Below, one piece after another: positions 1 through 64,000 of a DNA stretch of 64,000 nt (within the stretch, counting starts at the first letter, position 1; each line of letters begins with the position of its first letter). The notes under the pieces were generated by a model. The model was not told where the DNA came from, searched no databases, and saw only the letters and a program-made list of their open reading frames with translations. The stretch is from the NCBI RefSeq assembly GCF_038397775.1, contig NZ_CP151650.1:1116001-1180000 (forward strand), in the 5' to 3' direction. The position numbers and the translations under genes were made by a program. The DNA is from Pseudomonas sp. RC10. GTDB taxonomy: Bacteria > Pseudomonadota > Gammaproteobacteria > Pseudomonadales > Pseudomonadaceae.

Positions 1-34
1 TCTGTTCCGGCGATTGATCGGCGGGTACGGACAT
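1..34 (-). CDS. 5' end of a leftward gene behind light-regulator boxes (partial)
   Basis: Only the first 11 codons lie in the window (MSVPADQSPEQ). The ATG at 34-32 has a GAGG Shine-Dalgarno about 7 nt upstream, and the gene runs off the left edge. The identity cannot be read from 11 residues. Two perfect TGTACA-N12-TGTACA boxes lie 24-97 nt upstream. In related Pseudomonas the genes next to the flavoprotein/TIGR02450 pair are a LitR-type MerR regulator and the photolyase phrB, so a light-regulated regulator or photolyase-linked gene is the best guess. That guess is inference from context. Confidence 0.55.
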   Translation of the reverse strand, partial: MSVPADQSPEQ

Positions 35-57
35 AGACAAACCTCGATAAACTTTCT

Positions 58-131
58 TGTACAGACTGACAGCGCTGTACAACTTCTGTTCATCATAGGT
101 TTGAGGTTGTACAAGTCAAATGATTTGTACA
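58..131 (-). promoter_or_regulatory. Two tandem LitR/PplR-type boxes (TGTACA-N12-TGTACA)
   Basis: TGTACA occurs at 58-63, 76-81, 108-113 and 126-131. The spacing within each pair is exactly 12 nt (64-75 and 114-125). This matches the direct repeat T(G/A)TACA-N12-TGTACA reported for the class II LitR protein PplR1 of P. putida. Both boxes sit upstream of the leftward gene starting at 34. Because TGTACA is palindromic the boxes read the same on both strands; orientation is assigned from the neighbouring gene. Confidence 0.8.
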
Positions 132-144
132 GGTATTGCCGACT

Positions 145-231
145 TGTAGGAGTGAGCTTGATCGCGATGCGTTATTTCAGGCGCTGCGATGCTGACTATG
201 TCGACGCCTCGCGAGCAAGCTCACTCCTACA
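145..231. repeat. REP inverted pair, GGAGTGAGCTTGCTCGCGA family
   Basis: The arms at 145-167 and 209-231 are near-perfect inverted repeats with a core reading GTAGGAGTGAGCTTG, followed by a TCGCGA. The same family recurs at 21951-22041. It lies between the light boxes and the end of the TIGR02450 gene. Confidence 0.85.
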
Positions 232-250
232 GAGAGGGAATGCTGCAAGG

Positions 251-1488
<1,238 letters not shown>

Positions 1489-1496
1489 TCAAAACC

Positions 1497-1520
1497 TGTA
1501 CAATGCTGTTTTTCGGTATA
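1497..1520 (-). promoter_or_regulatory. Near-consensus LitR/PplR box upstream of the flavoprotein operon
   Basis: On the minus strand this reads TATACC, 12 nt, TGTACA. Compared with T(G/A)TACA-N12-TGTACA it has one mismatch, in the last base of the distal half-site. The proximal TGTACA is at 1497-1502. It is the only such element in the roughly 300-nt gap 1450-1750, and nothing else is recognised there. Confidence 0.6.
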
Positions 1521-1750
1521 ACTTATCGTCCCTCGACGTTCAGGACGTTGATCGCCTCGCGATCCATCTTGAGTGTGATGTTCTTCAGTGTGACGCCTGC
1601 TCGGAATCGTTCAACTGCGCGAACGGATTAATCGAACGTACGGTTCAGAAGCCGTTCTCTATAGCGTGGCCTACTCTCCCTTCACAAGCGCGTTGTTTGT
1701 GAAGAAATAGACTACCGATTTGCGACGAACGCCACGCGAGGAAGACACTC

Positions 1751-2653
1751 ATGCACATCTTGCTGACCGGCGGTACAGGCTTGATAGGCCGTCGCCTATG
1801 CCGACACTGGCTCGATCAAGGCCATCGACTGACAGTCTGGAGCCGCAAGCCCGACGATGTGCCGCGTCTTTGCGGTGCCGGCGTGCGCGGCATCGCTCAT
1901 CCCGATGACCTTGGCAGCGAACCGGTCGATGCCGTCATCAATCTGGCCGGCGCCCCGATTGCCGACCGCCCCTGGACCCGCAAGCGCAAAATGCTGCTGT
2001 GGGACAGTCGCATCACCCTCACCGAACAACTCATCACCTGGCTTGAACGTCGCCAGCAAAAGCCCGGCGTATTGATCTCGGGATCAGCCGTGGGCTGGTA
2101 CGGCGACGGTGGTGAGCGGGAGTTGGACGAAACTTCGCAACCCGTCAGCGAAGATTTCGCCAGCCGCCTGTGCATCGCCTGGGAAGAAACGGCCCAGCGC
2201 GCCGAGGCCTTTGGCATTCGCGTGGTGTTGCTGCGAACCGGTCTGGTGCTGGCCCGCGACGGCGGCATGATGCAGCGTCTGTTGCCGCCGTTCAAAATGG
2301 GCATGGGCGGACCGATCGGGAACGGACGCCAATGGATGCCGTGGGGCCATATCGACGACCAAATCGCCGCGATTGATTTTCTGTTGAACCGAGAGGACGC
2401 ACAGGGCCCCTATAATGCCTGCGCGCCATCACCGGTTCGTAACCGTGATTTCGCCAAGACACTCGCCGGGATTCTGCACCGTCCTGCGTTCATGCCCATG
2501 CCGGCGATTGCGCTGCGGGTCCTGATGGGCGAACTGTCGATTCTGCTGTTGGGCGGCCAGCGCGCTCGCCCGAACCGGTTGCTGGAAGCCGGATTCACGT
2601 TCCGATTCACCGATCTGCACGCGGCCCTGGAAGACCTGTTGGGCCGCCACTGA
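1751..2653 (+). CDS. TIGR01777 family NAD(P)-dependent epimerase (YfcH/SulA-like)
   Basis: This is a 300-residue extended-SDR protein. The N-terminal nucleotide-binding loop is TGGTGLIG (residues 6-13), the family [14 protein letters not shown] segment reads [14 protein letters not shown] (about 62-75), and a WYGDGG motif follows at about 116. A GAGGAAG ribosome site precedes the ATG by about 7 nt. The substrate is unknown for the family. The gene is 14 nt upstream of hemH and probably in the same transcript. Confidence 0.88.
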
Positions 2654-2667
2654 CATCAAGGTGTTGC

Positions 2668-3693
2668 ATGACCGATCACGCGTTACTGCTGGTAAACCTG
2701 GGTTCGCCAGCCTCCACCGACGTTGCGGATGTTCGCCGCTACCTCAATCAGTTCCTGATGGACCCTTATGTTATCGATCTGCCGTGGCCGGTGCGCCGCT
2801 TGCTGGTGTCACTGATCCTGATCAAACGCCCGGAGCAATCGGCCCACGCCTATGCGTCGATCTGGTGGGACGAAGGCTCGCCCCTCGTTGTGTTGAGCAA
2901 GCGTCTGCAACAGGCGATGACGAAGGAATGGACCCACGGCCCGGTCGAGCTGGCGATGCGATACGGCGAGCCGTCGATTGAAACGGTATTGACCCGTCTG
3001 GCGGCGCAGGGCATCAAGAAGGTCACGCTGGCGCCGTTGTACCCGCAGTTTGCCGACAGTACGGTGACCACCGTCGTCGAAGAAGCCCGCCGTGTGATTC
3101 ACGAGAAAAAGCTGAGTTTCGAGCTGGCGCTGCTGCCGCCTTTCTTCAACCAGCCCGAGTACCTCGACGCGCTGGTGCAGAGCGTCAGGCCACATCTGGA
3201 ACAAGATTACGATCACCTTTTGCTAAGTTTTCACGGTTTGCCCGAGCGGCATATCAACAAACTCGACCCCACGGGGAGCCACTGCTTCAAGCACGGCAAC
3301 TGCTGCGAAACGGCGTCACCCGACGTGCTGGCGGTCTGTTACCGGGCTCAGTGCATGCGCTCATCGGCCGAGTTCGCCAAGCTGATGGGCATCCCCGATG
3401 GCAAATGGTCGGTGTCGTTTCAGTCACGGCTCGGACGCGCCAAATGGATCGAACCCTACACCGAAGCGCACTTGGCCGAACTGGCGGGGCAGGGCGTGAA
3501 GAAGTTGCTGGTCATGTGCCCGGCGTTTGTGGCGGACTGCATCGAGACGCTGGAAGAGATCGGCGATCGCGGGGCGGAGCAGTTCAAGGAAGCGGGGGGA
3601 GAGGAGTTGGTGCTGATCCCGTGCCTGAATGACGACCCGAACTGGGCGAAGGCGTTGAATACGCTGTGCGAGCGTGCGCCTGCGATGGTTTGA
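2668..3693 (+). CDS. hemH: Ferrochelatase
   Basis: Ferrochelatase inserts Fe2+ into protoporphyrin IX, the last step of protohaem synthesis. The 341-residue product has the N-terminal [10 protein letters not shown] segment, the active-site histidine segment [12 protein letters not shown] (about 185-196) and a conserved C-terminal [15 protein letters not shown] cysteine-rich insert ([12 protein letters not shown], then AVCYRAQC) follows the active site. Cysteines here bind a 2Fe-2S cluster in some bacterial ferrochelatases, but that is not shown for this protein. It is probably co-transcribed with the upstream epimerase gene. Confidence 0.95.
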
Positions 3694-3705
3694 GCTCGGC
3701 AGTTC

Positions 3706-3840
3706 TGTAGGAGCGTGGCTTGTCCCGCGACCGGCGGGGAACCCGCCGTAAAACCTGCCAACGCGTTATCCCTGTCATCCCGCAGACGCCGGGTTTACGA
3801 CGACTACGTCGCCGGTCGCGGGACAAGCCACGCTCCTACA
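3706..3840. repeat. REP inverted pair, GGAGCGTGGCTTGTCCCGCGA family
   Basis: The left arm starts at 3706 and the right arm ends at 3840, sharing the core GGAGCGTGGCTTGTCCCGCG. It lies between the convergent hemH and uraA genes. A second copy is at 20084-20220. Confidence 0.85.
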
Positions 3841-3859
3841 GTCATCACATGGGAAAAAA

Positions 3860-5140
3860 CTACGGCAACTGATCATCCAGATGCTTGTTCTTCCAGCTGT
3901 CATTGCCCGGCAGGATCAGGTTCAGCAGGATCGCGGTCACTGCGCACAGCGCAATGCCTTTCATGCCGAAATCGTCAGGCCCGTTGCCAGTGCCGATCAG
4001 CACGCCGCCGATGCCGAACACCAACGTGACCGAGACAATCACCAGGTTGCGCGCTTCGGCCAGATCGACCTTGTGGCGAATCAGCGTGTTCATGCCCACC
4101 GCTGCAATGGAGCCGAACAGCAAGCACAAAATCCCGCCCATGACCGGCACCGGAATGCTCTGCAACAGCGCACCGAACTTGCCGATGAACGCCAGGGCAA
4201 TGGCGAAGATCGCCGCCCAGGTCATGATTTTCGGGTTGTAGTTCTTGGTCAGCATCACCGCGCCGGTCACTTCGGCGTAGGTGGTGTTGGGCGGGCCACC
4301 AAAGGCGCCTGCGACTGTTGTCGCGATGCCGTCGCCAAGCAGCGTGCGGTGCAGGCCCGGCTTCTTCAGGTAGTCGCGACCGGTCACGCTGCCGACCGCG
4401 ATCACGCCGCCGATGTGCTCGATGGCCGGGGCCAGCGCCACAGGGACGATGAACAGAATCGCCTGCCAGTTGAATTCCGGCGCTGTGAAGTGCGGGATGT
4501 CCAGCCAGGGCGCTGCAGCAATTTTCGCTATGTCGACCACGCCGAAATAGAACGACAGCGCAAAGCCCACCAACACGCCGGAAATGATCGGCACCAGACG
4601 GAAAATGCCTTTGCCGAACACGGCAACGATCAGGGTGGTCAGCAGCGCCGCCATCGAAATTGTGATGGCCGTGTGGTACGGAATCAGCTCCGCCGCGCCG
4701 TCACCCGTACGGCCCATGGCCATGTTGGCGGCAATGGGCGCCATCGCCAAGCCGATGGAAATGATCACCGGGCCAATCACCACCGGAGGCAGTAAACGGT
4801 CGATGAACCCCGTGCCTTTGATCTTCACGGCCAGGCCGAGGAAGGTGTAGACGAAGCCCGCCGCCATCACGCCGCCCATGGTCGCCGCCAGGCCGAATTG
4901 GCCTTTGGCGAGAATGATCGGGGTGATGAACGCGAAGCTGGAGGCCAGAAAAACCGGTACCTGACGGCCCGTCACCACTTGGAAGCACAATGTGCCCAAG
5001 CCTGCCGTGAATAGCGCGACGTTAGGATCGAGGCCGGTAATCAGCGGCATCAGTACCAGCGCACCGAACGCCACGAACAGCATCTGGGCCCCCGAGAGGA
5101 TGGTGCGCCACAGTGGATCGTTGAACTCATCCTGTTTCAT
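3860..5140 (-). CDS. uraA: Uracil:proton symporter (NCS2 family)
   Basis: This 426-residue inner-membrane permease has about 14 hydrophobic segments typical of the nucleobase-ascorbate/NCS2 family. It contains the family signatures PAIEHIGGVIAVGSVTGRD (about 235-253) and GGPPNTTYAEVTGAVMLT, the latter including the substrate-binding glutamate region. Its ATG shares one base with the TGA of upp (TGATG at 5142-5138), so the two are translationally coupled and form a uracil uptake and salvage operon. The symbol rests on motif similarity to UraA and on linkage to upp. Confidence 0.92.
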   Translation of the reverse strand: MKQDEFNDPLWRTILSGAQMLFVAFGALVLMPLITGLDPNVALFTAGLGTLCFQVVTGRQVPVFLASSFAFITPIILAKGQFGLAATMGGVMAAGFVYTFLGLAVKIKGTGFIDRLLPPVVIGPVIISIGLAMAPIAANMAMGRTGDGAAELIPYHTAITISMAALLTTLIVAVFGKGIFRLVPIISGVLVGFALSFYFGVVDIAKIAAAPWLDIPHFTAPEFNWQAILFIVPVALAPAIEHIGGVIAVGSVTGRDYLKKPGLHRTLLGDGIATTVAGAFGGPPNTTYAEVTGAVMLTKNYNPKIMTWAAIFAIALAFIGKFGALLQSIPVPVMGGILCLLFGSIAAVGMNTLIRHKVDLAEARNLVIVSVTLVFGIGGVLIGTGNGPDDFGMKGIALCAVTAILLNLILPGNDSWKNKHLDDQLP

Positions 5141-5778
5141 CAGGCGTCCTTTTGTTTGGTGCCGAAAATCTTGTCACCGGCGTCGCCCAGGCCCGGAATG
5201 ATGTAGCCGTGTTCGTTCAGGCGCTGGTCGATGGACGCGGTGTAGATCTGCACGTCCGGGTGCGCTTTCTCGACGATGGCGATGCCTTCCGGCGCGGCCA
5301 CGAGGACCATGGCGCGGATGTCGCGGCAACCGGCTTTTTTCAACAGGTCGATCGTGGCGACCATCGAGCCGCCGGTGGCCAGCATCGGGTCGATGATCAG
5401 CGCCAGACGCTGGTCGATTTCCGGTGCGAGCTTTTCCAGATACGTGTGGGCTTCAAGGGTTTCCTCGTTGCGCGCTACGCCCACGGCACTGACCTTGGCG
5501 CCCGGAATCAGGCTGAGCACGCCTTCGAGCATGCCAATGCCCGCGCGCAGGATCGGCACTACGGTAATCTTCTTGCCCGCGATCTTCTCGACCTGAACGG
5601 TGCCTGCCCAACCTTCAATATCGTAGCTTTCCAGTGGCAGGTCCTTGGTCGCTTCATAGGTCAGCAACGAGCCGACTTCCTGCGCCAGTTCACGAAAATT
5701 CTTGGTGCTGATATCGGCACGGCGCATGAGGCCGAGCTTGTGACGGATCAGCGGATGGCGGATCTCACGAATGGACAT
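5140..5778 (-). CDS. upp: Uracil phosphoribosyltransferase
   Basis: Upp converts uracil and PRPP to UMP. The start is placed at the ATG giving [19 protein letters not shown], the conserved family N-terminus (212 residues); an in-frame ATG 27 nt further upstream (5805) adds a non-conserved extension. The PRPP-binding loop reads [13 protein letters not shown] (about 126-138) and the C-terminal uracil site [16 protein letters not shown] is intact. It is first in the operon with uraA. Confidence 0.93.
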
Positions 5779-6149
5779 AAGGGGAAGGCTCCAGCGGGCG
5801 GGCAAAAAAAACGGCTTAGATTAATCTATTACGCTGTAACTTGTCTTACCGGTTAGGTTCGCGTTTCTTACATTAATGGGACGTAGGGTCTTCACGATAA
5901 AGTCGGCGAGCGAAGGCTATGTCGCAAAACAGGTGAGGAACGGCCGGGGTCGCGGTCGACTTTAGGGGCCTAAATGAGCATTCCGAGCCTGTTTTTAACG
6001 CGGCATGGGGCGCGTTACACCGAAGGTGTCCAGCCTGCAGCCACTTTTCGTGGAGACTCTGTGCAACGTTAGTCCAGAAAAACTTGCCCTGACCTGATCC
6101 GATGCGTACCTTTGCCCGCTTTTCCTTAAGCACCCCCCTGGAGAGCGTC
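5779..6149. other. Divergent intergenic region, upp / hpt
   Basis: This 371-nt stretch between the divergent upp and hpt genes must hold both promoters. The only symmetrical element noted is the 12-bp palindrome TAGATTAATCTA at 5817-5828, about 40 nt upstream of upp. No convincing -35/-10 pair or riboswitch was recognised. Confidence 0.4.
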
Positions 6150-6707
6150 ATGTCCGCTGATCTCGATCATATCCGTCAAGTCATGCGCGAGGCTGACTGC
6201 CTGTACACGAACGACGAAGTCGAGGCGTCCATTGCCCGCGTCGGCGAGCAAATCAACAGCGTGTTGGCCGACCGCAACCCGGTCGTGTTCTGCGTGATGA
6301 ACGGCGGTCTGATCTTCGCGGGCAAGCTGCTGACCCACCTGAACTTCCCGCTGGAAGCGTCTTACCTGCACGCCACCCGCTACCGCAATGAAACCAGCGG
6401 CGGCGAGCTGTTCTGGAAGGCCAAGCCTGAAGTCTCGTTCATCGACCGTGACGTGCTGATCATCGACGACATCCTTGACGAAGGTCACACCCTGGGCGCG
6501 ATCATCGACTTCTGCAAACACGCGGGCGCCAGCGCTGTTCACACCGCTGTGCTGATCGACAAAGACCACAACCGCAAGGCGCGTCCTGACTTGAAAGCCG
6601 ATTTCGTCGGCCTGCCGTGCATCGACCGCTACATCTTCGGTTATGGCATGGATTACAAAGGCTACTGGCGCAACGCTGCCGGGATCTATGCCGTAAAAGG
6701 AATGTAA
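6150..6707 (+). CDS. hpt: Hypoxanthine-guanine phosphoribosyltransferase
   Basis: This purine salvage enzyme converts hypoxanthine or guanine plus PRPP to IMP or GMP. The start giving MSADLDHIRQVM (185 residues) is chosen because it follows a GGAGAG ribosome site and matches family length; an upstream ATG at 6102 is in frame but has no such site. The PRPP motif VLIIDDILDEGHTLG lies at about residues 101-115, and the loop GGLIFAG is also present. It is divergent from upp-uraA, so purine and pyrimidine salvage genes are neighbours. Confidence 0.93.
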   Translation: MSADLDHIRQVMREADCLYTNDEVEASIARVGEQINSVLADRNPVVFCVMNGGLIFAGKLLTHLNFPLEASYLHATRYRNETSGGELFWKAKPEVSFIDRDVLIIDDILDEGHTLGAIIDFCKHAGASAVHTAVLIDKDHNRKARPDLKADFVGLPCIDRYIFGYGMDYKGYWRNAAGIYAVKGM

Positions 6708-6727
6708 CAGACGCCCCGCTTGACCCT

Positions 6728-6812
6728 GGGAGCGAATTCATTCGCGAGACGGCCGACCAGGCGACAGATGTGCATCGCTTGTACCGACGAATCGCGAATG
6801 AATTCGCTCCCA
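6728..6812. repeat. REP inverted pair, GGAGCGAATTCATTCGCGA family
   Basis: The arms 6728-6747 and 6792-6812 are inverted copies of GGGAGCGAATTCATTCGCGA. This is the most common REP family in the window, with seven pairs. Confidence 0.88.
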
Positions 6813-6857
6813 CAGGTTATGCAGTGTTCGGCAGAAGAACGATGCTCACATGCTAGA

Positions 6858-6884
6858 GTGCCTCCCACTTTTTCCGGGAGGCAC
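6858..6884 (+). promoter_or_regulatory. Hairpin sequestering the ribosome-binding site
   Basis: GTGCCTCCC (6858-6866) and GGGAGGCAC (6876-6884) form a perfect 9-bp stem with a 9-nt loop. The 3' arm contains the GGGAGG Shine-Dalgarno of the gene starting at 6887, so folding should hide the ribosome site. Confidence 0.6.
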
Positions 6885-6886
6885 CC

Positions 6887-7375
6887 ATGACGTTCTCGTT
6901 TCGTAGTCAAGCTGCGTTGATGTTGTTGTTGTTGGCCCTGCCGCTCCCCGCTCTCGCCGAACCCATGCACGCCCAATACCTCCCGCCTGACGAACTGTCC
7001 GTGCGCGAAGGCGAGCCCGAGCAGCAGCAATTGCTGCAGATCACCGACTACACGATCGTTGTCGGCAGCCAGCGTCAATCGAATCAGCAGCCCATTCCTG
7101 TCACATCGCCCCTGAGTTTGCGCCTCAAAGGCAAACCCATGAACAAGGGCGCAACGATTTCGGAGGTGGTGATTCATTTCGACGGCGAAAGCAAAACCCT
7201 GAAAAAACCGGCCTATGACGAACCGAGCCGCACCCTGACCCTTTTCTACCCCGCCAGCCAATACCGCGTGCTGGTGGACCTGCTGCGCAACGAAAAGGTC
7301 TATTGCCAGTTCCTCAGCTACGCCAACGGCCACGTCTGGGCTGACTTGCACACCGGCAGCGTACGCGCGCGTTGA
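6887..7375 (+). CDS. Exported hypothetical protein
   Basis: This 162-residue protein has a clear Sec signal peptide (positive FRSQ, hydrophobic ALMLLLLALPLPALA, cleavage predicted after ALA near residue 24). The mature part has no motif I recognise and looks like a soluble, beta-rich periplasmic domain. The ATG is 2 nt after a 9-bp hairpin that covers its Shine-Dalgarno, which suggests regulated translation. The neighbours hpt and the PA4642-like gene keep this order in other pseudomonads, but no function follows from that. Confidence 0.75.
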   Translation: MTFSFRSQAALMLLLLALPLPALAEPMHAQYLPPDELSVREGEPEQQQLLQITDYTIVVGSQRQSNQQPIPVTSPLSLRLKGKPMNKGATISEVVIHFDGESKTLKKPAYDEPSRTLTLFYPASQYRVLVDLLRNEKVYCQFLSYANGHVWADLHTGSVRAR

Positions 7376-7443
7376 GCCAGTGGCCGGGCGAGGGGTAAAC
7401 TGCCCGCCCGTGAAAATGTCCCGCAAGTCAGTTGGAGTCAGCA

Positions 7444-7731
7444 ATGCGTAAAGATAAGAAGCAGGTGATTGGCGATGAAATCGGCGACGCCCAGATCAAG
7501 CTGTTCCTGGATTTTGAGCCGGTCGATGCCACGTCGCCATCGCTGCACAAGCTGATCAAAGGCTACCGCGGTCTGCGGGTCGATGATTTTGAGCGTTTTC
7601 TGGTGTTCTTCAAAGAAGCAGGCTACGACCTGGATGGCAAAGATGAGCACGGCAACGACTTCATTGCCTTGATCAAGGACCAACGCAACGCTCAGGACTA
7701 CATTGACCTGATCGAAAAAGCCCGCGCCTGA
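7444..7731 (+). CDS. PA4642 family small protein
   Basis: This 95-residue acidic soluble protein (MRKDKKQVIGDEIGD...) is recognised as the PA4642-type conserved family of Pseudomonas, function unknown. The start is at the ATG preceded by TTGGAG about 8 nt upstream; an in-frame upstream start at 7432 is less well placed. It has neither a signal peptide nor a membrane segment. It is followed by a strong bidirectional terminator shared with mqo. Confidence 0.8.
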   Translation: MRKDKKQVIGDEIGDAQIKLFLDFEPVDATSPSLHKLIKGYRGLRVDDFERFLVFFKEAGYDLDGKDEHGNDFIALIKDQRNAQDYIDLIEKARA

Positions 7732-7798
7732 TTTCCTGCTCTATCGTGCCTGGCAACAGACACTTGCTCTAAATACGTGTTGGCCTGACGCAGAAACC

Positions 7799-7827
7799 AA
7801 AAGCCCCGCTGCGTGGGCGGGGCTTTT
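7799..7827. terminator. Bidirectional rho-independent terminator
   Basis: The inverted repeat AAAAGCCCCGC / GCGGGGCTTTT has a short loop and T runs on both strands, between the convergent PA4642-like gene and mqo. Confidence 0.85.
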
Positions 7828-7858
7828 GGTTGTTCACAGATTCAGAAAGGGTTCTGAA

Positions 7859-9367
7859 TCACGCGAAGCTTGTTGCTGCCGGACTGTTTGGAACCAGATC
7901 CAGACTCTCGTCGCTTTCGGCGCTCACACGCTGATACAGCTGCGCGTCAGTTTCCAGCGCTTTTTCCCGAGCCGGGAAGATTTCATTCAGTTTGGCAGCC
8001 CACTCGGTTTTGGTTTTTTCCGGGAAGCAGCGTTCGATCAGGTCGAGCATGATCGAAACGGTGACCGAGGCACCTGGCGAGGCACCCAGCAACGCCGCGA
8101 GGGTACCGTCTTTGGCCGAGACCAGTTCGGTGCCGAATTGCAGAACGCCGCCTTTCTTCGGGTCCTTCTTGATGATCTGCACCCGCTGACCGGCCACTTC
8201 CAGGCGCCAGTCTTCGGCTTTCGCTTCCGGGTAGAAGCGACGCAAGGCATCCAGACGCTGTTCCATCGATTGCCGCACTTCGCTGATCAGGTACTTGGTC
8301 AGGTCCATGTTGTCGCGGGCCACGGCCAGCATCGGCGCGATGTTGGCAGCGCGAATCGACAAGGGCAGGTCCATCAGCGAGCCGTGCTTGAGGAACTTGG
8401 TGGTGAAGCCGGCGTAAGGGCCGAACAGCAGGGAGGTCTTGCCGTCGACAACGCGGGTGTCCAGGTGCGGCACGGACATCGGTGGCGAACCCACCGCAGC
8501 CTGGCTGTACACCTTGGCCTGGTGGCGCTTGACCACTTCCGGGTTGTCGCAACGCAGCCATTGGCCGCTCACCGGGAAACCGCCGAAGCCTTTGCCTTCT
8601 TCGATGCCGGACATTTGCAGCAGCGGCAATGCCGCGCCGCCAGCGCCCAGGAACACGAACTTGGCGTCGATTTCGCGGGTGCCGCCGCTGTTGACGTCCT
8701 TGATGGTCACGCTCCAGCCGTTGCCTTTACGGCTCAGGCCGGTCACGCGCTTGCAGTATTTGACCTGCGCATCGGGCGCGCTCGACAAGTGCTTGAGCAG
8801 CTGGTTGGTCAGGTTGCCGAAGTTGACGTCGGTGCCGTGCATGACACGGGTCGCGGCAATTTTCTGATCGGCAGGACGGCCGGGCATCATCAGCGGCATC
8901 CACTCGGCCAGTTTCGCCTTGTCTTCGGTGTATTCCATCGAAGAGAACGCGTGGTGCTTGCTCAGCGCCTCGAAGCGTTTTTTCAGGTAGGTCACACCTT
9001 TTTCGCCCTCGACGTAGCTCAGGTGCGGAACCGGCGTGATGAACGAGCGCGAAGAACCGAAGGTGCCCTTGCGAGCCAGGTAGGCCCAGAACTGCTTCGA
9101 GACTTCAAACTGTGTGTTGATATGAATCGCTTTTTTGGTGTCGATGGAGCCGTCCGCCGCTTCCGGCGTGTAGTTCAGCTCGCACAGGCCTGCGTGGCCG
9201 GTACCGGCGTTGTTCCAGGGGTTGGAACTCTCGGCGGCACCGGAATCCATCAGCTCGACGACCTCGACTTTCAGGCTCGGGTCGAGCTCCTTTAGCAGTA
9301 CGGCGAGGGTGGCACTCATGATGCCTGCCCCGACCAATACCACATCGACTGCTTCGTTCTGCGCCAT
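7859..9367 (-). CDS. mqo: Malate:quinone oxidoreductase
   Basis: Mqo is a membrane-associated flavoenzyme that oxidises malate to oxaloacetate with electron transfer to the quinone pool. The 502-residue product has the FAD-binding [17 protein letters not shown] near the N-terminus, then the family segments [17 protein letters not shown] (about 52-68) and [21 protein letters not shown] near the C-terminus. The start is set at [10 protein letters not shown], which follows GGAG by about 11 nt; an in-frame ATG at 9397 adds 10 non-conserved residues. Pseudomonas often carries two paralogues, and this locus corresponds by neighbourhood to the mqoB copy. Confidence 0.93.
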
Positions 9368-10097
9368 TAACGCGTCTCCAAAAATCTGCTGCACCAAATT
9401 GACGGCATGAGATCCCGAGGTCAGTTGCCGGGGGCGGGCGGCGCGTTATCGCGCAATGCCTCGTACCACCCGACCGGGAGCGTCATGTCCGATTCTTCGC
9501 AATTTTTTGCATGTCAGCGCACGCCTTGAGAGGGCCTGGTTGATGCTTTTATGGAAAGCATGAACTCATTTTTCGGCCTGGACAGCCATTCGACCATCGT
9601 CAAGACATCCGGGGCATGCAACCAAATCCGTAGCGGACAGGCTTCAAGCTCCGGTTGTGGAGGCTGCGCGGCAGTCGGTCCTGTGCAAGGGGGCTGGGTC
9701 AGACGCTAATGGTGCATGTACAAACGCGTAACTATTCATTTGCTCGCCACACTCTTGTGAAGTTGTGAAAACCCGTTTTTTTCACGCTCTTTTGGAGACG
9801 CGAACCTCAAAAAGGGGCTGCGCGATGGCAGCTCCGACAGATCAGGTTCGGACCCAGTGTGGGCAATGGTGGGCAAGAAAGGTTCGAGTGCATCGACCAT
9901 TTCACGCTCGCAAGGCGACATACCGGGCAGCACATGTCTGTGTGGAAGGCTCTCTGTGGGCGTTACGAAGGTGCTGATTTTGTGGATCAGCGGTGCTGCG
10001 AGGCCCGATCAGGAGACGTCCTTATAATCGGGGGGAGATTATAGCGATGAAACGCGCAGAATTGATCCAGAAAAAATGAGTTTTATTTGCCGTTCGG
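9368..10097. other. 730-nt stretch with no convincing gene
   Basis: It holds the mqo promoter region and two small palindromes: ATGCTTT/AAAGCAT at 9543-9561 and TATAATC/GATTATA at 10023-10043. The second has a G-rich loop that could act as Shine-Dalgarno for a 10-codon ORF at 10047-10079 (MKRAELIQKK). Overlapping ORFs of 60-70 codons on both strands (9736-9977) show no family resemblance and no good ribosome site. Confidence 0.5.
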
Positions 10098-10331
10098 TCA
10101 GATGCTGAGCAAATGCCGGGCGGTAATCGCACGTGCGCGAGGCGTGACGCGAGCACTGGCAGGCAGTGGGTGATGCAGCCAGCTCAGTTTTGGTTGGTGT
10201 ACTTCCACCCAGCCGTGCCCTTCCGGCGCAACCGCGCAGTGCTTGAACGAGAGGCAGACGCCAAGGTGGTCCAAGCGAGCGTAGTGGCGATAATGGCGGC
10301 GTCGCGAGAACAGAGACCAGAGAAAGTCCAT
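10098..10331 (-). CDS. Small basic hypothetical protein
   Basis: This 77-residue protein begins MDFLWSLFSRRRHYRHYARLD. The ATG at 10331-10329 has an AAGGAG ribosome site 9 nt upstream, which decides this start over longer in-frame readings. The composition is Arg/His-rich with a short hydrophobic N-terminus. It resembles small conserved Pseudomonas proteins, but no function is known to me. Confidence 0.65.
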   Translation of the reverse strand: MDFLWSLFSRRRHYRHYARLDHLGVCLSFKHCAVAPEGHGWVEVHQPKLSWLHHPLPASARVTPRARAITARHLLSI

Positions 10332-10497
10332 TGCGAGGACTCCTTGTTTGGGTGGTTGTGAAAAGTATGTCGTGCGCCGATGACACGGCTGTGACGCTGG
10401 TGTTGCTCGATGATGTCTGTCATCGATGAGGCAGACCGGCGAACAGGAGGGTGGGAACCGCGACGATGGCACTTTGTCGTATCTTTACGCTAGTGAG

Positions 10498-10513
10498 CGA
10501 CCTCCGGAGGTCG
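10498..10513. promoter_or_regulatory. 16-bp perfect palindrome abutting a -10 element
   Basis: CGACCTCCGGAGGTCG is a perfect palindrome ending 1 nt before TATACT (10515-10520), a likely -10 of the downstream lipoprotein gene (start 10559). No matching -35 is evident, so it may be an activator or repressor site. Confidence 0.45.
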
Positions 10514-10558
10514 TTATACTGCGGCACAATTTGTGCCTTGGCCCATGGAGAGATGAGC

Positions 10559-11140
10559 ATGTTGCGTCGTGTTTTGTTCGGTTTGCTTGCAGTCGGCAGT
10601 CTGACGCTGGTGGGGTGCGCCCACAGCCCGCAATCACTTAACCCGCAGCCGAAACTGAATGCCCAACTGGCGCCGGTCGGCCACGGCCAGCAAGTGACGG
10701 TCCGCGTGGTCGATGGTCGTCCTTCGCAGACCCTCGGAACCCGTGGCGGCCTGTACCCTGAAACCAGTTCGATCACCGTCAACGGCCAGCAATTGGTTCC
10801 GCAGCTGCAGGCCCAGGCCGAAGCAGCAGTGCGTTTGCTGGGCTTCACGCCGGTTCAGGGCGGCAATGGCCCTCAGTTGACTGTGACCTTGGCTGAACTG
10901 AAATACCAGTCGCCGAAAGAAGGTCTGTACGTGACTGAAGCCAACATCAGTGCGACGTTCCGTGCGGATGTGCAGAACAACGGTCGCAGCTACAACGGTC
11001 GTTACGCCGCTTCGCTGGATCAGCGTTTTGGCATGGCGCCGAATGAAGAGACCAACACCAAGCTGATCGGCGACGTCCTCAGCGACGCATTGACCCGCGT
11101 GTTCCAGGACCAGACCATCGGTCGCCAACTGGGTCAGTAA
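10559..11140 (+). CDS. YajG family outer-membrane lipoprotein
   Basis: This 193-residue lipoprotein has a lipoprotein signal MLRRVLFGLLAVGSLTLVGC with lipobox LVGC (Cys at residue 20) and a mature YajG/DUF4136-like domain rich in TVRVVDGR and ALTRVFQD segments. Two ATGs are possible (10553 and 10559); the second has the better spacing (8 nt) to GGAG. The family role is unclear. A 16-bp palindrome and a TATACT -10 lie about 40 nt upstream, and a strong terminator follows. Confidence 0.85.
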   Translation: MLRRVLFGLLAVGSLTLVGCAHSPQSLNPQPKLNAQLAPVGHGQQVTVRVVDGRPSQTLGTRGGLYPETSSITVNGQQLVPQLQAQAEAAVRLLGFTPVQGGNGPQLTVTLAELKYQSPKEGLYVTEANISATFRADVQNNGRSYNGRYAASLDQRFGMAPNEETNTKLIGDVLSDALTRVFQDQTIGRQLGQ

Positions 11141-11157
11141 CGCTTTCGGTTGATACG

Positions 11158-11193
11158 AAAAAGCCCCGGTATCGTGAGATGCCGGGGCTTTTT
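11158..11193. terminator. Rho-independent terminator after the YajG gene
   Basis: AAAAAGCCCCGG and CCGGGGCTTTTT form a 12-bp inverted repeat around a 12-nt loop, 17 nt past the stop codon. Confidence 0.88.
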
Positions 11194-11279
11194 GTATGGG
11201 CCGGGAGGTGAGATCCGCACCCGCCCTCCCACAGGTTTCGGGTCGTTCGCCAGACGTGTATTTCAGGCGTGAGGCAATC

Positions 11280-11483
11280 TCACGCCGCCTGATAAAAATC
11301 CAGAAAGCTGAACCCGGTCACCAGGTCCACTTCAGGCAGGTCGTTATGCTGATGGCCGCCCAGTGCGCAATAGACCAGCCAGTGACGGTCCTGCACGTTG
11401 AACGCCAAGCCATCGATCAAGGCTTGTTGCTCGTCACTGGGGGCAATGAGGTAAAGGCGATCCTGGTTGTGGGCGTGCAGCAT
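11280..11483 (-). CDS. Small hypothetical protein
   Basis: This 67-residue soluble acidic protein (MLHAHNQDRLYLIAPSDEQQ...) has its ATG preceded by GGAG at about 7 nt. There is no signal peptide or recognised motif. The antiparallel ORF on the other strand lacks a ribosome site. It looks like one of the conserved short Pseudomonas proteins near yajG, but no function is assigned. Confidence 0.6.
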   Translation of the reverse strand: MLHAHNQDRLYLIAPSDEQQALIDGLAFNVQDRHWLVYCALGGHQHNDLPEVDLVTGFSFLDFYQAA

Positions 11484-11625
11484 GACGGGCTCCGCGTCTG
11501 AATGGGGGCGTTCGAGGCGCTACACAGTGACCGGTTCAGGTGACGTTAAGGTGACAGGCGATACCGTATTCGGCAGATCCCACCGAACCCACGGCGCGCT
11601 ATCGATCGCGTGCCATTGAGGCCCC

Positions 11626-11895
11626 ATGTCGCTCATCCAGCACTCCCCCGGGATGGTCATCAATCTGTTCGCGCTGCTGGCGGCGGGCCCTGGTATCTGG
11701 CTGCTGTACACCACGCGCAGCCGTGAACAGCGAGAAACCGCGCACCTCAACAACCTGACCGAACAAGCCCCGATCGATGAGCCGATGCACCTGATGGACG
11801 TGCCAACGCTGCGCATGATTCGCCAGAGCTACCGGATCGGCGCCGGGTGCCTGGCGTTTGCGTTGGTGTTGTCGTGGGTGAGCACGAAGATTTAG
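11626..11895 (+). CDS. Small two-TM membrane protein
   Basis: This 89-residue protein has a hydrophobic segment at about 10-28 (MVINLFALLAAGPGIWLLY) and another at 72-85 (AGCLAFALVLSW), joined by a charged region. That predicts a hairpin in the inner membrane. A GAGG ribosome site lies 4-5 nt before the ATG. No family recognised. Confidence 0.6.
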   Translation: MSLIQHSPGMVINLFALLAAGPGIWLLYTTRSREQRETAHLNNLTEQAPIDEPMHLMDVPTLRMIRQSYRIGAGCLAFALVLSWVSTKI

Positions 11896-11931
11896 CGGCT
11901 GATATTTGACCACCCTGACGCACGAAACCGT

Positions 11932-12019
11932 GTGGGAGCCGGCTTGCTGGCGAAAGCGCCGGGTCAGGCACCTCAATAGTCCTTGAAACACCGCTTTCGC
12001 CAGCAAGCCGGCTCCTACA
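11932..12019. repeat. REP inverted pair, GGGAGCCGGCTTGCTGGCGAA family
   Basis: The left arm starts at 11932 and the right arm occupies 11993-12019, with core GGAGCCGGCTTGCTGGCGAA. The same family is at 53730-53816. Confidence 0.85.
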
Positions 12020-12055
12020 AGTTTTGCATCGCCGGGGTGCCGTATGTCCGGGAAT

Positions 12056-12087
12056 AAAAACGGCGCCTGATCAGGCGCCGTTTTTTT
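12056..12087. terminator. Bidirectional rho-independent terminator
   Basis: AAAAACGGCGCCTGA / TCAGGCGCCGTTTTT is a near loop-less inverted repeat with T runs on both strands, just after the stop of the acyltransferase gene that ends at 12101. Confidence 0.82.
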
Positions 12088-12100
12088 CATGGGACAGTCA

Positions 12101-13264
12101 TCAGAGCGGCAATCCGGCCTTGACTCGATACTGATTGCGCACCGGGGTGGCGTATTGCAGCACCAGATAAGGCCGGTGCGTTTCAGGGCAGCCGTCCAGA
12201 CGACGCTGCCATTCATCCTTCGCACGCTCCAGCTCATCCGCCGGAAACACCTCGGCGGCCGTCGGCACGTTCAGGCTCGGATCGGCATCGGCCCACTGCG
12301 CATACGCCAGGTAGTGCACCGGGAACAGGCGATAGCCGCCGAGGATCTGCTTGTCCATCTCAATCGCCAACTGCTTGGTGTCTTCGAACACTTCGGTGAT
12401 CGGCGGCGCGAAGTTGACGTGCACGCGGCCTTTATAGCCTGTGATGCCCAAAGCAATGCTGACGTCGTCCTCGCCCGGCGCTTTCGTGTAGCTGCCGGTG
12501 GTGGCGCGGATGAACAGCTCGCGGGCCTTGGCGTGATCGCACGGGTCGTATTCGTAGCTGATGGACACTGGCGTCAGGTTCAACGACTGGATCACTTCGC
12601 CGAACGGCTCGTCCTTGCGGCTCATGTGGAACATCTTGAGGATCGCCGATTCAGTGCGGTCGTCGCCGTCCTTTGCGCGGCCTTCGGCCTGGGCGATCCA
12701 GATCGATGCGCAATCGTTGCGGATCGAGTGGTTGATGTACGCCGACAGCAACTGATATGCCGCCATTTTCTCGCGACGCCCGGCGATGGAGCGGTGCACG
12801 ATGAAGCTCTTGTTCAAGCGCATCAGGTCGCTGACGAAAGGCTTTTGCAGCAGGTTGTCGCCAATGGCGATACGCGGGGTCGGCAAGCCTGCGTGGTACA
12901 CGGCATAGTTGACGAAGGCCGGGTCCATCACGATATCGCGGTGGTTGGCGAGAAACAGATAGGCGATCCCGGACTTGAACTGCTCAACGCCGGTATAGGT
13001 CACACCATCGGTGGCGCGCTCGATCGTATGGTCAACGTAATGTTCGACCTTGTCCTGCAAAGCCGCGACCGAGTCGATGCCCGCGAACTGGCGACGCAGC
13101 TTGCGCGCGATGGCGGGCTGCAAGATCCAGCCGAGGGAGCCGGCCAGACGTGGAAAACGGAAATGCGTGAGAATCGCGAGGAACGCCTTGTCACCCAGCA
13201 GCCGATTGAGTACGGCTTTTACTTCGGTGTCGTCGTACGGTCGGATGGCATCAAATTCGCCCAT
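12101..13264 (-). CDS. Glycerophosphate acyltransferase-type protein (PlsC/LPLAT fold)
   Basis: This 387-residue protein carries the acyltransferase block I NHRDIVMDPAF (HxxxxD type), followed by block II-like FIVHRSIAGRREK and block III-like WIAQAEGRAKDG. The N-terminal 90 residues are helical. The likely role is acyl transfer to a glycerophospholipid precursor at the inner membrane; the exact acceptor cannot be read. The start at MGEFDAIRPYDD is chosen by spacing to AAGAGAG; an ATG directly upstream (13267) is equally in frame. Confidence 0.8.
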   Translation of the reverse strand: MGEFDAIRPYDDTEVKAVLNRLLGDKAFLAILTHFRFPRLAGSLGWILQPAIARKLRRQFAGIDSVAALQDKVEHYVDHTIERATDGVTYTGVEQFKSGIAYLFLANHRDIVMDPAFVNYAVYHAGLPTPRIAIGDNLLQKPFVSDLMRLNKSFIVHRSIAGRREKMAAYQLLSAYINHSIRNDCASIWIAQAEGRAKDGDDRTESAILKMFHMSRKDEPFGEVIQSLNLTPVSISYEYDPCDHAKARELFIRATTGSYTKAPGEDDVSIALGITGYKGRVHVNFAPPITEVFEDTKQLAIEMDKQILGGYRLFPVHYLAYAQWADADPSLNVPTAAEVFPADELERAKDEWQRRLDGCPETHRPYLVLQYATPVRNQYRVKAGLPL

Positions 13265-13380
13265 CATGCTCTCTTGTTGGAAACGGCTAGGGTAATGGTA
13301 GGTCGGGCGAATACTGAAGAATGAAACCCGGCCTGCAAACGAGTCGGCGATTATACGCAAAACTGCTCTCGGAGACTGTG

Positions 13381-13572
13381 ATGCACGAAATACAACCAGC
13401 AGCGCCTTACGAGTGCCCCTATTGCGGCGAGCCGGGAGAGACCCTTCTTGACCTCTCCGAGGGGGATCATCATTTCATAGAAGATTGTCACGTGTGCTGT
13501 CGCTCGATCGAATTTCATCTGGAAACCGATGGCGAGCAATGGGACCTGGAAGTCCGTGCCGAGAACGAATAA
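13381..13572 (+). CDS. CPXCG-motif cysteine-rich protein
   Basis: This is a 63-residue protein with paired cysteine motifs CPYCG (residues 12-16) and CHVCC (about 38-42), giving a probable zinc ribbon. It belongs to the CPXCG-motif family found beside DUF2007 genes. The ATG follows GGAG by 7 nt. Its TAA shares one base with the ATG of the next gene (TAATG), so the two are coupled. No function is established for the family. Confidence 0.85.
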   Translation: MHEIQPAAPYECPYCGEPGETLLDLSEGDHHFIEDCHVCCRSIEFHLETDGEQWDLEVRAENE

Positions 13573-13832
13573 TGCGCAAAATCTACGAGCCGGAAAACAT
13601 GATGGAAGGGGAGTTGTTGCAGTCCATGCTCGCCAGTGAAGGCATCGAGTCCCATATCACCGGACGTCATTTATTGGGAGGGATCGGCGAATTGCCGGTG
13701 TTCGGTCTGTTGGGCCTCGCGGTGGACGATGAACAGGCCGAACGCGCGCGCCAGTTGATCACTGAGTACAATGGCGCCTTTCCGTTGTCGGGCGATGAGC
13801 CTGACAGCTACCCCGACGTGTTGTTGTGCTGA
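13572..13832 (+). CDS. DUF2007 family protein (putative signal-transducing protein)
   Basis: The 86-residue product begins MRKIYEPENMMEGELLQSMLASEGIESHITG, the typical DUF2007 N-terminus, a small alpha/beta domain related to PII-like folds. It is translationally coupled to the CPXCG protein (1-nt overlap), an association repeated in many proteobacteria. The function is unknown. The next gene starts 51 nt downstream. Confidence 0.85.
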   Translation: MRKIYEPENMMEGELLQSMLASEGIESHITGRHLLGGIGELPVFGLLGLAVDDEQAERARQLITEYNGAFPLSGDEPDSYPDVLLC

Positions 13833-13883
13833 AACCGGCGCCGCGTCATTTGAATTGCTTTACAGACGAGTTGCCCTGAGCCC

Positions 13884-14513
13884 ATGTGTGGACGTTATGC
13901 GCTGTTTCGTTGGACGCCCGCTTTTGCGGCCTTGCCCGGATTCCCGGCAGACCAGCAGGCGCAGTGGAACATTTCGCCTGCCGATTCGGTGCTGATGATG
14001 CGGGCAGCGCAAGGCGAGGAGGGCGGGCGTGAACTGGCGCGGGCACGCTGGGGGCTGACGCCGCCTTGGCTGACCGACATGTCGAAAACCCCTGCCCACG
14101 CACGGGCCGAAACCTTGGCCGAACAACCGATGTTTCGCCAGGCGTTTCGTGAGCGACGGTGTGTGCTGCCCGCCAACGGCTTTTACGAATGGCGTGGAAC
14201 GGTGCGCAAGCGGCCTTTCTGGCTGACGCCGGGTGAAGGTTCGGCGCTGTTTTTTGCCGCGATCTGGGAAGCGTATCCGGTGGAGGGGCACGTGTACCTG
14301 AGTGTGGCGGTGGTGACGCAAGCGGCAATGAGTCAACGCAGGCCGCTGATTCTCGATGCCGAAGGGCAAGCCGCCTGGCTCGACCCCGAGGCCACGATGC
14401 CGACGTTGCAATCGCTGCTGGCCGCGCCGCAGATGCAACTGCGTGAGCGGCCATTGGCAAACCTGGTGAATGATCCGAAGCTCAACGCACCGGAGTGTTT
14501 GACCCCGCTCTGA
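13884..14513 (+). CDS. SRAP/HMCES-like (YedK-type) protein with altered catalytic residues
   Basis: SRAP proteins cap abasic sites in single-stranded DNA through a thiazolidine link at Cys2. This 209-residue protein keeps MCGRYA with Cys2, WGLTPPW (56-62) and the glutamate segment NGFYEW (Glu102). By comparison with E. coli YedK, the Asn of LINAR is His72 here (PAHAR), and the His of IHDRRP is Ser150 (MSQRRP). Two of the four active-site positions are therefore changed. It could be a functional variant or a non-crosslinking paralogue. Confidence 0.85.
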   Translation: MCGRYALFRWTPAFAALPGFPADQQAQWNISPADSVLMMRAAQGEEGGRELARARWGLTPPWLTDMSKTPAHARAETLAEQPMFRQAFRERRCVLPANGFYEWRGTVRKRPFWLTPGEGSALFFAAIWEAYPVEGHVYLSVAVVTQAAMSQRRPLILDAEGQAAWLDPEATMPTLQSLLAAPQMQLRERPLANLVNDPKLNAPECLTPL

Positions 14514-14549
14514 ATGTTGCGCTGACCCATAGAGCCCAGCCACAAGTCC

Positions 14550-14638
14550 TGTGGGAGCGAATTCATTCGCGAAGGGTCGGTACATCCGACACATCTCTGT
14601 TGCCTGACCCTTCTTCGCGAATGAATTCGCTCCTACAG
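14550..14638. repeat. REP inverted pair, GGAGCGAATTCATTCGCGA family
   Basis: The arms 14550-14572 and 14615-14638 have an inner AGGGTC/GACCCT stem. It fills most of the gap between the convergent SRAP and chemoreceptor genes. Confidence 0.88.
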
Positions 14639-14677
14639 TGAGTAATGCGGCGGGTCAGGCACGCCGCATTTTTTGCA

Positions 14678-16819
14678 TCAAACCCTGAACTGATTGATCA
14701 ACCGGCGCTGTTGCTCCGCCAGTTTGGTCAACTCGGCACTCGCCTGGCTCGATTCGTCCGCGCCGCCCGCCACTTCGTTCGCCACTTGACCAATGTTGAT
14801 CACGTTGCGGTTGATGTCGTCGGCTACGGCGCTCTGTTCCTCGGCGGCACTGGCGATCTGGGTGTTCATGTCGTTGATCACCGACACGGCCTTGGTAATG
14901 CTTTCCAGCGCCTGTGCTGCTTCCGCCGCATGGCCCACGCTTTCGTCGGTCTTGGTCTGACTGTCTTCCATGACCTTGACCACTTGCCGCGTGCCGGTCT
15001 GCAGGGCCTGAATCATGCTCTGGATTTCTTCGGTGGCCTGTTGCGTCTTCTGCGCCAGATTGCGCACTTCATCGGCCACGACGGCGAAACCTCGGCCTTG
15101 CTCGCCCGCGCGGGCCGCTTCGATGGCCGCGTTCAGGGCGAGCAGATTGGTCTGCTCGGCAATCCCGCGAATGGCCGTCAGGATCGCGTTGATGTTCTCG
15201 CTGTCCTTGGCCAGCGTCTGCACCACGCCCACGGCGCGGCCGATTTCCACGGCCAGTTCGCTGATGGAGTTGGACGTGTTGTGGACGATGCGCATGCCTT
15301 GATTGGCGGCATCATCGGCATGGTTGGCGGCTTGTGCGGCCTGAGTGGCGTTGCGTGCGACGTCCTGAGCGGTGGCGGTCATTTCATGCACGGCAGTGGC
15401 GACGAGGTCGATCTCCGCCATCTGTTTATGCACGCCCTTGTTGGTGCGAATGGCGATATCAGCGGTGTGTTCGGACGAGTCGCTGACTTTCTGCACCGAG
15501 GTGACCACCTGGCTGATCATCACCTGCAACTTGCCCAGGAAGGTATTGAAGCCGGTAGCAATGGCACCGAGTTCGTCGGCACGGTCGCTGGTCAGGCGGC
15601 GGGTGAGGTCGCCTTCGCCCTTGGCGATGTCGTCGAGCATCACCACCATCTGTTTCAGCGGACGCGCAATCCCGCGACCCACAAACCAGACAATCAACAA
15701 CCCCAGTGCGGCGATTAACAGGCCGACCATGGTCATGCCAAAAATGTCGGTTTCACGTTGGTGCGCCAAATCACTTTGCAGCTTTTGCAGGTCGGCCATG
15801 ACGGCGTTGACGGGCATGCGAATCATCAGGGTCCAGCGCGCGTCGGTGTCGCCGATGCCGAATGGCATGTACAGCTCGATGTGGCCGTGTTCCTTGTCGA
15901 TGTCGTAACGCACTTCGCCTTTGGTGATGGTGTTCAGGTTCGCGACTTCGTTGGCGTCGAGGATGTCGCTGGCCTTCTCGCCGAGCTTGCTGGTGTCCTG
16001 GGTGTAGGCGACCAGTCGACCATTGGTGGCGATCAGCGCCATGTCACCGGCGCCCTCGTAGAGCTTTTTATCAGCGCCATCGAGCATGTCCTGGATGAAG
16101 TTCACCGACAGGTCGGCGCCGACGATGCCCTGGAATTTGCCGTCCAGCATGATCGGCTCGATGAACGACGACAGCATGACCATTTTGTCGCCGACTTTAT
16201 AAGGGGCCGGGTCGATCACGCAGGGTTTGCGGGTTTCTCGTGAGCACAGGTAGTACTCGCTGGAACGAATGCCCGTGGAGAGAATTTTGGTGTCTTCGAG
16301 GCTGGCGAGTTTTTCCAGGTTGAACGTGCCGTCCGGCTTGCGATACCACCAGGCCATGAAGCGGCCGTCCTTCGGATCGACGCCGGTGATAGGCGTCTCG
16401 GCGTACGCGGCATCGTTGTGATCCAGTACGTCTTTTTCCCAGCCAATGTAGGAACCGAGGATTTTCGGGTTCCGCACGACGGTTTCGTGCAGCACGTTGA
16501 GCAATTGCTCGCGGCTGACTTTCAGCAGCGGTTCGCCCTTGCTGTCTTTCATGCCCAGCGTGGCGTTCATGGTCGCGAGGCCGGCCGCGGTGTGCAGCGG
16601 CGCTTCCAGTTCGCGCTGGATTTCACTGGCCTGGGTGCGCGCAATCGCGGTCAGGCGCTGCTGGATAGCCTGTTCGAATTGAGCGGTGGTGCGCTTGTCC
16701 ACCAGTTCCTGAGTTCGGGCCCCGGAAAACAAGGAATAAAGCACGAGGGCAGCCACGACGCTGAGCACGATGGCACCCGCCAGTGCCGCAACTGAAAACT
16801 GGATCGATTTGAACTTCAT
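14678..16819 (-). CDS. Methyl-accepting chemotaxis protein with a dCache-type sensor domain
   Basis: This 713-residue transmembrane chemoreceptor has TM1 at residues 8-30, a large periplasmic double-Cache-like domain (about 40-345, including the [11 protein letters not shown] and [16 protein letters not shown] segments), TM2 at about 360-385, HAMP, and a signalling domain. The signalling hairpin tip reads [26 protein letters not shown] site precedes the start, and a FliA-type promoter lies 35 nt upstream. The ligand is not predictable. No C-terminal CheR-binding pentapeptide is seen (it ends LINQFRV). Confidence 0.92.
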
Positions 16820-16853
16820 AGTGGCTCCGGACGTGGAATTACGCCTGAAGGAG

Positions 16854-16880
16854 ATATCGCCTTGTCTCGCGCTTAATTGA
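16854..16880 (-). promoter_or_regulatory. FliA (sigma-28) type promoter for the chemoreceptor
   Basis: On the minus strand TCAATTAA (16880-16873), 11 nt, then GGCGATAT (16861-16854). This fits TAAAGTTT-N11-GCCGATAA with the right spacing and 6 of 8 bases in the -10. It is 35 nt upstream of the ATG. The divergent gap 16820-17124 holds nothing else that I recognise. Confidence 0.6.
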
Positions 16881-17124
16881 GGCGAAACCGACGAAGTGGC
16901 CGCTTTTGAATCGCTGAGGTCGCAATTGGGTATGTCGCCTACAGCCCACGGTTTCTAAGGCCTTCGAACTTTTTGAAGCGCTGATGCCGGAACTAAGGGG
17001 AGTGTTTTATCTCTGTTACAAATGTGCGAAATTTTAACCGCTATTTATATGGCAATCGGCTGCTATATGGCACTCACCGGGCGTACGGCCTAGGATGAGC
17101 GCCTTGTTTCCAAGGAGATACAAC

Positions 17125-17943
17125 ATGCGTAAGGCCTTTACTCTCTGTTCCCTGAGCGCCGCGTTGCTGGTGGCAGGCTGTCAAGCCGTCAACACCACCC
17201 GCGGAGATTCGGTGGGCGTCGAGCGCAAGCAGTACATGTTCAGCATGTTGTCGACGGATCAGGTCAATCAGATGTACGCGCAGTCCTACCAGCAAACGGT
17301 CAGCGAGGCGTCGTCCAAGGGTGTGTTGGATAAGGACAGCGCCGAGGCCAATCGCGTCCAAGCCGTTGCCCAGCGGCTGATCGCTCAGGCGCCGAAGCTG
17401 CGTCCGGATGCCGCGCAGTGGCAGTGGGATGTGAACCTGATCAAGAGCGATGAGCTGAACGCCAACTGCGGCCCGGGCGGGAAGATCATCGTGTACAGCG
17501 GTTTGATCGATACGCTCAAACTCAGCGATGACGAATTGGCGGCGGTGATGGGGCATGAAATCGCCCATGCCTTGCGCGAGCACGGTCGTGAAGCGATGTC
17601 CAAGGCGTATGGCATCCAGATGGCCAAGACAGGCGCAGGCTCATTGCTCGGTCTGGGGCAGGACAGCCTGGCGCTGGCCGACACCGTGGTCAATTACAGC
17701 CTGACGTTGCCGAACAGCCGTGCCAATGAAAACGAAGCCGACCTGATCGGGTTGGAGCTGTCGGCCCGTGCCGGTTACAACCCCAATGCCGCGATCACCC
17801 TGTGGCAGAAGATGCAGGCTCAGGCGGGGGCGTCGCAGCCGGAGTTCATGAGCACTCACCCGGCTTCGTCCAATCGGATTGCCTCGTTGCAGGCGGCGAT
17901 TCCGAAGGTGATGCCGCTCTACGAGCAAGCGCCGAAGGGGTGA
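17125..17943 (+). CDS. M48 family metallopeptidase lipoprotein
   Basis: This 272-residue periplasmic zinc protease is anchored as a lipoprotein: signal MRKAFTLCSLSAALLVAGC with lipidated Cys19. The zinc site HEIAH is at residues 144-148, with the downstream glutamate ligand in ENEADLIGLE. An AAGGAG ribosome site precedes the ATG by 9 nt. It resembles the LoiP/YggG type, involved in envelope protein quality control in E. coli; the substrate is unknown here. Confidence 0.9.
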   Translation: MRKAFTLCSLSAALLVAGCQAVNTTRGDSVGVERKQYMFSMLSTDQVNQMYAQSYQQTVSEASSKGVLDKDSAEANRVQAVAQRLIAQAPKLRPDAAQWQWDVNLIKSDELNANCGPGGKIIVYSGLIDTLKLSDDELAAVMGHEIAHALREHGREAMSKAYGIQMAKTGAGSLLGLGQDSLALADTVVNYSLTLPNSRANENEADLIGLELSARAGYNPNAAITLWQKMQAQAGASQPEFMSTHPASSNRIASLQAAIPKVMPLYEQAPKG

Positions 17944-17967
17944 TCGGCTGAAGTGCGCCGCTTGATC

Positions 17968-18022
17968 TGAACTGGCCCCACCAAGGGGTTGGATGGGTGT
18001 CCAACTTCTTGGGGGCAGTTCA
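17968..18022. mobile_element. 55-bp miniature element with IS3/IS150-type ends
   Basis: Two terminal inverted repeats, TGAACTGGCCCC and GGGGGCAGTTCA, each continue inward with related sequence (GGTTGGA and TCCAAC). They enclose only a few bases and no ORF. The ends start with TG and finish with CA, like IS3-family (IS150 subgroup) termini. The trinucleotide ATC directly flanks both sides (17965-17967 and 18023-18025), as expected for a 3-bp target duplication. It was presumably mobilised in trans. Confidence 0.6.
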
Positions 18023-18024
18023 AT

Positions 18025-18132
18025 CTGTGGGAGACGCCGGAGGCACGACGGCAGCGACTGCGTTGTGTCAGTCTCGATGAATTGTCTGGCACACCGCCTT
18101 CGCTGCCGTCGTACCTCCGGCGTCTCCCACAG
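18025..18132. repeat. Long inverted repeat, GGAGACGCCGGAGGCACGACGG family
   Basis: Arms of 33 nt at 18025-18057 and 18100-18132 differ at a single position and enclose a 42-nt loop. The outer CTGTGGGAG start is shared with the REP families in this window, but the inner core is different. It abuts the miniature element at 17968-18022. Confidence 0.8.
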
Positions 18133-18191
18133 GAAGGGTGCCGGGCCCGAGATCTCCAACAGACGCTGAGGGAGGAGTCGTGGGAGGGGGC

Positions 18192-18776
18192 TTACACCCA
18201 GCCGCTCACCTGCATCGCCTTGTACACCGCCACGATGGCGAGGATGAAGAACGCCCCCGCTGCCAGGCGACGGATCAAGGTGAGGGGCAGTTTTTCCGCC
18301 GCGAAGTTACCCGCCAGCACGACCGGTACGTTGGCCAGCAGCATGCCCAGCGTCGTGCCCAGAATCACCAGCCACAGGTAGGAATACTGCGCCGCGAGCA
18401 TGACGGTCGCGATTTGCGTCTTGTCGCCGATTTCCGCGAGAAAGAACGCGATCAGCGTGGTCATGAACGGGCCGAATTTACGGGCAGTGTTCGCTTCATC
18501 GTCGTCCATTTTGTCTGGAACCAGCGTCCACAGCGCGGTGGCGGTGAAGCTCGCGGCGAGAATCCAGTGCAGCATCGCATCGGAGAAGAAACTGCCGAAC
18601 CAGGCACCCACGGCACCGGCTGCGGCGTGGTTGGCGAGCGTGGCCGCAACAATGCCGGCGATGATTGGCCAGGGCTTGCGAAAGCGGGCTGCGAGGATAA
18701 GCGCGAGGAGTTGGGTCTTGTCACCGATTTCGGCCAGTGCGACGACCGCGGTGGGGACCAACAGGGATTCCAGCAT
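18192..18776 (-). CDS. TMEM165/GDT1 (UPF0016) family manganese exporter
   Basis: This 194-residue six-TM inner-membrane protein has the duplicated family signature AEIGDKTQ at residues 15-22 and about 114-121. Family members export Mn2+ (or Ca2+/Mn2+ in eukaryotes). The 5' region contains a yybP-ykoY manganese riboswitch (18851-18981), which supports a manganese role. The Shine-Dalgarno AGGA (minus strand, 18788-18785) lies just after the switch's downstream hairpin. Confidence 0.9.
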   Translation of the reverse strand: MLESLLVPTAVVALAEIGDKTQLLALILAARFRKPWPIIAGIVAATLANHAAAGAVGAWFGSFFSDAMLHWILAASFTATALWTLVPDKMDDDEANTARKFGPFMTTLIAFFLAEIGDKTQIATVMLAAQYSYLWLVILGTTLGMLLANVPVVLAGNFAAEKLPLTLIRRLAAGAFFILAIVAVYKAMQVSGWV

Positions 18777-18790
18777 CAGGGTTTTCCTAA

Positions 18791-18981
18791 GGGGCGGGTC
18801 AACACGGCTATGACACGTACAACCTCCCCGCCCCGGGTCAGGATGTTCGTGTCATAGGTCTTGTCAAACCACCGATCCGTCTGATGCGGATTCCGGGTCG
18901 CGCGCACCATGGTCTGAGGACCAAGTATGTTGATGCACGCCGGACGAGCATGGCGCTCGTGGGAGACTACTCCCCTAGGAC
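18791..18981 (-). promoter_or_regulatory. yybP-ykoY manganese riboswitch with expression platform
   Basis: The aptamer reads leftward from GTCCTAGGGGAGTAG (18981-18967) through ATCAACATACTTGG to TTTGACAAGACCTATGAC (ending near 18851). P1 is formed by GTC-TAGG with CCTA-GAC. Downstream, CGTGTCATAG (18817-18808) is complementary over 10 nt to the P1 3' strand CTATGACACG (18857-18848). GGGGCGGG (18834-18827) can pair with CCCGCCCC (18798-18791) next to the ribosome site. The two downstream pairings cross each other and so compete. Confidence 0.8.
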
Positions 18982-19026
18982 GGAGCGGATTCTGCCTTCG
19001 AGAATCCGGTTCGGCAAGCGTTAATT

Positions 19027-20025
19027 TCAGGCACGTTTGGCGCGGTAAATCCGGAAGCCATTCCCCTCTGCCATGACGGCACATACGCCAAGATGCTGCT
19101 CGATGATCGGTTGGTAACGCAGGAAACTGTTGGCGACCAAGCGCAATTCGCCGCCTTTTTTCAGATGTTCGCGGGCTTTTCTCAGCAGGCTTTCAGTTGC
19201 AGCGTAATCAGTATGAACGCCGGTGTGGAAGGGCGGATTGGTCAGAATCACGTCCAGATGTTCCGGCGCGGCATCGATGCCGTCACCGGTAATGACCTCA
19301 GCTTCAAGACCGTTGGCGACGAGCGTCAAGCGGGTGCTGGCGGTCGCGAAGGCGTCGACATCGAGCATCGTCACTTTCATGTCGGGGTTGCGACGTTTGA
19401 CCGCAGCACCCAAGACCCCCGCGCCGCAGCCGAAGTCGAGCAAATGGCCGGTGGGCAGGCGATCCAGATTGTCCAGCAACAGGGCAGAGCCGCGATCCAG
19501 ACGGCCATGGCTGAACACGCCGGGCAGGCTGACGACTTTCAAAGGGCCGCCTAGGACTTCGATGTCGAAGTATTTGGCGAGGCTGTTCAATTCGATGGCG
19601 TGAGGGGCGTCCTCGACGGTGACCTGCCACAGCTGGCAATGACGAGCGCTATCGAGTTTGCGCGCACGGCCAAATGGGCTGAGCTGACGGGCCGCCGCTT
19701 CGATGCCTGCGCGCTTTTCGCCCACCAGGAACAGTTCGCGACCGGCCAGGCGCGAGGCGAGAGCGTTGAGCAGGTAATCGGTGAGGTCTTTGGCTTTCGG
19801 CAAGAACAGGACCGCTGCCTCTAAAGGCTCGGCGGGTGCTTCGGTCCCGAAATAGGTGCGACCGTTGAAGCGGGTGTCCAGCGCGGCGAAATCCCCGGCA
19901 TGCCAGCTCCAGCCCCGGGCGTTCGGCAGCGTGCCTAGCAAGTCGTCGGCAGGCAGATTGGCAAGCAGCAACGAACCCTGAAAAAGCTCGGCCTGACGGA
20001 GTAACACTTCACTGCGCGGGTCCAT
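19027..20025 (-). CDS. rsmC: 16S rRNA (guanine1207-N2)-methyltransferase
   Basis: RsmC methylates G1207 of 16S rRNA in the 30S subunit using SAM. The 332-residue product has the two-domain RsmC layout: a degenerate N-terminal methyltransferase-like domain, then a C-terminal catalytic domain with SAM motif [12 protein letters not shown] (about 195-206) and catalytic NPPFHTG (about 265-271). The ATG at 20025 has the better distance to AGGAG; an adjacent ATG at 20028 is in frame. Confidence 0.9.
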
Positions 20026-20083
20026 CATCGGCTCCTGAAAAAAGAGCGGAGTTTAACAGGGGAAACGGCCAAACACCGATCTA

Positions 20084-20220
20084 CTGTAGGAGCGTGGCTT
20101 GTCCCGCGATCGGCGGGGAACCCGTCGTAACACCTGGGAATGTGGTGTTCCTGCCACACCGCTGTCACCAAACTTACGACGACTTCGTCGCCGTTCGCGG
20201 GACAAGCCACGCTCCTACAG
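20084..20220. repeat. REP inverted pair, GGAGCGTGGCTTGTCCCGCGA family
   Basis: This is a second copy of the family at 3706-3840, with the right arm ending at 20220. It separates rsmC from the 2-hydroxyacid dehydrogenase gene upstream of it. Confidence 0.85.
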
Positions 20221-20232
20221 GTTGCGGGGCAC

Positions 20233-21198
20233 TCAGCTGATCACCCGAATCGGCGCACCGGCATAGAACGCGCGGGCGTTTTCGTTGACTTGGCCGACGA
20301 TGCGCTGGCGGGCTTCCTGGCTGCCCCAGGCGCTGTGCGGGGTGACGATCAGGCGTGGGATGTCGCCGGACAGCAGCGCGTTGCCGTTGACCGGTGGCTC
20401 GACAGTCAACACGTCGGTGGCCGCGCCGCCCAGATGGCCGTTGCGCAGGGCGTCGGCCAGCGCCTGTTCGTTGATCAATCCTCCACGCGCGGTGTTGACG
20501 ATAAACGCCTTGGGTTTCATCAGGCTCAGTTCGTGGGCGTTGATCATGTCGCGGGTGTGTTCGTTGAGCGGGCAGTGCAGGGTCAGGGCGTCCACCTGCG
20601 GCAGCAATTCGTGCAACGGCACGCGATCCGGACGGGCAGGGCGGCCGGGAATCTGCCCCACGATCACGCGCATGCCAAACGCTTCCGCGAGTTTCGCCAC
20701 CGCGCCGCCCAGTTCGCCATGGCCCAACAGGCCCAGCGTCTTGCCTTCCAGCTCCACGATGGGGAAGTCCAGCAGGCAGAACTGCTTCGACTTCTGCCAC
20801 TGACCCTGTTGAATCGCTTGCTGATAGTCCGGCAGACGCGTGGCCATCGCCAGCAACAACATCAGGGCATGCTGCGCCACGGAGGGTGTGCCGTAACCCT
20901 GGCAGTTGCTGACCACGACGCCGTGTTTGCGCGCTGCGTCGAGGTCCACGTTGTTCACGCCCGTGGCCGTGACGAGTACCAGCTTGAGGTCAGGACACGC
21001 TGCGAACGTGGCGGCATCGATCATGATTTTGTTGGAAATCACTGCGTGCGCACCTTGCAGGCGTTCAATCACCTGATCAGCCGTCGTGCTGGAATGCAGG
21101 ACCAGTTCACCAAAGGTTTCACGCCAAGGATTCAGGTCCAGATCGCCGAGATCCAGTGAGGTGTGATCCAGGAAAACTGCTCTGCGTTGACTCGACAT
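20233..21198 (-). CDS. D-2-hydroxyacid dehydrogenase (glycerate/hydroxypyruvate type)
   Basis: This is a 321-residue NAD(P)-dependent dehydrogenase. The cofactor motif GLLGHGELGGAV is at about 149-160, and the catalytic residues are Arg in NTARGG, Glu in VLTVEPP and His in TPHSAWG. The start at MSSQRRAVFLDH follows AAGG by 8 nt. The open frame continues upstream to 21915 but would overlap the LysE gene. It probably reduces hydroxypyruvate or glyoxylate; substrate choice cannot be read. Confidence 0.88.
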   Translation of the reverse strand: MSSQRRAVFLDHTSLDLGDLDLNPWRETFGELVLHSSTTADQVIERLQGAHAVISNKIMIDAATFAACPDLKLVLVTATGVNNVDLDAARKHGVVVSNCQGYGTPSVAQHALMLLLAMATRLPDYQQAIQQGQWQKSKQFCLLDFPIVELEGKTLGLLGHGELGGAVAKLAEAFGMRVIVGQIPGRPARPDRVPLHELLPQVDALTLHCPLNEHTRDMINAHELSLMKPKAFIVNTARGGLINEQALADALRNGHLGGAATDVLTVEPPVNGNALLSGDIPRLIVTPHSAWGSQEARQRIVGQVNENARAFYAGAPIRVIS

Positions 21199-21288
21199 CA
21201 GCTGTACCTTTTGTCCGTTGGATAGGAAGCGTAAGGTAGCGAACGTAACAGCGCATGTCATTGGCCAAAGCGCCTTGGAGACCCTTCG

Positions 21289-21918
21289 ATGTACTGGACG
21301 GAATTTTTCACCGTAGCCCTCATTCACCTGCTCGCCGTGGCCAGCCCCGGCCCTGACTTTGCGGTGGTCGTGCGCGAAAGCGTGACCCACGGTCGCAAGG
21401 CGGGCACTTACACCGCCATGGGCGTGGGGACGGCGATTTTCCTGCACGTCGGCTATTCGCTGCTGGGCATCGGGCTGATCGTGTCGCAGTCCATCGTGCT
21501 GTTTAACGCGTTGAAGTGGGCCGCTGCGGCGTACCTGCTGTACATCGGCATCAAGGCCCTGCGCGCCAAACCGGCGAACGCATCGGACGCGCCGGTTGAT
21601 CTTGCCAAGGGCGAGCGCACGGCGCGAGGCGCCTTTACCGCGGGTTTCGTCACCAACGGTTTGAACCCGAAAGCGACGCTGTTTTTTCTGTCGCTTTTCA
21701 CCGTGGTGATCAACCCGCACACGCCGCTGCTGGTTCAGGCGGGTTATGGCGTTTATCTGGCCGTCGCGACCGGCGTCTGGTTTTGTCTGGTGGCGCGTCT
21801 GTTCAGCCAAGAGCGTGTTCGGGCCGGTTTCGCCCGCATGGGGCATTGGTTCGATCGGGCGATGGGCGGGGTGTTGGTCGCGCTGGGGCTGAAGCTCGCG
21901 TTGACCGAGATGCATTGA
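21289..21918 (+). CDS. LysE/RhtB family amino-acid exporter
   Basis: This 209-residue protein has about six TM segments and the family N-terminus HLLAVASPGPDFAVVVRESV, where SPGP(D/N) is the LysE signature, and a central GFVTNGLNPKATLFFLSLF. It would export amino acids or their analogues across the inner membrane. It is divergent from the 2-hydroxyacid dehydrogenase with about 90 nt between starts. Confidence 0.88.
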   Translation: MYWTEFFTVALIHLLAVASPGPDFAVVVRESVTHGRKAGTYTAMGVGTAIFLHVGYSLLGIGLIVSQSIVLFNALKWAAAAYLLYIGIKALRAKPANASDAPVDLAKGERTARGAFTAGFVTNGLNPKATLFFLSLFTVVINPHTPLLVQAGYGVYLAVATGVWFCLVARLFSQERVRAGFARMGHWFDRAMGGVLVALGLKLALTEMH

Positions 21919-21950
21919 TCTAAGTCGTTGTCATGCTGGATGCTTTTAAT

Positions 21951-22041
21951 CTGTAGGAGTGAGCTTGCTCGCGATGGTGTCACGTCTGTCAGAGCAATCG
22001 GCACAGGCCCACCGCTATCGCGAGCAAGCTCACTCCTACAG
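21951..22041. repeat. REP inverted pair, GGAGTGAGCTTGCTCGCGA family
   Basis: The arms 21951-21975 and 22017-22041 match the family seen at 145-231. It sits between the convergent LysE and AraC genes. Confidence 0.87.
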
Positions 22042-22048
22042 GGAGTCT

Positions 22049-22816
22049 CTATCGCTTCAGCTGGCTCAACTGCCGCAACGCCCCCAGATACTCCCGGGGG
22101 CTTTCTCCCAGCAAACGACTGAACATGGCGCTAAACGCTCTCGCGCTGCCATACCCCAGATCATTCGCCACCCGCTGCACACTCTCGCCATCGAGCAGTC
22201 TCGGCAACGCTTCCATCAAGCGCACTTGCTGACGCCACGCGTTGAAACTCAGGTCCAATTCCTGTTTGAACAGCCGCGTCAGTGTGCGTGAGCTGGCGCC
22301 GACTTCCTGCGCCCAATCCTCCAGCGTGTTGCCGTGATCGGGGGCCTTGAGCACGGACACACAAATGCTGTGCAGACGCCGGTCGCGGGGCATCGGGATG
22401 TGCAGCGGAAGGTTTTTCAGCCCGGCGACTTCTTCCAGCATCAACTGCTGAATCAGCGGATTGGCCGCATGCTCGTCACCTTGAGTGGCCCGCACGATCA
22501 GCTCGCGCAACAGCGGCGTGACGGCCAGCACGCAGCACTGATTCAACCCCGGTGGGCAGTGTTCGCCCGCAATGAACAGCGAGCGCATCAACACCTCGCC
22601 GGACATGAACGTCTCGTGCTGCACCATCGGCGGAATCCACACCGCCCGCGTTGGCGGAATTACCCAGGCGCCGGTTTTGGTCACCAGCCGCATCATGCCG
22701 CTGACCGCATAGAGCAACTGCGCCTCGGCGTGAATGTGCCACGGGTGATAGCCGCCTTCGGGGTAGTCCGCAGGGTGAGCAGTCACGGGGCTGTGGCGGA
22801 GATGATTGATCAACAT
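22049..22816 (-). CDS. AraC family transcriptional regulator with cupin sensor domain
   Basis: The protein is 255 residues from MLINHLRHSPV. The N-terminal cupin-like domain (HPWHIHAEAQLLYAVSG..., WVIPPTRAVWIPPMVQHE) is followed by two C-terminal AraC helix-turn-helix motifs (LEDWAQEVGASSRTLTRLF; VQRVANDLGYGSARAFSAMF). A longer in-frame start at 22936 would overlap the divergent MFS gene, so the shorter one is preferred, although its ribosome site is weak. It probably regulates the divergently transcribed MFS transporter. Confidence 0.82.
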   Translation of the reverse strand: MLINHLRHSPVTAHPADYPEGGYHPWHIHAEAQLLYAVSGMMRLVTKTGAWVIPPTRAVWIPPMVQHETFMSGEVLMRSLFIAGEHCPPGLNQCCVLAVTPLLRELIVRATQGDEHAANPLIQQLMLEEVAGLKNLPLHIPMPRDRRLHSICVSVLKAPDHGNTLEDWAQEVGASSRTLTRLFKQELDLSFNAWRQQVRLMEALPRLLDGESVQRVANDLGYGSARAFSAMFSRLLGESPREYLGALRQLSQLKR

Positions 22817-22908
22817 GGCGGGTTCGATGACTTTGTTGTCTGAAATGCGAATTGTCGCCAACTTAGCATGAGCATCCACCTTCACCGCAAGCCTCAGGAT
22901 GCGCTGCC

Positions 22909-24111
22909 ATGAGTCAATCCCAACGATCCAACTCACCCCGACGGGTGATCCATTTCATTAACGCCGCCCACGTCATCGATCACATGTTCATGCTGATTTT
23001 CCCGGCCGCCGTGCTGGGCATGACACAGGCCTTTGCGCTGGACTACGCCCAACTGATCGGCCTGTCGCTCGGCGGTTTCATTGCTTTCGGGGCTTGCTCG
23101 CTACCGGCGGGCTGGCTCGGTGATCGCTGGAGTCGGCGGCACATGATGCTGCTGTTCTTCTTCGGCATCGGCGCCGCTTCGATCATCACCGGGTTGAGCA
23201 CCAGCACGACCATGCTGGCGGTCGGCATGACGCTGGTGGGCGTGTTCGCCGCCATCTATCACCCCGTCGGCACCGCCATGCTGGTGGCCTACGCGCAGAA
23301 CCGTGGCCGCGAAATCGGTGTCAACGGCATGTGGGGCAACCTGGGCGTGGCGTTTTCCGCGCTGCTGACGGGCTTTCTCGTCGCGCAATTTGGCTGGCGC
23401 TCAGCCTTCATCCTGCCGGGCAGCGTGTCGATTCTGATCGGACTGGCGTTTGCCTGGCAGATCAAGGACGAGCCGATCCCGGTGCGGGCGCACACTGCGC
23501 CGAAAGGCAAATCCGGCCAGCGGATCTCCATGACGATGGTCTTCACTGTGCTGGCGATCGCCACGGCCACCGGCGGCGTGGTGTTCAACGCCACCACCAT
23601 GACGTATCCGAAGCTGTTTCAGGATCGCTTGCACGACCTGTTCGCCTCGCCGCAAACCTTGGGTCTCATCGTCAGCTTGGCTTACGCCTTTGGGGCCATT
23701 GCGCAATTGACCATCGGCCGTTTCCTCGACCGGTTCAGCCTCAAATGGCCGTTCGTGATCCTGACCATCTGCCAGGCACCGTTTCTGTTCGCGCTGGCCT
23801 ACGTCGACAGCTGGCCGGTGATGCTGCTGGGGGCGGGTTTCATGTTCGTGGTGTTTGGTCAGGTGACGGTTAACGATGCGATGGTCGCTAACTTCGTCGC
23901 GCCGCAATGGCAGTCGCGGGTATTCGCGTTGCGTTACTTCTTGTCCTTCGGTGCGAGCGCCACAGCGATTCCGCTGATTGCCTACGTAGAGCCACGTCAG
24001 GGGCTGGCGGGGCTGTATCTCATTCTTGCGGGCTTCGCGGCATTGACCTTCCTTGCGGCGGCCGTTTTCCCACGCACCCCGGCTGAAAACCCCTCGGCTC
24101 AGCTCGCTTAG
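22909..24111 (+). CDS. MFS transporter
   Basis: This 400-residue, 12-TM permease has the loop 2-3 motif GWLGDRWSRRHMM (about 66-78), a typical MFS signature, and the conserved FAAIYHPVGTAML in TM4. It is divergent from the AraC gene, 92 nt apart. The AraC-MFS arrangement suggests inducible efflux or uptake, but the substrate is unknown. It resembles the fosmidomycin-resistance-like branch (AIYHPVG). Confidence 0.85.
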   Translation: MSQSQRSNSPRRVIHFINAAHVIDHMFMLIFPAAVLGMTQAFALDYAQLIGLSLGGFIAFGACSLPAGWLGDRWSRRHMMLLFFFGIGAASIITGLSTSTTMLAVGMTLVGVFAAIYHPVGTAMLVAYAQNRGREIGVNGMWGNLGVAFSALLTGFLVAQFGWRSAFILPGSVSILIGLAFAWQIKDEPIPVRAHTAPKGKSGQRISMTMVFTVLAIATATGGVVFNATTMTYPKLFQDRLHDLFASPQTLGLIVSLAYAFGAIAQLTIGRFLDRFSLKWPFVILTICQAPFLFALAYVDSWPVMLLGAGFMFVVFGQVTVNDAMVANFVAPQWQSRVFALRYFLSFGASATAIPLIAYVEPRQGLAGLYLILAGFAALTFLAAAVFPRTPAENPSAQLA

Positions 24112-24253
24112 GGCCGTTTCACCCTGTTAAATGGCGCAATGCCTGCATGGTCACTCGTCAATCGAATCATCCCTTTGGCTGATTTGGCTAGCGAGTGAAG
24201 GCTCTAGAGTGCATATTTTCAGCACCGCCCATGCATCTTGAAAAGGGATTCCT

Positions 24254-25930
24254 ATGCTGCAGACTCGCGTGATTCCGCCAGCCGATGGCGCGTACCAGTA
24301 CCCCCTGTTGATCAAAAGTCTGCTGATGTCGGGCAGTCGTTACGAGAAATCGCGGGAAATCGTTTACCGGGACCAATCACGCTATTCGTATCTGACCCTC
24401 AACGAGCGCATCTGCAGACTGGCCAATGTGCTGACCGAGGCGGGGGTGAAAGCGGGTGATACCGTGGCCGTCATGGATTGGGACAGCCATCGTTATCTGG
24501 AATGCATGTTTGCCATTCCCATGATTGGCGCCGTGATTCACACCATCAACGTGCGCCTCTCGCCGGATCAGATTCTGTTCACCATGAACCACGCCGAAGA
24601 CAAGTTCGTGCTGGTCAACAGCGAGTTCGTCCCCCTCTATAACTGCTTCGCGAGCAAGCTGACCACGGTCGAGAAGACCCTGTTGCTCACCGACACAGCA
24701 GACAAGACCGCCGACCTTCCTGACCTGGTGGGTGAGTATGAAACACTGCTGGCGGCTGCCAGCCCGCACTACCGCTTCGAGGATTTCGACGAGAACTCAG
24801 TGGCGACGACGTTCTACACCACCGGCACCACGGGCAACCCCAAAGGGGTGTATTTCACTCACCGTCAGTTGGTGCTGCACACTATGGCCGTCGCGACGAT
24901 CATGGGCAGCGTCGAAGGGCAGCTGTGCAGCGACAAGGTCTACATGCCGATCACGCCGATGTTCCACGTGCATGCGTGGGGTGTGCCGTACGCGGCGACC
25001 ATGCTCGGCGTGAAGCAGGTTTACCCCGGTCGTTATGACCCGGAATTGCTGGTCGAGCTATGGCGCAAGGAGAAGGTCACGTTCTCCCACTGTGTGCCGA
25101 CCATCATGCAAATGGTGCTCAACGCCAAGGCCGCCAAGGATGTGGATTTCACCGGCTGGAACATCATCATCGGCGGCAGCTCGCTCAACCGTTCGCTCTA
25201 CGAAGCGGCCAAGGCCAAGGGCATTCAACTGACGGGTGCGTATGGCATGTCCGAAACCGGGCCCCTCGTTTCGGTGGCGCACTTGAACGACGAACTGATG
25301 GCGGGCAGCGAAGACGAGCGCATCACGTACCGGATCAAGGCCGGCACACCCGGTGTTTTGGTGGAGGCCGCGATTGTCGACAGCGAGGGTAATTTCCTGC
25401 CGTCCGATGGCGAGACCCAAGGCGAGTTGGTGTTGCGCGCGCCATGGCTGACCGAGAGCTACTACCGCGAACCGCAAAAAGGCGCCGAGCTGTGGGCCGG
25501 TGGCTGGCTGCACACAGGCGACGTGGCGACGCTCGACAGCATGGGCGGCATCGACATTCGCGATCGCATCAAGGACGTGATCAAGACGGGCGGGGAATGG
25601 GTGTCTTCGCTGGAGCTCGAAGACCTGTGCAGCCGCCACCCCGGCGTGCGCGAAGTGGCCGTGGTCGGGGTCGCCGATCCACAGTGGGGCGAACGTCCCT
25701 TTGCGTTACTGGTGGTGCGCGAAGGTCATGTGGTCGACGCCAAGGCCTTGAAAGAACACCTGAAACCTTTCGTGGAACAGGGGCACATTAACAAGTGGGC
25801 GATTCCGAGCCAGATCGCCCTTGTTACTGAAATTCCCAAGACCAGTGTCGGCAAGCTCGACAAGAAGAAAATCCGCCTCGACATCCTCGAATGGCAGAGC
25901 ACCAACAGTACTTTCCTCTCGACTCTCTGA
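24254..25930 (+). CDS. Fatty-acid--CoA ligase (AMP-binding family)
   Basis: This 558-residue adenylate-forming enzyme activates a carboxylate to acyl-CoA. Motifs in order are the P-loop-like TTFYTTGTTGNPKGV (about 193-207), GAYGMSETGP (about 329-338), WLHTGDVATLD and RIKDVIKTGGEW, with the catalytic lysine near the C-terminus in PKTSVGKLDKKKIR. It is most like medium/long-chain AlkK-type ligases. It stands before the DUF1302-DUF1329 pair with a 366-nt gap, so it could act on a substrate handled by those proteins. Confidence 0.88.
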   Translation: MLQTRVIPPADGAYQYPLLIKSLLMSGSRYEKSREIVYRDQSRYSYLTLNERICRLANVLTEAGVKAGDTVAVMDWDSHRYLECMFAIPMIGAVIHTINVRLSPDQILFTMNHAEDKFVLVNSEFVPLYNCFASKLTTVEKTLLLTDTADKTADLPDLVGEYETLLAAASPHYRFEDFDENSVATTFYTTGTTGNPKGVYFTHRQLVLHTMAVATIMGSVEGQLCSDKVYMPITPMFHVHAWGVPYAATMLGVKQVYPGRYDPELLVELWRKEKVTFSHCVPTIMQMVLNAKAAKDVDFTGWNIIIGGSSLNRSLYEAAKAKGIQLTGAYGMSETGPLVSVAHLNDELMAGSEDERITYRIKAGTPGVLVEAAIVDSEGNFLPSDGETQGELVLRAPWLTESYYREPQKGAELWAGGWLHTGDVATLDSMGGIDIRDRIKDVIKTGGEWVSSLELEDLCSRHPGVREVAVVGVADPQWGERPFALLVVREGHVVDAKALKEHLKPFVEQGHINKWAIPSQIALVTEIPKTSVGKLDKKKIRLDILEWQSTNSTFLSTL

Positions 25931-26296
25931 GTCATTTTGCTCGCATGCATCGCTCGGGTCCTGACCCGGGCGATGTGTCGCGAAGCCGCCGTCTAGACGT
26001 CCCGCTTGCCAAATTCCTAAATTCAGCCATCCTCCCTTTGCCGCACGCGTGAGTCCGTCGAAATCGGCGGATCAGAGGCGTCGACGCTGTAAATCACACT
26101 TTAGAGGGATCAAGCCGTTGTACCTGCTGGCTATAGTCGGCAGTAGGTAGGAACCGGAGAAAAACGCCGCCTCGTTTCGCAGCTTTACATGGGCTGCCCG
26201 ACACGCGTTGACACCCAGGCATCGCGAATCTGTCTGCCTGAGTCGTTTCTGGAAGCACCCACTGCCATAAAAATAAAAGCACATGGAGTAGCGTCG
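25931..26296 (+). other. Gap between the CoA ligase and DUF1302 genes: hairpin and A-rich leader
   Basis: A 13-bp hairpin with a 2-nt loop (CATCGCTCGGGTC / GACCCGGGCGATG, 25948-25975) follows the ligase stop but lacks a T run. Near the end, AAAAATAAAA (26269-26278) fits the Hfq/Crc AANAANAA motif 18 nt before the ATG at 26297. No gene is seen in the remainder. Confidence 0.45.
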
Positions 26297-28219
26297 ATGA
26301 CATCAGCAAACCCGTTCTGGCGCCGGGCAAGATTGCCCTTGGCCGTCAGCCTCGCTTCCACGCTCGCCGGTCCTGCGTTCGGCGTCAGTTTCAACATCGG
26401 TGAAATCGAAGGTAATTTCGACTCGTCGCTCTCCATTGGCGCCAGTTGGTCTACCCAGAACGCCAACAAGAACCTCATCGGTTCCAACAACGGCGGACAC
26501 GGTCTTTCGCAAACCTCCGATGACGGCCACCTGAACTTCAAAAGTGGGGAAACCTTTTCGAAGATCTTCAAAGGCATTCACGATCTGGAGCTGAAATACG
26601 GCGACACCGGCGTATTCCTGCGGGGCAAGTACTGGTACGACTTCGAACTCAAGGATGAAGGCCGCGAGTTCAAGGACATCAGCGACTCAGGCCGCAAAGA
26701 AGGCGCGAAGTCCTCAGGGTTCCAGCTGCTCGACGCGTTCGTTTACCACAACTACTCCATTGCTGATCAGCCTGGTGCCGTGCGTTTCGGTAAGCAGGTG
26801 GTGAGTTGGGGTGAGAGCACCTTTATCGGTGGCGGCATCAACAGCATCAACCCTATCGATGTGTCGGCGTTTCGCCGTCCTGGCTCAGAAATCAAGGAAG
26901 GCCTGATTCCGGTCAACATGTTTTACCTGTCGCAAAGTCTGACCGAGAACCTGTCGGCTGAAGGCTTCTATCAGCTGGAGTGGGACCAGACGGTCGTCGA
27001 CAACTGCGGCACCTTCTTCTCGCAGCCTGACGTGATCGCCGACGGTTGCCAAAACAACCTGGCGGTACTGCGCACTCGCAACAGTCTGAACGCTGCCTTG
27101 CCGGCCGCATTGCGGGGGCCGGTTCAAGCGACGCTGGCAGCACGTGGCGTCAACTTCGGCAGCCCTGACGAGGGCGCCATCGTGGCCCGTGGCCCGGATC
27201 GCGATGCCCGCGACAGCGGCCAGTACGGCCTGGCCATGCACTACAACTTCGAGCCGCTGGACACCGAGTTCGGCGCCTACTACATGAATTACCACAGCCG
27301 CTCGCCGATCTTCAGTGGCAAGGGTGGCCCGGCCAGTGCCTACAGTGCGGCCGGTCTGGTAGGTGGTCTGGCGAGCCGCGGCGTACCGTTGGGTGTGGCC
27401 ACCAGCCTCGCGCCTACCCTGCTGCCGGTCGTGGTCGCGGCCAACTCCAGCTATTACGTCGAATACCCCGAAGACATTCACCTGTTCGGCCTGAGCTTCT
27501 CCACCACGCTGCCTACCGGTACGGCGTGGAGCGGCGAGCTGAGCTACCGCCCGAACGCGCCGGTTCAGCTGAACACCACCGACATTCTGTATTCCGGCCT
27601 GACGCCGCTGAACCCAAGCGTTGCGTTGCTGCAAGGCACGCCGGGCGCTGACCAGAAAGGCTACCGCCGCAAGGAAGTCAGCCAGGCGCAGACCACCTTC
27701 ACGCACTTCTTCGACCAGGTGATGGGCGCCGAGCGTCTGACCATGGTGGGCGAGGTGGGCTGGACTCACGTCGGTGGCCTGGAAAGCACGTCCAAACTGC
27801 GTTACGGACGTGACCCGAGCTACGGCCCTGGCCCGTTGCCGAATGGTCAATGTACCGCGCTCAACGCCAGCACCCTGGCAGGCGCGCCGCTCAACAACCT
27901 CAGCCGCTACTGCGAAAACGACGGTTTCACCACCACCGATTCGTGGGGTTATCGCGCCCGTGCCATCTGGGACTACAACAACGTGTTCGCCGGTGTGAAC
28001 CTCAAGCCAAGCGTGGCGTGGTCCCACGACGTCAAAGGTTATTCGCCAGGCCCTGGCGGCAACTTCGAAGAAGGTCGCAAGGCCGTGAGCCTGGGCGTGG
28101 AGGCGGAATATCAGAACACCTACACCGCCAACCTTTCCTACACCAACTTCTTCGACGGCAAGTACACCACAGTGGATGACCGCGACTTCGTGGCCCTCAG
28201 CTTCGGTGTGAACTTCTAA
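26297..28219 (+). CDS. DUF1302 family outer-membrane protein
   Basis: This 640-residue secreted protein has a signal peptide (WRRARLPLAVSLASTLAGPAFG) and alternating aromatic/polar beta-strand pattern to a terminal aromatic (FGVNF), typical of a large outer-membrane beta-barrel. DUF1302 and DUF1329 proteins are commonly encoded together in hydrophobic-substrate catabolic clusters. The start has GGAG at 9 nt and an A-rich Crc/Hfq-like leader. Only 9 nt separate it from the DUF1329 start, so the two are one operon. Confidence 0.87.
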   Translation: MTSANPFWRRARLPLAVSLASTLAGPAFGVSFNIGEIEGNFDSSLSIGASWSTQNANKNLIGSNNGGHGLSQTSDDGHLNFKSGETFSKIFKGIHDLELKYGDTGVFLRGKYWYDFELKDEGREFKDISDSGRKEGAKSSGFQLLDAFVYHNYSIADQPGAVRFGKQVVSWGESTFIGGGINSINPIDVSAFRRPGSEIKEGLIPVNMFYLSQSLTENLSAEGFYQLEWDQTVVDNCGTFFSQPDVIADGCQNNLAVLRTRNSLNAALPAALRGPVQATLAARGVNFGSPDEGAIVARGPDRDARDSGQYGLAMHYNFEPLDTEFGAYYMNYHSRSPIFSGKGGPASAYSAAGLVGGLASRGVPLGVATSLAPTLLPVVVAANSSYYVEYPEDIHLFGLSFSTTLPTGTAWSGELSYRPNAPVQLNTTDILYSGLTPLNPSVALLQGTPGADQKGYRRKEVSQAQTTFTHFFDQVMGAERLTMVGEVGWTHVGGLESTSKLRYGRDPSYGPGPLPNGQCTALNASTLAGAPLNNLSRYCENDGFTTTDSWGYRARAIWDYNNVFAGVNLKPSVAWSHDVKGYSPGPGGNFEEGRKAVSLGVEAEYQNTYTANLSYTNFFDGKYTTVDDRDFVALSFGVNF

Positions 28220-28228
28220 GGAATGACC

Positions 28229-29599
28229 ATGAACATGAAAATCACGAAGGGGCTGCTGCACGTCGGCGTATTGGGTCTGTCATTGCTGGCGACCGGGGTG
28301 ATGGCAGCGGTGTCCGCAGACGAGGCGGCCAAGCTGGGCACGACGCTGACGCCGATGGGCGCCGAGAAGGCCGGCAACGCCGCCGGTACCATTCCGGCGT
28401 GGACCCCGATGGCGACCAATGCGGGCGCGGTGGATGACAAAGGCTTCCTGGCCAACCCGTATGCCAATGAAAAACCGCTGTTCACCATCACCGCGCAGAA
28501 CGTCGATCAGTACAAGGACAAGCTCGCACCGGGTCAGTACGCGATGTTCAAACGGTACCCGGACACCTTCAAAATGCCGGTTTATCCGTCGCATCGTGGC
28601 GCGACCGTGCCCGCCGATGTCTTTGCGTCCATAAAGAAAAACGCCACCAACACCAAGCTGGTCGGTGGCGGCAACGGTCTGGAAAACTTCGAAACCGCCG
28701 TGCCGTTCCCGATTCCCAAAGATGGCCTGGAAGTGATCTGGAACCACATCACCCGCTATCGCGGCGGCAGCGTGTCGCGTCTGGTGACCCAAGCCACGCC
28801 ACAAACCAACGGCTCGTTCAACCCGGTGTATTTCCACGACGAGTTCGTCTTCCGCGACAAGATGAAGGACTACGATCCGAAGAACCCGGGCAACATCCTG
28901 TTCTACTTCAAGCAAGAAGTGACCGCCCCGGCACGTCTGGCTGGCACTGTGCTGCTGGTGCACGAAACCCTCGACCAAGTGAAAGAGCCGCGTGCAGCGT
29001 GGGTTTACAACGCCGGTCAGCGCCGCGTGCGTCGTGCGCCGCAAGTGTCCTATGACGGTCCAGGTACCGCCGCCGACGGTCTGCGCACCTCCGACAACCT
29101 CGACATGTACAACGGTGCACCGGATCGCTACGACTGGAAACTGATCGGTAAACAAGAGCTGTACATCGCCTCCGACAGCTACAAGCTTGACGATCCGAAG
29201 CTCAAGTACGCCGACATCATCAAGGCAGGCCACATCAATCAGGACCTGGCGCGCTACGAGCTGCGTCGCGTCTGGCACGTGACCGCCACCCTGAAAGAAG
29301 GCCAGCGCCACATCTACGCCAAGCGTGACTTCTTCATCGACGAAGACACCTGGCAAGCCGCTGTCATCGACCACTACGACGGTCGCGGCCAACTGTGGCG
29401 TGTCGCTGAAGCCCATGCCGAGAACTACTACGACAAGCAAGTGCCGTGGTACGCCCTCGAAGCCCTCTACGACCTCCAGTCCGGCCGCTACCTGGCGCTG
29501 GGCATGAAGAACGAAGAGAAAAAGGCCTACGACTTCGGCTTCACTGCCACCATCAGCGACTTCCAGCCTAACGCGCTGCGTCAGGAAGGCGTGCGCTGA
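28229..29599 (+). CDS. DUF1329 family periplasmic/outer-membrane protein
   Basis: The 456-residue product has a signal peptide (LLHVGVLGLSLLATGVMAA) and a DUF1329 domain, related to lipoprotein-carrier folds (LolA/LppX-like). Three in-frame ATGs occur in the first five codons; the middle one (28229) has 7-nt spacing from AAGGA. It is the partner of the DUF1302 barrel. The RND/MMPL and BNR-repeat genes that often complete such clusters are absent here. A terminator follows about 105 nt downstream. Confidence 0.87.
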   Translation: MNMKITKGLLHVGVLGLSLLATGVMAAVSADEAAKLGTTLTPMGAEKAGNAAGTIPAWTPMATNAGAVDDKGFLANPYANEKPLFTITAQNVDQYKDKLAPGQYAMFKRYPDTFKMPVYPSHRGATVPADVFASIKKNATNTKLVGGGNGLENFETAVPFPIPKDGLEVIWNHITRYRGGSVSRLVTQATPQTNGSFNPVYFHDEFVFRDKMKDYDPKNPGNILFYFKQEVTAPARLAGTVLLVHETLDQVKEPRAAWVYNAGQRRVRRAPQVSYDGPGTAADGLRTSDNLDMYNGAPDRYDWKLIGKQELYIASDSYKLDDPKLKYADIIKAGHINQDLARYELRRVWHVTATLKEGQRHIYAKRDFFIDEDTWQAAVIDHYDGRGQLWRVAEAHAENYYDKQVPWYALEALYDLQSGRYLALGMKNEEKKAYDFGFTATISDFQPNALRQEGVR

Positions 29600-29705
29600 T
29601 CAGGCAAACGAATGGGCGCAGAGCCGTGCATTGTTGATCACAGCTACAGAGCACGGGCTGTCCTGCGCCGCTTTACCCTACGGCTGAACCCCGTGGTTGC
29701 ACGTG

Positions 29706-29738
29706 AAAACACCCCGAATTTTCGGGGTGTTTTTTTGG
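29706..29738 (+). terminator. Rho-independent terminator after the DUF1329 gene
   Basis: AAACACCCCGAA / TTCGGGGTGTTT followed by a T run. The rest of the gap 29600-30030 contains one REP half-site (29879-29902) and no gene. Confidence 0.87.
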
Positions 29739-29878
29739 GCGACGAATGAGTGTGGTTGAGGCTACTTTGGATTCGGACCGCAGATCATTCGGGAAATCCC
29801 TGTGGTTTAAACGACCTTCAGCTATTGAGGTTCTGCCAAACAGACCGTGTACGCCGCATTTGCTGTCGCTTCGCAACA

Positions 29879-29902
29879 GATCGCAGGCAAGCCAGCTCCC
29901 AC
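29879..29902 (-). repeat. REP half-site flanking the IS110 element (left)
   Basis: GATCGCAGGCAAGCCAGCTC continues with CCAC. It is the inverted counterpart of the sequence at 31241-31261, and no partner arm is present on its left. Confidence 0.7.
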
Positions 29903-31240
29903 GCCTTCGGCAGAAGCGAGTGGGTGGAAGGATCCAGGCCTTGGATTTGGACTAAAGGCCGTGGGAATGCGGGAATGACGCGATTCGGGCTTTTGATTCT
30001 GGCCGCAGGCCGTAGATACCGTCTTGCCCATCACCGGGCAAGCGCAATTTCTGCGTCGAACGGCTTGCCCGATTTCAGCACGCCATAGACCAGATGCAGC
30101 AGCTTTCGCATTGCTGCACAGATGATCTCTTTTGGGGCTTTCCCATTGGCGCGCATCCGGGTCTTTAGCTCTCGCAACACCGCGTTGTGCTTTAGGCCAG
30201 CCATGCCTGGCATGTAAAGCCCGGCGCGCAGCCTTTTCGAGCCGGTTTTGGATATATGGGTCGGGCCTACCGACTCTCCCGAGCTAGCACAACGTGGGTC
30301 CAGGCCCGCAAAGGCAACGATAGATTTGGGGCCCTTGTAATCCAATGGGTCGCCGAGTTCGGCCAGGATCAGCGCTGCGGTCGTATCCCCCAGCCCGTCG
30401 ATGGTCACGATCAGATCGCGCTTCTGGCGCAGGTCAGGATCGTCGTCAATATTGTCTTTGATCGCTTTCCTGGTCTCGTCGATCTGTTGCTTGACGTGGC
30501 TGATCACCGACTCGATCGACGCTTTGACCTTGTCTTCGGCGACATCCAGACGATTGCTTTCCATCTGCTGAATTTCCTGCAAATCTTCCAGTCGACGCAC
30601 CAACGCGCGCAAGCGCCGACGTGGCGCGGGCTCCGGCACCCACTCGCGCAGTCTGGTGTGCTTGTCTTGCGCATAGCGGGCGATCAGCTTTGCATCGGCC
30701 TTGTCGGTTTTGACCCGGCGCAGCTCATCCTTGCCGTACTGGTGGAGGATCGCAGGGTTGACGATGCACACCCGGTATCCGTGAGCGTGAAGGCAATCAG
30801 CAACGCCCTGGTGGTAGACGCTGGTGGCTTCCATCACGACCCAGGCATGGGGCTCGGAGTGGGTGGTAAGCCAGTCGAGCAGCACCTGATAACCCTTGGG
30901 ATTATTGGCCAGCCTGGCTTTGGTCCTGAACTTCCCGTTATCCAGCGGGGTGGCGATATCAAATGAGTTTTTGGCGATATCGATGCCAACAAAAGCAGAC
31001 ATGGCGCTCTCCAGAGTCGATTGCACACGATCATCGCGTCACCCGGTCCTGCCTTGTACATGCGTGCTCACGCCGAAGGCGCGCACTGGATACCGTTCGG
31101 ACTTTTCGAGTGAGGTTGGAGAACCGGAGCTCTATCTACTTTGTAAGCTCTGAGGCCTTAGGAGCTGAACAGCTTCCCGGCTCTCCCTCGATGATCAGTC
31201 GAGAACTATGGCGCGATGAAACGCCAGAGTCGAGATACAA
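29903..31240 (-). mobile_element. IS110-family insertion sequence (ends not resolved)
   Basis: The coordinates given are simply the interval between the two REP half-sites, because IS110 elements lack terminal inverted repeats and their ends cannot be set by eye. It contains the transposase gene (30031-31002) and a noncoding stretch upstream of it where IS110-group elements encode their bridge RNA. The flanking genes (DUF1329, LuxR-type) are intact. Confidence 0.5.
30031..31002 (-). CDS. IS110 family transposase
   Basis: This is a 323-residue DEDD recombinase. It has an N-terminal RuvC-like domain with GIDIAKNSFD (first Asp), WVVMEAT (Glu) and the paired Asp motif VKTDKADAKLIA, then a coiled region and the C-terminal Transposase_20 domain with TIDGLGDTTAALILAELGD and the conserved serine region in CASSGESVGPTHISKTGSKRLR. 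The length is complete for the family. The start MSAFVGIDIAK is preferred to an ATG 24 nt upstream. Confidence 0.93.
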   Translation of the reverse strand: MSAFVGIDIAKNSFDIATPLDNGKFRTKARLANNPKGYQVLLDWLTTHSEPHAWVVMEATSVYHQGVADCLHAHGYRVCIVNPAILHQYGKDELRRVKTDKADAKLIARYAQDKHTRLREWVPEPAPRRRLRALVRRLEDLQEIQQMESNRLDVAEDKVKASIESVISHVKQQIDETRKAIKDNIDDDPDLRQKRDLIVTIDGLGDTTAALILAELGDPLDYKGPKSIVAFAGLDPRCASSGESVGPTHISKTGSKRLRAGLYMPGMAGLKHNAVLRELKTRMRANGKAPKEIICAAMRKLLHLVYGVLKSGKPFDAEIALAR

Positions 31241-31537
31241 GGAGCTGGCTTGCCTGCGATCTGCCGGGAACCGGCAGCAAAACCAACCGACCACGAAGCT
31301 TCAGGCGCTCCGCATAATCCGGATTCGCCTGGGGGCATGATCCAAATCTGAATTCTTGTGCAGATTCGCATTAACGTAAGGCCCCCCCTCCCCAAACATA
31401 TAAAGCAACATTCGCCCTGTTGATGGGATACGTTTTCTTACAGTCTTTCGTCGAACATTCTTCAAAAGCGCTGACTTAGCCGCTAGTCTCCCGACATCTG
31501 AACGCCGAATAACAAGCACCTCTAACAAGAGCCGGCC
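31003..31537. other. Noncoding IS110 5' region and LuxR-gene promoter region
   Basis: The part next to the transposase (31003 to about 31190, read on the minus strand) has inverted segments such as GAGAACCGGAGCT and AGCTTCCCGGCTCTC, plausible for a structured bridge RNA. It includes GGAGCTG at 31161-31167, also present in the flanking REP core. The remainder, 31262-31537, leads into the LuxR-type gene; no operator was recognised. Confidence 0.4.
31241..31261 (+). repeat. REP half-site flanking the IS110 element (right)
   Basis: GGAGCTGGCTTGCCTGCGAT plus a final C is the exact 21-nt inverted match of the left half-site at 29879-29902. No opposing arm follows it. Confidence 0.7.
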
Positions 31538-34297
31538 ATGACTGATCTGTCGCGTTTGCAAGGAATCGCAAATCACGCAGTCACTGCGTTGGAAGGACGT
31601 TTCTTCCGCCCACCCCTGCCTGAAGGCTATGTGCCCAGGCCCAGGTTGTGCGAGCGGCTGAGTGCGGGGTTGTCAGGACGGCTGTTACTGGTCAGCGCGC
31701 CTGCCGGATTTGGCAAAAGTTCGCTGGCAGTGGAGTTTTGCGAGAGTCTTCCTGGTCAATGGCAAAACCTCTGGCTGGGCTTGAGCCAGCGTGACAGCGA
31801 TCCCGGTCGCTTCCTTGAACGTCTTCTTTCAGGCCTTCAACAATTCTTCCCTCAATTGGGCAATCAGGCGCTGGGTCTGCTGAAAATGCGCCAGCGGCAT
31901 CAGCCCTTTGCCTTTGAAGAGTGGCTCGACGGTTTGCTGGACGAACTGGCGATGCACCTGATGTTGAGCAAACCGCTGCTGCTGGTGCTCGACGACTACC
32001 ACCTTGTGCAAGGCCCGGTGCTCGACCGCTGCCTGCAATTTCTGCTCAATCACCTGCCTGCGGGCCTGATCGTCATGGTCACCAGCCGACAGCGCCCGGA
32101 CTGGCACCTGGCGCGGTTGCGGTTGTCCCGGCAATTGCTCGAACTCTCCGAAAATGACCTGCGGCTGACCGACGACGAATCGATGGCCGTGCTGGATCAG
32201 CACAGCAGTTCGTTGACCGATGAAGCGCTACACAACCTGCTACAGCGCAGCGAAGGGTGGGTGGCCGGTTTGCGTTTCTGGTTGCTCGCCGCGACAGAGG
32301 CGGGCAGTAACACCCTGACTCAAGGGGTGAACGGCGGCGAAGGGCTGATCCGCGATTACCTGCTCGAAGAGGTGATCGACTGCCTGCCTGGTGACGTCCA
32401 GGCCTTCCTCTATGAAACCGCCTGTCTGGAGCGCTTTTGCAGCCCCTTGTGCGACGCGGCGCGGGACAGTCACGACAGCACGGAAATCATCGCTTTCTTG
32501 CAAGCGCATCAGGTTTTTCTGGTGCCGTTGGACGAGAACGGGCGCTGGTTCCGTTATCACCACCTGTTTTCCGATCTCCTGCGCGCCCGAGCGGGCAACA
32601 CTGTCGCGCCGCAACAAAGACGTCTGCATTTGAACGCCTGCCGCTGGTTCAGCGAGCAAGGCCTGCTGGACGAAGCCATCGAACAAGCGTTACGCGCGGG
32701 TCATCACGATGTCGCCGCCAATCTGGTGCAGAACCTGTCCGAAGAGCAGTTGTTGGCCGAGCAAAACGTCGGCATGTTGCTGCGTTGGAAAATGGACCTG
32801 CCTGACAGCCTGCTGATCAGCACGCCGCGCTTGATCGTCTTGTACGCGTGGGCGTTGGGCCTGGCCTGTCAGCTCGATGCTGCCGAGGAGTTGGGCAATC
32901 ACCTCAGTCGCTTTCTGCCTGCATCCTCGGCCACCGCGCAGAAATCCATGCTGGCGCAGTGGCTGGCGCTCAGCGGCATCATCGCCCGGGGCCGTGGCGA
33001 CAGCGAAACTGCGCACCGCTATTGCAGCGAGGCGCTCGTGAGCCTTCCTCAAAAGCGCTATGGCCAGCGGCTGTTGTGCCTGTCCACCCTGGCCAATCTC
33101 GCCATTGCCGACGGAGACTTATGGCGCGCACGGGCATTGAACCGCGATGCGCTGGAACTGGCGCAACGCGTCGCCAATCCCCTCTTCGAGGCGCTGGCCC
33201 ACTACGACCGGGCGCGCACGCTCTTGGCCAGGGGGGAAGCATTACGTTCTCTGGAAGAGGTGCGTCAGGGATTGCGTCGCTTGAACGGTTTGTCCTCGCA
33301 GCGGATTTACGCGGTTCGTGCGCGGCTGACGCTGTATGAAGGCTACTTGCTCGTTCAATGCCTGCAGTTCGACGCCGGGCGCAAACGACTGGATAGCGGA
33401 CTGGTCGAAGCGCGCGCGTGCCGGGACATCAGCGTGCTGATCGGTCATTGCGTGATCGCCGGGATGGAGGGCCGGGAAGGGCGGTTCGCCGAAGCCTTCG
33501 CGGAACTGGCCGAAGCCGAGCGGCTGATGCACATCTGGGACGTACCGCCCGTATATTACCTGGCGATGATCACGCTGGCGAAATGCGAGCTGTGGCTGGC
33601 GCAGGGAAGAATCGACCTTGCCGACGCCTGGCTTTTGCGTCTGGGGCAAACCTATGGCGGTGACCATCCCGCCGCCGCGCCGGAATGCATGCCGCTCATG
33701 CCGCAACACATCGAATTGCTGCGTGCCATGCTGGATCAGATACAAGGCCGCACGGAGGCATCCGTCGAACGTCTGATGGGCCTGGAAACTTATGCGCAAC
33801 AGATCGGCGCCGGTCTACTCGGCCTGAATGCAACGAGCCAGTGGCTCACCCTGGCGCTCGACACCGCAGACAAAACCCATGCCCAAACGCTGCTCGGCCG
33901 CAGTCTCCAAAACGCCACCGGTGGCGCGATCCTGCCCCTGCTCCCCGTCATTCGCCAACACCCGGACTGGCTGAGCGAGCAATTGCTGAAACGCCCCCGT
34001 TGCCGACTCGTCGATTACCTGCTCAATCAACTGTCGCCCCATGTCAGCAAAGACCTGCCCTGCGCGCGGGACATCAACGAAACCGCCCCATGCCCCGGCG
34101 CCGACGCGCTCAGCGCCCGCGAGCTCGGAGTGCTTCAGCTGATCGCTCAGGGCTGTTCCAATCAGGAAATCAGCGAACGGCTGTTCATCTCGCTGCACAC
34201 GGTCAAAACCCACGCCAGCCACATCAACAGCAAGCTGGGCGTGGAGCGTAGAACCCAAGCCGTGGCGCGAGCGCAGGAGCTGGGACTGTTGGGTTGA
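31538..34297 (+). CDS. MalT-like LuxR family regulator (STAND ATPase)
   Basis: This 919-residue transcription activator has an N-terminal ATP-binding NTPase with Walker A SAPAGFGKSSL (about 53-63) and Walker B LLLVLDDYHLV (about 147-157). A long helical TPR-like region for ligand sensing follows, then a C-terminal LuxR helix-turn-helix (LSARELGVLQLIAQGCSNQEISERL...). Such regulators usually control adjacent catabolic genes, here the CoA-ligase/DUF1302/DUF1329 block across the IS110 insertion. The inducer is unknown. Confidence 0.88.
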   Translation: MTDLSRLQGIANHAVTALEGRFFRPPLPEGYVPRPRLCERLSAGLSGRLLLVSAPAGFGKSSLAVEFCESLPGQWQNLWLGLSQRDSDPGRFLERLLSGLQQFFPQLGNQALGLLKMRQRHQPFAFEEWLDGLLDELAMHLMLSKPLLLVLDDYHLVQGPVLDRCLQFLLNHLPAGLIVMVTSRQRPDWHLARLRLSRQLLELSENDLRLTDDESMAVLDQHSSSLTDEALHNLLQRSEGWVAGLRFWLLAATEAGSNTLTQGVNGGEGLIRDYLLEEVIDCLPGDVQAFLYETACLERFCSPLCDAARDSHDSTEIIAFLQAHQVFLVPLDENGRWFRYHHLFSDLLRARAGNTVAPQQRRLHLNACRWFSEQGLLDEAIEQALRAGHHDVAANLVQNLSEEQLLAEQNVGMLLRWKMDLPDSLLISTPRLIVLYAWALGLACQLDAAEELGNHLSRFLPASSATAQKSMLAQWLALSGIIARGRGDSETAHRYCSEALVSLPQKRYGQRLLCLSTLANLAIADGDLWRARALNRDALELAQRVANPLFEALAHYDRARTLLARGEALRSLEEVRQGLRRLNGLSSQRIYAVRARLTLYEGYLLVQCLQFDAGRKRLDSGLVEARACRDISVLIGHCVIAGMEGREGRFAEAFAELAEAERLMHIWDVPPVYYLAMITLAKCELWLAQGRIDLADAWLLRLGQTYGGDHPAAAPECMPLMPQHIELLRAMLDQIQGRTEASVERLMGLETYAQQIGAGLLGLNATSQWLTLALDTADKTHAQTLLGRSLQNATGGAILPLLPVIRQHPDWLSEQLLKRPRCRLVDYLLNQLSPHVSKDLPCARDINETAPCPGADALSARELGVLQLIAQGCSNQEISERLFISLHTVKTHASHINSKLGVERRTQAVARAQELGLLG

Positions 34298-34299
34298 TC

Positions 34300-34395
34300 G
34301 GCATTAAAATGCTGATTATTTCGAGCGGAGCGCTATTTTAGGCATTAAGTTGCCTTTTTTGTGCTTTTTCTCTATGGTTTAGGCATTAAATTGCC
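34300..34395 (+). promoter_or_regulatory. hipA promoter with three operators at 41-bp period
   Basis: The imperfect palindromes GGCATTAAAATGCT (34300), GGCATTAAGTTGCC (34341) and GGCATTAAATTGCC (34382) start exactly 41 bp apart. A promoter TTGCCT-N17-TATGGT (34350-34378) has its -35 inside the second operator, and the third covers the expected transcription start. This suggests autorepression by the downstream HTH protein. Confidence 0.7.
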
Positions 34396-34406
34396 GAGTC
34401 CAAACC

Positions 34407-35729
34407 ATGCATCTGACCCTACAACTTTACGCCGCTGGCGAGTGGCAGGACGTTATGGGTCTGGAGTTCGAGAAGCCAGAGCAGGGTCAAGCCAGCCCTT
34501 GTAGCTTTGCTTATAACCAACCCTATTTGCTCGACCATCTCGACGCATTGGGGGCAACCACTGCACAGTCGGTCAGCGCCAAAATTCCGGTAACCTGGGA
34601 TCTTCACCGAACCTCCACTGTCCCGGCGTTCCTGCTCGATATCTTGCCCGCTGGTGCGGCACGGCGTTTTTTGTTGGCGCGACTTACGATGCCCAAGGGC
34701 GCAAACGAAGCCGCGGATCTGGTGCTGTTGCAACGGTGCACGCCAGCGCCGATCGGGCACCTCAGGATCAAAGAGTCGGTCGAAGCGCTCGCGCAGGGAC
34801 ACAGCATTGGGTTTGACAGGAACGAGGTCATCGCCCGCGACAGCCGGTTTCTCGAATACGCCTATGAACAGGGTGCTGCAGTAGGTGGGGCAACGGGGGC
34901 GGGTGGTGAAGCGCCCAAGCTGTTGTTGGCCGAGGATGCTCAAGGAAGGATGCACCCGGATGCAACTCTGCTGGATCGGGATGTACGCCAGCATTGGTTC
35001 GTGAAGTTCTCCCGGAACAAGGGTAACGAGACGGATCGCACGATTCTCAAGAGTGAGTTCTGCTATTACCAGGCGCTGGAGCAGCTTGGCTTCAATGTTG
35101 TGTCCTGTGATGGCATGAGTCTGGAGGAGGCGCGAAAACCCAGCCTGTGGATGAAGCGTTTTGACCGCGGGGTGGACGGGCAAGCTGTTGTTCGGCTGGC
35201 GGTCGAGTCGGTTTATTCGTTGGCAGACATCACACGACCCGGCAGCTACATGTCTCATGTTCAGGCGCTGACCGCGCTCGCCGATGCCTGGACAGCCAAC
35301 GGTCAGCAGGACGAGATTCCTCACTTGGTGGCTGAATACCTGCGTCGCGATCTGATCAATCAGGTGTTGGGAAACAGTGACAATCATGGGCGCAACACGG
35401 CCATTCTGCGAGATCCGCACAGGCTGACGCTCGCCCCTATCTACGATTTGGCGCCCATGGTCATGGATGAAGAAGGTGTGACGCGCACAACCAAATGGCC
35501 CGAACCCATCGAAAGGGCGGGCGAGGTCGACTGGCTCGGCGCCTGTCGATCATTGTCGCAGTGGGTAGATCCCGATCAGCTTTTCGAAGGACTCAAACTC
35601 GACGCGCGCAAACTTATCGCGCTCCCCGATGTTCTCAGCGACGTTGGCCTGCCTCAGCAAACGTTCAGGCATCCGAGGATTACCCTCTCTCGGCTTGAGC
35701 GCACGTTCATTTCATGGGGGCTTATGTGA
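34407..35729 (+). CDS. hipA: HipA-like serine/threonine kinase toxin
   Basis: HipA kinases phosphorylate glutamyl-tRNA synthetase in E. coli, causing growth arrest. The 440-residue product has an N-terminal HipA_N-like part and a kinase domain with the glycine-rich segment VGGATGAGGEAPK (159-171), the catalytic GNSDNHGRN (322-330) and the Mg-binding IYDLAPM (345-351). It precedes its HTH partner, the reverse of the classical hipB-hipA order. Three operators lie upstream. Whether it is toxic is not shown; the family assignment is firm. Confidence 0.85.
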   Translation: MHLTLQLYAAGEWQDVMGLEFEKPEQGQASPCSFAYNQPYLLDHLDALGATTAQSVSAKIPVTWDLHRTSTVPAFLLDILPAGAARRFLLARLTMPKGANEAADLVLLQRCTPAPIGHLRIKESVEALAQGHSIGFDRNEVIARDSRFLEYAYEQGAAVGGATGAGGEAPKLLLAEDAQGRMHPDATLLDRDVRQHWFVKFSRNKGNETDRTILKSEFCYYQALEQLGFNVVSCDGMSLEEARKPSLWMKRFDRGVDGQAVVRLAVESVYSLADITRPGSYMSHVQALTALADAWTANGQQDEIPHLVAEYLRRDLINQVLGNSDNHGRNTAILRDPHRLTLAPIYDLAPMVMDEEGVTRTTKWPEPIERAGEVDWLGACRSLSQWVDPDQLFEGLKLDARKLIALPDVLSDVGLPQQTFRHPRITLSRLERTFISWGLM

Positions 35730-35998
35730 AGGACGAAATACGTCAGCGCGGCATCCTTCTGGATGAACTTCGCGATCAATTGACGGCGGGCACTATCAGC
35801 ATCGGAGGTGCTGTAAAGCGCTTGCGCACGGATGTGACGGGGCTGCGCCAGGAGCAATTCGCCGCGATGTGCAAAATATCCCTGCGTACGCTGCGCCAGA
35901 TTGAACAGGATGATGGAAACCCTACGTTTCAGACACTCAACGCCGTGTTCAGGCCTTTCGGTATGCAGGTAGGCATCGTCCCGCTGCGGCGCGGTTGA
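35714..35998 (+). CDS. hipB: XRE-type HTH antitoxin, HipB-like
   Basis: This 94-residue protein has a helix-turn-helix (LRQEQFAAMCKISLRTLRQIEQDDGNPTF) in its second half. It overlaps hipA by 16 nt from the ATG at 35714. A GTG at 35726 (GTGA overlap, GGGG ribosome-like site) is an equally good start, giving 90 residues. It probably binds the palindromes upstream of hipA and neutralises HipA. The symbol is by analogy. Confidence 0.78.
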   Translation: MGAYVKDEIRQRGILLDELRDQLTAGTISIGGAVKRLRTDVTGLRQEQFAAMCKISLRTLRQIEQDDGNPTFQTLNAVFRPFGMQVGIVPLRRG

Positions 35999-36028
35999 GT
36001 GCGTACTGAACGAATCTTCAGAGACGCA

Positions 36029-37228
36029 TCACGGCGCCGCATCACCCGCCCACATCGCGTCCACATCCCCCAGGCCCCAGTCTTCTGCCAATTCGAATTT
36101 GACGATGCCGTCCTGTGCACGGGGATCGCCCAGATTGACGATTTCCGGCTCGAAGGTGATGCGCGTGCGGGTGTACATGAACACCTTCACTTTCGGGTGC
36201 AGCAGCGATTTTTCGCCTTGCTCTATCACCACGCCCAGCCGTTCGCTTTTCAGGCGCACCAGTGCGCCGACGGGGTAGATGCCGACGGTCTTGACGAAGT
36301 GCTGGAAGATTTTCTCGTCAAAGTGGCCTTTCCACGACGCCATTTCGCGGATGGACTGCGCCGCATCCCACCCTCGCTTGTAAGGCCGGTTTGAAGTGAC
36401 CGCATCGTAGACGTCACAGATCGCGCCCATTTTGGCGAAGATGCTGATCTCTTCACCTTTGAGGCCGTGGGGGTAGCCACTGCCATCGACCTTTTCATGG
36501 TGGTGCAGGCACACGTCGCGCACCGCGTTGGTGACCTGCTGGCAGTTTTGCAGGATTTCCAGCCCGGCCTGCGGGTGATGCTTCATCGCTTCGTATTCAT
36601 CGAAGGTCAGGCGGTCGGGTTTGTTGAGAATGGCGGGGGAAATCATCATCTTGCCGACGTCATGCATCAAGCCCGCAACGCCCGCATCGCGGACCTGGTC
36701 TTCGCTCAGATTCATTTGACGGGCGAGCGCCACCATCAGCGCACAGACCGCCACCGAGTGCATGTAGGTGTATTCGTCAGACGTTTTCAAACGCGAAAGA
36801 CTGATCAGCGCGTGAGGGTGGCGCATGATCGACGTCGAGATTTCTTCGACCAGCAAATCGACGTCTTCGGCGTTCATCGCGCGGCCCATCCGGGCGTCGG
36901 TGAACATGGTCATCACCGCATCTTTGGCTCGGCCGCAAATCATCTTGGCGCGCGCCAGCTCTTTCTCTATAGAACTCGCGGTGGTGTCAGGCGCGGGAAC
37001 GTGGGTCGAGGCGACAGCCAGAATCGGCGTGTGCTCATCGGGGATCTTGCCGCGCCGGGTGTCAATCCACACCTCGCGCGTCGATTTCTGAATGCGCTGC
37101 AGCACGGCTTCGTCGCGCAGTTCGCGTTCTACGTGCAAGGTCCAGAATGGATCGTGAACACGAGGGCGGCAAAACTCATGGATGTACATACCCAGCGTCA
37201 GGTCGGAGACCGCGATTTTTCTTAGCAT
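36029..37228 (-). CDS. HD-GYP domain protein with DUF3391 (cyclic-di-GMP phosphodiesterase type)
   Basis: The 399-residue product has an N-terminal DUF3391 domain (MLRKIAVSDLTLGMYIHEF) and an HD-GYP domain with HD at 189-190 (LMHDVGKM) and HHEKVDGSGYPHGL (243-256). All metal-ligand motifs look intact, so c-di-GMP hydrolysis to GMP is expected. It has no membrane segment or receiver domain. It is adjacent to but not obviously linked with the hip genes. Confidence 0.9.
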   Translation of the reverse strand: MLRKIAVSDLTLGMYIHEFCRPRVHDPFWTLHVERELRDEAVLQRIQKSTREVWIDTRRGKIPDEHTPILAVASTHVPAPDTTASSIEKELARAKMICGRAKDAVMTMFTDARMGRAMNAEDVDLLVEEISTSIMRHPHALISLSRLKTSDEYTYMHSVAVCALMVALARQMNLSEDQVRDAGVAGLMHDVGKMMISPAILNKPDRLTFDEYEAMKHHPQAGLEILQNCQQVTNAVRDVCLHHHEKVDGSGYPHGLKGEEISIFAKMGAICDVYDAVTSNRPYKRGWDAAQSIREMASWKGHFDEKIFQHFVKTVGIYPVGALVRLKSERLGVVIEQGEKSLLHPKVKVFMYTRTRITFEPEIVNLGDPRAQDGIVKFELAEDWGLGDVDAMWAGDAAP

Positions 37229-37566
37229 GGAGCTTGCTCGTTCTTCGCTTCGGGTCTGTGCTGCCTTGCGGGTTCATCGGGTCGACTTCTTATCATCCCG
37301 AACGCCACACATTCCAATGGTTGCGCAGTGCCAGTATATGAGCGGGTTTTTGAAAAATATATGAATTAAACAAACCCCTAAAAACAGGGTATTTTGGACT
37401 TTGTTCATACTAAACAGGCAGTTAGCGTGAAATGCTCATCTCCTCCGAAAGTTGGGCAACAAAAATAAATGGATGAGTTGTCCTGCCCCCTCGTTAAAAC
37501 CCACTCGGGTGAGTGTAGAAGCTGAGCGAAAGACCGTCGGACCGTATGGAGAAAACCGGTGCTAGT
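37229..37566. other. 338-nt intergenic region, nothing recognised
   Basis: It is AT-richer than its surroundings in 37320-37480, consistent with the HD-GYP promoter, and includes a weak CCCTAAAAACAGGG hairpin at about 37376-37389. No ORF with a ribosome site and no known RNA was identified. Confidence 0.35.
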
Positions 37567-38358
37567 TCAACCTTTTGCGCGCTTAGAGTCTTCTTGGTCG
37601 CGGGCATAGTGGCTGGGAGGACGACCGGTTAGACGACGGAACATGGTCGAAAAAGCGCCCGGGCTTTCATAGCCCAGCTCCAGCGCAATGCGGGTAATGG
37701 ATTCACCGCTCGACAGCCGCGACAACGCCAGCACCACGCAAGCCTGTTGCCGCCAATGGCCGAAACTCATCTGCGTCTGCTCACGAAACAGGCGGCTGAA
37801 CGAGCGCTCACTGACGAACAAATTCTGCGCCCAGTCCTGGGGCGATTGATGAATGTCCGGGTGTCGCAAGAAGGCCTGGCAGCGGGCGAGCAGGCGGTGA
37901 TCATCGGGCAGGGGAATGTGCAACGGCAGCGTTCTGGCCTGCCCGATTTCCATCAAGGCCAGCGTTATCAGCGCCCCGTCGCGGCCGTCGACTGCGTACG
38001 TCAACGGCATCTCCACCGCCTCGATCAAAAGTTGGCGCAACAGGGGCGAGATTCCGATGACCTCGCAAGTCTGTCTGAAGACGGGCACCGCAGACGGTTC
38101 GATGTACAGGCTGCGGGTGCTGACCCCGAGCATCAGGACTTCGTGTTCCATCTTCGGCGGAATCCACACTGCCTGTTGAGGGGGCACCACCCAATCGCCC
38201 TGAGGGGTCGAGACTTTCATTACCCCCGTCGAGCCGTACAGCAATTGAGCACGGCGGTGATGGTGACGACGCAGCAGGTAGCCATCGGCGTAATCATTGC
38301 CAATCGCCACGACCGGGCGGGGGGTGTTATCGAGCGTTTCAATAGAGACGTTGCGCAT
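37567..38358 (-). CDS. AraC family transcriptional regulator with cupin sensor domain
   Basis: The protein is 263 residues from MRNVSIETLDN. The N-terminal cupin-like domain (LLRRHHHRRAQLLYGSTG; WVVPPQQAVWIPPKMEHE) is of the same subfamily as the AraC protein at 22049-22816. The C-terminal double HTH is QDWAQNLFVSERSFSRLF and ITRIALELGYESPGAFSTMF. It is divergent from the TauE/SafE gene, which it may control. A longer in-frame start at 38445 is less likely. Confidence 0.83.
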   Translation of the reverse strand: MRNVSIETLDNTPRPVVAIGNDYADGYLLRRHHHRRAQLLYGSTGVMKVSTPQGDWVVPPQQAVWIPPKMEHEVLMLGVSTRSLYIEPSAVPVFRQTCEVIGISPLLRQLLIEAVEMPLTYAVDGRDGALITLALMEIGQARTLPLHIPLPDDHRLLARCQAFLRHPDIHQSPQDWAQNLFVSERSFSRLFREQTQMSFGHWRQQACVVLALSRLSSGESITRIALELGYESPGAFSTMFRRLTGRPPSHYARDQEDSKRAKG

Positions 38359-38468
38359 GGCGTTTTTCCAGAGTCTGGCCGAAACACAAACATGAATGGC
38401 CCGAATCCTCAAGTTTGACGTGATCAGCCTGCTTATTGTGAACACCTCTTATTCGAGGGTTTCGGGCG

Positions 38469-39281
38469 ATGACGTATCTCTTGCTGGCGCTGTTCGGCGG
38501 TCTTTCCGGGGTGACGACTGTGCTCTTCGGGTTCGGAGGCGGCTTCGTGGTCGTGCCGGTGTTGTTTGGTGTCCTGAACAGCGAGGCTGTCGGCGGCTTG
38601 AGCGCGCCCGTCGCGATGCACGTGGCCGTGGCAACCTCAACCTGCGTGATGATCGTCAACGCCTCATTGAGCACCCGCCGCTCCGCCCGCTCGGGCACGC
38701 TGCTCAAGGATTGGCTGTGGCCACTGGCCGGCTTCATTGGCATCGGCTCGCTGATCGGCGCCGTCGCGGCCGGCTTCGTCAACGGCTCGGTATTGCGCTT
38801 AGCGTTTATGGCTTATCTGGCAATCACCATCGCCGATTGCCTGCTAAGACGCGGATTCGTTTCACACGCTGCTGAAAGTGAACCACGCCCACTGAGCGCA
38901 ATGACGCGCGGCCCCGGCGGCATTCTCATCGGCGCCATTGCGACATTCCTTGGCGTCGGCGGCAGCGTCATGACTGTCCCGCTTCTGAGGCGCTGCGGCC
39001 TGAGCATGACCCAGGCGACCGCCATGGCTAACCCGCTGAGTCTACCCGTCGCCCTCGTCGGCACGGCCACCTACATGGTCACCGGCGCATTGGACAACAC
39101 ACGTCTGGGCGCGGGCTACATCGGCTACGTCAACCTCATCGCCTTCGCCCTCCTGACCCTCGGCGCCTGGTTCGGCATGCGCCTGGCCGCCCGTTGGGTG
39201 GGGCGCATCCCGGATCGGCTGCACGCGTGGGCGTACGTGGGGTTGTTGGGGGTGGTGTTGGTGAGTATGGGGTGGGCGTGA
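38469..39281 (+). CDS. TauE/SafE family anion exporter/permease
   Basis: The 270-residue product has about eight TM segments arranged as two repeats. The signature-like GFGGGFVVVPVL (about 22-33) and FLGVGGSVMTVPLLRRCG (about 160-177) are the repeated TauE/SafE motifs. The family transports sulfur-containing anions or organic acids across the inner membrane; the substrate is not defined here. It is paired divergently with an AraC regulator 110 nt away. Confidence 0.86.
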   Translation: MTYLLLALFGGLSGVTTVLFGFGGGFVVVPVLFGVLNSEAVGGLSAPVAMHVAVATSTCVMIVNASLSTRRSARSGTLLKDWLWPLAGFIGIGSLIGAVAAGFVNGSVLRLAFMAYLAITIADCLLRRGFVSHAAESEPRPLSAMTRGPGGILIGAIATFLGVGGSVMTVPLLRRCGLSMTQATAMANPLSLPVALVGTATYMVTGALDNTRLGAGYIGYVNLIAFALLTLGAWFGMRLAARWVGRIPDRLHAWAYVGLLGVVLVSMGWA

Positions 39282-39301
39282 TGAGACTTACGGACTGACG
39301 C

Positions 39302-40047
39302 TTACTCGTCGCTGTCGGGGTCCGTCACTTTATCGACATAAGCGTTGACGAACCACTCCGGGATTTCTTCGCAGTGATATTGCAGATCGGTGCCGTCAGT
39401 GACCTCGGCCAGCAGGACGGATTTTTCAGCCGAGTTATCGAAGATGTAGGATCGGTTGGAAGCGGCTACGGCGGAAGGCAATAAATCAAGCGACCCACGA
39501 TAGCGCTTTATGATTTTTTCCTCAGCGACGGGATGACCACCGTCATCGACTCGGTTTGCAACCCGGTTGATGTTGATCGTCACCGAATCGGTCGCAACGA
39601 AATACAGATAAGTGCGATAGCCCTGATCCTGCGCCCGCTTCATGAATTTGACCTTATCGTCTGACGACATCACCGTTTCGAAGGTGAAGCTCCTGTTCAG
39701 GTCGAGAAGTTTGTGGCGAATGAAATCCGAGATGCGGAGGAGTAGTAGGAGTTCATCTCGATACTACGAAAGTCGACACGTTGATCTTCCAGTCCAATCA
39801 AATGAGCCTGCTCGTGCAGTCGAGCTTTGTGGATCAGGGCATGGGGGATGATGAACGTGCGAAGTTCAGCCAGGCTGGTCTCTATGTTGAAGGGGTCTAA
39901 ATCGAGAAAGCCGCTTTGCTTGACCTCTTTCTCGATCTCATCCGCGTTGACATAGGAGGAGATGAGGCCGGGAGAAATCTGGTCCTTGATCGTGCTTTTT
40001 CCTGAGCCATTGGGTCCGGCGAAGACCCGTAGCCTAGGCACTGGCAT
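39302..40047 (-). pseudogene. Zeta-toxin-like P-loop kinase gene with a frameshift
   Basis: The first frame (40047 to 39697) encodes FAGPNGSGKST (Walker A, residues 9-19) up to MNSYYSSAS, then goes out of frame and stops. The shifted frame, read from about 39735, continues ISDFIRHKLLDLNRSFTFETVMSSDDK... to GYRTYLYFVATDSV and RYRGSLDLLPSAV, the normal continuation of zeta-toxin-type proteins, and ends at 39302. Joining the frames gives a full-length protein. A single-base change in the TACTACTCCTCCGC stretch (about 39735-39750) would explain it. Sequencing error is possible. Confidence 0.78.
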
Positions 40048-40297
40048 TGAGCCTGCGCACCTTGATGACTTTGCCTACGGTAACCTTGCGCCGAGGGCGG
40101 ATGGCGGCGACGATTCGGACGCTGCCGTCGGCCTGCGCCTCAACCACATTCGATCCTTGCACTTGCAAGACAGTGTGGCCCGCGGCCAACGCCCGAAAAT
40201 AGGCTGCTGATGTTGCGCCTGCAGCCATCTCCGGAATATGGCTTTCCAGATTTGAAATGGCTTCTTCGGAAAGCTCTGGAATTCTGGCGTCTGTCAT
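40034..40297 (-). CDS. Small protein upstream of the zeta-like gene (possible antitoxin)
   Basis: This 87-residue protein (MTDARIPELSEEAISNLES...) has a GGAG ribosome site 6 nt before the ATG. It overlaps the start of the zeta-like kinase gene by 14 nt, the layout of a toxin-antitoxin pair with the small gene first. No HTH or known antitoxin family is recognised; the C-terminus is basic (RPRRKVTVGKVIKVRR). The antitoxin role is inference from position. Confidence 0.62.
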   Translation of the reverse strand: MTDARIPELSEEAISNLESHIPEMAAGATSAAYFRALAAGHTVLQVQGSNVVEAQADGSVRIVAAIRPRRKVTVGKVIKVRRLNASA

Positions 40298-40449
40298 GGC
40301 GATCTCCAACGTTTACTGTCAGGCAGTTAACAGCGTTTCGGGCATTTTAGCCATGATGGATATGTTTCTGAACCCCAAGATCATCTGGATCGCCTGATGC
40401 TACGATCACGCACTGCCACGCGTAGACCATCGAATCGTACGGATCAATC

Positions 40450-41094
40450 ATGCAAACCCCAGCACCCACCCTCATCCGCGAAACCTTTCCCGTCGGCCCG
40501 TTGCAGTGCAACTGCACGATCATCGGCGACCCGGTCACGAAACAGGCCATCGTGGTCGATCCCGGTGGCAATCACGAGTTGATTCTGGCGAAGCTGGAGG
40601 CGCACGGTTTGAAGTGCGTGAGCATCATTCATACCCACGCGCATCTCGATCATTTCCTCGCATCGGGTCAGTTGAAGGAAAAGACCGGGGCGACGTTGCA
40701 TCTGCACAAGGAGGACCAGTTCTTGTGGGACAACCTCGAAACCCAGTGTCAGGTATTTCGTGTTCCCTATGTGCCGGTGCCTTCGCCGGATCGGTGGCTG
40801 GAGCACGACGAAGAACTGGCCTGCGGGTGCGGAGTGGCGTTGCACACACCGGGGCATACACCGGGGTCGATGAGTTTCTGGTTCGAGGACGCGAAGCTGT
40901 TGATCGCGGGCGACACCCTGTTCAAGCGTGGTGTGGGGCGGACGGATTTGTGGGGTGGCGATCAGGCCACCATCGTGCGTTCGATCAAGGAGCGGCTGTA
41001 CACGCTGGACGAGGCGGCGACGGTGGTGACGGGCCACGGGCCGGACACTCGATTGGGGGATGAAATGCGCGAAAACCCTTTCGTCAGGGCGTGA
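40450..41094 (+). CDS. MBL-fold metallo-hydrolase (glyoxalase II-like)
   Basis: This 214-residue metallo-beta-lactamase-fold enzyme has metal-binding HTHAHLDH (residues 61-68), a second histidine in TPGHTPGSM, an Asp in AGDTLF and a final His in VVTGHGPDT. The size and lack of the C-terminal glutathione-binding domain suggest a YcbL-type (type I glyoxalase II-like) thioesterase. The substrate is uncertain. It stands alone on the plus strand. Confidence 0.87.
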   Translation: MQTPAPTLIRETFPVGPLQCNCTIIGDPVTKQAIVVDPGGNHELILAKLEAHGLKCVSIIHTHAHLDHFLASGQLKEKTGATLHLHKEDQFLWDNLETQCQVFRVPYVPVPSPDRWLEHDEELACGCGVALHTPGHTPGSMSFWFEDAKLLIAGDTLFKRGVGRTDLWGGDQATIVRSIKERLYTLDEAATVVTGHGPDTRLGDEMRENPFVRA

Positions 41095-41201
41095 ATCGTT
41101 CAGGCCGCGTTAAGGAATTTTTGACGGTCTCCATGCTCTAATCGCGCATATCGTCGGCCTCTGTGGTTGGCCGTAGACATGCAAAACAGGAGCTTTCCTT
41201 G

Positions 41202-41900
41202 ATGTTGACCTTTCGCCGTTTGATCATCGCTGCTACCGCGTTGGCTGTCCTTTCGGGCTGTGCGACGCAGAATCCTTACGACAATCAGGGGCAGGCGCAA
41301 AACTCCGGTGGTGTGAGCAAAACCGCCAAATACGGTGGTCTGGGTGCGTTGGCCGGTGCCGTCGCCGGGGCTGCCATCGACCACAACCATCGTGGCAAGG
41401 GTGCGCTGATCGGCGCGGCTGTCGTGGGTGCCGGTGCGGCCGGTTACGGTTATTACGCTGACAAGCAGGAAGCCGCCTTGCGGGCGAGCATGGCCAACAC
41501 CGGTGTCGAAGTGCAGCGTCAGGGCGACACCATCAAACTGGTGATGCCAGGCAACATCACGTTCGCCACCGACTCTTCCGCGATTGCCAGCAGCTTCTAT
41601 TCGCCGCTGAACAACCTCGCCGGTTCGCTGAAACAGTACAACCAGAACGTCATTGAAATCGTGGGCTACACCGACAGCACCGGCAGCCGTCAGCACAACA
41701 TGGACCTGTCTCAACAGCGTGCTCAAAGTGTGGCGACGTACCTGACGTCCCAGGGTGTGGATGCGTCCCACCTGTCGGTTCGCGGTGCCGGTCCTGATTC
41801 GCCGATCGCGAGCAACGCCGACGTCAACGGCCGCGCCCAGAACCGTCGTGTAGAGGTCAACCTCAAGCCGATTCCCGGTCAGCAGTATCAGCAGCAATAA
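41202..41900 (+). CDS. OmpA family outer-membrane lipoprotein
   Basis: This 232-residue lipoprotein begins MLTFRRLIIAATALAVLSGC, with lipidated Cys20. It has a glycine-zipper segment (YGGLGALAGAVAGAAIDHNHRGKGALIGAAVV) and a C-terminal OmpA peptidoglycan-binding domain (EIVGYTDSTGSRQHNMDLSQQRAQSV). AGGAG precedes the ATG by 9 nt. It probably tethers the outer membrane to the cell wall. A terminator follows at 41918. Confidence 0.9.
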   Translation: MLTFRRLIIAATALAVLSGCATQNPYDNQGQAQNSGGVSKTAKYGGLGALAGAVAGAAIDHNHRGKGALIGAAVVGAGAAGYGYYADKQEAALRASMANTGVEVQRQGDTIKLVMPGNITFATDSSAIASSFYSPLNNLAGSLKQYNQNVIEIVGYTDSTGSRQHNMDLSQQRAQSVATYLTSQGVDASHLSVRGAGPDSPIASNADVNGRAQNRRVEVNLKPIPGQQYQQQ

Positions 41901-41917
41901 GCTAAGCGCGTAACACC

Positions 41918-41947
41918 CAAAACCCCGGCCTGAGTGCCGGGGTTTTT
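41918..41947. terminator. Rho-independent terminator after the OmpA-family gene
   Basis: AAAACCCCGGC / GCCGGGGTTTTT with a 6-nt loop. Confidence 0.87.
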
Positions 41948-41970
41948 GGTTACTGATTGATGAAAATTTC

Positions 41971-42196
41971 CTGTAGGAGCGAATTTATTCGCGATGCGGT
42001 GGTGCATCCGCAGGCTCTCTATCGGATGCACGATTTTTCGCGAATAAATTCGCTCCCACAGGGGCTGGCGGCGCCGCGAAGATGAGGGGCTGACGCGGGC
42101 TCATCTGTAGGAGCGAATTCATTCGCGAGGCAGTGGTACACCTGATGGCTCTCTACCGGGTGTACGATTTTTCGCGAATAAATTCGCTCCTACAGG
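41971..42196. repeat. Tandem duplication of a REP inverted pair with covarying inner stem
   Basis: Two REP pairs (41971-42062 and 42105-42196; core GGAGCGAATT[C/T]ATTCGCGA) lie in direct tandem, including related spacer after each (GGCGGCG..GATGAGG). The inner stem is GTGCATCCG/CGGATGCAC in the first unit (42002-42010, 42023-42031) and GTACACCTG/CGGGTGTAC in the second (42136-42144, 42157-42165). Several positions changed on both sides so that pairing is kept. Confidence 0.85.
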
Positions 42197-42236
42197 GGGG
42201 CGGCGTCGCGAGGATGAGGGCCGGCGGGGGTGTCAT

Positions 42237-43136
42237 TTACCGGGAATACCGCTCATGCATCTGCCCCAGCAGTGCATCCTTCTCTTCCCACAGCCGATTG
42301 ATCCATTGCTGAAATTCGGCGCGATACGTTTCGTCCTGGTCGTAGCTTTTGCCAATGAACTGCTGCGGAATCTGCACTTCTTCAAAGTGCGCCACCACCT
42401 CGCGCACGTTGCCGCACAGCAAATCCCAATAGCCCGGCTGGCCCACCGGGTAATGAATGGTCACGTTAATCAACGATTCCAGTTGCTCGCCCATGGCATC
42501 CAGCACAAACGCGATGCCGCCGGCTTTTGGTTTCAGCAGGTAACGGAACGGCGATTGTTGTTGAGCGTGCTTGCCCTTGGTGAACCGTGTGCCTTCGGCA
42601 AAGTTGAAAATCCCTACCGGGTTGTTGCGAAACTTCGCGCAGGTGCGACGAGTGGTTTCCAGGTCCTTGCCTTTCTTTTCCGGGTGTTTGGCCAGAAACG
42701 CCTTGCTGTAGCGCTTCATGAACGGGAAGCCCAGCGCCCACCACGCCAGGCCAATCACCGGCACCCAGATCAGCTCCTGTTTGAGGAAGAACTTCATCGG
42801 GCGAATGCGCCGGTTGAGCACGTACTGCAAGACCATGATGTCCACCCAGCTCTGATGATTACTGGTCACCAGATACGAGTGTTGATAATCCAGACCTTCC
42901 AGCCCGCTCAGGTGCCAGCGGGTGTGGCCGAGCAGGTTGATCCAGGCGTTGTTGTTGCTGATCCAGGCTTCGTGAATGTGGCTCATCAGCCAGTCGGTGA
43001 CTTTCTGCGCCGCCGGAAAGGGCAGGCACAGCTTGAAGATTGCGACGATGAACAGCGGCGTGCAGCAGACAATCGTGTTGAGCGCCAACAGCAGCGAGGC
43101 GAGGACACCGCGCAAAGGGGCGGGCAAGAAATCCAT
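42237..43136 (-). CDS. Lysophospholipid acyltransferase family protein (YihG-like)
   Basis: This 299-residue inner-membrane protein has an N-terminal hydrophobic region (8-40) and a PlsC-type acyltransferase domain with SNHQSWVDIMVL (about 91-102, HxxxxD) and FAEGTRFTKGK (about 178-188, block III). It resembles YihG-type 1-acylglycerol-3-phosphate acyltransferases, which modify phospholipid acyl composition. It is unrelated at the sequence level to the acyltransferase at 12101-13264 except for the shared fold. Confidence 0.87.
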   Translation of the reverse strand: MDFLPAPLRGVLASLLLALNTIVCCTPLFIVAIFKLCLPFPAAQKVTDWLMSHIHEAWISNNNAWINLLGHTRWHLSGLEGLDYQHSYLVTSNHQSWVDIMVLQYVLNRRIRPMKFFLKQELIWVPVIGLAWWALGFPFMKRYSKAFLAKHPEKKGKDLETTRRTCAKFRNNPVGIFNFAEGTRFTKGKHAQQQSPFRYLLKPKAGGIAFVLDAMGEQLESLINVTIHYPVGQPGYWDLLCGNVREVVAHFEEVQIPQQFIGKSYDQDETYRAEFQQWINRLWEEKDALLGQMHERYSR

Positions 43137-43219
43137 GGGGGATCGAACTCCGAAGGTAAGACAGCCGCCGGTGAGTTCCCGGCGGCGTTATTGTGAGTGA
43201 CTGATATTGCAGACCGGCG

Positions 43220-45313
43220 TTATTGAGGCAGGTTCGCCGCTTGAATGGCCGTGAGGGCAATGGTGTAGACGATGTCATCCACTTGGGCGCCGCGCGGCAA
43301 ATCGTTCACCGGCTTGCGCAGGCCTTGCAGCATCGGGCCGAGGCTCACGCAGTCTGCACTGCGTTGCACGGCCTTGTACGTGGTGTTGCCGGTGTTGAGG
43401 TCGGGGAACACGAACACGTTGGCACGACCCGCGACCGGGCTGTCCGGCGCCAGTTGCCGAGCCACGTTCTCGTTGGCTGCGGCATCGTATTGCAATGGAC
43501 CGTCGATCAACAGGCTTCGACGGGTTTCCTGCGCTAGTTGCGTGGCCTCGCGTACTTTCTCCACCTCCTCTCCACTGGCCGAGTTGCCGCTTGAATAGCT
43601 GATCATCGCCACGCGAGGCGACAGGCCGAAGGCAACGGCAGAATCCGCGCTTTGCACCGCGATTTCCGCCAGTTCTTCTGCCGTCGGGTGCGGGTTCATG
43701 ATGCAGTCGCCGTAGACCAGCACCTGCTCGGGAAACAGCATGAAGAACACCGACGACACCAGCGTGCAGCCTGGTGCGGTCTTGATCAGTTGCAGGGCGG
43801 GGCGGATGGTGTTGGCAGTGGAATGCACGACGCCCGAGACCAGGCCGTCCACTTCGTCCAGCGCCAGCATCATGGTGCCGATCACGACCGGATCTTCCAA
43901 TTGCTGCTCGGCCATCGGCGCATTAAGGCTCTTGTTCTTGCGCAGGTCGACCATCGGCCCGACGTAGCGCTCACGAATGTCATCCGGGTCAAGGATCTCC
44001 AGCCCCATGGGCAATTCAATGCCCTGAGCGCGCGCAACGGCCAGCACCTCATCAGGCTTGGCGAGCAGTACACAACGGGCGATGCCACGGGCCTGACAAA
44101 TCGCGGCGGCCTGGACAGTTAGCGGATCGGCGCCTTCCGGCAGCACGATGCGCTTGTTGGCCGCTTGGGCTCGCTGGATCAGTTGATAGCGGAACACGGC
44201 GGGCGACAGGCGCATCTCCCGAGGCGTACCGCAGCGCTGATGCAGCCAGTTGGCGTCCAGGTGGCTGGCGACGAAATCGGTGATGATCTCCGCACGTTCG
44301 CGGTCGTCAATGGGGATTTCCTTGTTCAGCCCGTTTAACTGATTGGCGGTGTCGTACGAGCCGGTACTCACCGACAACACCGGCAGGCCCGCTTGCAGGG
44401 CGCCGGCGCACAGTTCCATCAGGCGCGGATCGGGGCGGGTGTCGCTGGTCAGCAGCAAACCAGCCAACGGTACGCCGTTCATGGTCGCCATGCTCACGGC
44501 GAGAATGATGTCGTCGCGGTCGCCGGGTGTGACCACCAGCACGCCGGGTTTCAGCAGTTGCAGCGTGTTGAGCACGGTGCGGGCGCAGATGATGATCTTC
44601 GACATGCGCCGCTGTTCGTAGTCACCGGCGTTGATCACCTGAGCGCCCAGCAATTCAGCGACGTCACGGGTGCGCGGGGCGTTTAGGTCAGCCTGGAACG
44701 GGATGCAACCCAGCAGGCGGAAATCGCCGCTGCGCAACAGTGGCGAGTGTTCCTTGAGCCGCGCCGAAAACGCTTCCATGCTTTCGTCAGTGCGCACTTT
44801 GTTAAGGATCACGCCCAGCACTTTCGGGTCTTTCGGGCCGCCGAACATCTGCGCCTGCAACTCGACGCGGCCGGAGAGCTCCGTCAGCACTTCGTTTTCC
44901 GGCGCCGAGACCAGAATCACTTCCGCGTCCAGCGCCTTGGCCATGTGCAGGTTGACTCGCGCGGCATAGCTGGCGCTGCGGGTCGGCACCATGCCTTCGA
45001 CGATCAACACGTCGCGGCCCACAGACGCTTCTTGATAAAGATTGATGATTTCTTCGAGCAACTCATCCAGTTGGCCTTCGCCGAGCATGCGTTCGACGTG
45101 GCCGAGGGCGAGTGGCTTGGGCGGTTTGAGGCCGTGAGTGCGGGCGATCAGTTCGGTCGACCGCTCCGGGCCGAGGTCGCCGGGGTGGGGCTGGGCGATG
45201 GGTTTGAAAAAGCCGACCTTGAGTCCGGCGCGCTCCAGGGTACGCACCAGCCCGAGGCTGATGGACGTCAAACCCACACCGAAGTCTGTGGGCGCGATAA
45301 AAAAAGTCTGCAT
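43220..45313 (-). CDS. pta: Phosphate acetyltransferase
   Basis: Pta interconverts acetyl-CoA and acetyl phosphate. The 697-residue long form has an N-terminal P-loop/DRTGG regulatory region (MQTFFIAPTDFGVGLTSISLGL) and a C-terminal catalytic domain (RIVLPEGADPLTVQAA; SSVFFMLFPEQVLVYGDC). The start is at the ATG giving MQTFFIAPT, matching the family. The usual partner ackA is not adjacent: the next gene upstream is the DUF3565 gene, then slyD. Acetate kinase may lie elsewhere or be absent. Confidence 0.93.
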   Translation of the reverse strand: MQTFFIAPTDFGVGLTSISLGLVRTLERAGLKVGFFKPIAQPHPGDLGPERSTELIARTHGLKPPKPLALGHVERMLGEGQLDELLEEIINLYQEASVGRDVLIVEGMVPTRSASYAARVNLHMAKALDAEVILVSAPENEVLTELSGRVELQAQMFGGPKDPKVLGVILNKVRTDESMEAFSARLKEHSPLLRSGDFRLLGCIPFQADLNAPRTRDVAELLGAQVINAGDYEQRRMSKIIICARTVLNTLQLLKPGVLVVTPGDRDDIILAVSMATMNGVPLAGLLLTSDTRPDPRLMELCAGALQAGLPVLSVSTGSYDTANQLNGLNKEIPIDDRERAEIITDFVASHLDANWLHQRCGTPREMRLSPAVFRYQLIQRAQAANKRIVLPEGADPLTVQAAAICQARGIARCVLLAKPDEVLAVARAQGIELPMGLEILDPDDIRERYVGPMVDLRKNKSLNAPMAEQQLEDPVVIGTMMLALDEVDGLVSGVVHSTANTIRPALQLIKTAPGCTLVSSVFFMLFPEQVLVYGDCIMNPHPTAEELAEIAVQSADSAVAFGLSPRVAMISYSSGNSASGEEVEKVREATQLAQETRRSLLIDGPLQYDAAANENVARQLAPDSPVAGRANVFVFPDLNTGNTTYKAVQRSADCVSLGPMLQGLRKPVNDLPRGAQVDDIVYTIALTAIQAANLPQ

Positions 45314-45402
45314 GCGGGCTTCTCGAAGGTGAGCGTGCAAGGGTCTTGATTCGTCAGAATCAGAGGACCGGGTCAAACAGGACGCTGTTCAGTCGCAGCG
45401 TC

Positions 45403-45627
45403 TCAACGGGGCACAAGGTTATCGTCATCTACCCCCTGCGCGCACCAGCCACAACGAAACGATTGACCTATTTTTTCTTGTCGCGCCTGGGCATCGAGCA
45501 CCCAGGCGCGGGATTGCCACGGCGGTTGGTGCCGCAAGTGCTGGGTGTGACCGCAGGCGAGTTCGGCGACCCAATGGCCATCCTCGTCCTGATGAAAGCC
45601 GATAATCGTGGTGTCGTTCTGAGGCAT
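45403..45627 (-). CDS. DUF3565 family small protein
   Basis: The 74-residue product (MPQNDTTIIGFHQDEDGHWVAELACGHTQHLRH...) has the ELACGHTQHLRHQPPW motif and a later CGWC pair, the DUF3565 pattern; a zinc-binding site from Cys/His residues is likely. The ATG at 45627 fits the family; a further in-frame ATG lies at 45642. It is upstream of pta on the same strand with 89 nt between. Function unknown. Confidence 0.8.
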   Translation of the reverse strand: MPQNDTTIIGFHQDEDGHWVAELACGHTQHLRHQPPWQSRAWVLDAQARQEKIGQSFRCGWCAQGVDDDNLVPR

Positions 45628-45734
45628 CGCAGGGTCGTGCAATCGGGGCCGTCCGTCTGAGTTGCGTTCGCTTTCGCGCGAGGGCTTGGTTAGACTTGCT
45701 CGCTCATATCTCTATTTGCAAAAGGTCTTGCCCC

Positions 45735-46220
45735 ATGCCGATCGCCGCCAACAAGGCTGTCTCCATTGACTATACCCTGACCAATGACGCTGGTGAGGTC
45801 ATCGACAGTTCTGCCGGCGGCGCGCCGCTGGTTTACCTGCAAGGCGCAGGGAACATCATTCCGGGTCTGGAAAAGGCACTGGAAGGCAAGGACGTCGGTG
45901 ACGAGCTGAAAGTCGCCATCGAGCCTGAAGACGCTTACGGCGAGTACTCGGCTGAACTGGTCAGCACCCTGAACCGCAGCATGTTCGAAGGCGTCGATGA
46001 ACTGGAAGTGGGCATGCAATTCCACGCTTCCGCGCCGGACGGCCAAATGCAGATCGTCACCATCCGTGATCTGGACGGCGACGACGTCACTGTCGACGGT
46101 AACCACCCGCTGGCCGGTCAGCGTCTGAATTTTCAGGTCAAGATCGTTGCCATCCGTGACGCCAGCCAGGAAGAAATCGCCCACGGCCACGTGCATGGCG
46201 AAGGTGGCCATCACCACTGA
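45735..46220 (+). CDS. slyD: FKBP-type peptidyl-prolyl isomerase SlyD
   Basis: The 161-residue prolyl isomerase/chaperone has the FKBP core (VIDSSAGGAPLVYLQGAGNIIPGLEKALEGK) with the inserted-in-flap domain (DAYGEYSAELV...) and a short His-rich tail (HGHVHGEGGHHH) that can bind Ni2+ and other metals. The start at MPIAANKAVSIDY is the family start; an ATG at 45696 adds an unlikely extension. Confidence 0.93.
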   Translation: MPIAANKAVSIDYTLTNDAGEVIDSSAGGAPLVYLQGAGNIIPGLEKALEGKDVGDELKVAIEPEDAYGEYSAELVSTLNRSMFEGVDELEVGMQFHASAPDGQMQIVTIRDLDGDDVTVDGNHPLAGQRLNFQVKIVAIRDASQEEIAHGHVHGEGGHHH

Positions 46221-46249
46221 TTTGTCCTGCTAAGCTCAAATAGCTGGCC

Positions 46250-46313
46250 AGGCGTCCTCGCGGGCTTTTGCGAAAACCGTCTTGGTTTCGCGGCCTGACA
46301 GGGCGCCTTTTTC
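46250..46313 (+). terminator. Probable compound terminator after slyD
   Basis: AGGCGTCC and GGGCGCCT arms enclose an inner GCGAAAACC/GGTTTCGC stem and end in TTTTT. It lies in the gap between slyD and the glutathione peroxidase gene, so the two are probably separate transcripts. Confidence 0.45.
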
Positions 46314-46352
46314 GGCCGATAGTGTTTGTTTGGTGAGCAGGGGAGTTTCGTC

Positions 46353-46835
46353 ATGAGTATATTTCACGACCTGAAATTAAAAGCTCTGGATGGCCAGGAA
46401 CTGCCTCTCGCGCCCCTGAAGGGCAAAGTGGTTCTGGTGGTCAACGTGGCCTCCAAATGTGGCCTCACGCCACAGTACGCCGCACTCGAAAATCTCTATC
46501 AGAAATACAAGGACCGCGGTTTTAGCGTTCTGGGTTTGCCATGCAACCAGTTCGCGGGGCAAGAGCCAGGTTCTCAGGAAGAGATTCAAGAATTCTGTTC
46601 GCTGAACTACGGCGTCACCTTCCCTCTGGGTGACAAGCTGGAAGTCAACGGGCCTCATCGTCACCGCCTGTATCAGATGCTGGCAGGTGAAGGTGCAGAG
46701 TTTCCGGGGGATATCACCTGGAACTTCGAAAAGTTTCTCGTCGGGCAAGACGGCCGCGTGCTGGCGCGTTTTTCGCCACGTACCACGCCGGATGATCCGG
46801 CGGTGATACAGGCGATTGAAAAAGCGCTGCATTGA
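46353..46835 (+). CDS. gpx: Glutathione peroxidase family protein
   Basis: This 160-residue thiol peroxidase has the peroxidatic Cys in NVASKCGLTPQY (about 35) and catalytic GLPCNQFAGQEPGS (Gln, about 69-82) and WNFEKFLV (Trp-Asn). Bacterial members of this type usually use thioredoxin rather than glutathione. The start is at MSIFHDLKLKALDG with GGGGAG upstream. The gene follows slyD, as in other pseudomonads. Confidence 0.92.
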   Translation: MSIFHDLKLKALDGQELPLAPLKGKVVLVVNVASKCGLTPQYAALENLYQKYKDRGFSVLGLPCNQFAGQEPGSQEEIQEFCSLNYGVTFPLGDKLEVNGPHRHRLYQMLAGEGAEFPGDITWNFEKFLVGQDGRVLARFSPRTTPDDPAVIQAIEKALH

Positions 46836-46879
46836 TTGATTCGGTCATCCTCGACGCTTGAACGCTGCCGCAGATTCTC

Positions 46880-46968
46880 TGTAGGAGCGAATTCATTCGC
46901 GAGGGGCCGGTGCAGCCGCTGCATCGGCGTCGCCTGACCCACCTTCGCGAATAAATTCGCTCCCACAG
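46880..46968. repeat. REP inverted pair, GGAGCGAATTCATTCGCGA family
   Basis: The arms 46880-46902 and 46945-46968 lie in the gap between gpx and the flavin oxidoreductase gene (46836-47130). No other element is seen there except the downstream gene's ribosome site. Confidence 0.87.
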
Positions 46969-47130
46969 AGCCTCGTGGCGTTCGGAAGGCACATGCATAC
47001 GCCCCATCCCTAGGCGTCTTTTTCGCGACTTCTAAACCTTAATCACCCAAATCAATAGTGCTATGCATCCCGGCTCGCTCAGCTCATTCTGTATGACCTT
47101 CATAATATTTCCTGAGCCGAGGACGTGCGC

Positions 47131-48234
47131 ATGCCAGTCAAAGCCTTGTTTAAACCTTTTCACCTGGGCAGCCTGGAATTGCCTACGCGGGTCGTCATGG
47201 CACCGATGACCCGTTCCTTTTCGCCGGGTGGCGTGCCAAATTCCAAGGTCATCGAGTACTACCGTCGCCGCGCCGCGGCGGGCGTGGGCTTGATCATCAC
47301 CGAAGGCACGACCGTCGGTCACAAGGCGTCCAACGGCTACCCGAACGTCCCGCAATTCTTCGGCGAAGCGGCGTTGGCAGGCTGGAAAAAAGTGGTCGAT
47401 GCGGTTCACGCAGAGGGCGGCAAGATCGTCCCGCAATTGTGGCACGTGGGCGCCGTGCGTCGCTTGGGCACCGAACCGGATGGCACCATTCCTGCGTATG
47501 GCCCGACTGAAAAACTCAAGGATGGTAACGTCGTCGTCCATGGCATGAGCAAACAGGACATCGCTGACGTTATCGCGGCCTTCGCTCAAGCGGCGAAAGA
47601 CGCCAAGAACATTGGCATGGACGGCGTGGAAATCCACGGTGCTCACGGTTACATCGTCGACCAGTTCTTCTGGGAAGGCACCAACCAGCGCACCGACGAG
47701 TACGGCGGGGACCTGGCCCAGCGCTCGCGTTTCGCCATCGAACTGATTCAGGCCGTGCGCGCCGCCGTCGGCCCTGATTTTCCGATCATCTTTCGCTACT
47801 CCCAGTGGAAACAGCAGGACTACACCGCGCGTCTGGTGCAGACCCCGGAAGCGCTGGGAGCTTTCCTCAAGCCGCTGTCTGACGCGGGCGTGGACATTTT
47901 CCACTGCTCGACGCGCCGTTTCTGGGAGCCGGAATTCGAAGGTTCTGACCTGAACCTGGCAGGCTGGACTCGCAAATTGACGGGCAAACCGACCATCACC
48001 GTCGGCAGCGTCGGGCTGGACGGCGAGTTCCTGCAATTCATGGTCAACACCGACAAAGTCGCGCAACCCGCCAGCCTGGAGAATCTGCTCAAGCGTTTGG
48101 GGGATGAGGAATTCGATCTCGTGGCCGTGGGCCGTGCGCTTCTGGTCGATCCGGATTGGGCGGTGAAAGTGCGTGAGGGTCGCGAGGAAGACATCCTGCC
48201 GTTCAGCCGGGACGCATTGGGCAAGCTGGAGTAA
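47131..48234 (+). CDS. NADH:flavin oxidoreductase, Old Yellow Enzyme family
   Basis: This 367-residue FMN-dependent ene-reductase has a TIM-barrel with the N-terminal FMN site LPTRVVMAPMTRS, substrate-contact HGAHGYIVDQFFWEGTNQRTDEYGG (about 169-193) and a C-terminal phosphate site VGRALLVDPDW. The ATG at 47131 has GAGG 8 nt upstream; a GTG at 47125 is too close to it. It probably reduces activated alkenes, but the physiological substrate is unknown. Confidence 0.9.
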   Translation: MPVKALFKPFHLGSLELPTRVVMAPMTRSFSPGGVPNSKVIEYYRRRAAAGVGLIITEGTTVGHKASNGYPNVPQFFGEAALAGWKKVVDAVHAEGGKIVPQLWHVGAVRRLGTEPDGTIPAYGPTEKLKDGNVVVHGMSKQDIADVIAAFAQAAKDAKNIGMDGVEIHGAHGYIVDQFFWEGTNQRTDEYGGDLAQRSRFAIELIQAVRAAVGPDFPIIFRYSQWKQQDYTARLVQTPEALGAFLKPLSDAGVDIFHCSTRRFWEPEFEGSDLNLAGWTRKLTGKPTITVGSVGLDGEFLQFMVNTDKVAQPASLENLLKRLGDEEFDLVAVGRALLVDPDWAVKVREGREEDILPFSRDALGKLE

Positions 48235-48261
48235 ACCACCGCCTGCGCAGGTGTGATTTTC

Positions 48262-48350
48262 GGTGGGAGCGAATTCATTCGCGAAACGTCGGTACAGACG
48301 ACACGAATGTGTTGAATGTCCGATCATTCGCGAATGAATGCGCTCCCCCA
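48262..48350. repeat. REP inverted pair, GGAGCGAATTCATTCGCGA family
   Basis: The left arm starts at 48262 and the right arm is 48326-48350. It sits between the convergent Old Yellow Enzyme and glycosyltransferase genes. Confidence 0.86.
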
Positions 48351-48353
48351 GCG

Positions 48354-49520
48354 CTAGACCCCTAAAGCGACTCCATCCCGCCGCTCACTGGCCACCCGCA
48401 AATATTGCTCGAACGCCTCGATCACCCCCGCCCACCCCTGACGGCTGGCATGTTGCCGAGCATTCAGGCGAACCCTTCGCAGGGTCTCGTCGTCCTCAAG
48501 CATCCAGCGTGCAGCGTCAATAAAGCCCTCTTCATCGCCTGGCATCGCCACTGCGCCATTGTGGCCGTGACGAATGTGCTGGGCCGCCGCCGCTTCGTCG
48601 TACGCCACCACGCCGAGCCCTGAGGCCAGCGCTTCAAGAACGACATTGCCGAATGTCTCGGTCATGCTCGGAAACAGAAACAGATCCCCTGACGCATAGT
48701 GAGCCGCCAGCGCCTCACCTCGTTGGGTGCCGCAGAAGATCGCGTCCGGCACCTGCTGTTGCAGCGTTGCGCGAACCGGGCCGTCACCGACGATCACCAG
48801 CTTGAGCTTTTTGTCGGGATAAGCGCTGACCAGACCGTCGAACGCGGTGTTGAGCAGCCCCAGATTTTTCTCCGGGGCGAGCCGTCCTACGTGTAAAACA
48901 GCGGTGTCACCAGGCTCCAGGCCCCAAGTCTCACGCAGCACGTTCGAACGTCGGGATGGATGAAACAATTGGCAATCCACGCCCCTCGACAGCAGCTCCA
49001 ACCGCTCGAAGCCGCGCCGTTCCAGTTCTGTCTTCTGGCTAGCGCTGGGCACCAGGGTGGCGTTCGAACGATTATGAAACCAGCGCAGATACGAGGTCAG
49101 CAGGCGGGTAATAAAGCCCATCCCGTACTGTCGGGTGTATTGCTGAAAATTGGTGTGAAAGCCGCTGACAATCGCAATCCGCAATCGGCGCGCTGCCCTC
49201 AAGGCAGACAGCCCCAACGGCCCTTCAGTCGCGATGTAGAGCACATCCGGCCGACTTCGCTGCCAGCGCCGCAGCAGCTTGTGCATCGACGACTGACCCC
49301 ACTGCAACCCCGGATACCCCGGAATCGGCCAGCCGCGACACAGCATCAAATCATCACCCGCCGCCCGCAACTCGTCCTCGTTCTGCCGGGGACGAATCAC
49401 TTCCACACGATGCCCACGCAGCCGCAAACCGTCGCACAACCGGCTCAGCGTGGTGGCCACGCCATTGATTTCAGGCGCGTACGTTTCAGTGATCAACGTG
49501 ATATGCAAAGACTTACTCAT
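48354..49520 (-). CDS. Glycosyltransferase family 4 (GT-B) protein
   Basis: The 388-residue product has an N-terminal acceptor domain (ITETYAPEINGVATTLSRLCDGLRLRGH) and a C-terminal donor-binding domain with VGRLAPEKNLGLL (about 217-229) and the E-x7-E motif in SMTETFGNVVLEALASG (about 289-305). Similar enzymes transfer mannosyl or glucosyl units to lipids (glycolipid synthesis). The acceptor cannot be read. It is a cytoplasmic or peripheral membrane enzyme. Confidence 0.88.
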   Translation of the reverse strand: MSKSLHITLITETYAPEINGVATTLSRLCDGLRLRGHRVEVIRPRQNEDELRAAGDDLMLCRGWPIPGYPGLQWGQSSMHKLLRRWQRSRPDVLYIATEGPLGLSALRAARRLRIAIVSGFHTNFQQYTRQYGMGFITRLLTSYLRWFHNRSNATLVPSASQKTELERRGFERLELLSRGVDCQLFHPSRRSNVLRETWGLEPGDTAVLHVGRLAPEKNLGLLNTAFDGLVSAYPDKKLKLVIVGDGPVRATLQQQVPDAIFCGTQRGEALAAHYASGDLFLFPSMTETFGNVVLEALASGLGVVAYDEAAAAQHIRHGHNGAVAMPGDEEGFIDAARWMLEDDETLRRVRLNARQHASRQGWAGVIEAFEQYLRVASERRDGVALGV

Positions 49521-49589
49521 AACCGCCAGTTTCAGAGTCTGGCGTTGCGCTTGTGTGGCGGTTGGGTGATGGATTTGTGACCGTTCATC

Positions 49590-49883
49590 TCAGCCTCCGA
49601 CCGTGAACGGCACGATCCGTGATGACCCGATCTTTTCCAGTGCGGCGGCCTCGGGTGTGTAGTGGGTTTGAACGGGGTTGAGGCTGACCAGATTCAGATG
49701 GGAGCTTGGTTTCACGGGGCGGGCGAGTGTGGCCGGTTCAGCAGGTGAGGTGTTGGAGGTGGCTGTTTTCACTGCATCGGCCAATGCTTGCATGAACGCG
49801 GGTGCGTTGGGATCACGTTTCGCTTTTTGCGGCAGCAGCGACGGTTGGGTGTGATTCGCGGGACTGAGACGGCTGGTTTCCAT
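49590..49883 (-). CDS. Hypothetical protein, low complexity
   Basis: This 97-residue protein (METSRLSPANHTQPSLLPQKAK...) is rich in Pro, Ser, Ala and Thr, so probably disordered. GGGAG lies about 10 nt before the ATG. There is no signal peptide or domain I recognise. The continuing frame upstream (to 49940) lacks a ribosome site. Confidence 0.5.
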   Translation of the reverse strand: METSRLSPANHTQPSLLPQKAKRDPNAPAFMQALADAVKTATSNTSPAEPATLARPVKPSSHLNLVSLNPVQTHYTPEAAALEKIGSSRIVPFTVGG

Positions 49884-50036
49884 GCGTTTGAACTCCCATT
49901 GATGAACGCGCCCGGAGTGGGCGTCACCATGGTTGAACAAGGCGGCTGTGGGACGTATGGAAGACCTTTGTAGGATCGGTCCTGATTTTGTGGGCGTGGC
50001 TCACGGTGGGGATTTACCTCATGTTCCAACCGTGAT

Positions 50037-50062
50037 CAAAAAGGCCTCGTATGAGGCCTTCT
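50037..50062 (-). terminator. Rho-independent terminator after cysZ
   Basis: AAAGGCCTC-gtat-GAGGCCTTCTT directly follows the cysZ stop region on the minus strand. Confidence 0.7.
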
Positions 50063-50070
50063 TAATGCGA

Positions 50071-50826
50071 TCAGCGAATCCTTTCCGCCAGCGTCTCCGC
50101 CCCCCGCTCTCGGACCCAGAACAACGTCGCTCCCGCCACGGCCGCCGGCATCATCAAAATGTTGACCACCGGAATCAGCAGCACCAGGTACACGATCCCG
50201 CCAAAGCTCATGCTCTGCCAGCGCTTGGCGCGCAGCCAGGCGAGCATGTCTTGCCAGCTCATTTTGTGGTTGTCGGCGGGGTAATCGATGTACTGGATGG
50301 CCATCATCCACACGCCGAACATCAGCCAGAGTGGCGCGGCGACGATGTTGACGACGGGAATCCAGGACAGGATGAACAGCCCGATGGCGCGGGGCAGGAA
50401 GTAGCCCAGCTTGCGCATCTCGCGGCTGAGCGTGCGGGGGACCATTTCGATCAGCTCGCCCCAACTGAACGCAGGGAAATCATCGGTGCCGCGCAGGACC
50501 ACTTCGACTTTTTCTGACAAAAAACCGTTGAATGGTGCGGCGATGACGTTGGCGATCATGGTGAAGGTGAAAAACACCATCAGCGCGACCAGCACCACGA
50601 ACAGCGGCCACAGGATGTAATTGAGGAAGCTCAGCCAGCTGGGCAGCGTCGGCATGAACGAATCGACCCACAGGCTGAATTCGTGACCTGCGAAATAGAT
50701 CAGTGCGCTGAACAGCACCAGGTTAATGGTCAGGGGCAGCAGGACAAACAGCCGCAAACCGGGGCTGAGGACCAGTTTCAGACCTTCGCGCAGGTATTGC
50801 GGACCAGACAGGGCGGGTGCAGGCAT
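50071..50826 (-). CDS. cysZ: Sulfate transporter CysZ
   Basis: CysZ is an inner-membrane sulfate permease feeding cysteine synthesis. The 251-residue product has about four to six hydrophobic segments and the family segments [18 protein letters not shown] (about 89-106) and [35 protein letters not shown]. The ATG at 50826 has GGAGG 5 nt upstream; a further ATG four codons upstream is too early. It is divergent from the peroxiredoxin gene. Confidence 0.9.
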
Positions 50827-51086
50827 ACAAGCCTCCAAACATTGAAAACGCGCCGACCTTACCGGCTTTCCCCAAGCGGCGGAAGCAGGAACGGTATGGC
50901 GACATTCGCCGAAACAATCTGGTGAAGGCAGAGTCTATCGACGATACACGGGCCATCGATCATCGGGATAGGTACGGCCTATGAGCTGGATTGTGAAACG
51001 ATATTTCCTTAATCTTCCCCGCCCCGATAAGCTTGCGGGCATCTTTTAGACCTCTTCCATTCACTTTGAACCTCTCAGGAGTCTTA

Positions 51087-51686
51087 ATGAGCGTTCTGGT
51101 TAACAAACAGGCCCCGGATTTCACTGCTGCCGCCGTTCTGGGCGACGGTTCGATCGTCGAAGACTTCAAACTGTCTTCGCTGCGCGGCAAATACGTCGTG
51201 CTGTTCTTCTGGCCACTGGACTTCACGTTCGTGTGCCCGTCGGAAATCATTGCGCACGACAACCGCGTCGCCAAATTCCGTGATCTCGGCGTTGAAGTCG
51301 TCGGTGTCTCCATCGACTCCCACTTCACCCACGCTGCATGGCGCAACACCCCGGTTGAAAAGGGCGGCATCGGCCAAGTCCAATTCACTATGGTTGCTGA
51401 CATCAAGCACGACATCACTCGCGCTTACGGCATCGAACACGACGACGGCGTTGCGCTGCGCGGTTCGTTCCTGATCGACCAGAATGGTGTGGTTCAGCAC
51501 CAAGTGGTCAACAACCTGCCGCTGGGCCGTGACGTTGACGAAATGGTCCGTCTGGTCGAAGCACTACAATTCACTGAGCAGCACGGCGAAGTTTGCCCAG
51601 CTGGCTGGCGTCCAGGCCAGAAAGGCATGAAGGCTGACGCTTCGGGCGTTGCCGATTACCTGGCTCAGAACGCCAAGAGCTTGTAA
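51087..51686 (+). CDS. 2-Cys peroxiredoxin (AhpC/Prx1 type)
   Basis: This is a 199-residue peroxidase. The peroxidatic Cys50 is in PLDFTFVCPSE and the resolving Cys near 168 is in HGEVCPAGWRPGQKGMK. It reduces H2O2 and organic peroxides using a thioredoxin-type donor. trxB lies 156 nt downstream on the same strand, making a peroxide-detoxification pair. A small CGCTGCG/CGCAGCG hairpin (51693-51714) between them lacks a T run and may attenuate rather than stop transcription. Confidence 0.92.
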   Translation: MSVLVNKQAPDFTAAAVLGDGSIVEDFKLSSLRGKYVVLFFWPLDFTFVCPSEIIAHDNRVAKFRDLGVEVVGVSIDSHFTHAAWRNTPVEKGGIGQVQFTMVADIKHDITRAYGIEHDDGVALRGSFLIDQNGVVQHQVVNNLPLGRDVDEMVRLVEALQFTEQHGEVCPAGWRPGQKGMKADASGVADYLAQNAKSL

Positions 51687-51692
51687 TACCGT

Positions 51693-51714
51693 CGCTGCGG
51701 CTTCGGTCGCAGCG
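51693..51714 (+). other. Hairpin between the peroxiredoxin gene and trxB
   Basis: CGCTGCG (51693-51699) and CGCAGCG (51708-51714) pair around an 8-nt loop, right after the peroxiredoxin stop. No T run follows, so it is not a clear terminator. Confidence 0.4.
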
Positions 51715-51833
51715 TCACGATTTCAGGATGGGTGGGCGAATCTTCTCCAAGTGGCTCACCGATCCGTTTTATTCAACCGGTGCGCCGGTTCAGGCCACAG
51801 TGACTCCGACCACACGTAATGGCCGGTCAATAG

Positions 51834-52805
<972 letters not shown>

Positions 52806-52820
52806 TCGGCTGCTGCACAT

Positions 52821-52851
52821 AAAAAAACCGGCTCATTGAGCCGGTTTTTTT
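52821..52851. terminator. Rho-independent terminator after trxB
   Basis: AAAAAAACCGGCTCA / TGAGCCGGTTTTTTT, a strong near-symmetrical hairpin with T run. Confidence 0.9.
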
Positions 52852-52883
52852 GTGCCTGCATCACGGCAAATTGCGTTAAACCC

Positions 52884-52973
52884 TGTGGGAGCGAATTCAT
52901 TCGCGATTGGCCGGTACAGCCGATAAGGATGTGTCGCCTGACACACCGATCGCGAATGAATTCGCTCCCACAG
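52884..52973. repeat. REP inverted pair, GGAGCGAATTCATTCGCGA family
   Basis: The arms run from 52884 and from 52949 to 52973, between the trxB terminator and the hopJ-like gene. Confidence 0.87.
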
Positions 52974-53009
52974 AACCAGCGTGCGCCCCCATAACCGGCG
53001 TAGAGGCGA

Positions 53010-53351
53010 TCAGGCTTTACGCGTCAACGGCTGAGCGCTGAACTTCACGCCTGCCAGACCGTGGGTGATCAGCGCCCGGATATTGCCGTGGTCGCTGCCT
53101 TCAGGCGTCGCCACCACCGAGCGATAGTGCTCGCCGAACGCCAACAAGGCTTCTTCGTCGCTCAGGCCTTCCAGCAGCGCCAGACCCAGCGTCTTGCACG
53201 AGCCTTCGTTCTGACCCGCCGCGTTCTCGACCGGGCCGTTGCTGAACGCCTGTGGCTGGTAGTCGTAATGCGCGGCGACGAACGCCAGCGTATCGGCGAA
53301 CGCGTGTTCGCCGGATTTCAGGCTGGCGCGCAGGGTGTTCAGGTCAGTCAT
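53010..53351 (-). CDS. HopJ family protein
   Basis: The 113-residue product (MTDLNTLRASLKSGEHAFADTLAFVAAHYDYQPQAFSNG...) contains the HopJ-family segment FSNGPVENAAGQNEGSCKTLGLALLEG. The family was named for a P. syringae type III effector candidate but is widespread in bacteria without type III secretion, so a housekeeping role is likely. The start overlaps the end of the DUF1244 gene by 8 nt, so the two are coupled. Confidence 0.87.
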   Translation of the reverse strand: MTDLNTLRASLKSGEHAFADTLAFVAAHYDYQPQAFSNGPVENAAGQNEGSCKTLGLALLEGLSDEEALLAFGEHYRSVVATPEGSDHGNIRALITHGLAGVKFSAQPLTRKA

Positions 53352-53640
53352 GCTTCTTTTCCTTGGCGAACGCCGCTTGCTGATCGGCGCTGGCTTCTTT
53401 CTGGTAAAGGGATTTCCACTCGCTGTAGGGCATTCCGTACACCACTTCGCGGGCGTCATCGAGGCTGATGTCGATCTGCTTCTCGTCGGCGGCGGCCTTG
53501 TACCACTTGGACAGGCAGTTGCGGCAGAAGCCGGAGAGGTTCATCAGATCGATGTTCTGCACGTCCTTTCGGCTATCCAGATGCGCGACCAGACGACGGA
53601 AGGCGGCGGCTTCGAGTTCCAGGCGTTGTTGCTCGGTCAT
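53344..53640 (-). CDS. DUF1244 family protein
   Basis: The 98-residue protein (MTEQQRLELEAAAFRRLVAHLDSRKDVQNIDLMNLSGFCRNCLSKWYKAAA) has the conserved FCRNCLSKWY motif, two cysteines that may bind metal. The start is fixed by family match; the frame stays open upstream without support. It is coupled to the downstream HopJ-like gene. Function unknown. Confidence 0.88.
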   Translation of the reverse strand: MTEQQRLELEAAAFRRLVAHLDSRKDVQNIDLMNLSGFCRNCLSKWYKAAADEKQIDISLDDAREVVYGMPYSEWKSLYQKEASADQQAAFAKEKKHD

Positions 53641-53729
53641 GATGGACTCTGTGGGAGTTGAGGATGGGGCGGATGATAAGAGTGTGGGGCAGGGCGGGCA
53701 ATGGTTCTTGTCAACCGGACGCATGACCT

Positions 53730-53816
53730 GTGGGAGCCGGCTTGCTGGCGAACGCGATATATCAGTCACTATGGATTGAACTGAACCGCCGCTTTCGCCA
53801 GCAAGCCGGCCCACAG
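53730..53816. repeat. REP inverted pair, GGGAGCCGGCTTGCTGGCGAA family
   Basis: The left arm starts at 53730 and the right arm is 53793-53816. It is the same family as 11932-12019. Confidence 0.86.
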
Positions 53817-53862
53817 AAGGTTATCGTTTGGCAATCAGACCGGCGGTGTCTGCCAGCGATTT

Positions 53863-54234
53863 TCAGCGCTCGGCGGCCAGCGTAATCGACACCGACTCGG
53901 CGAAGCGCAGCGCGTGGGGCTTGTCGACTTCAACTTCGGCGTATTGCACGGCTTCGTGGCTCATGACCAGATCCAGCACTTCCTGGGTCAACCGCTCCAG
54001 CAGTGCGAAACGATTGCTCTCGACGTGATGGATGATTGCCTTGGTGATGGTCCGGTAATTCAGCGCGTGATCGATGTCGTTGTCGCGCACCGCTTCCTGG
54101 GCGGCGTACAGGATTGTCAGGTTGATGAGGACATCCTGCTTGTTGAGGATTTCATCTTCGTTGATGCCGATAAAGGTTCGCAGGCACAGGTCCTTGACCC
54201 GGATGCGTGCGGTGCCTGGTTCGAGTCTTGCCAT
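53863..54234 (-). CDS. folX: Dihydroneopterin triphosphate 2'-epimerase
   Basis: FolX epimerises dihydroneopterin triphosphate to dihydromonapterin triphosphate. The 123-residue product has the FolB/FolX fold with RLRTFIGI-like [23 protein letters not shown] and [30 protein letters not shown], closer to FolX than to FolB. It starts 3 nt after the folE stop. With folE and folM it supplies tetrahydromonapterin, the cofactor of phenylalanine hydroxylase in Pseudomonas. Confidence 0.92.
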
Positions 54235-54237
54235 GGA

Positions 54238-54798
54238 CTACTTGCTCCGTCCGATCAGTTGCAGGAATTCCATCCGTGTCGTATTGGATTCGCGAAAGGC
54301 GCCGAGCATCACCGAGGTATTCATGGTCGAATTCTGCTTTTCGACACCGCGCATCATCATGCACATGTGCTTCGCCTCGATGACCACCGCGACGCCTGCC
54401 GCATGGGTCACGCCCTGAATGGCGTCGGCGATCTGGCGGGTCAGGTTTTCCTGAATTTGCAGACGCCGGGCGAACATGTCGACGATGCGGGCGATCTTCG
54501 ACAGCCCCAGGACTTTGCCGGTGGGGATGTAGGCCACATGGGCCTTGCCAATGAACGGCAGCAGGTGATGTTCGCACAGCGAATACAGCTCGATGTCTTT
54601 CACGATGACCATCTCGTCGTTATCCGACGCGAAGAGCGCACCGTTGACGATCTCGTCCAGCGTCTGATCGTATCCATGACACAGGTACTGCATGGCCTTC
54701 GCTGCGCGCTTGGGGGTGTCCAGCAAACCCTCGCGCTCCGGGTCTTCGCCCAGGCCAACAAGGATTTCGCGGTAGTGCTCTGGCAGTGACAGGGTCAT
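54238..54798 (-). CDS. folE: GTP cyclohydrolase I
   Basis: FolE converts GTP to 7,8-dihydroneopterin triphosphate. The 186-residue product has zinc-binding [10 protein letters not shown] (about 73-82), the catalytic-site [24 protein letters not shown], and [17 protein letters not shown]. The ATG at 54798 is preferred over a TTG one codon upstream. It is second in the folM-folE-folX operon. In P. putida folE is one of the light-induced genes of the PplR/LOV system; a lone TGTACA sits upstream of this operon. Confidence 0.93.
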
Positions 54799-54819
54799 CA
54801 AAGGGGTCCTCGGGGCGGC

Positions 54820-55530
54820 TTACTTGACGTGCCGTCCGCCGTTTACGGTCAATGTGGTGCCGGTGACGTACGGGTTATCCAGCAGATAGCGCAGGCTCTG
54901 GTAGATCACTTCAGGGCCCGGCTCGATGCCCAGCGCCGATTTGGCCAGCGTGCGTGCGCGGTACGCCGCGTCGTCGTCGGGTTGAAACATCAGCATGGCC
55001 GGAGCGATGCCGTTGACCTTTATAGAGGGGGCATAGCGGGCAGCGAACGACAACGTCAGGTTGTCCATGCCTGCCTTGCTCGCGCAGTAGGCAATGTGCT
55101 TGCTGCTGCCCTTGCGCGTGACGTCGTCTCCGATGTGAACGATGTCAGCGATCTCCGAGCGCTGTAGCAACTCGGCGCAATGCAAGTTGATCAGGTAGGG
55201 GGCGAGCATGTGCACGTTGAACATGCGCATGAACACATCGCCTTCATCGCCCTCGGTTTCTGCCAGCCACTCGGAGGCGTTGTGGATGATCGCGCGCAAG
55301 CGTGGGGTGTGTTCTTTCAATTGCGCGATGAAGGCCATCACGCTGTCCTGCGACGAAAAATCCGCCTGAATCGCGAGGGCGCCCAGTGCCTCCAGTCGCT
55401 CGACGCCAGGGCGTTCGGTGCGATAACTGATAATCACCGGCTGACCTTCGCCCAGCAGCCGTTCGGCGCAGTGCAGGCCGATGCGCTGGCTGGCGCCAGT
55501 GATCAGGACAGGGGCGGGGGAGGAGGCCAT
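54820..55530 (-). CDS. folM: Dihydromonapterin reductase (SDR family)
   Basis: The 236-residue short-chain dehydrogenase has ITGASQRIGLHCAERLL (10-26) as its cofactor loop, IIHNASEW for the NNAG region, and YCASKAG (Tyr-x3-Lys) at about 147-153. The ASQRIG form and the neighbouring folE and folX identify FolM, which reduces dihydromonapterin to tetrahydromonapterin with NADPH. It is first in the operon, 21 nt before folE. Confidence 0.9.
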   Translation of the reverse strand: MASSPAPVLITGASQRIGLHCAERLLGEGQPVIISYRTERPGVERLEALGALAIQADFSSQDSVMAFIAQLKEHTPRLRAIIHNASEWLAETEGDEGDVFMRMFNVHMLAPYLINLHCAELLQRSEIADIVHIGDDVTRKGSSKHIAYCASKAGMDNLTLSFAARYAPSIKVNGIAPAMLMFQPDDDAAYRARTLAKSALGIEPGPEVIYQSLRYLLDNPYVTGTTLTVNGGRHVK

Positions 55531-55666
55531 GGCAGCTCGTGGGTTATCAGGGAAGAGGACACCGGAAAGTCATTGGCGTATCGGCTCTGGGTTGCGGGCG
55601 CCGGTTGCTTTCATTGCGCCATCAGAGATCGAACGTCTGGGGCAAAGTTAACCCAATGGTCAGTGG

Positions 55667-55672
55667 TGTACA
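55667..55672. promoter_or_regulatory. Lone TGTACA half-site upstream of folM
   Basis: TGTACA lies in the 180-nt gap (55531-55710), 137 nt upstream of folM. No second half-site is found at N12 on either side, so it is weak evidence for LitR-type control. Confidence 0.3.
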
Positions 55673-55710
55673 ACTGTGGGTTCGGCGCTGGAGGTCGGGA
55701 CGATATGGGA

Positions 55711-56280
55711 TCAGCGAGTAGACGCCGATTCGGCGGACACTGATGGCGTCTGACTGTTGCTCTGCAACCACCCTGACAACAGATGCGTCGACAACGGAAT
55801 GAACCAGAACACCATCAATGGCGTGAGAATGAGCGTGCTGATCATGATCCGCGGCAGCAACGCCAGCTCACTCAGCAAGGGCCCCAACACGTAGTTGAAG
55901 ATCAATGAGACGGGAAAGAACGCCAACCAAATGGCGATGGCCTGTTTCCAGCGCGGCGGACGCTGACCGACGGTGCCGAACCAGCCGTCCAGACCGCGCA
56001 CACGGTGCACGGAATTCTTGGCGAAAAGCCCGCTGCCACGCACCAACCAAGAGCGTCGAGACGCAGAATGCTCCCATGCGTGCATGGTGGCTTCATCGGC
56101 AAAGCGGAAAATGATCTGGAATTCGTCGTCTCCCGGAGGCGGCGCGAGGACGCCCGAGCCCAGGTAGCCGGGAAAGTCAGTGGCGAGGTGCTCGCCTTCG
56201 TGCAGCCAGGTAATGAGTTCCTCATAGCGGCCATGGGCAACGCGGCGGGCGACCATCAGCGTGACGGGTGAGGTAGACAT
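55711..56280 (-). CDS. Antibiotic-biosynthesis-monooxygenase-fold protein with two TM segments
   Basis: The 189-residue product has an N-terminal ABM dimeric ferredoxin-like domain (about 5-85: MVARRVAHGRYEELITWLHEGEHL; FRFADEATMHAWEHSA) and a C-terminal membrane hairpin (about 115-135 and 145-168). GGAG lies about 8 nt before the ATG. ABM domains occur in small oxygenases and stress proteins; the membrane-anchored form is uncharacterised to my knowledge. It is divergent from the LitR-like gene. Confidence 0.8.
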   Translation of the reverse strand: MSTSPVTLMVARRVAHGRYEELITWLHEGEHLATDFPGYLGSGVLAPPPGDDEFQIIFRFADEATMHAWEHSASRRSWLVRGSGLFAKNSVHRVRGLDGWFGTVGQRPPRWKQAIAIWLAFFPVSLIFNYVLGPLLSELALLPRIMISTLILTPLMVFWFIPLSTHLLSGWLQSNSQTPSVSAESASTR

Positions 56281-56497
56281 TGTGTATCTCCGATAGACGA
56301 GTGAGCTTCCCGGGTAGGGAAATCACATGGCGCAGCGCCGGGGTGGTGGCGTCGCGTCAATTTCATTACGAAATGCAAGCAAGGATTATTCCTGATTCCG
56401 TGGACAAAGCCACAAGTCTTTGCAGATCGGTTTTCCTTGATTGAATCCCGGCAGATGTACAATCCTGTTTCTTAATCACTTCAAGACGGACACTTTC
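56281..56497. promoter_or_regulatory. Divergent promoter region of the LitR-like gene with a TGTACA site
   Basis: TGTACA at 56456-56461 overlaps a TACAAT -10-like element and ends 36 nt before the LitR-like ATG. The half-site expected 12 nt upstream (56438-56443) is not conserved. An ATTTC/GAAAT palindrome is at 56361-56375. Confidence 0.45.
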
Positions 56498-57436
56498 ATG
56501 ACTCAGTTGCGCAGTGCGTCATCTGAAAACGATGAGGAGCTGTTGCCCATTCGCGAGGTGTCGCGCCTGACCGGTGTCAACTCGGTCACGCTTCGCGCAT
56601 GGGAACGCCGTCATGGCTTGATCACACCCATCCGTACCGACGGCGGACATCGGCTTTATACCCACGCGGATGTGGCGACGGTTCGGAGCATTCTCATGTG
56701 GACCGAACGCGGAGTGGCTATCAGTAAGGTTGGAAAAATCCTTGCCGATACCCGCGATCTGAATGCCAAGGCGCGAGGGCCGCTGAGTGTCGTCGACAGC
56801 GCGGGGAAAGAGGCGTGGCAAGGGCGGCTGCGTCAGGCTACCGAAAATTTCGACGAACGCTGGCTGGATCAGATCTACGATCAGGTCCTTTTCGCCTACC
56901 CCGTTTCGGTGGTCTTCGAAGACATCCTGATGCCGGTCTGGTACGACCTCGTCGCTCGTCATGACGCGTTTGGCCCCCTCAGCGAATGGCTGTTCTTCGA
57001 CCACTTCCTGCGAGGGCACGCACTTCAGCGGCTCACTTCAGCGCGAGCAGACGCCGATTATCGGGTTCTGGTGGTCGCCATGCCCGGTGGATGCAGGGAG
57101 CTGGAACTGTGGGTTGCCGCTTTGCTGATGACCTCTGAGCGCACATCGATCAGTGTGCTGGCGCCGGGGCAGCCGCTGGAAGAGCTCGGGCTTGTTTGCG
57201 GCAAGATCAAACCTGACGCGCTGGTGTTGTTCTCTGATCAACTGCCCTCGACCGACTTCAACAGAAAGCTGGAAAGGCTCGCGCTGGGGCTTGCCTGCCC
57301 GCTGCTGCTGGCGGGTAAAACCGCTGACATGGCACAGGCCAGTTTGCAGGGTTCGATCATCGGGTGTCTGAGTAGTGACGCAGGCGTGATGCAACAACGC
57401 TTGCAGCAGTTTCTGGCGGGACGTCTCGATACTTGA
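56498..57436 (+). CDS. LitR/CarH-like MerR family regulator (class II, no cobalamin ligand)
   Basis: The 312-residue regulator has an N-terminal MerR winged HTH (IREVSRLTGVNSVTLRAWERRHGLITPIRTDGGHRLY, 18-54), a helical region resembling the B12-binding four-helix bundle (105-180) and a Rossmann-like C-terminal domain. Where cobalamin-binding LitR/CarH proteins have an E/D-x-H-x-x-G motif, this one reads MPGGCREL (195-202) without His. That is typical of class II LitR (PplR type), which work with LOV proteins. The ATG at 56498 is preferred to a TTG at 56441, which would place the TGTACA site inside the gene. Confidence 0.82.
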   Translation: MTQLRSASSENDEELLPIREVSRLTGVNSVTLRAWERRHGLITPIRTDGGHRLYTHADVATVRSILMWTERGVAISKVGKILADTRDLNAKARGPLSVVDSAGKEAWQGRLRQATENFDERWLDQIYDQVLFAYPVSVVFEDILMPVWYDLVARHDAFGPLSEWLFFDHFLRGHALQRLTSARADADYRVLVVAMPGGCRELELWVAALLMTSERTSISVLAPGQPLEELGLVCGKIKPDALVLFSDQLPSTDFNRKLERLALGLACPLLLAGKTADMAQASLQGSIIGCLSSDAGVMQQRLQQFLAGRLDT

Positions 57437-57441
57437 GAGCC

Positions 57442-57517
57442 GCCGCGAGTTTTGAGCCTTACGCGGCAAGTGGGGCGGCACGGTCAATCTTGCAGCTTGC
57501 CGCTCAAAACTCGCCGC
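57442..57517. repeat. Inverted repeat between convergent LitR-like and PilZ-like genes
   Basis: GCCGCGAGTTTTGAGC (57442-57457) and GCTCAAAACTCGCCGC (57502-57517) are inverted with one mismatch. A second stem, GCGGCAAG/CTTGCCGC, overlaps it. It fills the 83-nt gap and may act as a bidirectional terminator. Confidence 0.65.
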
Positions 57518-57519
57518 TG

Positions 57520-58125
57520 TTACAAATGCATGGAAGGATGAATCTTGCGATGTTCCTGAAGGATGTACTGCCGCAGGCGCTCGGTGTCTTCCTTGCTGTT
57601 CTGGCTCAAGCGGTACGCGGCGAGGCCCTGTTCGGTCAGGCGCTCAAAGGTGCCGCGCAGGGCGATGGGGGCAAGGCCGGCGGGGGTGAACCAGGCGGAA
57701 AAATACTTGGGCGGCTTGGTCTGTTTGCGGATTTCCAGCAGGATGCCTTTAAAGGAAATCTCGTGCACCCACAGGGCTGTCAGCGCGCCTTTCTCGGTTT
57801 CCAGCGCCATAGGCTCAGGCAAACTCAAACGCCACGGACGGATGCGCGGGCCTTCTTCAAAAATGCTGGGGGCGCCCAACTCCAAGTGCAGTGCGTGGAA
57901 TTCGTCTTCAACCAGATGCAGCGGAAAGGTCATCTGCTGGTTGTCGAACTGGGCTTGAATCGTCACTTGCTCATGAGCGGCGAGGCGCGTCAGCAGGTCC
58001 TGAATCTGGACACCGCCGTTGACCACCAGGCTACGGGACTTGTCGCGCAGGTTCAGCTTGGGGTTGTGCTGCATATTCTGGATGAAGTCCAACTCATCCT
58101 GCGTGAGAATGTTGTCGCGCTGCAT
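57520..58125 (-). CDS. PilZ-like hypothetical protein
   Basis: This 201-residue soluble protein has an N-terminal flagellar-brake-like beta domain (about 30-95) and a C-terminal region resembling PilZ (HEISFKGILLEI in place of D/NxSxxG). The arginine motif RxxxR before it is not clearly present (GPRIRPWRL may be a remnant), so c-di-GMP binding is doubtful. It lies between the LitR-like and LOV genes, on the LOV strand, 82 nt from the LOV start. The ATG at 58125 is chosen over a TTG two codons earlier. Confidence 0.6.
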   Translation of the reverse strand: MQRDNILTQDELDFIQNMQHNPKLNLRDKSRSLVVNGGVQIQDLLTRLAAHEQVTIQAQFDNQQMTFPLHLVEDEFHALHLELGAPSIFEEGPRIRPWRLSLPEPMALETEKGALTALWVHEISFKGILLEIRKQTKPPKYFSAWFTPAGLAPIALRGTFERLTEQGLAAYRLSQNSKEDTERLRQYILQEHRKIHPSMHL

Positions 58126-58207
58126 GGTCAAGCTCGATTAACCGGTTATTGAAAAAGCAGACATTAAATTCGCTTTTTGGTTGCTGCCGTTCGTCAGTTA
58201 CAAGGTG

Positions 58208-58654
58208 TTACCGCTTTAACGCCGCTATTTCCAAGCGAGCTTGCGCCAGTTCGGCCTCTAATTCGACAACTTTTTGTTGCGTCTGAACGTGGTCGGTCAC
58301 GTCCTTCTGTATGCCTATGTAATACATCAGTTTTTCAGCGTCGTTGTAGATTGGCGTGATCGACAGCTCGTTCCAGAACGCACTGCCGTCCTTGCGGTAA
58401 TTGCGCAAGATCTGGCGGCATGGATGCCCATTTTTCAGGGCTTCGCGGATGGCCCGGCGCGCGAATTGATCGCGCTCGTCGCCCTGCAACAGGCGGCAAT
58501 CCTGATAGAGCACCTCATCGGCGCTGAATCCGGTCAGCCGTTCGAACGCCTTGTTGGCATATATAAGGATGTTGTCGTCACCCTCATGCTCTGCGATCAC
58601 AATCCCGTCGATCGAGGCGTCGATCGCCAGTTGCATCAGCTTTGCGTTGATCAC
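58208..58654 (-). CDS. Short LOV-domain blue-light photoreceptor
   Basis: The protein is 148 residues from a GTG start (58654-58652) with GGAGG 6 nt upstream, which decides it over the ATG at 58726. It consists of one LOV core and a C-terminal helix. The flavin adduct motif YQDCRLLQGDERDQ has the photoactive cysteine at residue 53, the same number as in P. putida PpSB1-LOV. NYRKDGSAFWNELSITPIYN and YYIGIQKDVTDHV complete the domain; a coiled-coil tail (VVELEAELAQARLEIAALKR) has no effector. It probably acts by binding a partner such as a LitR protein. Confidence 0.9.
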   Translation of the reverse strand: MINAKLMQLAIDASIDGIVIAEHEGDDNILIYANKAFERLTGFSADEVLYQDCRLLQGDERDQFARRAIREALKNGHPCRQILRNYRKDGSAFWNELSITPIYNDAEKLMYYIGIQKDVTDHVQTQQKVVELEAELAQARLEIAALKR

Positions 58655-58753
58655 CCACAGCCTCCGTGCGATTGCGCAAAGGGCGCATTCTAAGACATTG
58701 CGCTCGACTGGGGCATAATGCCGCACGATTTCAATCAGTCACAGGATCACACA

Positions 58754-59209
58754 ATGAAAGTCGCCATTGTTTCGGGCTCGGTGTACGGCTCTGCCGAAGA
58801 AGTCGCCCGACACGCCCAGCAGATTATCCAAACGGCCGGTCACGAAGTCTTCTTCAACCCGCGCGCGACGTTGGCCGATCTTCAGGCATTTGCCCCCGAA
58901 GCGTTTCTGGCCGTGACATCCACCACCGGCCTGGGTGAACTCCCTGACAACATTCAGCCGCTGTACTCGCAGATCCGTGACGTGCTGCCCGCTGCATGGC
59001 GCGGCCTGCCTGGAGGCGTCATTGGTCTGGGCGACGCAAGCTATGGCGACACGTTCTGCGGCGGTGGCGAACAGTTGCGCGAACTGTTCATGGAAGTGGG
59101 TATTCGCGAAGTGCTGGACATGCTGCGCCTGGACGCCAGCGAAACCGTAACCCCGGAAAGCGACGCCGAGCCGTGGCTCGCGGAGTTCCTCGAAAAGCTC
59201 GGCGCCTGA
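58754..59209 (+). CDS. mioC: MioC-type flavodoxin
   Basis: The 151-residue FMN-binding electron carrier has the N-terminal phosphate loop VSGSVYGSAEEVARH (6-20), STTGLGELPDNI and GLGDASYGDTFCGGG. The start at MKVAIVSGSVYG follows AGGA. Like E. coli MioC it is a free-standing flavodoxin domain. It is divergent from the LOV gene. Confidence 0.88.
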   Translation: MKVAIVSGSVYGSAEEVARHAQQIIQTAGHEVFFNPRATLADLQAFAPEAFLAVTSTTGLGELPDNIQPLYSQIRDVLPAAWRGLPGGVIGLGDASYGDTFCGGGEQLRELFMEVGIREVLDMLRLDASETVTPESDAEPWLAEFLEKLGA

Positions 59210-59239
59210 CCGGTCGGACGGGCGCCGAAGCGTTGCGGC

Positions 59240-60121
59240 TTACTTGCGCATCAGCGCCAGCCACGCCTGAGCGGCTTTGGACAGGTATGCGCCTTCACGC
59301 CAAATGAAGGCGATGTCCCAGCGCAAGCTTTCAGGTGCTTTCAAGGTGAGATGAGCCACACCCGGCCGCACCAGCGCTCGCGCGACGACCTGCGGCAGCA
59401 GCACGACGCCTTGCCCTGCCGCGACCAGCGCGACGAGGAAGTCTGCCTGTCCGCTGCGCCCGCCTTCTTTGGGGGTGAAACCTTCTTGCTTACACGCCTG
59501 CAGCAGCCGATCGTTAAGCACGAAGCTGCGTTGATACAACAGAAAGGGTGTATCGGCGAGCTGGCTCAATTCCACTTCCTTTAGATGCGCCAATGGGTGG
59601 TCGATCGGGAGCAGGGCATCCATGGGCTCGTCGCAGAACGGCTGTGAGGCGAACATCGGGTCATCGGGGGTCAGGCTCGCTCCGATCTCCAGATCGCCCG
59701 TCATCACAGCCCGCTCGATGGCGCGACTGCCGTCTTCGAGCAAATGAATGGTGACGTTGGGGTAAAGCCGCCGGTATTCAGCGAAAGCTTTGGCGAACAG
59801 CGTGTCACTGCCCAGCATCGGCAGGCCGAGGCGCAACTCACCGCGTGCCAGATTGCTGAGGTCATCCAGCTCTCGCAGCAGGCCGTTACGCAGGATGAGC
59901 ATCTCTTCAGCCCGGTGCAGCACGACTTTACCGGCGGCGGTCAGGTTGACCTGTGAGCCTTGGCGATCCAGCAGGCTAACCCCCAGGCTTTCTTCCAGTT
60001 GTGCAACCTGTTTACTGACCGCTGACTGGCTGATGAACAGCGTCCTGGCGGCCTGGGTGAAACCGCCTTCACGCACCACTTCAATGAAGCTGCGAAGCTG
60101 TTTGAATTCCACGTTGAGCAC
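59240..60121 (-). CDS. LysR family transcriptional regulator (CidR-like)
   Basis: The 293-residue product has an N-terminal winged HTH (FKQLRSFIEVVREGGFTQAARTLFISQSAVSKQVAQLEESLGV) and a C-terminal effector-binding domain. The start appears to be GTG (60121). It is divergent from the cidA/lrgB-type pair 126 nt away, the usual arrangement of CidR-like regulators, which respond to acetate or overflow metabolism in Staphylococcus; the inducer here is unknown. Confidence 0.87.
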   Translation of the reverse strand: MLNVEFKQLRSFIEVVREGGFTQAARTLFISQSAVSKQVAQLEESLGVSLLDRQGSQVNLTAAGKVVLHRAEEMLILRNGLLRELDDLSNLARGELRLGLPMLGSDTLFAKAFAEYRRLYPNVTIHLLEDGSRAIERAVMTGDLEIGASLTPDDPMFASQPFCDEPMDALLPIDHPLAHLKEVELSQLADTPFLLYQRSFVLNDRLLQACKQEGFTPKEGGRSGQADFLVALVAAGQGVVLLPQVVARALVRPGVAHLTLKAPESLRWDIAFIWREGAYLSKAAQAWLALMRK

Positions 60122-60247
60122 TTTCTTTCAAGATGAGATATGCCGACAGTGTGAATGATGAGATTCCATATTGGAATCGCTAAAAGTCTTACAATTCGTT
60201 TTTGGGATGTTAAGTCAGTCGTTAGACTGGAGCCCTCAGAGGGCAGA

Positions 60248-60643
60248 ATGACCATGAAACGATTGTCTCGACTCGCACGGCTGGTGGGCGAACTTGTTGC
60301 CTTGATCGCGATTTACCAAGTGGGTTGCGAGATCGTGTTGTGGCTTAACCTCCCCATCCCAGGTGGGGTTGTCGGCCTCGGACTGTTGCTGGTGGTGTTC
60401 GCCAGCGGCGTAGTCAAACCCGCGACCTTGCAAACCGGTGCGGGCCTGTTGCTGGCCGAAATGCTGCTGTTCTTCATTCCTCCGTTGATGAGCCTGCTGG
60501 ACTATGGCGCGCTGGTCCGTCACGAAGGCTGGCGCATCATGCTGGTGATTGGGTGCAGTACGTTGATGGTCATGCTGGTCACCGCTTGCACGGTTGAAGT
60601 GGTCTGTCGACTGAAGGACCGAACTGCGGAGGGCGGGGCATGA
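60248..60643 (+). CDS. CidA/LrgA family holin-like protein
   Basis: This 131-residue inner-membrane protein has four TM segments and the family segment LNLPIPGGVVGLGLLLVVF (about 33-51). Two ATGs (60248, 60254) suit the GAGGG site. It overlaps the lrgB-type gene by 4 nt. CidA/LrgA proteins influence murein hydrolase activity or carboxylate transport; which applies here is not known. Confidence 0.88.
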   Translation: MTMKRLSRLARLVGELVALIAIYQVGCEIVLWLNLPIPGGVVGLGLLLVVFASGVVKPATLQTGAGLLLAEMLLFFIPPLMSLLDYGALVRHEGWRIMLVIGCSTLMVMLVTACTVEVVCRLKDRTAEGGA

Positions 60644-61326
60644 CTTTTGAGCCAATGCCGATCTTCTGGCTGCTGATCACGGTGACCGCGTATGTCAGCA
60701 GTCGCTGGCTGTACCGTCGGACCGGTCGGTATTTGCTGTCGCCGCTGATCCTTGTCCCTACGGTTCTACTGGCCATTGCTGCGCCCATGCACACAGGCTA
60801 CGCCGAATATTCCGCCAACACCCACTGGCTGATGCTGGTGCTCGGCCCGGTCACCGTGGCTTTCGCCGTGCCGATCTGGCAGCAGCGTGCGTTGCTCGCC
60901 CGGCACTGGCCCGCCTTGCTCATTGGCATGTTGGCGGGAAGTGCTGCCTCGATTGCCAGTTCGTTCGGGCTTTCCAAGGTCATGGCTCTGGACACCTCGG
61001 TGGTGATGTCGTTGGTTCCTCGTTCGATCACCACGCCTTTTGCGATGCCCCTCGCACACGACTTGGGTGGCGTCCCCGAACTGACCGCTGTATTTGTGAT
61101 GTGCACCGGTGTCTTCGGCGCGGCATTGGGTGGCGTGCTGCTCAAATGGCTGCCGCTGCGCACTTCATTGGCCCGTGGCGCGCTGTTTGGCGTGGGCGCG
61201 CATGGTGCTGGCGTGAGTCGCGCTCGGGAGGTGGGGGGTGAGGAGGGCTCCGTGGCCGGACTGGTCATGGTGCTCACCGGCATTCTCAATCTCTTTGCGG
61301 CGCCCTTGCTGGTTTGGATGCTCTGA
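60640..61326 (+). CDS. LrgB/CidB family membrane protein
   Basis: The 228-residue product has about seven TM segments and the LrgB signature LVPRSITTPFAMPLAHDLGG (about 126-145) plus RGALFGVGAHGAGVSRARE. It overlaps the upstream CidA/LrgA gene by 4 nt (ATGA), forming the two-component holin-like module under the divergent LysR regulator. Confidence 0.9.
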   Translation: MTFEPMPIFWLLITVTAYVSSRWLYRRTGRYLLSPLILVPTVLLAIAAPMHTGYAEYSANTHWLMLVLGPVTVAFAVPIWQQRALLARHWPALLIGMLAGSAASIASSFGLSKVMALDTSVVMSLVPRSITTPFAMPLAHDLGGVPELTAVFVMCTGVFGAALGGVLLKWLPLRTSLARGALFGVGAHGAGVSRAREVGGEEGSVAGLVMVLTGILNLFAAPLLVWML

Positions 61327-61464
61327 AAGCTTTGCGCTAGAGCCATCGCAGTGCCTCTGACTCGCCGGGCCACTAACGTGGCTGCGAAGGCAAGTACCGC
61401 TTGTTCTCCGTCTGACTAGACTGCTGATCCATTAGAGCAGAATAACCGCCGAGGAACGCCGATC

Positions 61465-62265
61465 GTGAAAGTCGCCCAAGTAGCCGCCGATGGCGTCAGC
61501 CACATCCACCCCAGCGTCAAAGAGCGGGTCAGCCCCGAAGAGTGGCAGGCTCGGGTAGACCTTGCCGCGTGCTACCGGCTGGTGGCCCTTCACGGTTGGG
61601 ATGATCTGATTTTTACTCACATCTCGGCGAAGGTGCCCGGCACCGAAGATTTTCTGATCAACCCCTACGGGATGATGTTCCACGAGATGACGGCGTCCAG
61701 CCTGGTCAAAGTCGATCAGTCGGGCAAGAAGCTCATGGACAGCCCCTACGACATCAACCCGGCGGGCTACACCATCCACAGCGCCGTGCACGAAGTGCGT
61801 CATGACGTGATGTGCGTCATGCACACCCACACGGCGGCAGGTGTGGCGGTGTCCGCGCAGAAACAAGGCGTGTTGCCGATCAGCCAGCAATCGCTGTTTG
61901 TGCTGTCGAGCCTGGCCTATCACGGGTATGAAGGCGTTGCGCTGAACCATGAAGAGAAGGCCCGTCTGCAGGCGGACCTGGGGCCCTCCAATTTCCTGAT
62001 GCTCAATAACCATGGGCTTTTGACCTGCGCCTCCAGCATCGCGGACACCTTTCTGATGATGTTCACCTTTCAGCGCGCCTGTGAGATTCAGGTGCTTGCC
62101 CAAGGTGGCGGGGCCGAACTGATCCCTATCGACGGACAGATTCTCGCAGGCGCGAAGGCGATGGTCGCCGGCGTAACGCGCAGCGCCGAGGGCATGGGTG
62201 GCAAATTGGCCTGGCCTGCCTTGTTGCGCAAACTCGATCAATGCTCTCCGGGATACGCGCAGTAA
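61465..62265 (+). CDS. Class II aldolase/adducin family protein
   Basis: The 266-residue product has HLTHISAKVPG-like FTHISAKVPGTEDFLINPYGMMFHEMTAS, metal-binding MHTHTAAG (about 117-124) and a later NNHGLLTC (about 181-188), all typical of the class II aldolase fold. A zinc-dependent aldolase or decarboxylase is expected, substrate unknown. Its TAA shares a base with the next ATG (TAATG), so it is coupled to the hydrolase gene. Confidence 0.88.
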   Translation: MKVAQVAADGVSHIHPSVKERVSPEEWQARVDLAACYRLVALHGWDDLIFTHISAKVPGTEDFLINPYGMMFHEMTASSLVKVDQSGKKLMDSPYDINPAGYTIHSAVHEVRHDVMCVMHTHTAAGVAVSAQKQGVLPISQQSLFVLSSLAYHGYEGVALNHEEKARLQADLGPSNFLMLNNHGLLTCASSIADTFLMMFTFQRACEIQVLAQGGGAELIPIDGQILAGAKAMVAGVTRSAEGMGGKLAWPALLRKLDQCSPGYAQ

Positions 62266-63239
62266 TGTGTCTCGCGGAAATCCCCCTCAGCGTTTGGCGC
62301 AGACGAGGCCACGACTTCGTGTTTCGCGGCCATCGCATTCGCTATTGGGCGGCCGGGCAGGGCGAGCCCTTACTGCTGATCCACGGTTTTCCTACGGCAA
62401 GTTGGGATTGGCACTACTTGTGGCAGCCGCTGGCCCGCCGCTACCGGGTCATCGCCTGCGACATGCTGGGATTTGGCGACTCCGCCAAACCTCGGGATCA
62501 TGTGTACAGCCTTATTGAGCAAGCGGATCTGCAGCAGGCGTTGCTCGGCCATCTGGAGGTGAGCCAGCCGGTGCACATCCTCGCCCATGACTACGGTGAC
62601 AGCGTCGCCCAGGAACTCTTGGCGCGGCACGCCGAGGGGCGGTTTGACATGGGCAGTTGCGCGTTTCTCAACGGCGGCCTGTTTCCGGAGGCGTATCGAC
62701 CGTGCCGGGTGCAGAAAATGCTGCTTGGCCGCTTGGGCTGGGTGGTGGGGCGGCTGTTCGACCGCAACAGCCTGGACCACGACTTCAGTCGGACATTCGG
62801 GCCCGACACCCGCCCCAGTGAAAGCGAACTGGATGATTTCTGGAGCCTGATTTCAGCTGGCCGAGGCCATCACATGCTGTATCGCCTGATCAATTACCTC
62901 CCCGAACGCGTAGAGCTGCGCGACCGTTGGGTGCAGGCGATGCAGCGCAATCAAGTGCCGATGCGCTTTATCAACGGCGCCGCCGACCCGATTTCCGGGC
63001 GCCATATGGTGGAGCGCTATCGTGAGCTGATTCCCAACCCGGACACCATCTTGCTGCCGGATGTGGGCCGCTACCCCCAGACGGAGGCGCCCGCACGTGT
63101 CTTGAGCTGCTACGAGGCGTTTCGCGCTTCAGCCGCTGACTTCAGACCTCCAATTGTCGTGCCGCTGGCGATCCAGAACAGTAAGCCCGCCAATCATCCC
63201 TTTGTGTTATCGAGCACCATTCAGAACGGCTCGTATTGA
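62265..63239 (+). CDS. Alpha/beta hydrolase (epoxide-hydrolase/MEST-like)
   Basis: The 324-residue product has the oxyanion motif HGFPTASWDW (about 41-50) and a nucleophile elbow HDYGDSVAQELL, where Asp occupies the nucleophile position as in epoxide hydrolases and haloalkane dehalogenases. The C-terminal catalytic histidine is unclear: DVGRYPQTEAP stands where a GHxxxxE-type motif is expected, with Arg in place of His. An ATG at 62241 is also in frame; the 1-nt-overlap start is preferred. Confidence 0.83.
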   Translation: MCLAEIPLSVWRRRGHDFVFRGHRIRYWAAGQGEPLLLIHGFPTASWDWHYLWQPLARRYRVIACDMLGFGDSAKPRDHVYSLIEQADLQQALLGHLEVSQPVHILAHDYGDSVAQELLARHAEGRFDMGSCAFLNGGLFPEAYRPCRVQKMLLGRLGWVVGRLFDRNSLDHDFSRTFGPDTRPSESELDDFWSLISAGRGHHMLYRLINYLPERVELRDRWVQAMQRNQVPMRFINGAADPISGRHMVERYRELIPNPDTILLPDVGRYPQTEAPARVLSCYEAFRASAADFRPPIVVPLAIQNSKPANHPFVLSSTIQNGSY

Positions 63240-63359
63240 TTGTGACCCGCCAGCGACTGGTTGACACTCCATGACTGTTTCGCACGCCCTCGAACGCTCC
63301 AGCTGATTGGCGCGGACCTCACGGAATCGAGTGTGTGCCTCATCGTTGGGGAGTGCGGC

Positions 63360-64000
63360 ATGAGTGAGTCCATACGTTTCGAAGACAAAGTGGTCATCGT
63401 CACGGGTGCCGGCGGCGGGCTTGGGCGGGCCCACGCCTTGCTGTTCGCCCGCCACGGGGCGCGAGTGGTGGTGAATGACCTGGGCGGTTCGGCCCATGGT
63501 GAAGGCGCCAATGCGTCGGCAGCCGACCGCGTCGTGGCGGAAATTCGCGAAGCGGGCGGCCAGGCAGTGGCCAATCATGATTCTGTGACCGATGGCGACA
63601 AGATCGTCCAAAACGCGCTGGATGCGTTCGGTCGCGTAGACGTCGTGGTGAACAACGCGGGGATTCTGCGCGACAAGAGTTTCGCCAAAATGGAAGACGC
63701 CGATTGGGAGCTGGTTTACCGGGTTCACGTCGAAGGCGCCTACAAAGTGACCCATGCCGCCTGGCCCCATCTTCGCGAGCAGAACTACGGGCGGGTCATC
63801 TTCACCTCGTCCACGTCCGGGATCTACGGCAATTTCGGCCAATCCAACTACGGCATGGCCAAGCTCGGCCTCTACGGCCTGACCCGCACACTGGCGCTGG
63901 AAGGGCGCAAGAACAACATTCTGGTCAACGCCATCGCACCGACCGGTGGCACGAGAATGACCGAAGGACTGATCCCGGCCAGCGTCTTCGAGCTTCTCAA
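63360..64000 (+). CDS. SDR family oxidoreductase (hydroxyacyl-CoA dehydrogenase-like), 3' end outside the window
   Basis: The first 213 codons are present. The cofactor loop is [13 protein letters not shown] (about 14-26), followed by NNAGILRD (about 98-105) and the catalytic SNYGMAKLG (Tyr-x3-Lys, about 162-170). The [10 protein letters not shown] segment resembles the dehydrogenase unit of peroxisomal multifunctional enzyme type 2. GGGAG lies 7 nt before the ATG. With the aldolase and hydrolase it may belong to a small catabolic operon that continues past the edge. Confidence 0.88.

Follow-up and report, generated by a model that had tools for sequence, protein, structure and literature searches.

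Locus and predicted promoter

The paired-box locus lies at the left edge of the window, by which we mean the whole 64,000-nucleotide stretch of Pseudomonas sp. RC10 DNA that was analysed, positions 1116001-1180000 of contig C1 of genome G000. Four TGTACA hexamers form two TGTACA-N12-TGTACA pairs: Box 2 at 58..81 (hexamers at 58-63 and 76-81) and Box 1 at 108..131 (hexamers at 108-113 and 126-131). A sequence-only reading of this DNA had described the same four hexamers and their pairing, which we confirm. Both boxes precede a minus-strand ATG at 34-32, the start of a gene whose 5' end (1..34, minus strand) runs leftward out of the window. TGTACA-N12-TGTACA is its own reverse complement, so matches on the two strands are not independent, and each box is counted once though it is matched on both. 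Just upstream of the boxes is a REP-like inverted repeat (144..235) that recurs across the genome; a search gave 75 genome matches, 74 of them to about positions 136-240 of the query, and an inverted repeat may be counted twice, once per strand. The repeat separates the boxes from a minus-strand gene for a Trp-rich protein of family TIGR02450 (251..553, the longest open reading frame, whose true start is uncertain).

A sigma-70-like promoter, TTGACT-N16-TATGAT, is predicted at 119-92 on the minus strand from the sequence of its hexamers only. The -35 hexamer (TTGACT, 114..119, minus strand) lies within the spacer of Box 1, and the -10 hexamer (TATGAT, 92..97, minus strand) follows at 16 nucleotides. 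Transcription probably starts at about position 85, which would place Box 2 between the predicted start site and the ATG. Promoter P6650 of P. mendocina, as described in passages of PMC9758184, the source of all P. mendocina statements here, has the same hexamers and spacing, with Site 1 overlapping the -35 and Site 2 between the transcription start and the ATG. Box 1 and Box 2 are the respective equivalents of these sites. P6650 carries two TGTACA-N12-TGTACA sites that were footprinted with the class II LitR PmlR2, and on the sense strand the footprint runs from +32 to -45 (PMC9758184). Projected onto the present promoter, it would cover about 54-130 if the start site is at 85, and the boxes span 58-131. 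The sequence-only reading suggested cooperative or very tight control; given the site positions in P. mendocina, each box might alone block RNA polymerase.

Genes downstream of the boxes

The boxes are followed on the minus strand by rudS, litR1, a photolyase gene (phrB), and genes for a SnoaL protein, a short-chain dehydrogenase (SDR), an FAD oxidoreductase, a DUF1365 protein, a UfaM-like protein and a DUF2878 protein. These nine genes probably form one transcript. The first encodes a 326-residue TudS-DUF1722 protein (L024:9054-10034; PF04463 and PF08349), an architecture that passages of PMC11417400 equate with RudS, a tRNA 4-thiouridine (s4U) desulfidase. All seven RudS_KT residues compared (Cys17, Cys49, Cys114, Glu51, Arg60, Ser111 and Ser113) have their equivalents here, each shifted by 5 positions, and on this sequence evidence the gene leaving the window is identified as RudS, the s4U desulfidase. 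Among the best 80 of 393 relatives, the closest named locus is that of Pseudomonas sp. SLFW, whose RudS is 99% identical. LitR1 is a 309-residue MerR protein with MerR_1 and B12-binding_2 domains, and the photolyase scores above the NF007955 cut-off. The UfaM-like gene is assigned by its CMAS family and its position, and the family match does not separate UfaM from Cfa. The run thus carries litR, phrB and a ufaM-like gene downstream of the boxes, as expected of a LitR-controlled light operon.

The P. mendocina light operon likewise has nine genes, PME6650 to PME6610, which include pmlR1, phrB, an SDR gene (PME6630), an FAD oxidoreductase gene (PME6625), ufaM and hypothetical genes; phrB and ufaM are induced about 25-33-fold by light (PMC9758184). 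The hypothetical genes, PME6650 included, are matched by position, and the two operons are likened on their named genes, their number of genes and the promoter. In P. putida, passages of PMC11417400 and PMC11014904 place rudS (PP_0741), pplR1 (PP_0740) and phrB (PP_0739) side by side, which supports the same gene order. The KT2440 regulon of PplR1 to PplR3 resembles the present system in its box consensus as well as in these neighbours.

LitR and LOV regulators

A second LitR-type MerR regulator, LitR2, is encoded at 56498..57436 on the plus strand (312 residues from the start used) and is 39% identical to LitR1. The LitR complement of the genome consists of these two and a weak match (29%) elsewhere. 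LitR1 resembles class I CarH/LitR proteins, which are B12-dependent, in its MerR helix-turn-helix and B12-binding_2 domain, and its closest solved structures are those of CarH. In contrast to class I proteins, it has no Pfam match to the cobalamin-binding domain. LitR2 matches MerR only, with neither B12-binding_2 nor the cobalamin-binding domain at E 1e-3. The make-up of a class II LitR (a MerR helix-turn-helix and a four-helix domain without the cobalamin-binding domain) is therefore found in the genome, whereas the class I combination of B12-binding_2 with the cobalamin-binding domain is not. Passages of PMC11417400 call class II LitRs adenosyl-B12-dependent, whereas those of PMC9758184 state that they are not. 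On domain content, our scan sides with B12-independence.

A short LOV protein is encoded at 58208..58654 on the minus strand (148 residues from a GTG chosen by homology). Its motif, YQDCRLLQ, includes the adduct-forming cysteine, Cys53, and has Leu where we take Phe to be usual. Among solved structures, its best matches mostly carry the deposited name "sensory box" protein. A motif search for LOV genes within the window found this one. A plant-type LOV motif has no match genome-wide, but the pattern is too strict to match even the YQDCRLLQ of the window protein, so the miss does not amount to an absence. The genome also has no match to PF04244, the family to which we assume CryB belongs; 3 of 14 control genomes do match it.

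Near these genes is folM (54820..55530, minus strand), which encodes dihydromonapterin reductase (NF005066; 361.3 bits against a cut-off of 249). The LitR2-LOV-folM region resembles the pmlR2-PmSB-LOV-folM region of P. mendocina, which also has its second LitR and its short LOV protein outside the operon. Here litR2 and the LOV gene lie 56-58 kb from the boxes on the same stretch, and the LOV motif differs from that of P. mendocina in reading CRLLQ. The folM and litR2 promoters have no box at up to two mismatches, and the best consensus match in each has three. KT2440 has three PplRs, two short LOV proteins and cryB (PMC9758184, in part), in contrast to the two LitRs, the one LOV protein seen and the lack of a PF04244 match here.

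Frequency and conservation of the boxes

The lone hexamer TGTACA is more frequent in the window than expected (23 occurrences against 4.98). Single hexamers therefore mean little, and the argument must rest on pairing. At up to two mismatches, TRTACA-N12-TGTACA has 9 strand matches in the window against a shuffle mean of 2.04. Genome-wide, TGTACA pairs 2-31 nucleotides apart occur at 13 places: 4 at a spacing of 12, and 9 spread over the 29 other spacings, one of these 9 being the gap that separates the two focal boxes. Outside the rudS locus N12 exceeds the other spacings by little, with 2 places compared with about 0.3 for each of them. The promoter boxes match the published T(G/A)TACA-N12-TGTACA consensus, as the sequence-only reading had claimed, and likewise the T(G/A)TACA-N12-TGTA(C/T)A form of the class II LitR/short-LOV light operator. 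Exact TRTACA-N12-TGTAYA has 5 sites in the 6.71 Mb genome and the reversed pattern none, so the box is rare and does not occur at random frequency. At one mismatch, TGTACA-N12-TGTACA is found at 21 places and the reversed pattern at 9, which indicates that near-matches are mostly noise.

Conservation of the promoter was followed in the best 80 of 393 rudS relatives from one scan, a set that for this reason leans toward near relatives. Upstream of where the rudS match begins, all 80 loci carry at least one exact consensus box, and 54 carry two. The paired exact boxes of these 54 loci are 50 bp apart in 43, 51 bp in 9 and 49 bp in 2. Among the 26 loci with one exact box, a second box appears at one mismatch in 16 and is lacking at that level in 10. 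An ungapped alignment anchored on the -35 comprises 74 rows (73 loci and the window; 7 of the 80 loci could not be anchored). The -35 is present in these rows by construction, and TATGAT is found in 69 of them. Most positions in the Box 2 halves carry 1.2-1.8 bits. By comparison, 8 of the 12 positions in the spacer of Box 2 hold 0.06-0.24 bits, and the 45 bp farthest upstream average 0.18 bits. The spacer of Box 1 is more constrained than that of Box 2, which is explained by the -35 inside it. We take the boxes to be a real operator, and the sequences of these 80 relatives, two exact boxes in 54 of them, suggest that its geometry is fixed.

In an even draw of 59 genomes of the genus, at least one perfect box occurs in 54, whereas the reversed pattern occurs in 2. 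Among the matches listed, 60 box regions in other genomes comprise 25 at rudS, 7 at a separate SnoaL-SDR-FAD oxidoreductase operon and 28 at neither. Two exact boxes are present in 4 of the 7 regions at the separate operon (L146, L182, L189 and L195), and ufaM lies further off in 2 of the 28 regions at neither operon. An open-reading-frame heuristic applied to 26 of the 28 places 20 boxes inside a reading frame, some perhaps through over-long starts. Because many boxes lie at neither operon or inside reading frames, a single box is weak evidence, and the perfect box was rejected as a general regulon finder.

Several boxes elsewhere are recorded as observations. In another Pseudomonas, two perfect boxes 85 bp apart (L145:2501-2524 and 2586-2609) are at neither rudS nor the SnoaL operon. 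A perfect box in genome G044 (L168:2501-2524) lies between response-regulator-like and large sensor-kinase-like reading frames, both named by eye. In the present genome, a perfect box at 4901613-4901636 (L026:5614-5637) is about 140 bp before a gene for a PAS-PAS methyl-accepting chemotaxis protein, and a consensus box of the TATACA form at 917284-917307 (L027:5785-5808) lies between a DUF892 gene and a manganese-catalase-like gene, whose product scores below the NCBIfam cut-off.

A variant box upstream of the FAD oxidoreductase gene

The variant box TGTACA-N12-GGTATA (1497..1520), which does not appear in the sequence-only reading, is located at -71 of a second FAD-dependent oxidoreductase gene (463..1449, minus strand; PF01593) and is the only copy in this genome. 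Variant halves occur at -70 to -73 in 78 of 78 testable loci when up to two mismatches are allowed, testable loci being those in which both flanking genes are found (L076 and L080 of the 80 are excluded). The exact variant box is present once in 78 of the 80 loci. A conserved block extends from the box into the oxidoreductase gene, so conservation is not confined to the box. The rows of the block alignment were chosen by the exact variant pattern, which makes the halves invariant there by construction; the claim that they are conserved rests on the search at up to two mismatches and on the exact-variant count over the 80 loci. In 59 genomes of the genus, at least one variant box is found in 45, with 52 matches against 5 for the reversed pattern, although not all are at the FAD oxidoreductase gene. 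The same variant occurs 95 bp before the light-inducible folM of P. mendocina (PMC9758184, in part). We think that the variant box is a weaker LitR site.

A box upstream of kaiC-kaiB

A perfect box at 3060884-3060907 (L025:5885-5908; contig C1 of G000) precedes kaiC-kaiB and ends 70 bp before kaiC. These genes encode a double-domain KaiC (PF06745) and KaiB (PF07689), and a gene for a hybrid histidine kinase diverges from them. A second kinase-like reading frame, judged by eye, lies behind kaiC-kaiB. Close KaiC homologues (E up to 1e-150) are found in 6 of 398 genomes of the genus, this one included, and the box is present in 2 of the 6. In a separate draw of relatives, 2 of 194 genomes have a close KaiC, and they are the same two. 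The other genome with the box, G068, has a KaiC 93% identical and matches to 6 of the 7 neighbouring genes tried. Its box halves are identical at 12 of 12 positions, compared with 7 of 12 in the spacer, 84 of 126 in the upstream flank and 58 of 70 in the downstream flank. The remaining four genomes, with KaiC at 70-75%, have no exact box, and the best match within 500 bp upstream has 4-5 mismatches. As the two genomes that have it are related and chance would give about 0.3 pairs per spacing, the kaiC box is only suggestive. Perhaps, in this Pseudomonas and one close relative, a kaiC-kaiB operon with histidine kinases on its flanks has come under the class II LitR/LOV switch as well; we hold this reading tentatively and consider it somewhat less probable than its negation. 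Among the literature matches listed, no title or abstract opening links KaiC with LitR in Pseudomonas, and a review that describes daily growth rings in P. putida makes no Kai link in the passages available (PMC6627678).

Proposed regulation and alternatives

We consider it highly probable, chiefly by analogy with P. mendocina, that the two boxes act as operator for a sigma-70-like promoter from which an operon for the repair of light damage, rudS through the DUF2878 gene, is transcribed leftward, repressed by LitR and released by the LOV protein in blue light. In P. mendocina, surface plasmon resonance and run-off transcription showed that PmlR2 is a dark repressor that loses DNA on meeting the blue-light-excited short LOV protein (PMC9758184). 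In the dark, a class II LitR (LitR1, LitR2 or both) would occupy both boxes, covering the -35 from one and the region just downstream of the transcription start from the other, so that RNA polymerase would be shut out. Blue light would lead the short LOV protein to form a Cys53-FMN adduct, bind LitR and remove it from the DNA. The operon would then yield photolyase, s4U-tRNA desulfidase, the UfaM-like enzyme and more LitR1, the last giving negative feedback. The boxes, promoter hexamers, gene order, conservation and presence of both LitRs and the LOV protein were obtained here, and DNA binding, repression and anti-repression by LOV are carried over from P. mendocina. From that parallel we infer that the same switch works in this strain, light induction included, through whichever LitR acts.

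It is conceivable, though rather unlikely, that the two boxes serve different regulators, LitR1 on one and LitR2 on the other. The genome has two LitRs and the Box 1 spacer is the more constrained, a difference that the -35 nevertheless explains. However, the half-sites of the two boxes are identical, and in P. mendocina the single protein PmlR2 protects the whole two-site region (PMC9758184). A considerably less probable alternative is that LitR1 regulates its own operon through the boxes in response to something other than light, such as oxidative or redox stress, with light incidental. The position of litR1 inside the gene run would suit such a circuit, as would the rise of PP_0738-PP_0742 in a P. 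putida co-culture despite equal illumination (PMC11014904, in part). In contrast, the photolyase, the s4U desulfidase and the short LOV protein within the window point to light, and the corresponding genes in P. mendocina and P. putida are under light control according to the passages cited above. Chance clustering of TGTACA, or binding by another palindrome-recognizing protein, is very improbable despite the abundance of the hexamer in the window and the 9 reversed-pattern places at one mismatch, given the box in every one of the 80 rudS loci and the footprints published for a promoter built in the same way (PMC9758184); chance clustering itself is ruled out by that conservation and the spacing control.

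The preferred reading, a LitR-repressed and LOV-released light operator, supports the light control that the sequence-only reading had proposed for the gene leaving the window. This gene heads a rudS-litR-phrB-ufaM run like the P. mendocina light operon, and the sequence to the left identifies it as rudS, tied to light by its operon rather than unrelated to it. The original observation is real and its light interpretation is right in kind, but such control is already in the literature for a promoter with the same elements.

Implications

The present analysis adds the identity of the gene, the geometry of the boxes across 80 relatives, the regulators within the window, the variant box and the kaiC lead. 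The light switch itself is already published, and the variant and kaiC boxes are the new leads. An operator, two likely repressors and a likely photoreceptor are found in or beside one 64 kb stretch of one strain. The conserved GGTATA half-site, present here and before folM in P. mendocina, suggests that the published consensus should be broader. If the kaiC box is functional, blue light would control the abundance of Kai clock homologues in a bacterium that does not photosynthesize, and the box offers a cheap test of whether light enters the Kai system in a heterotroph.
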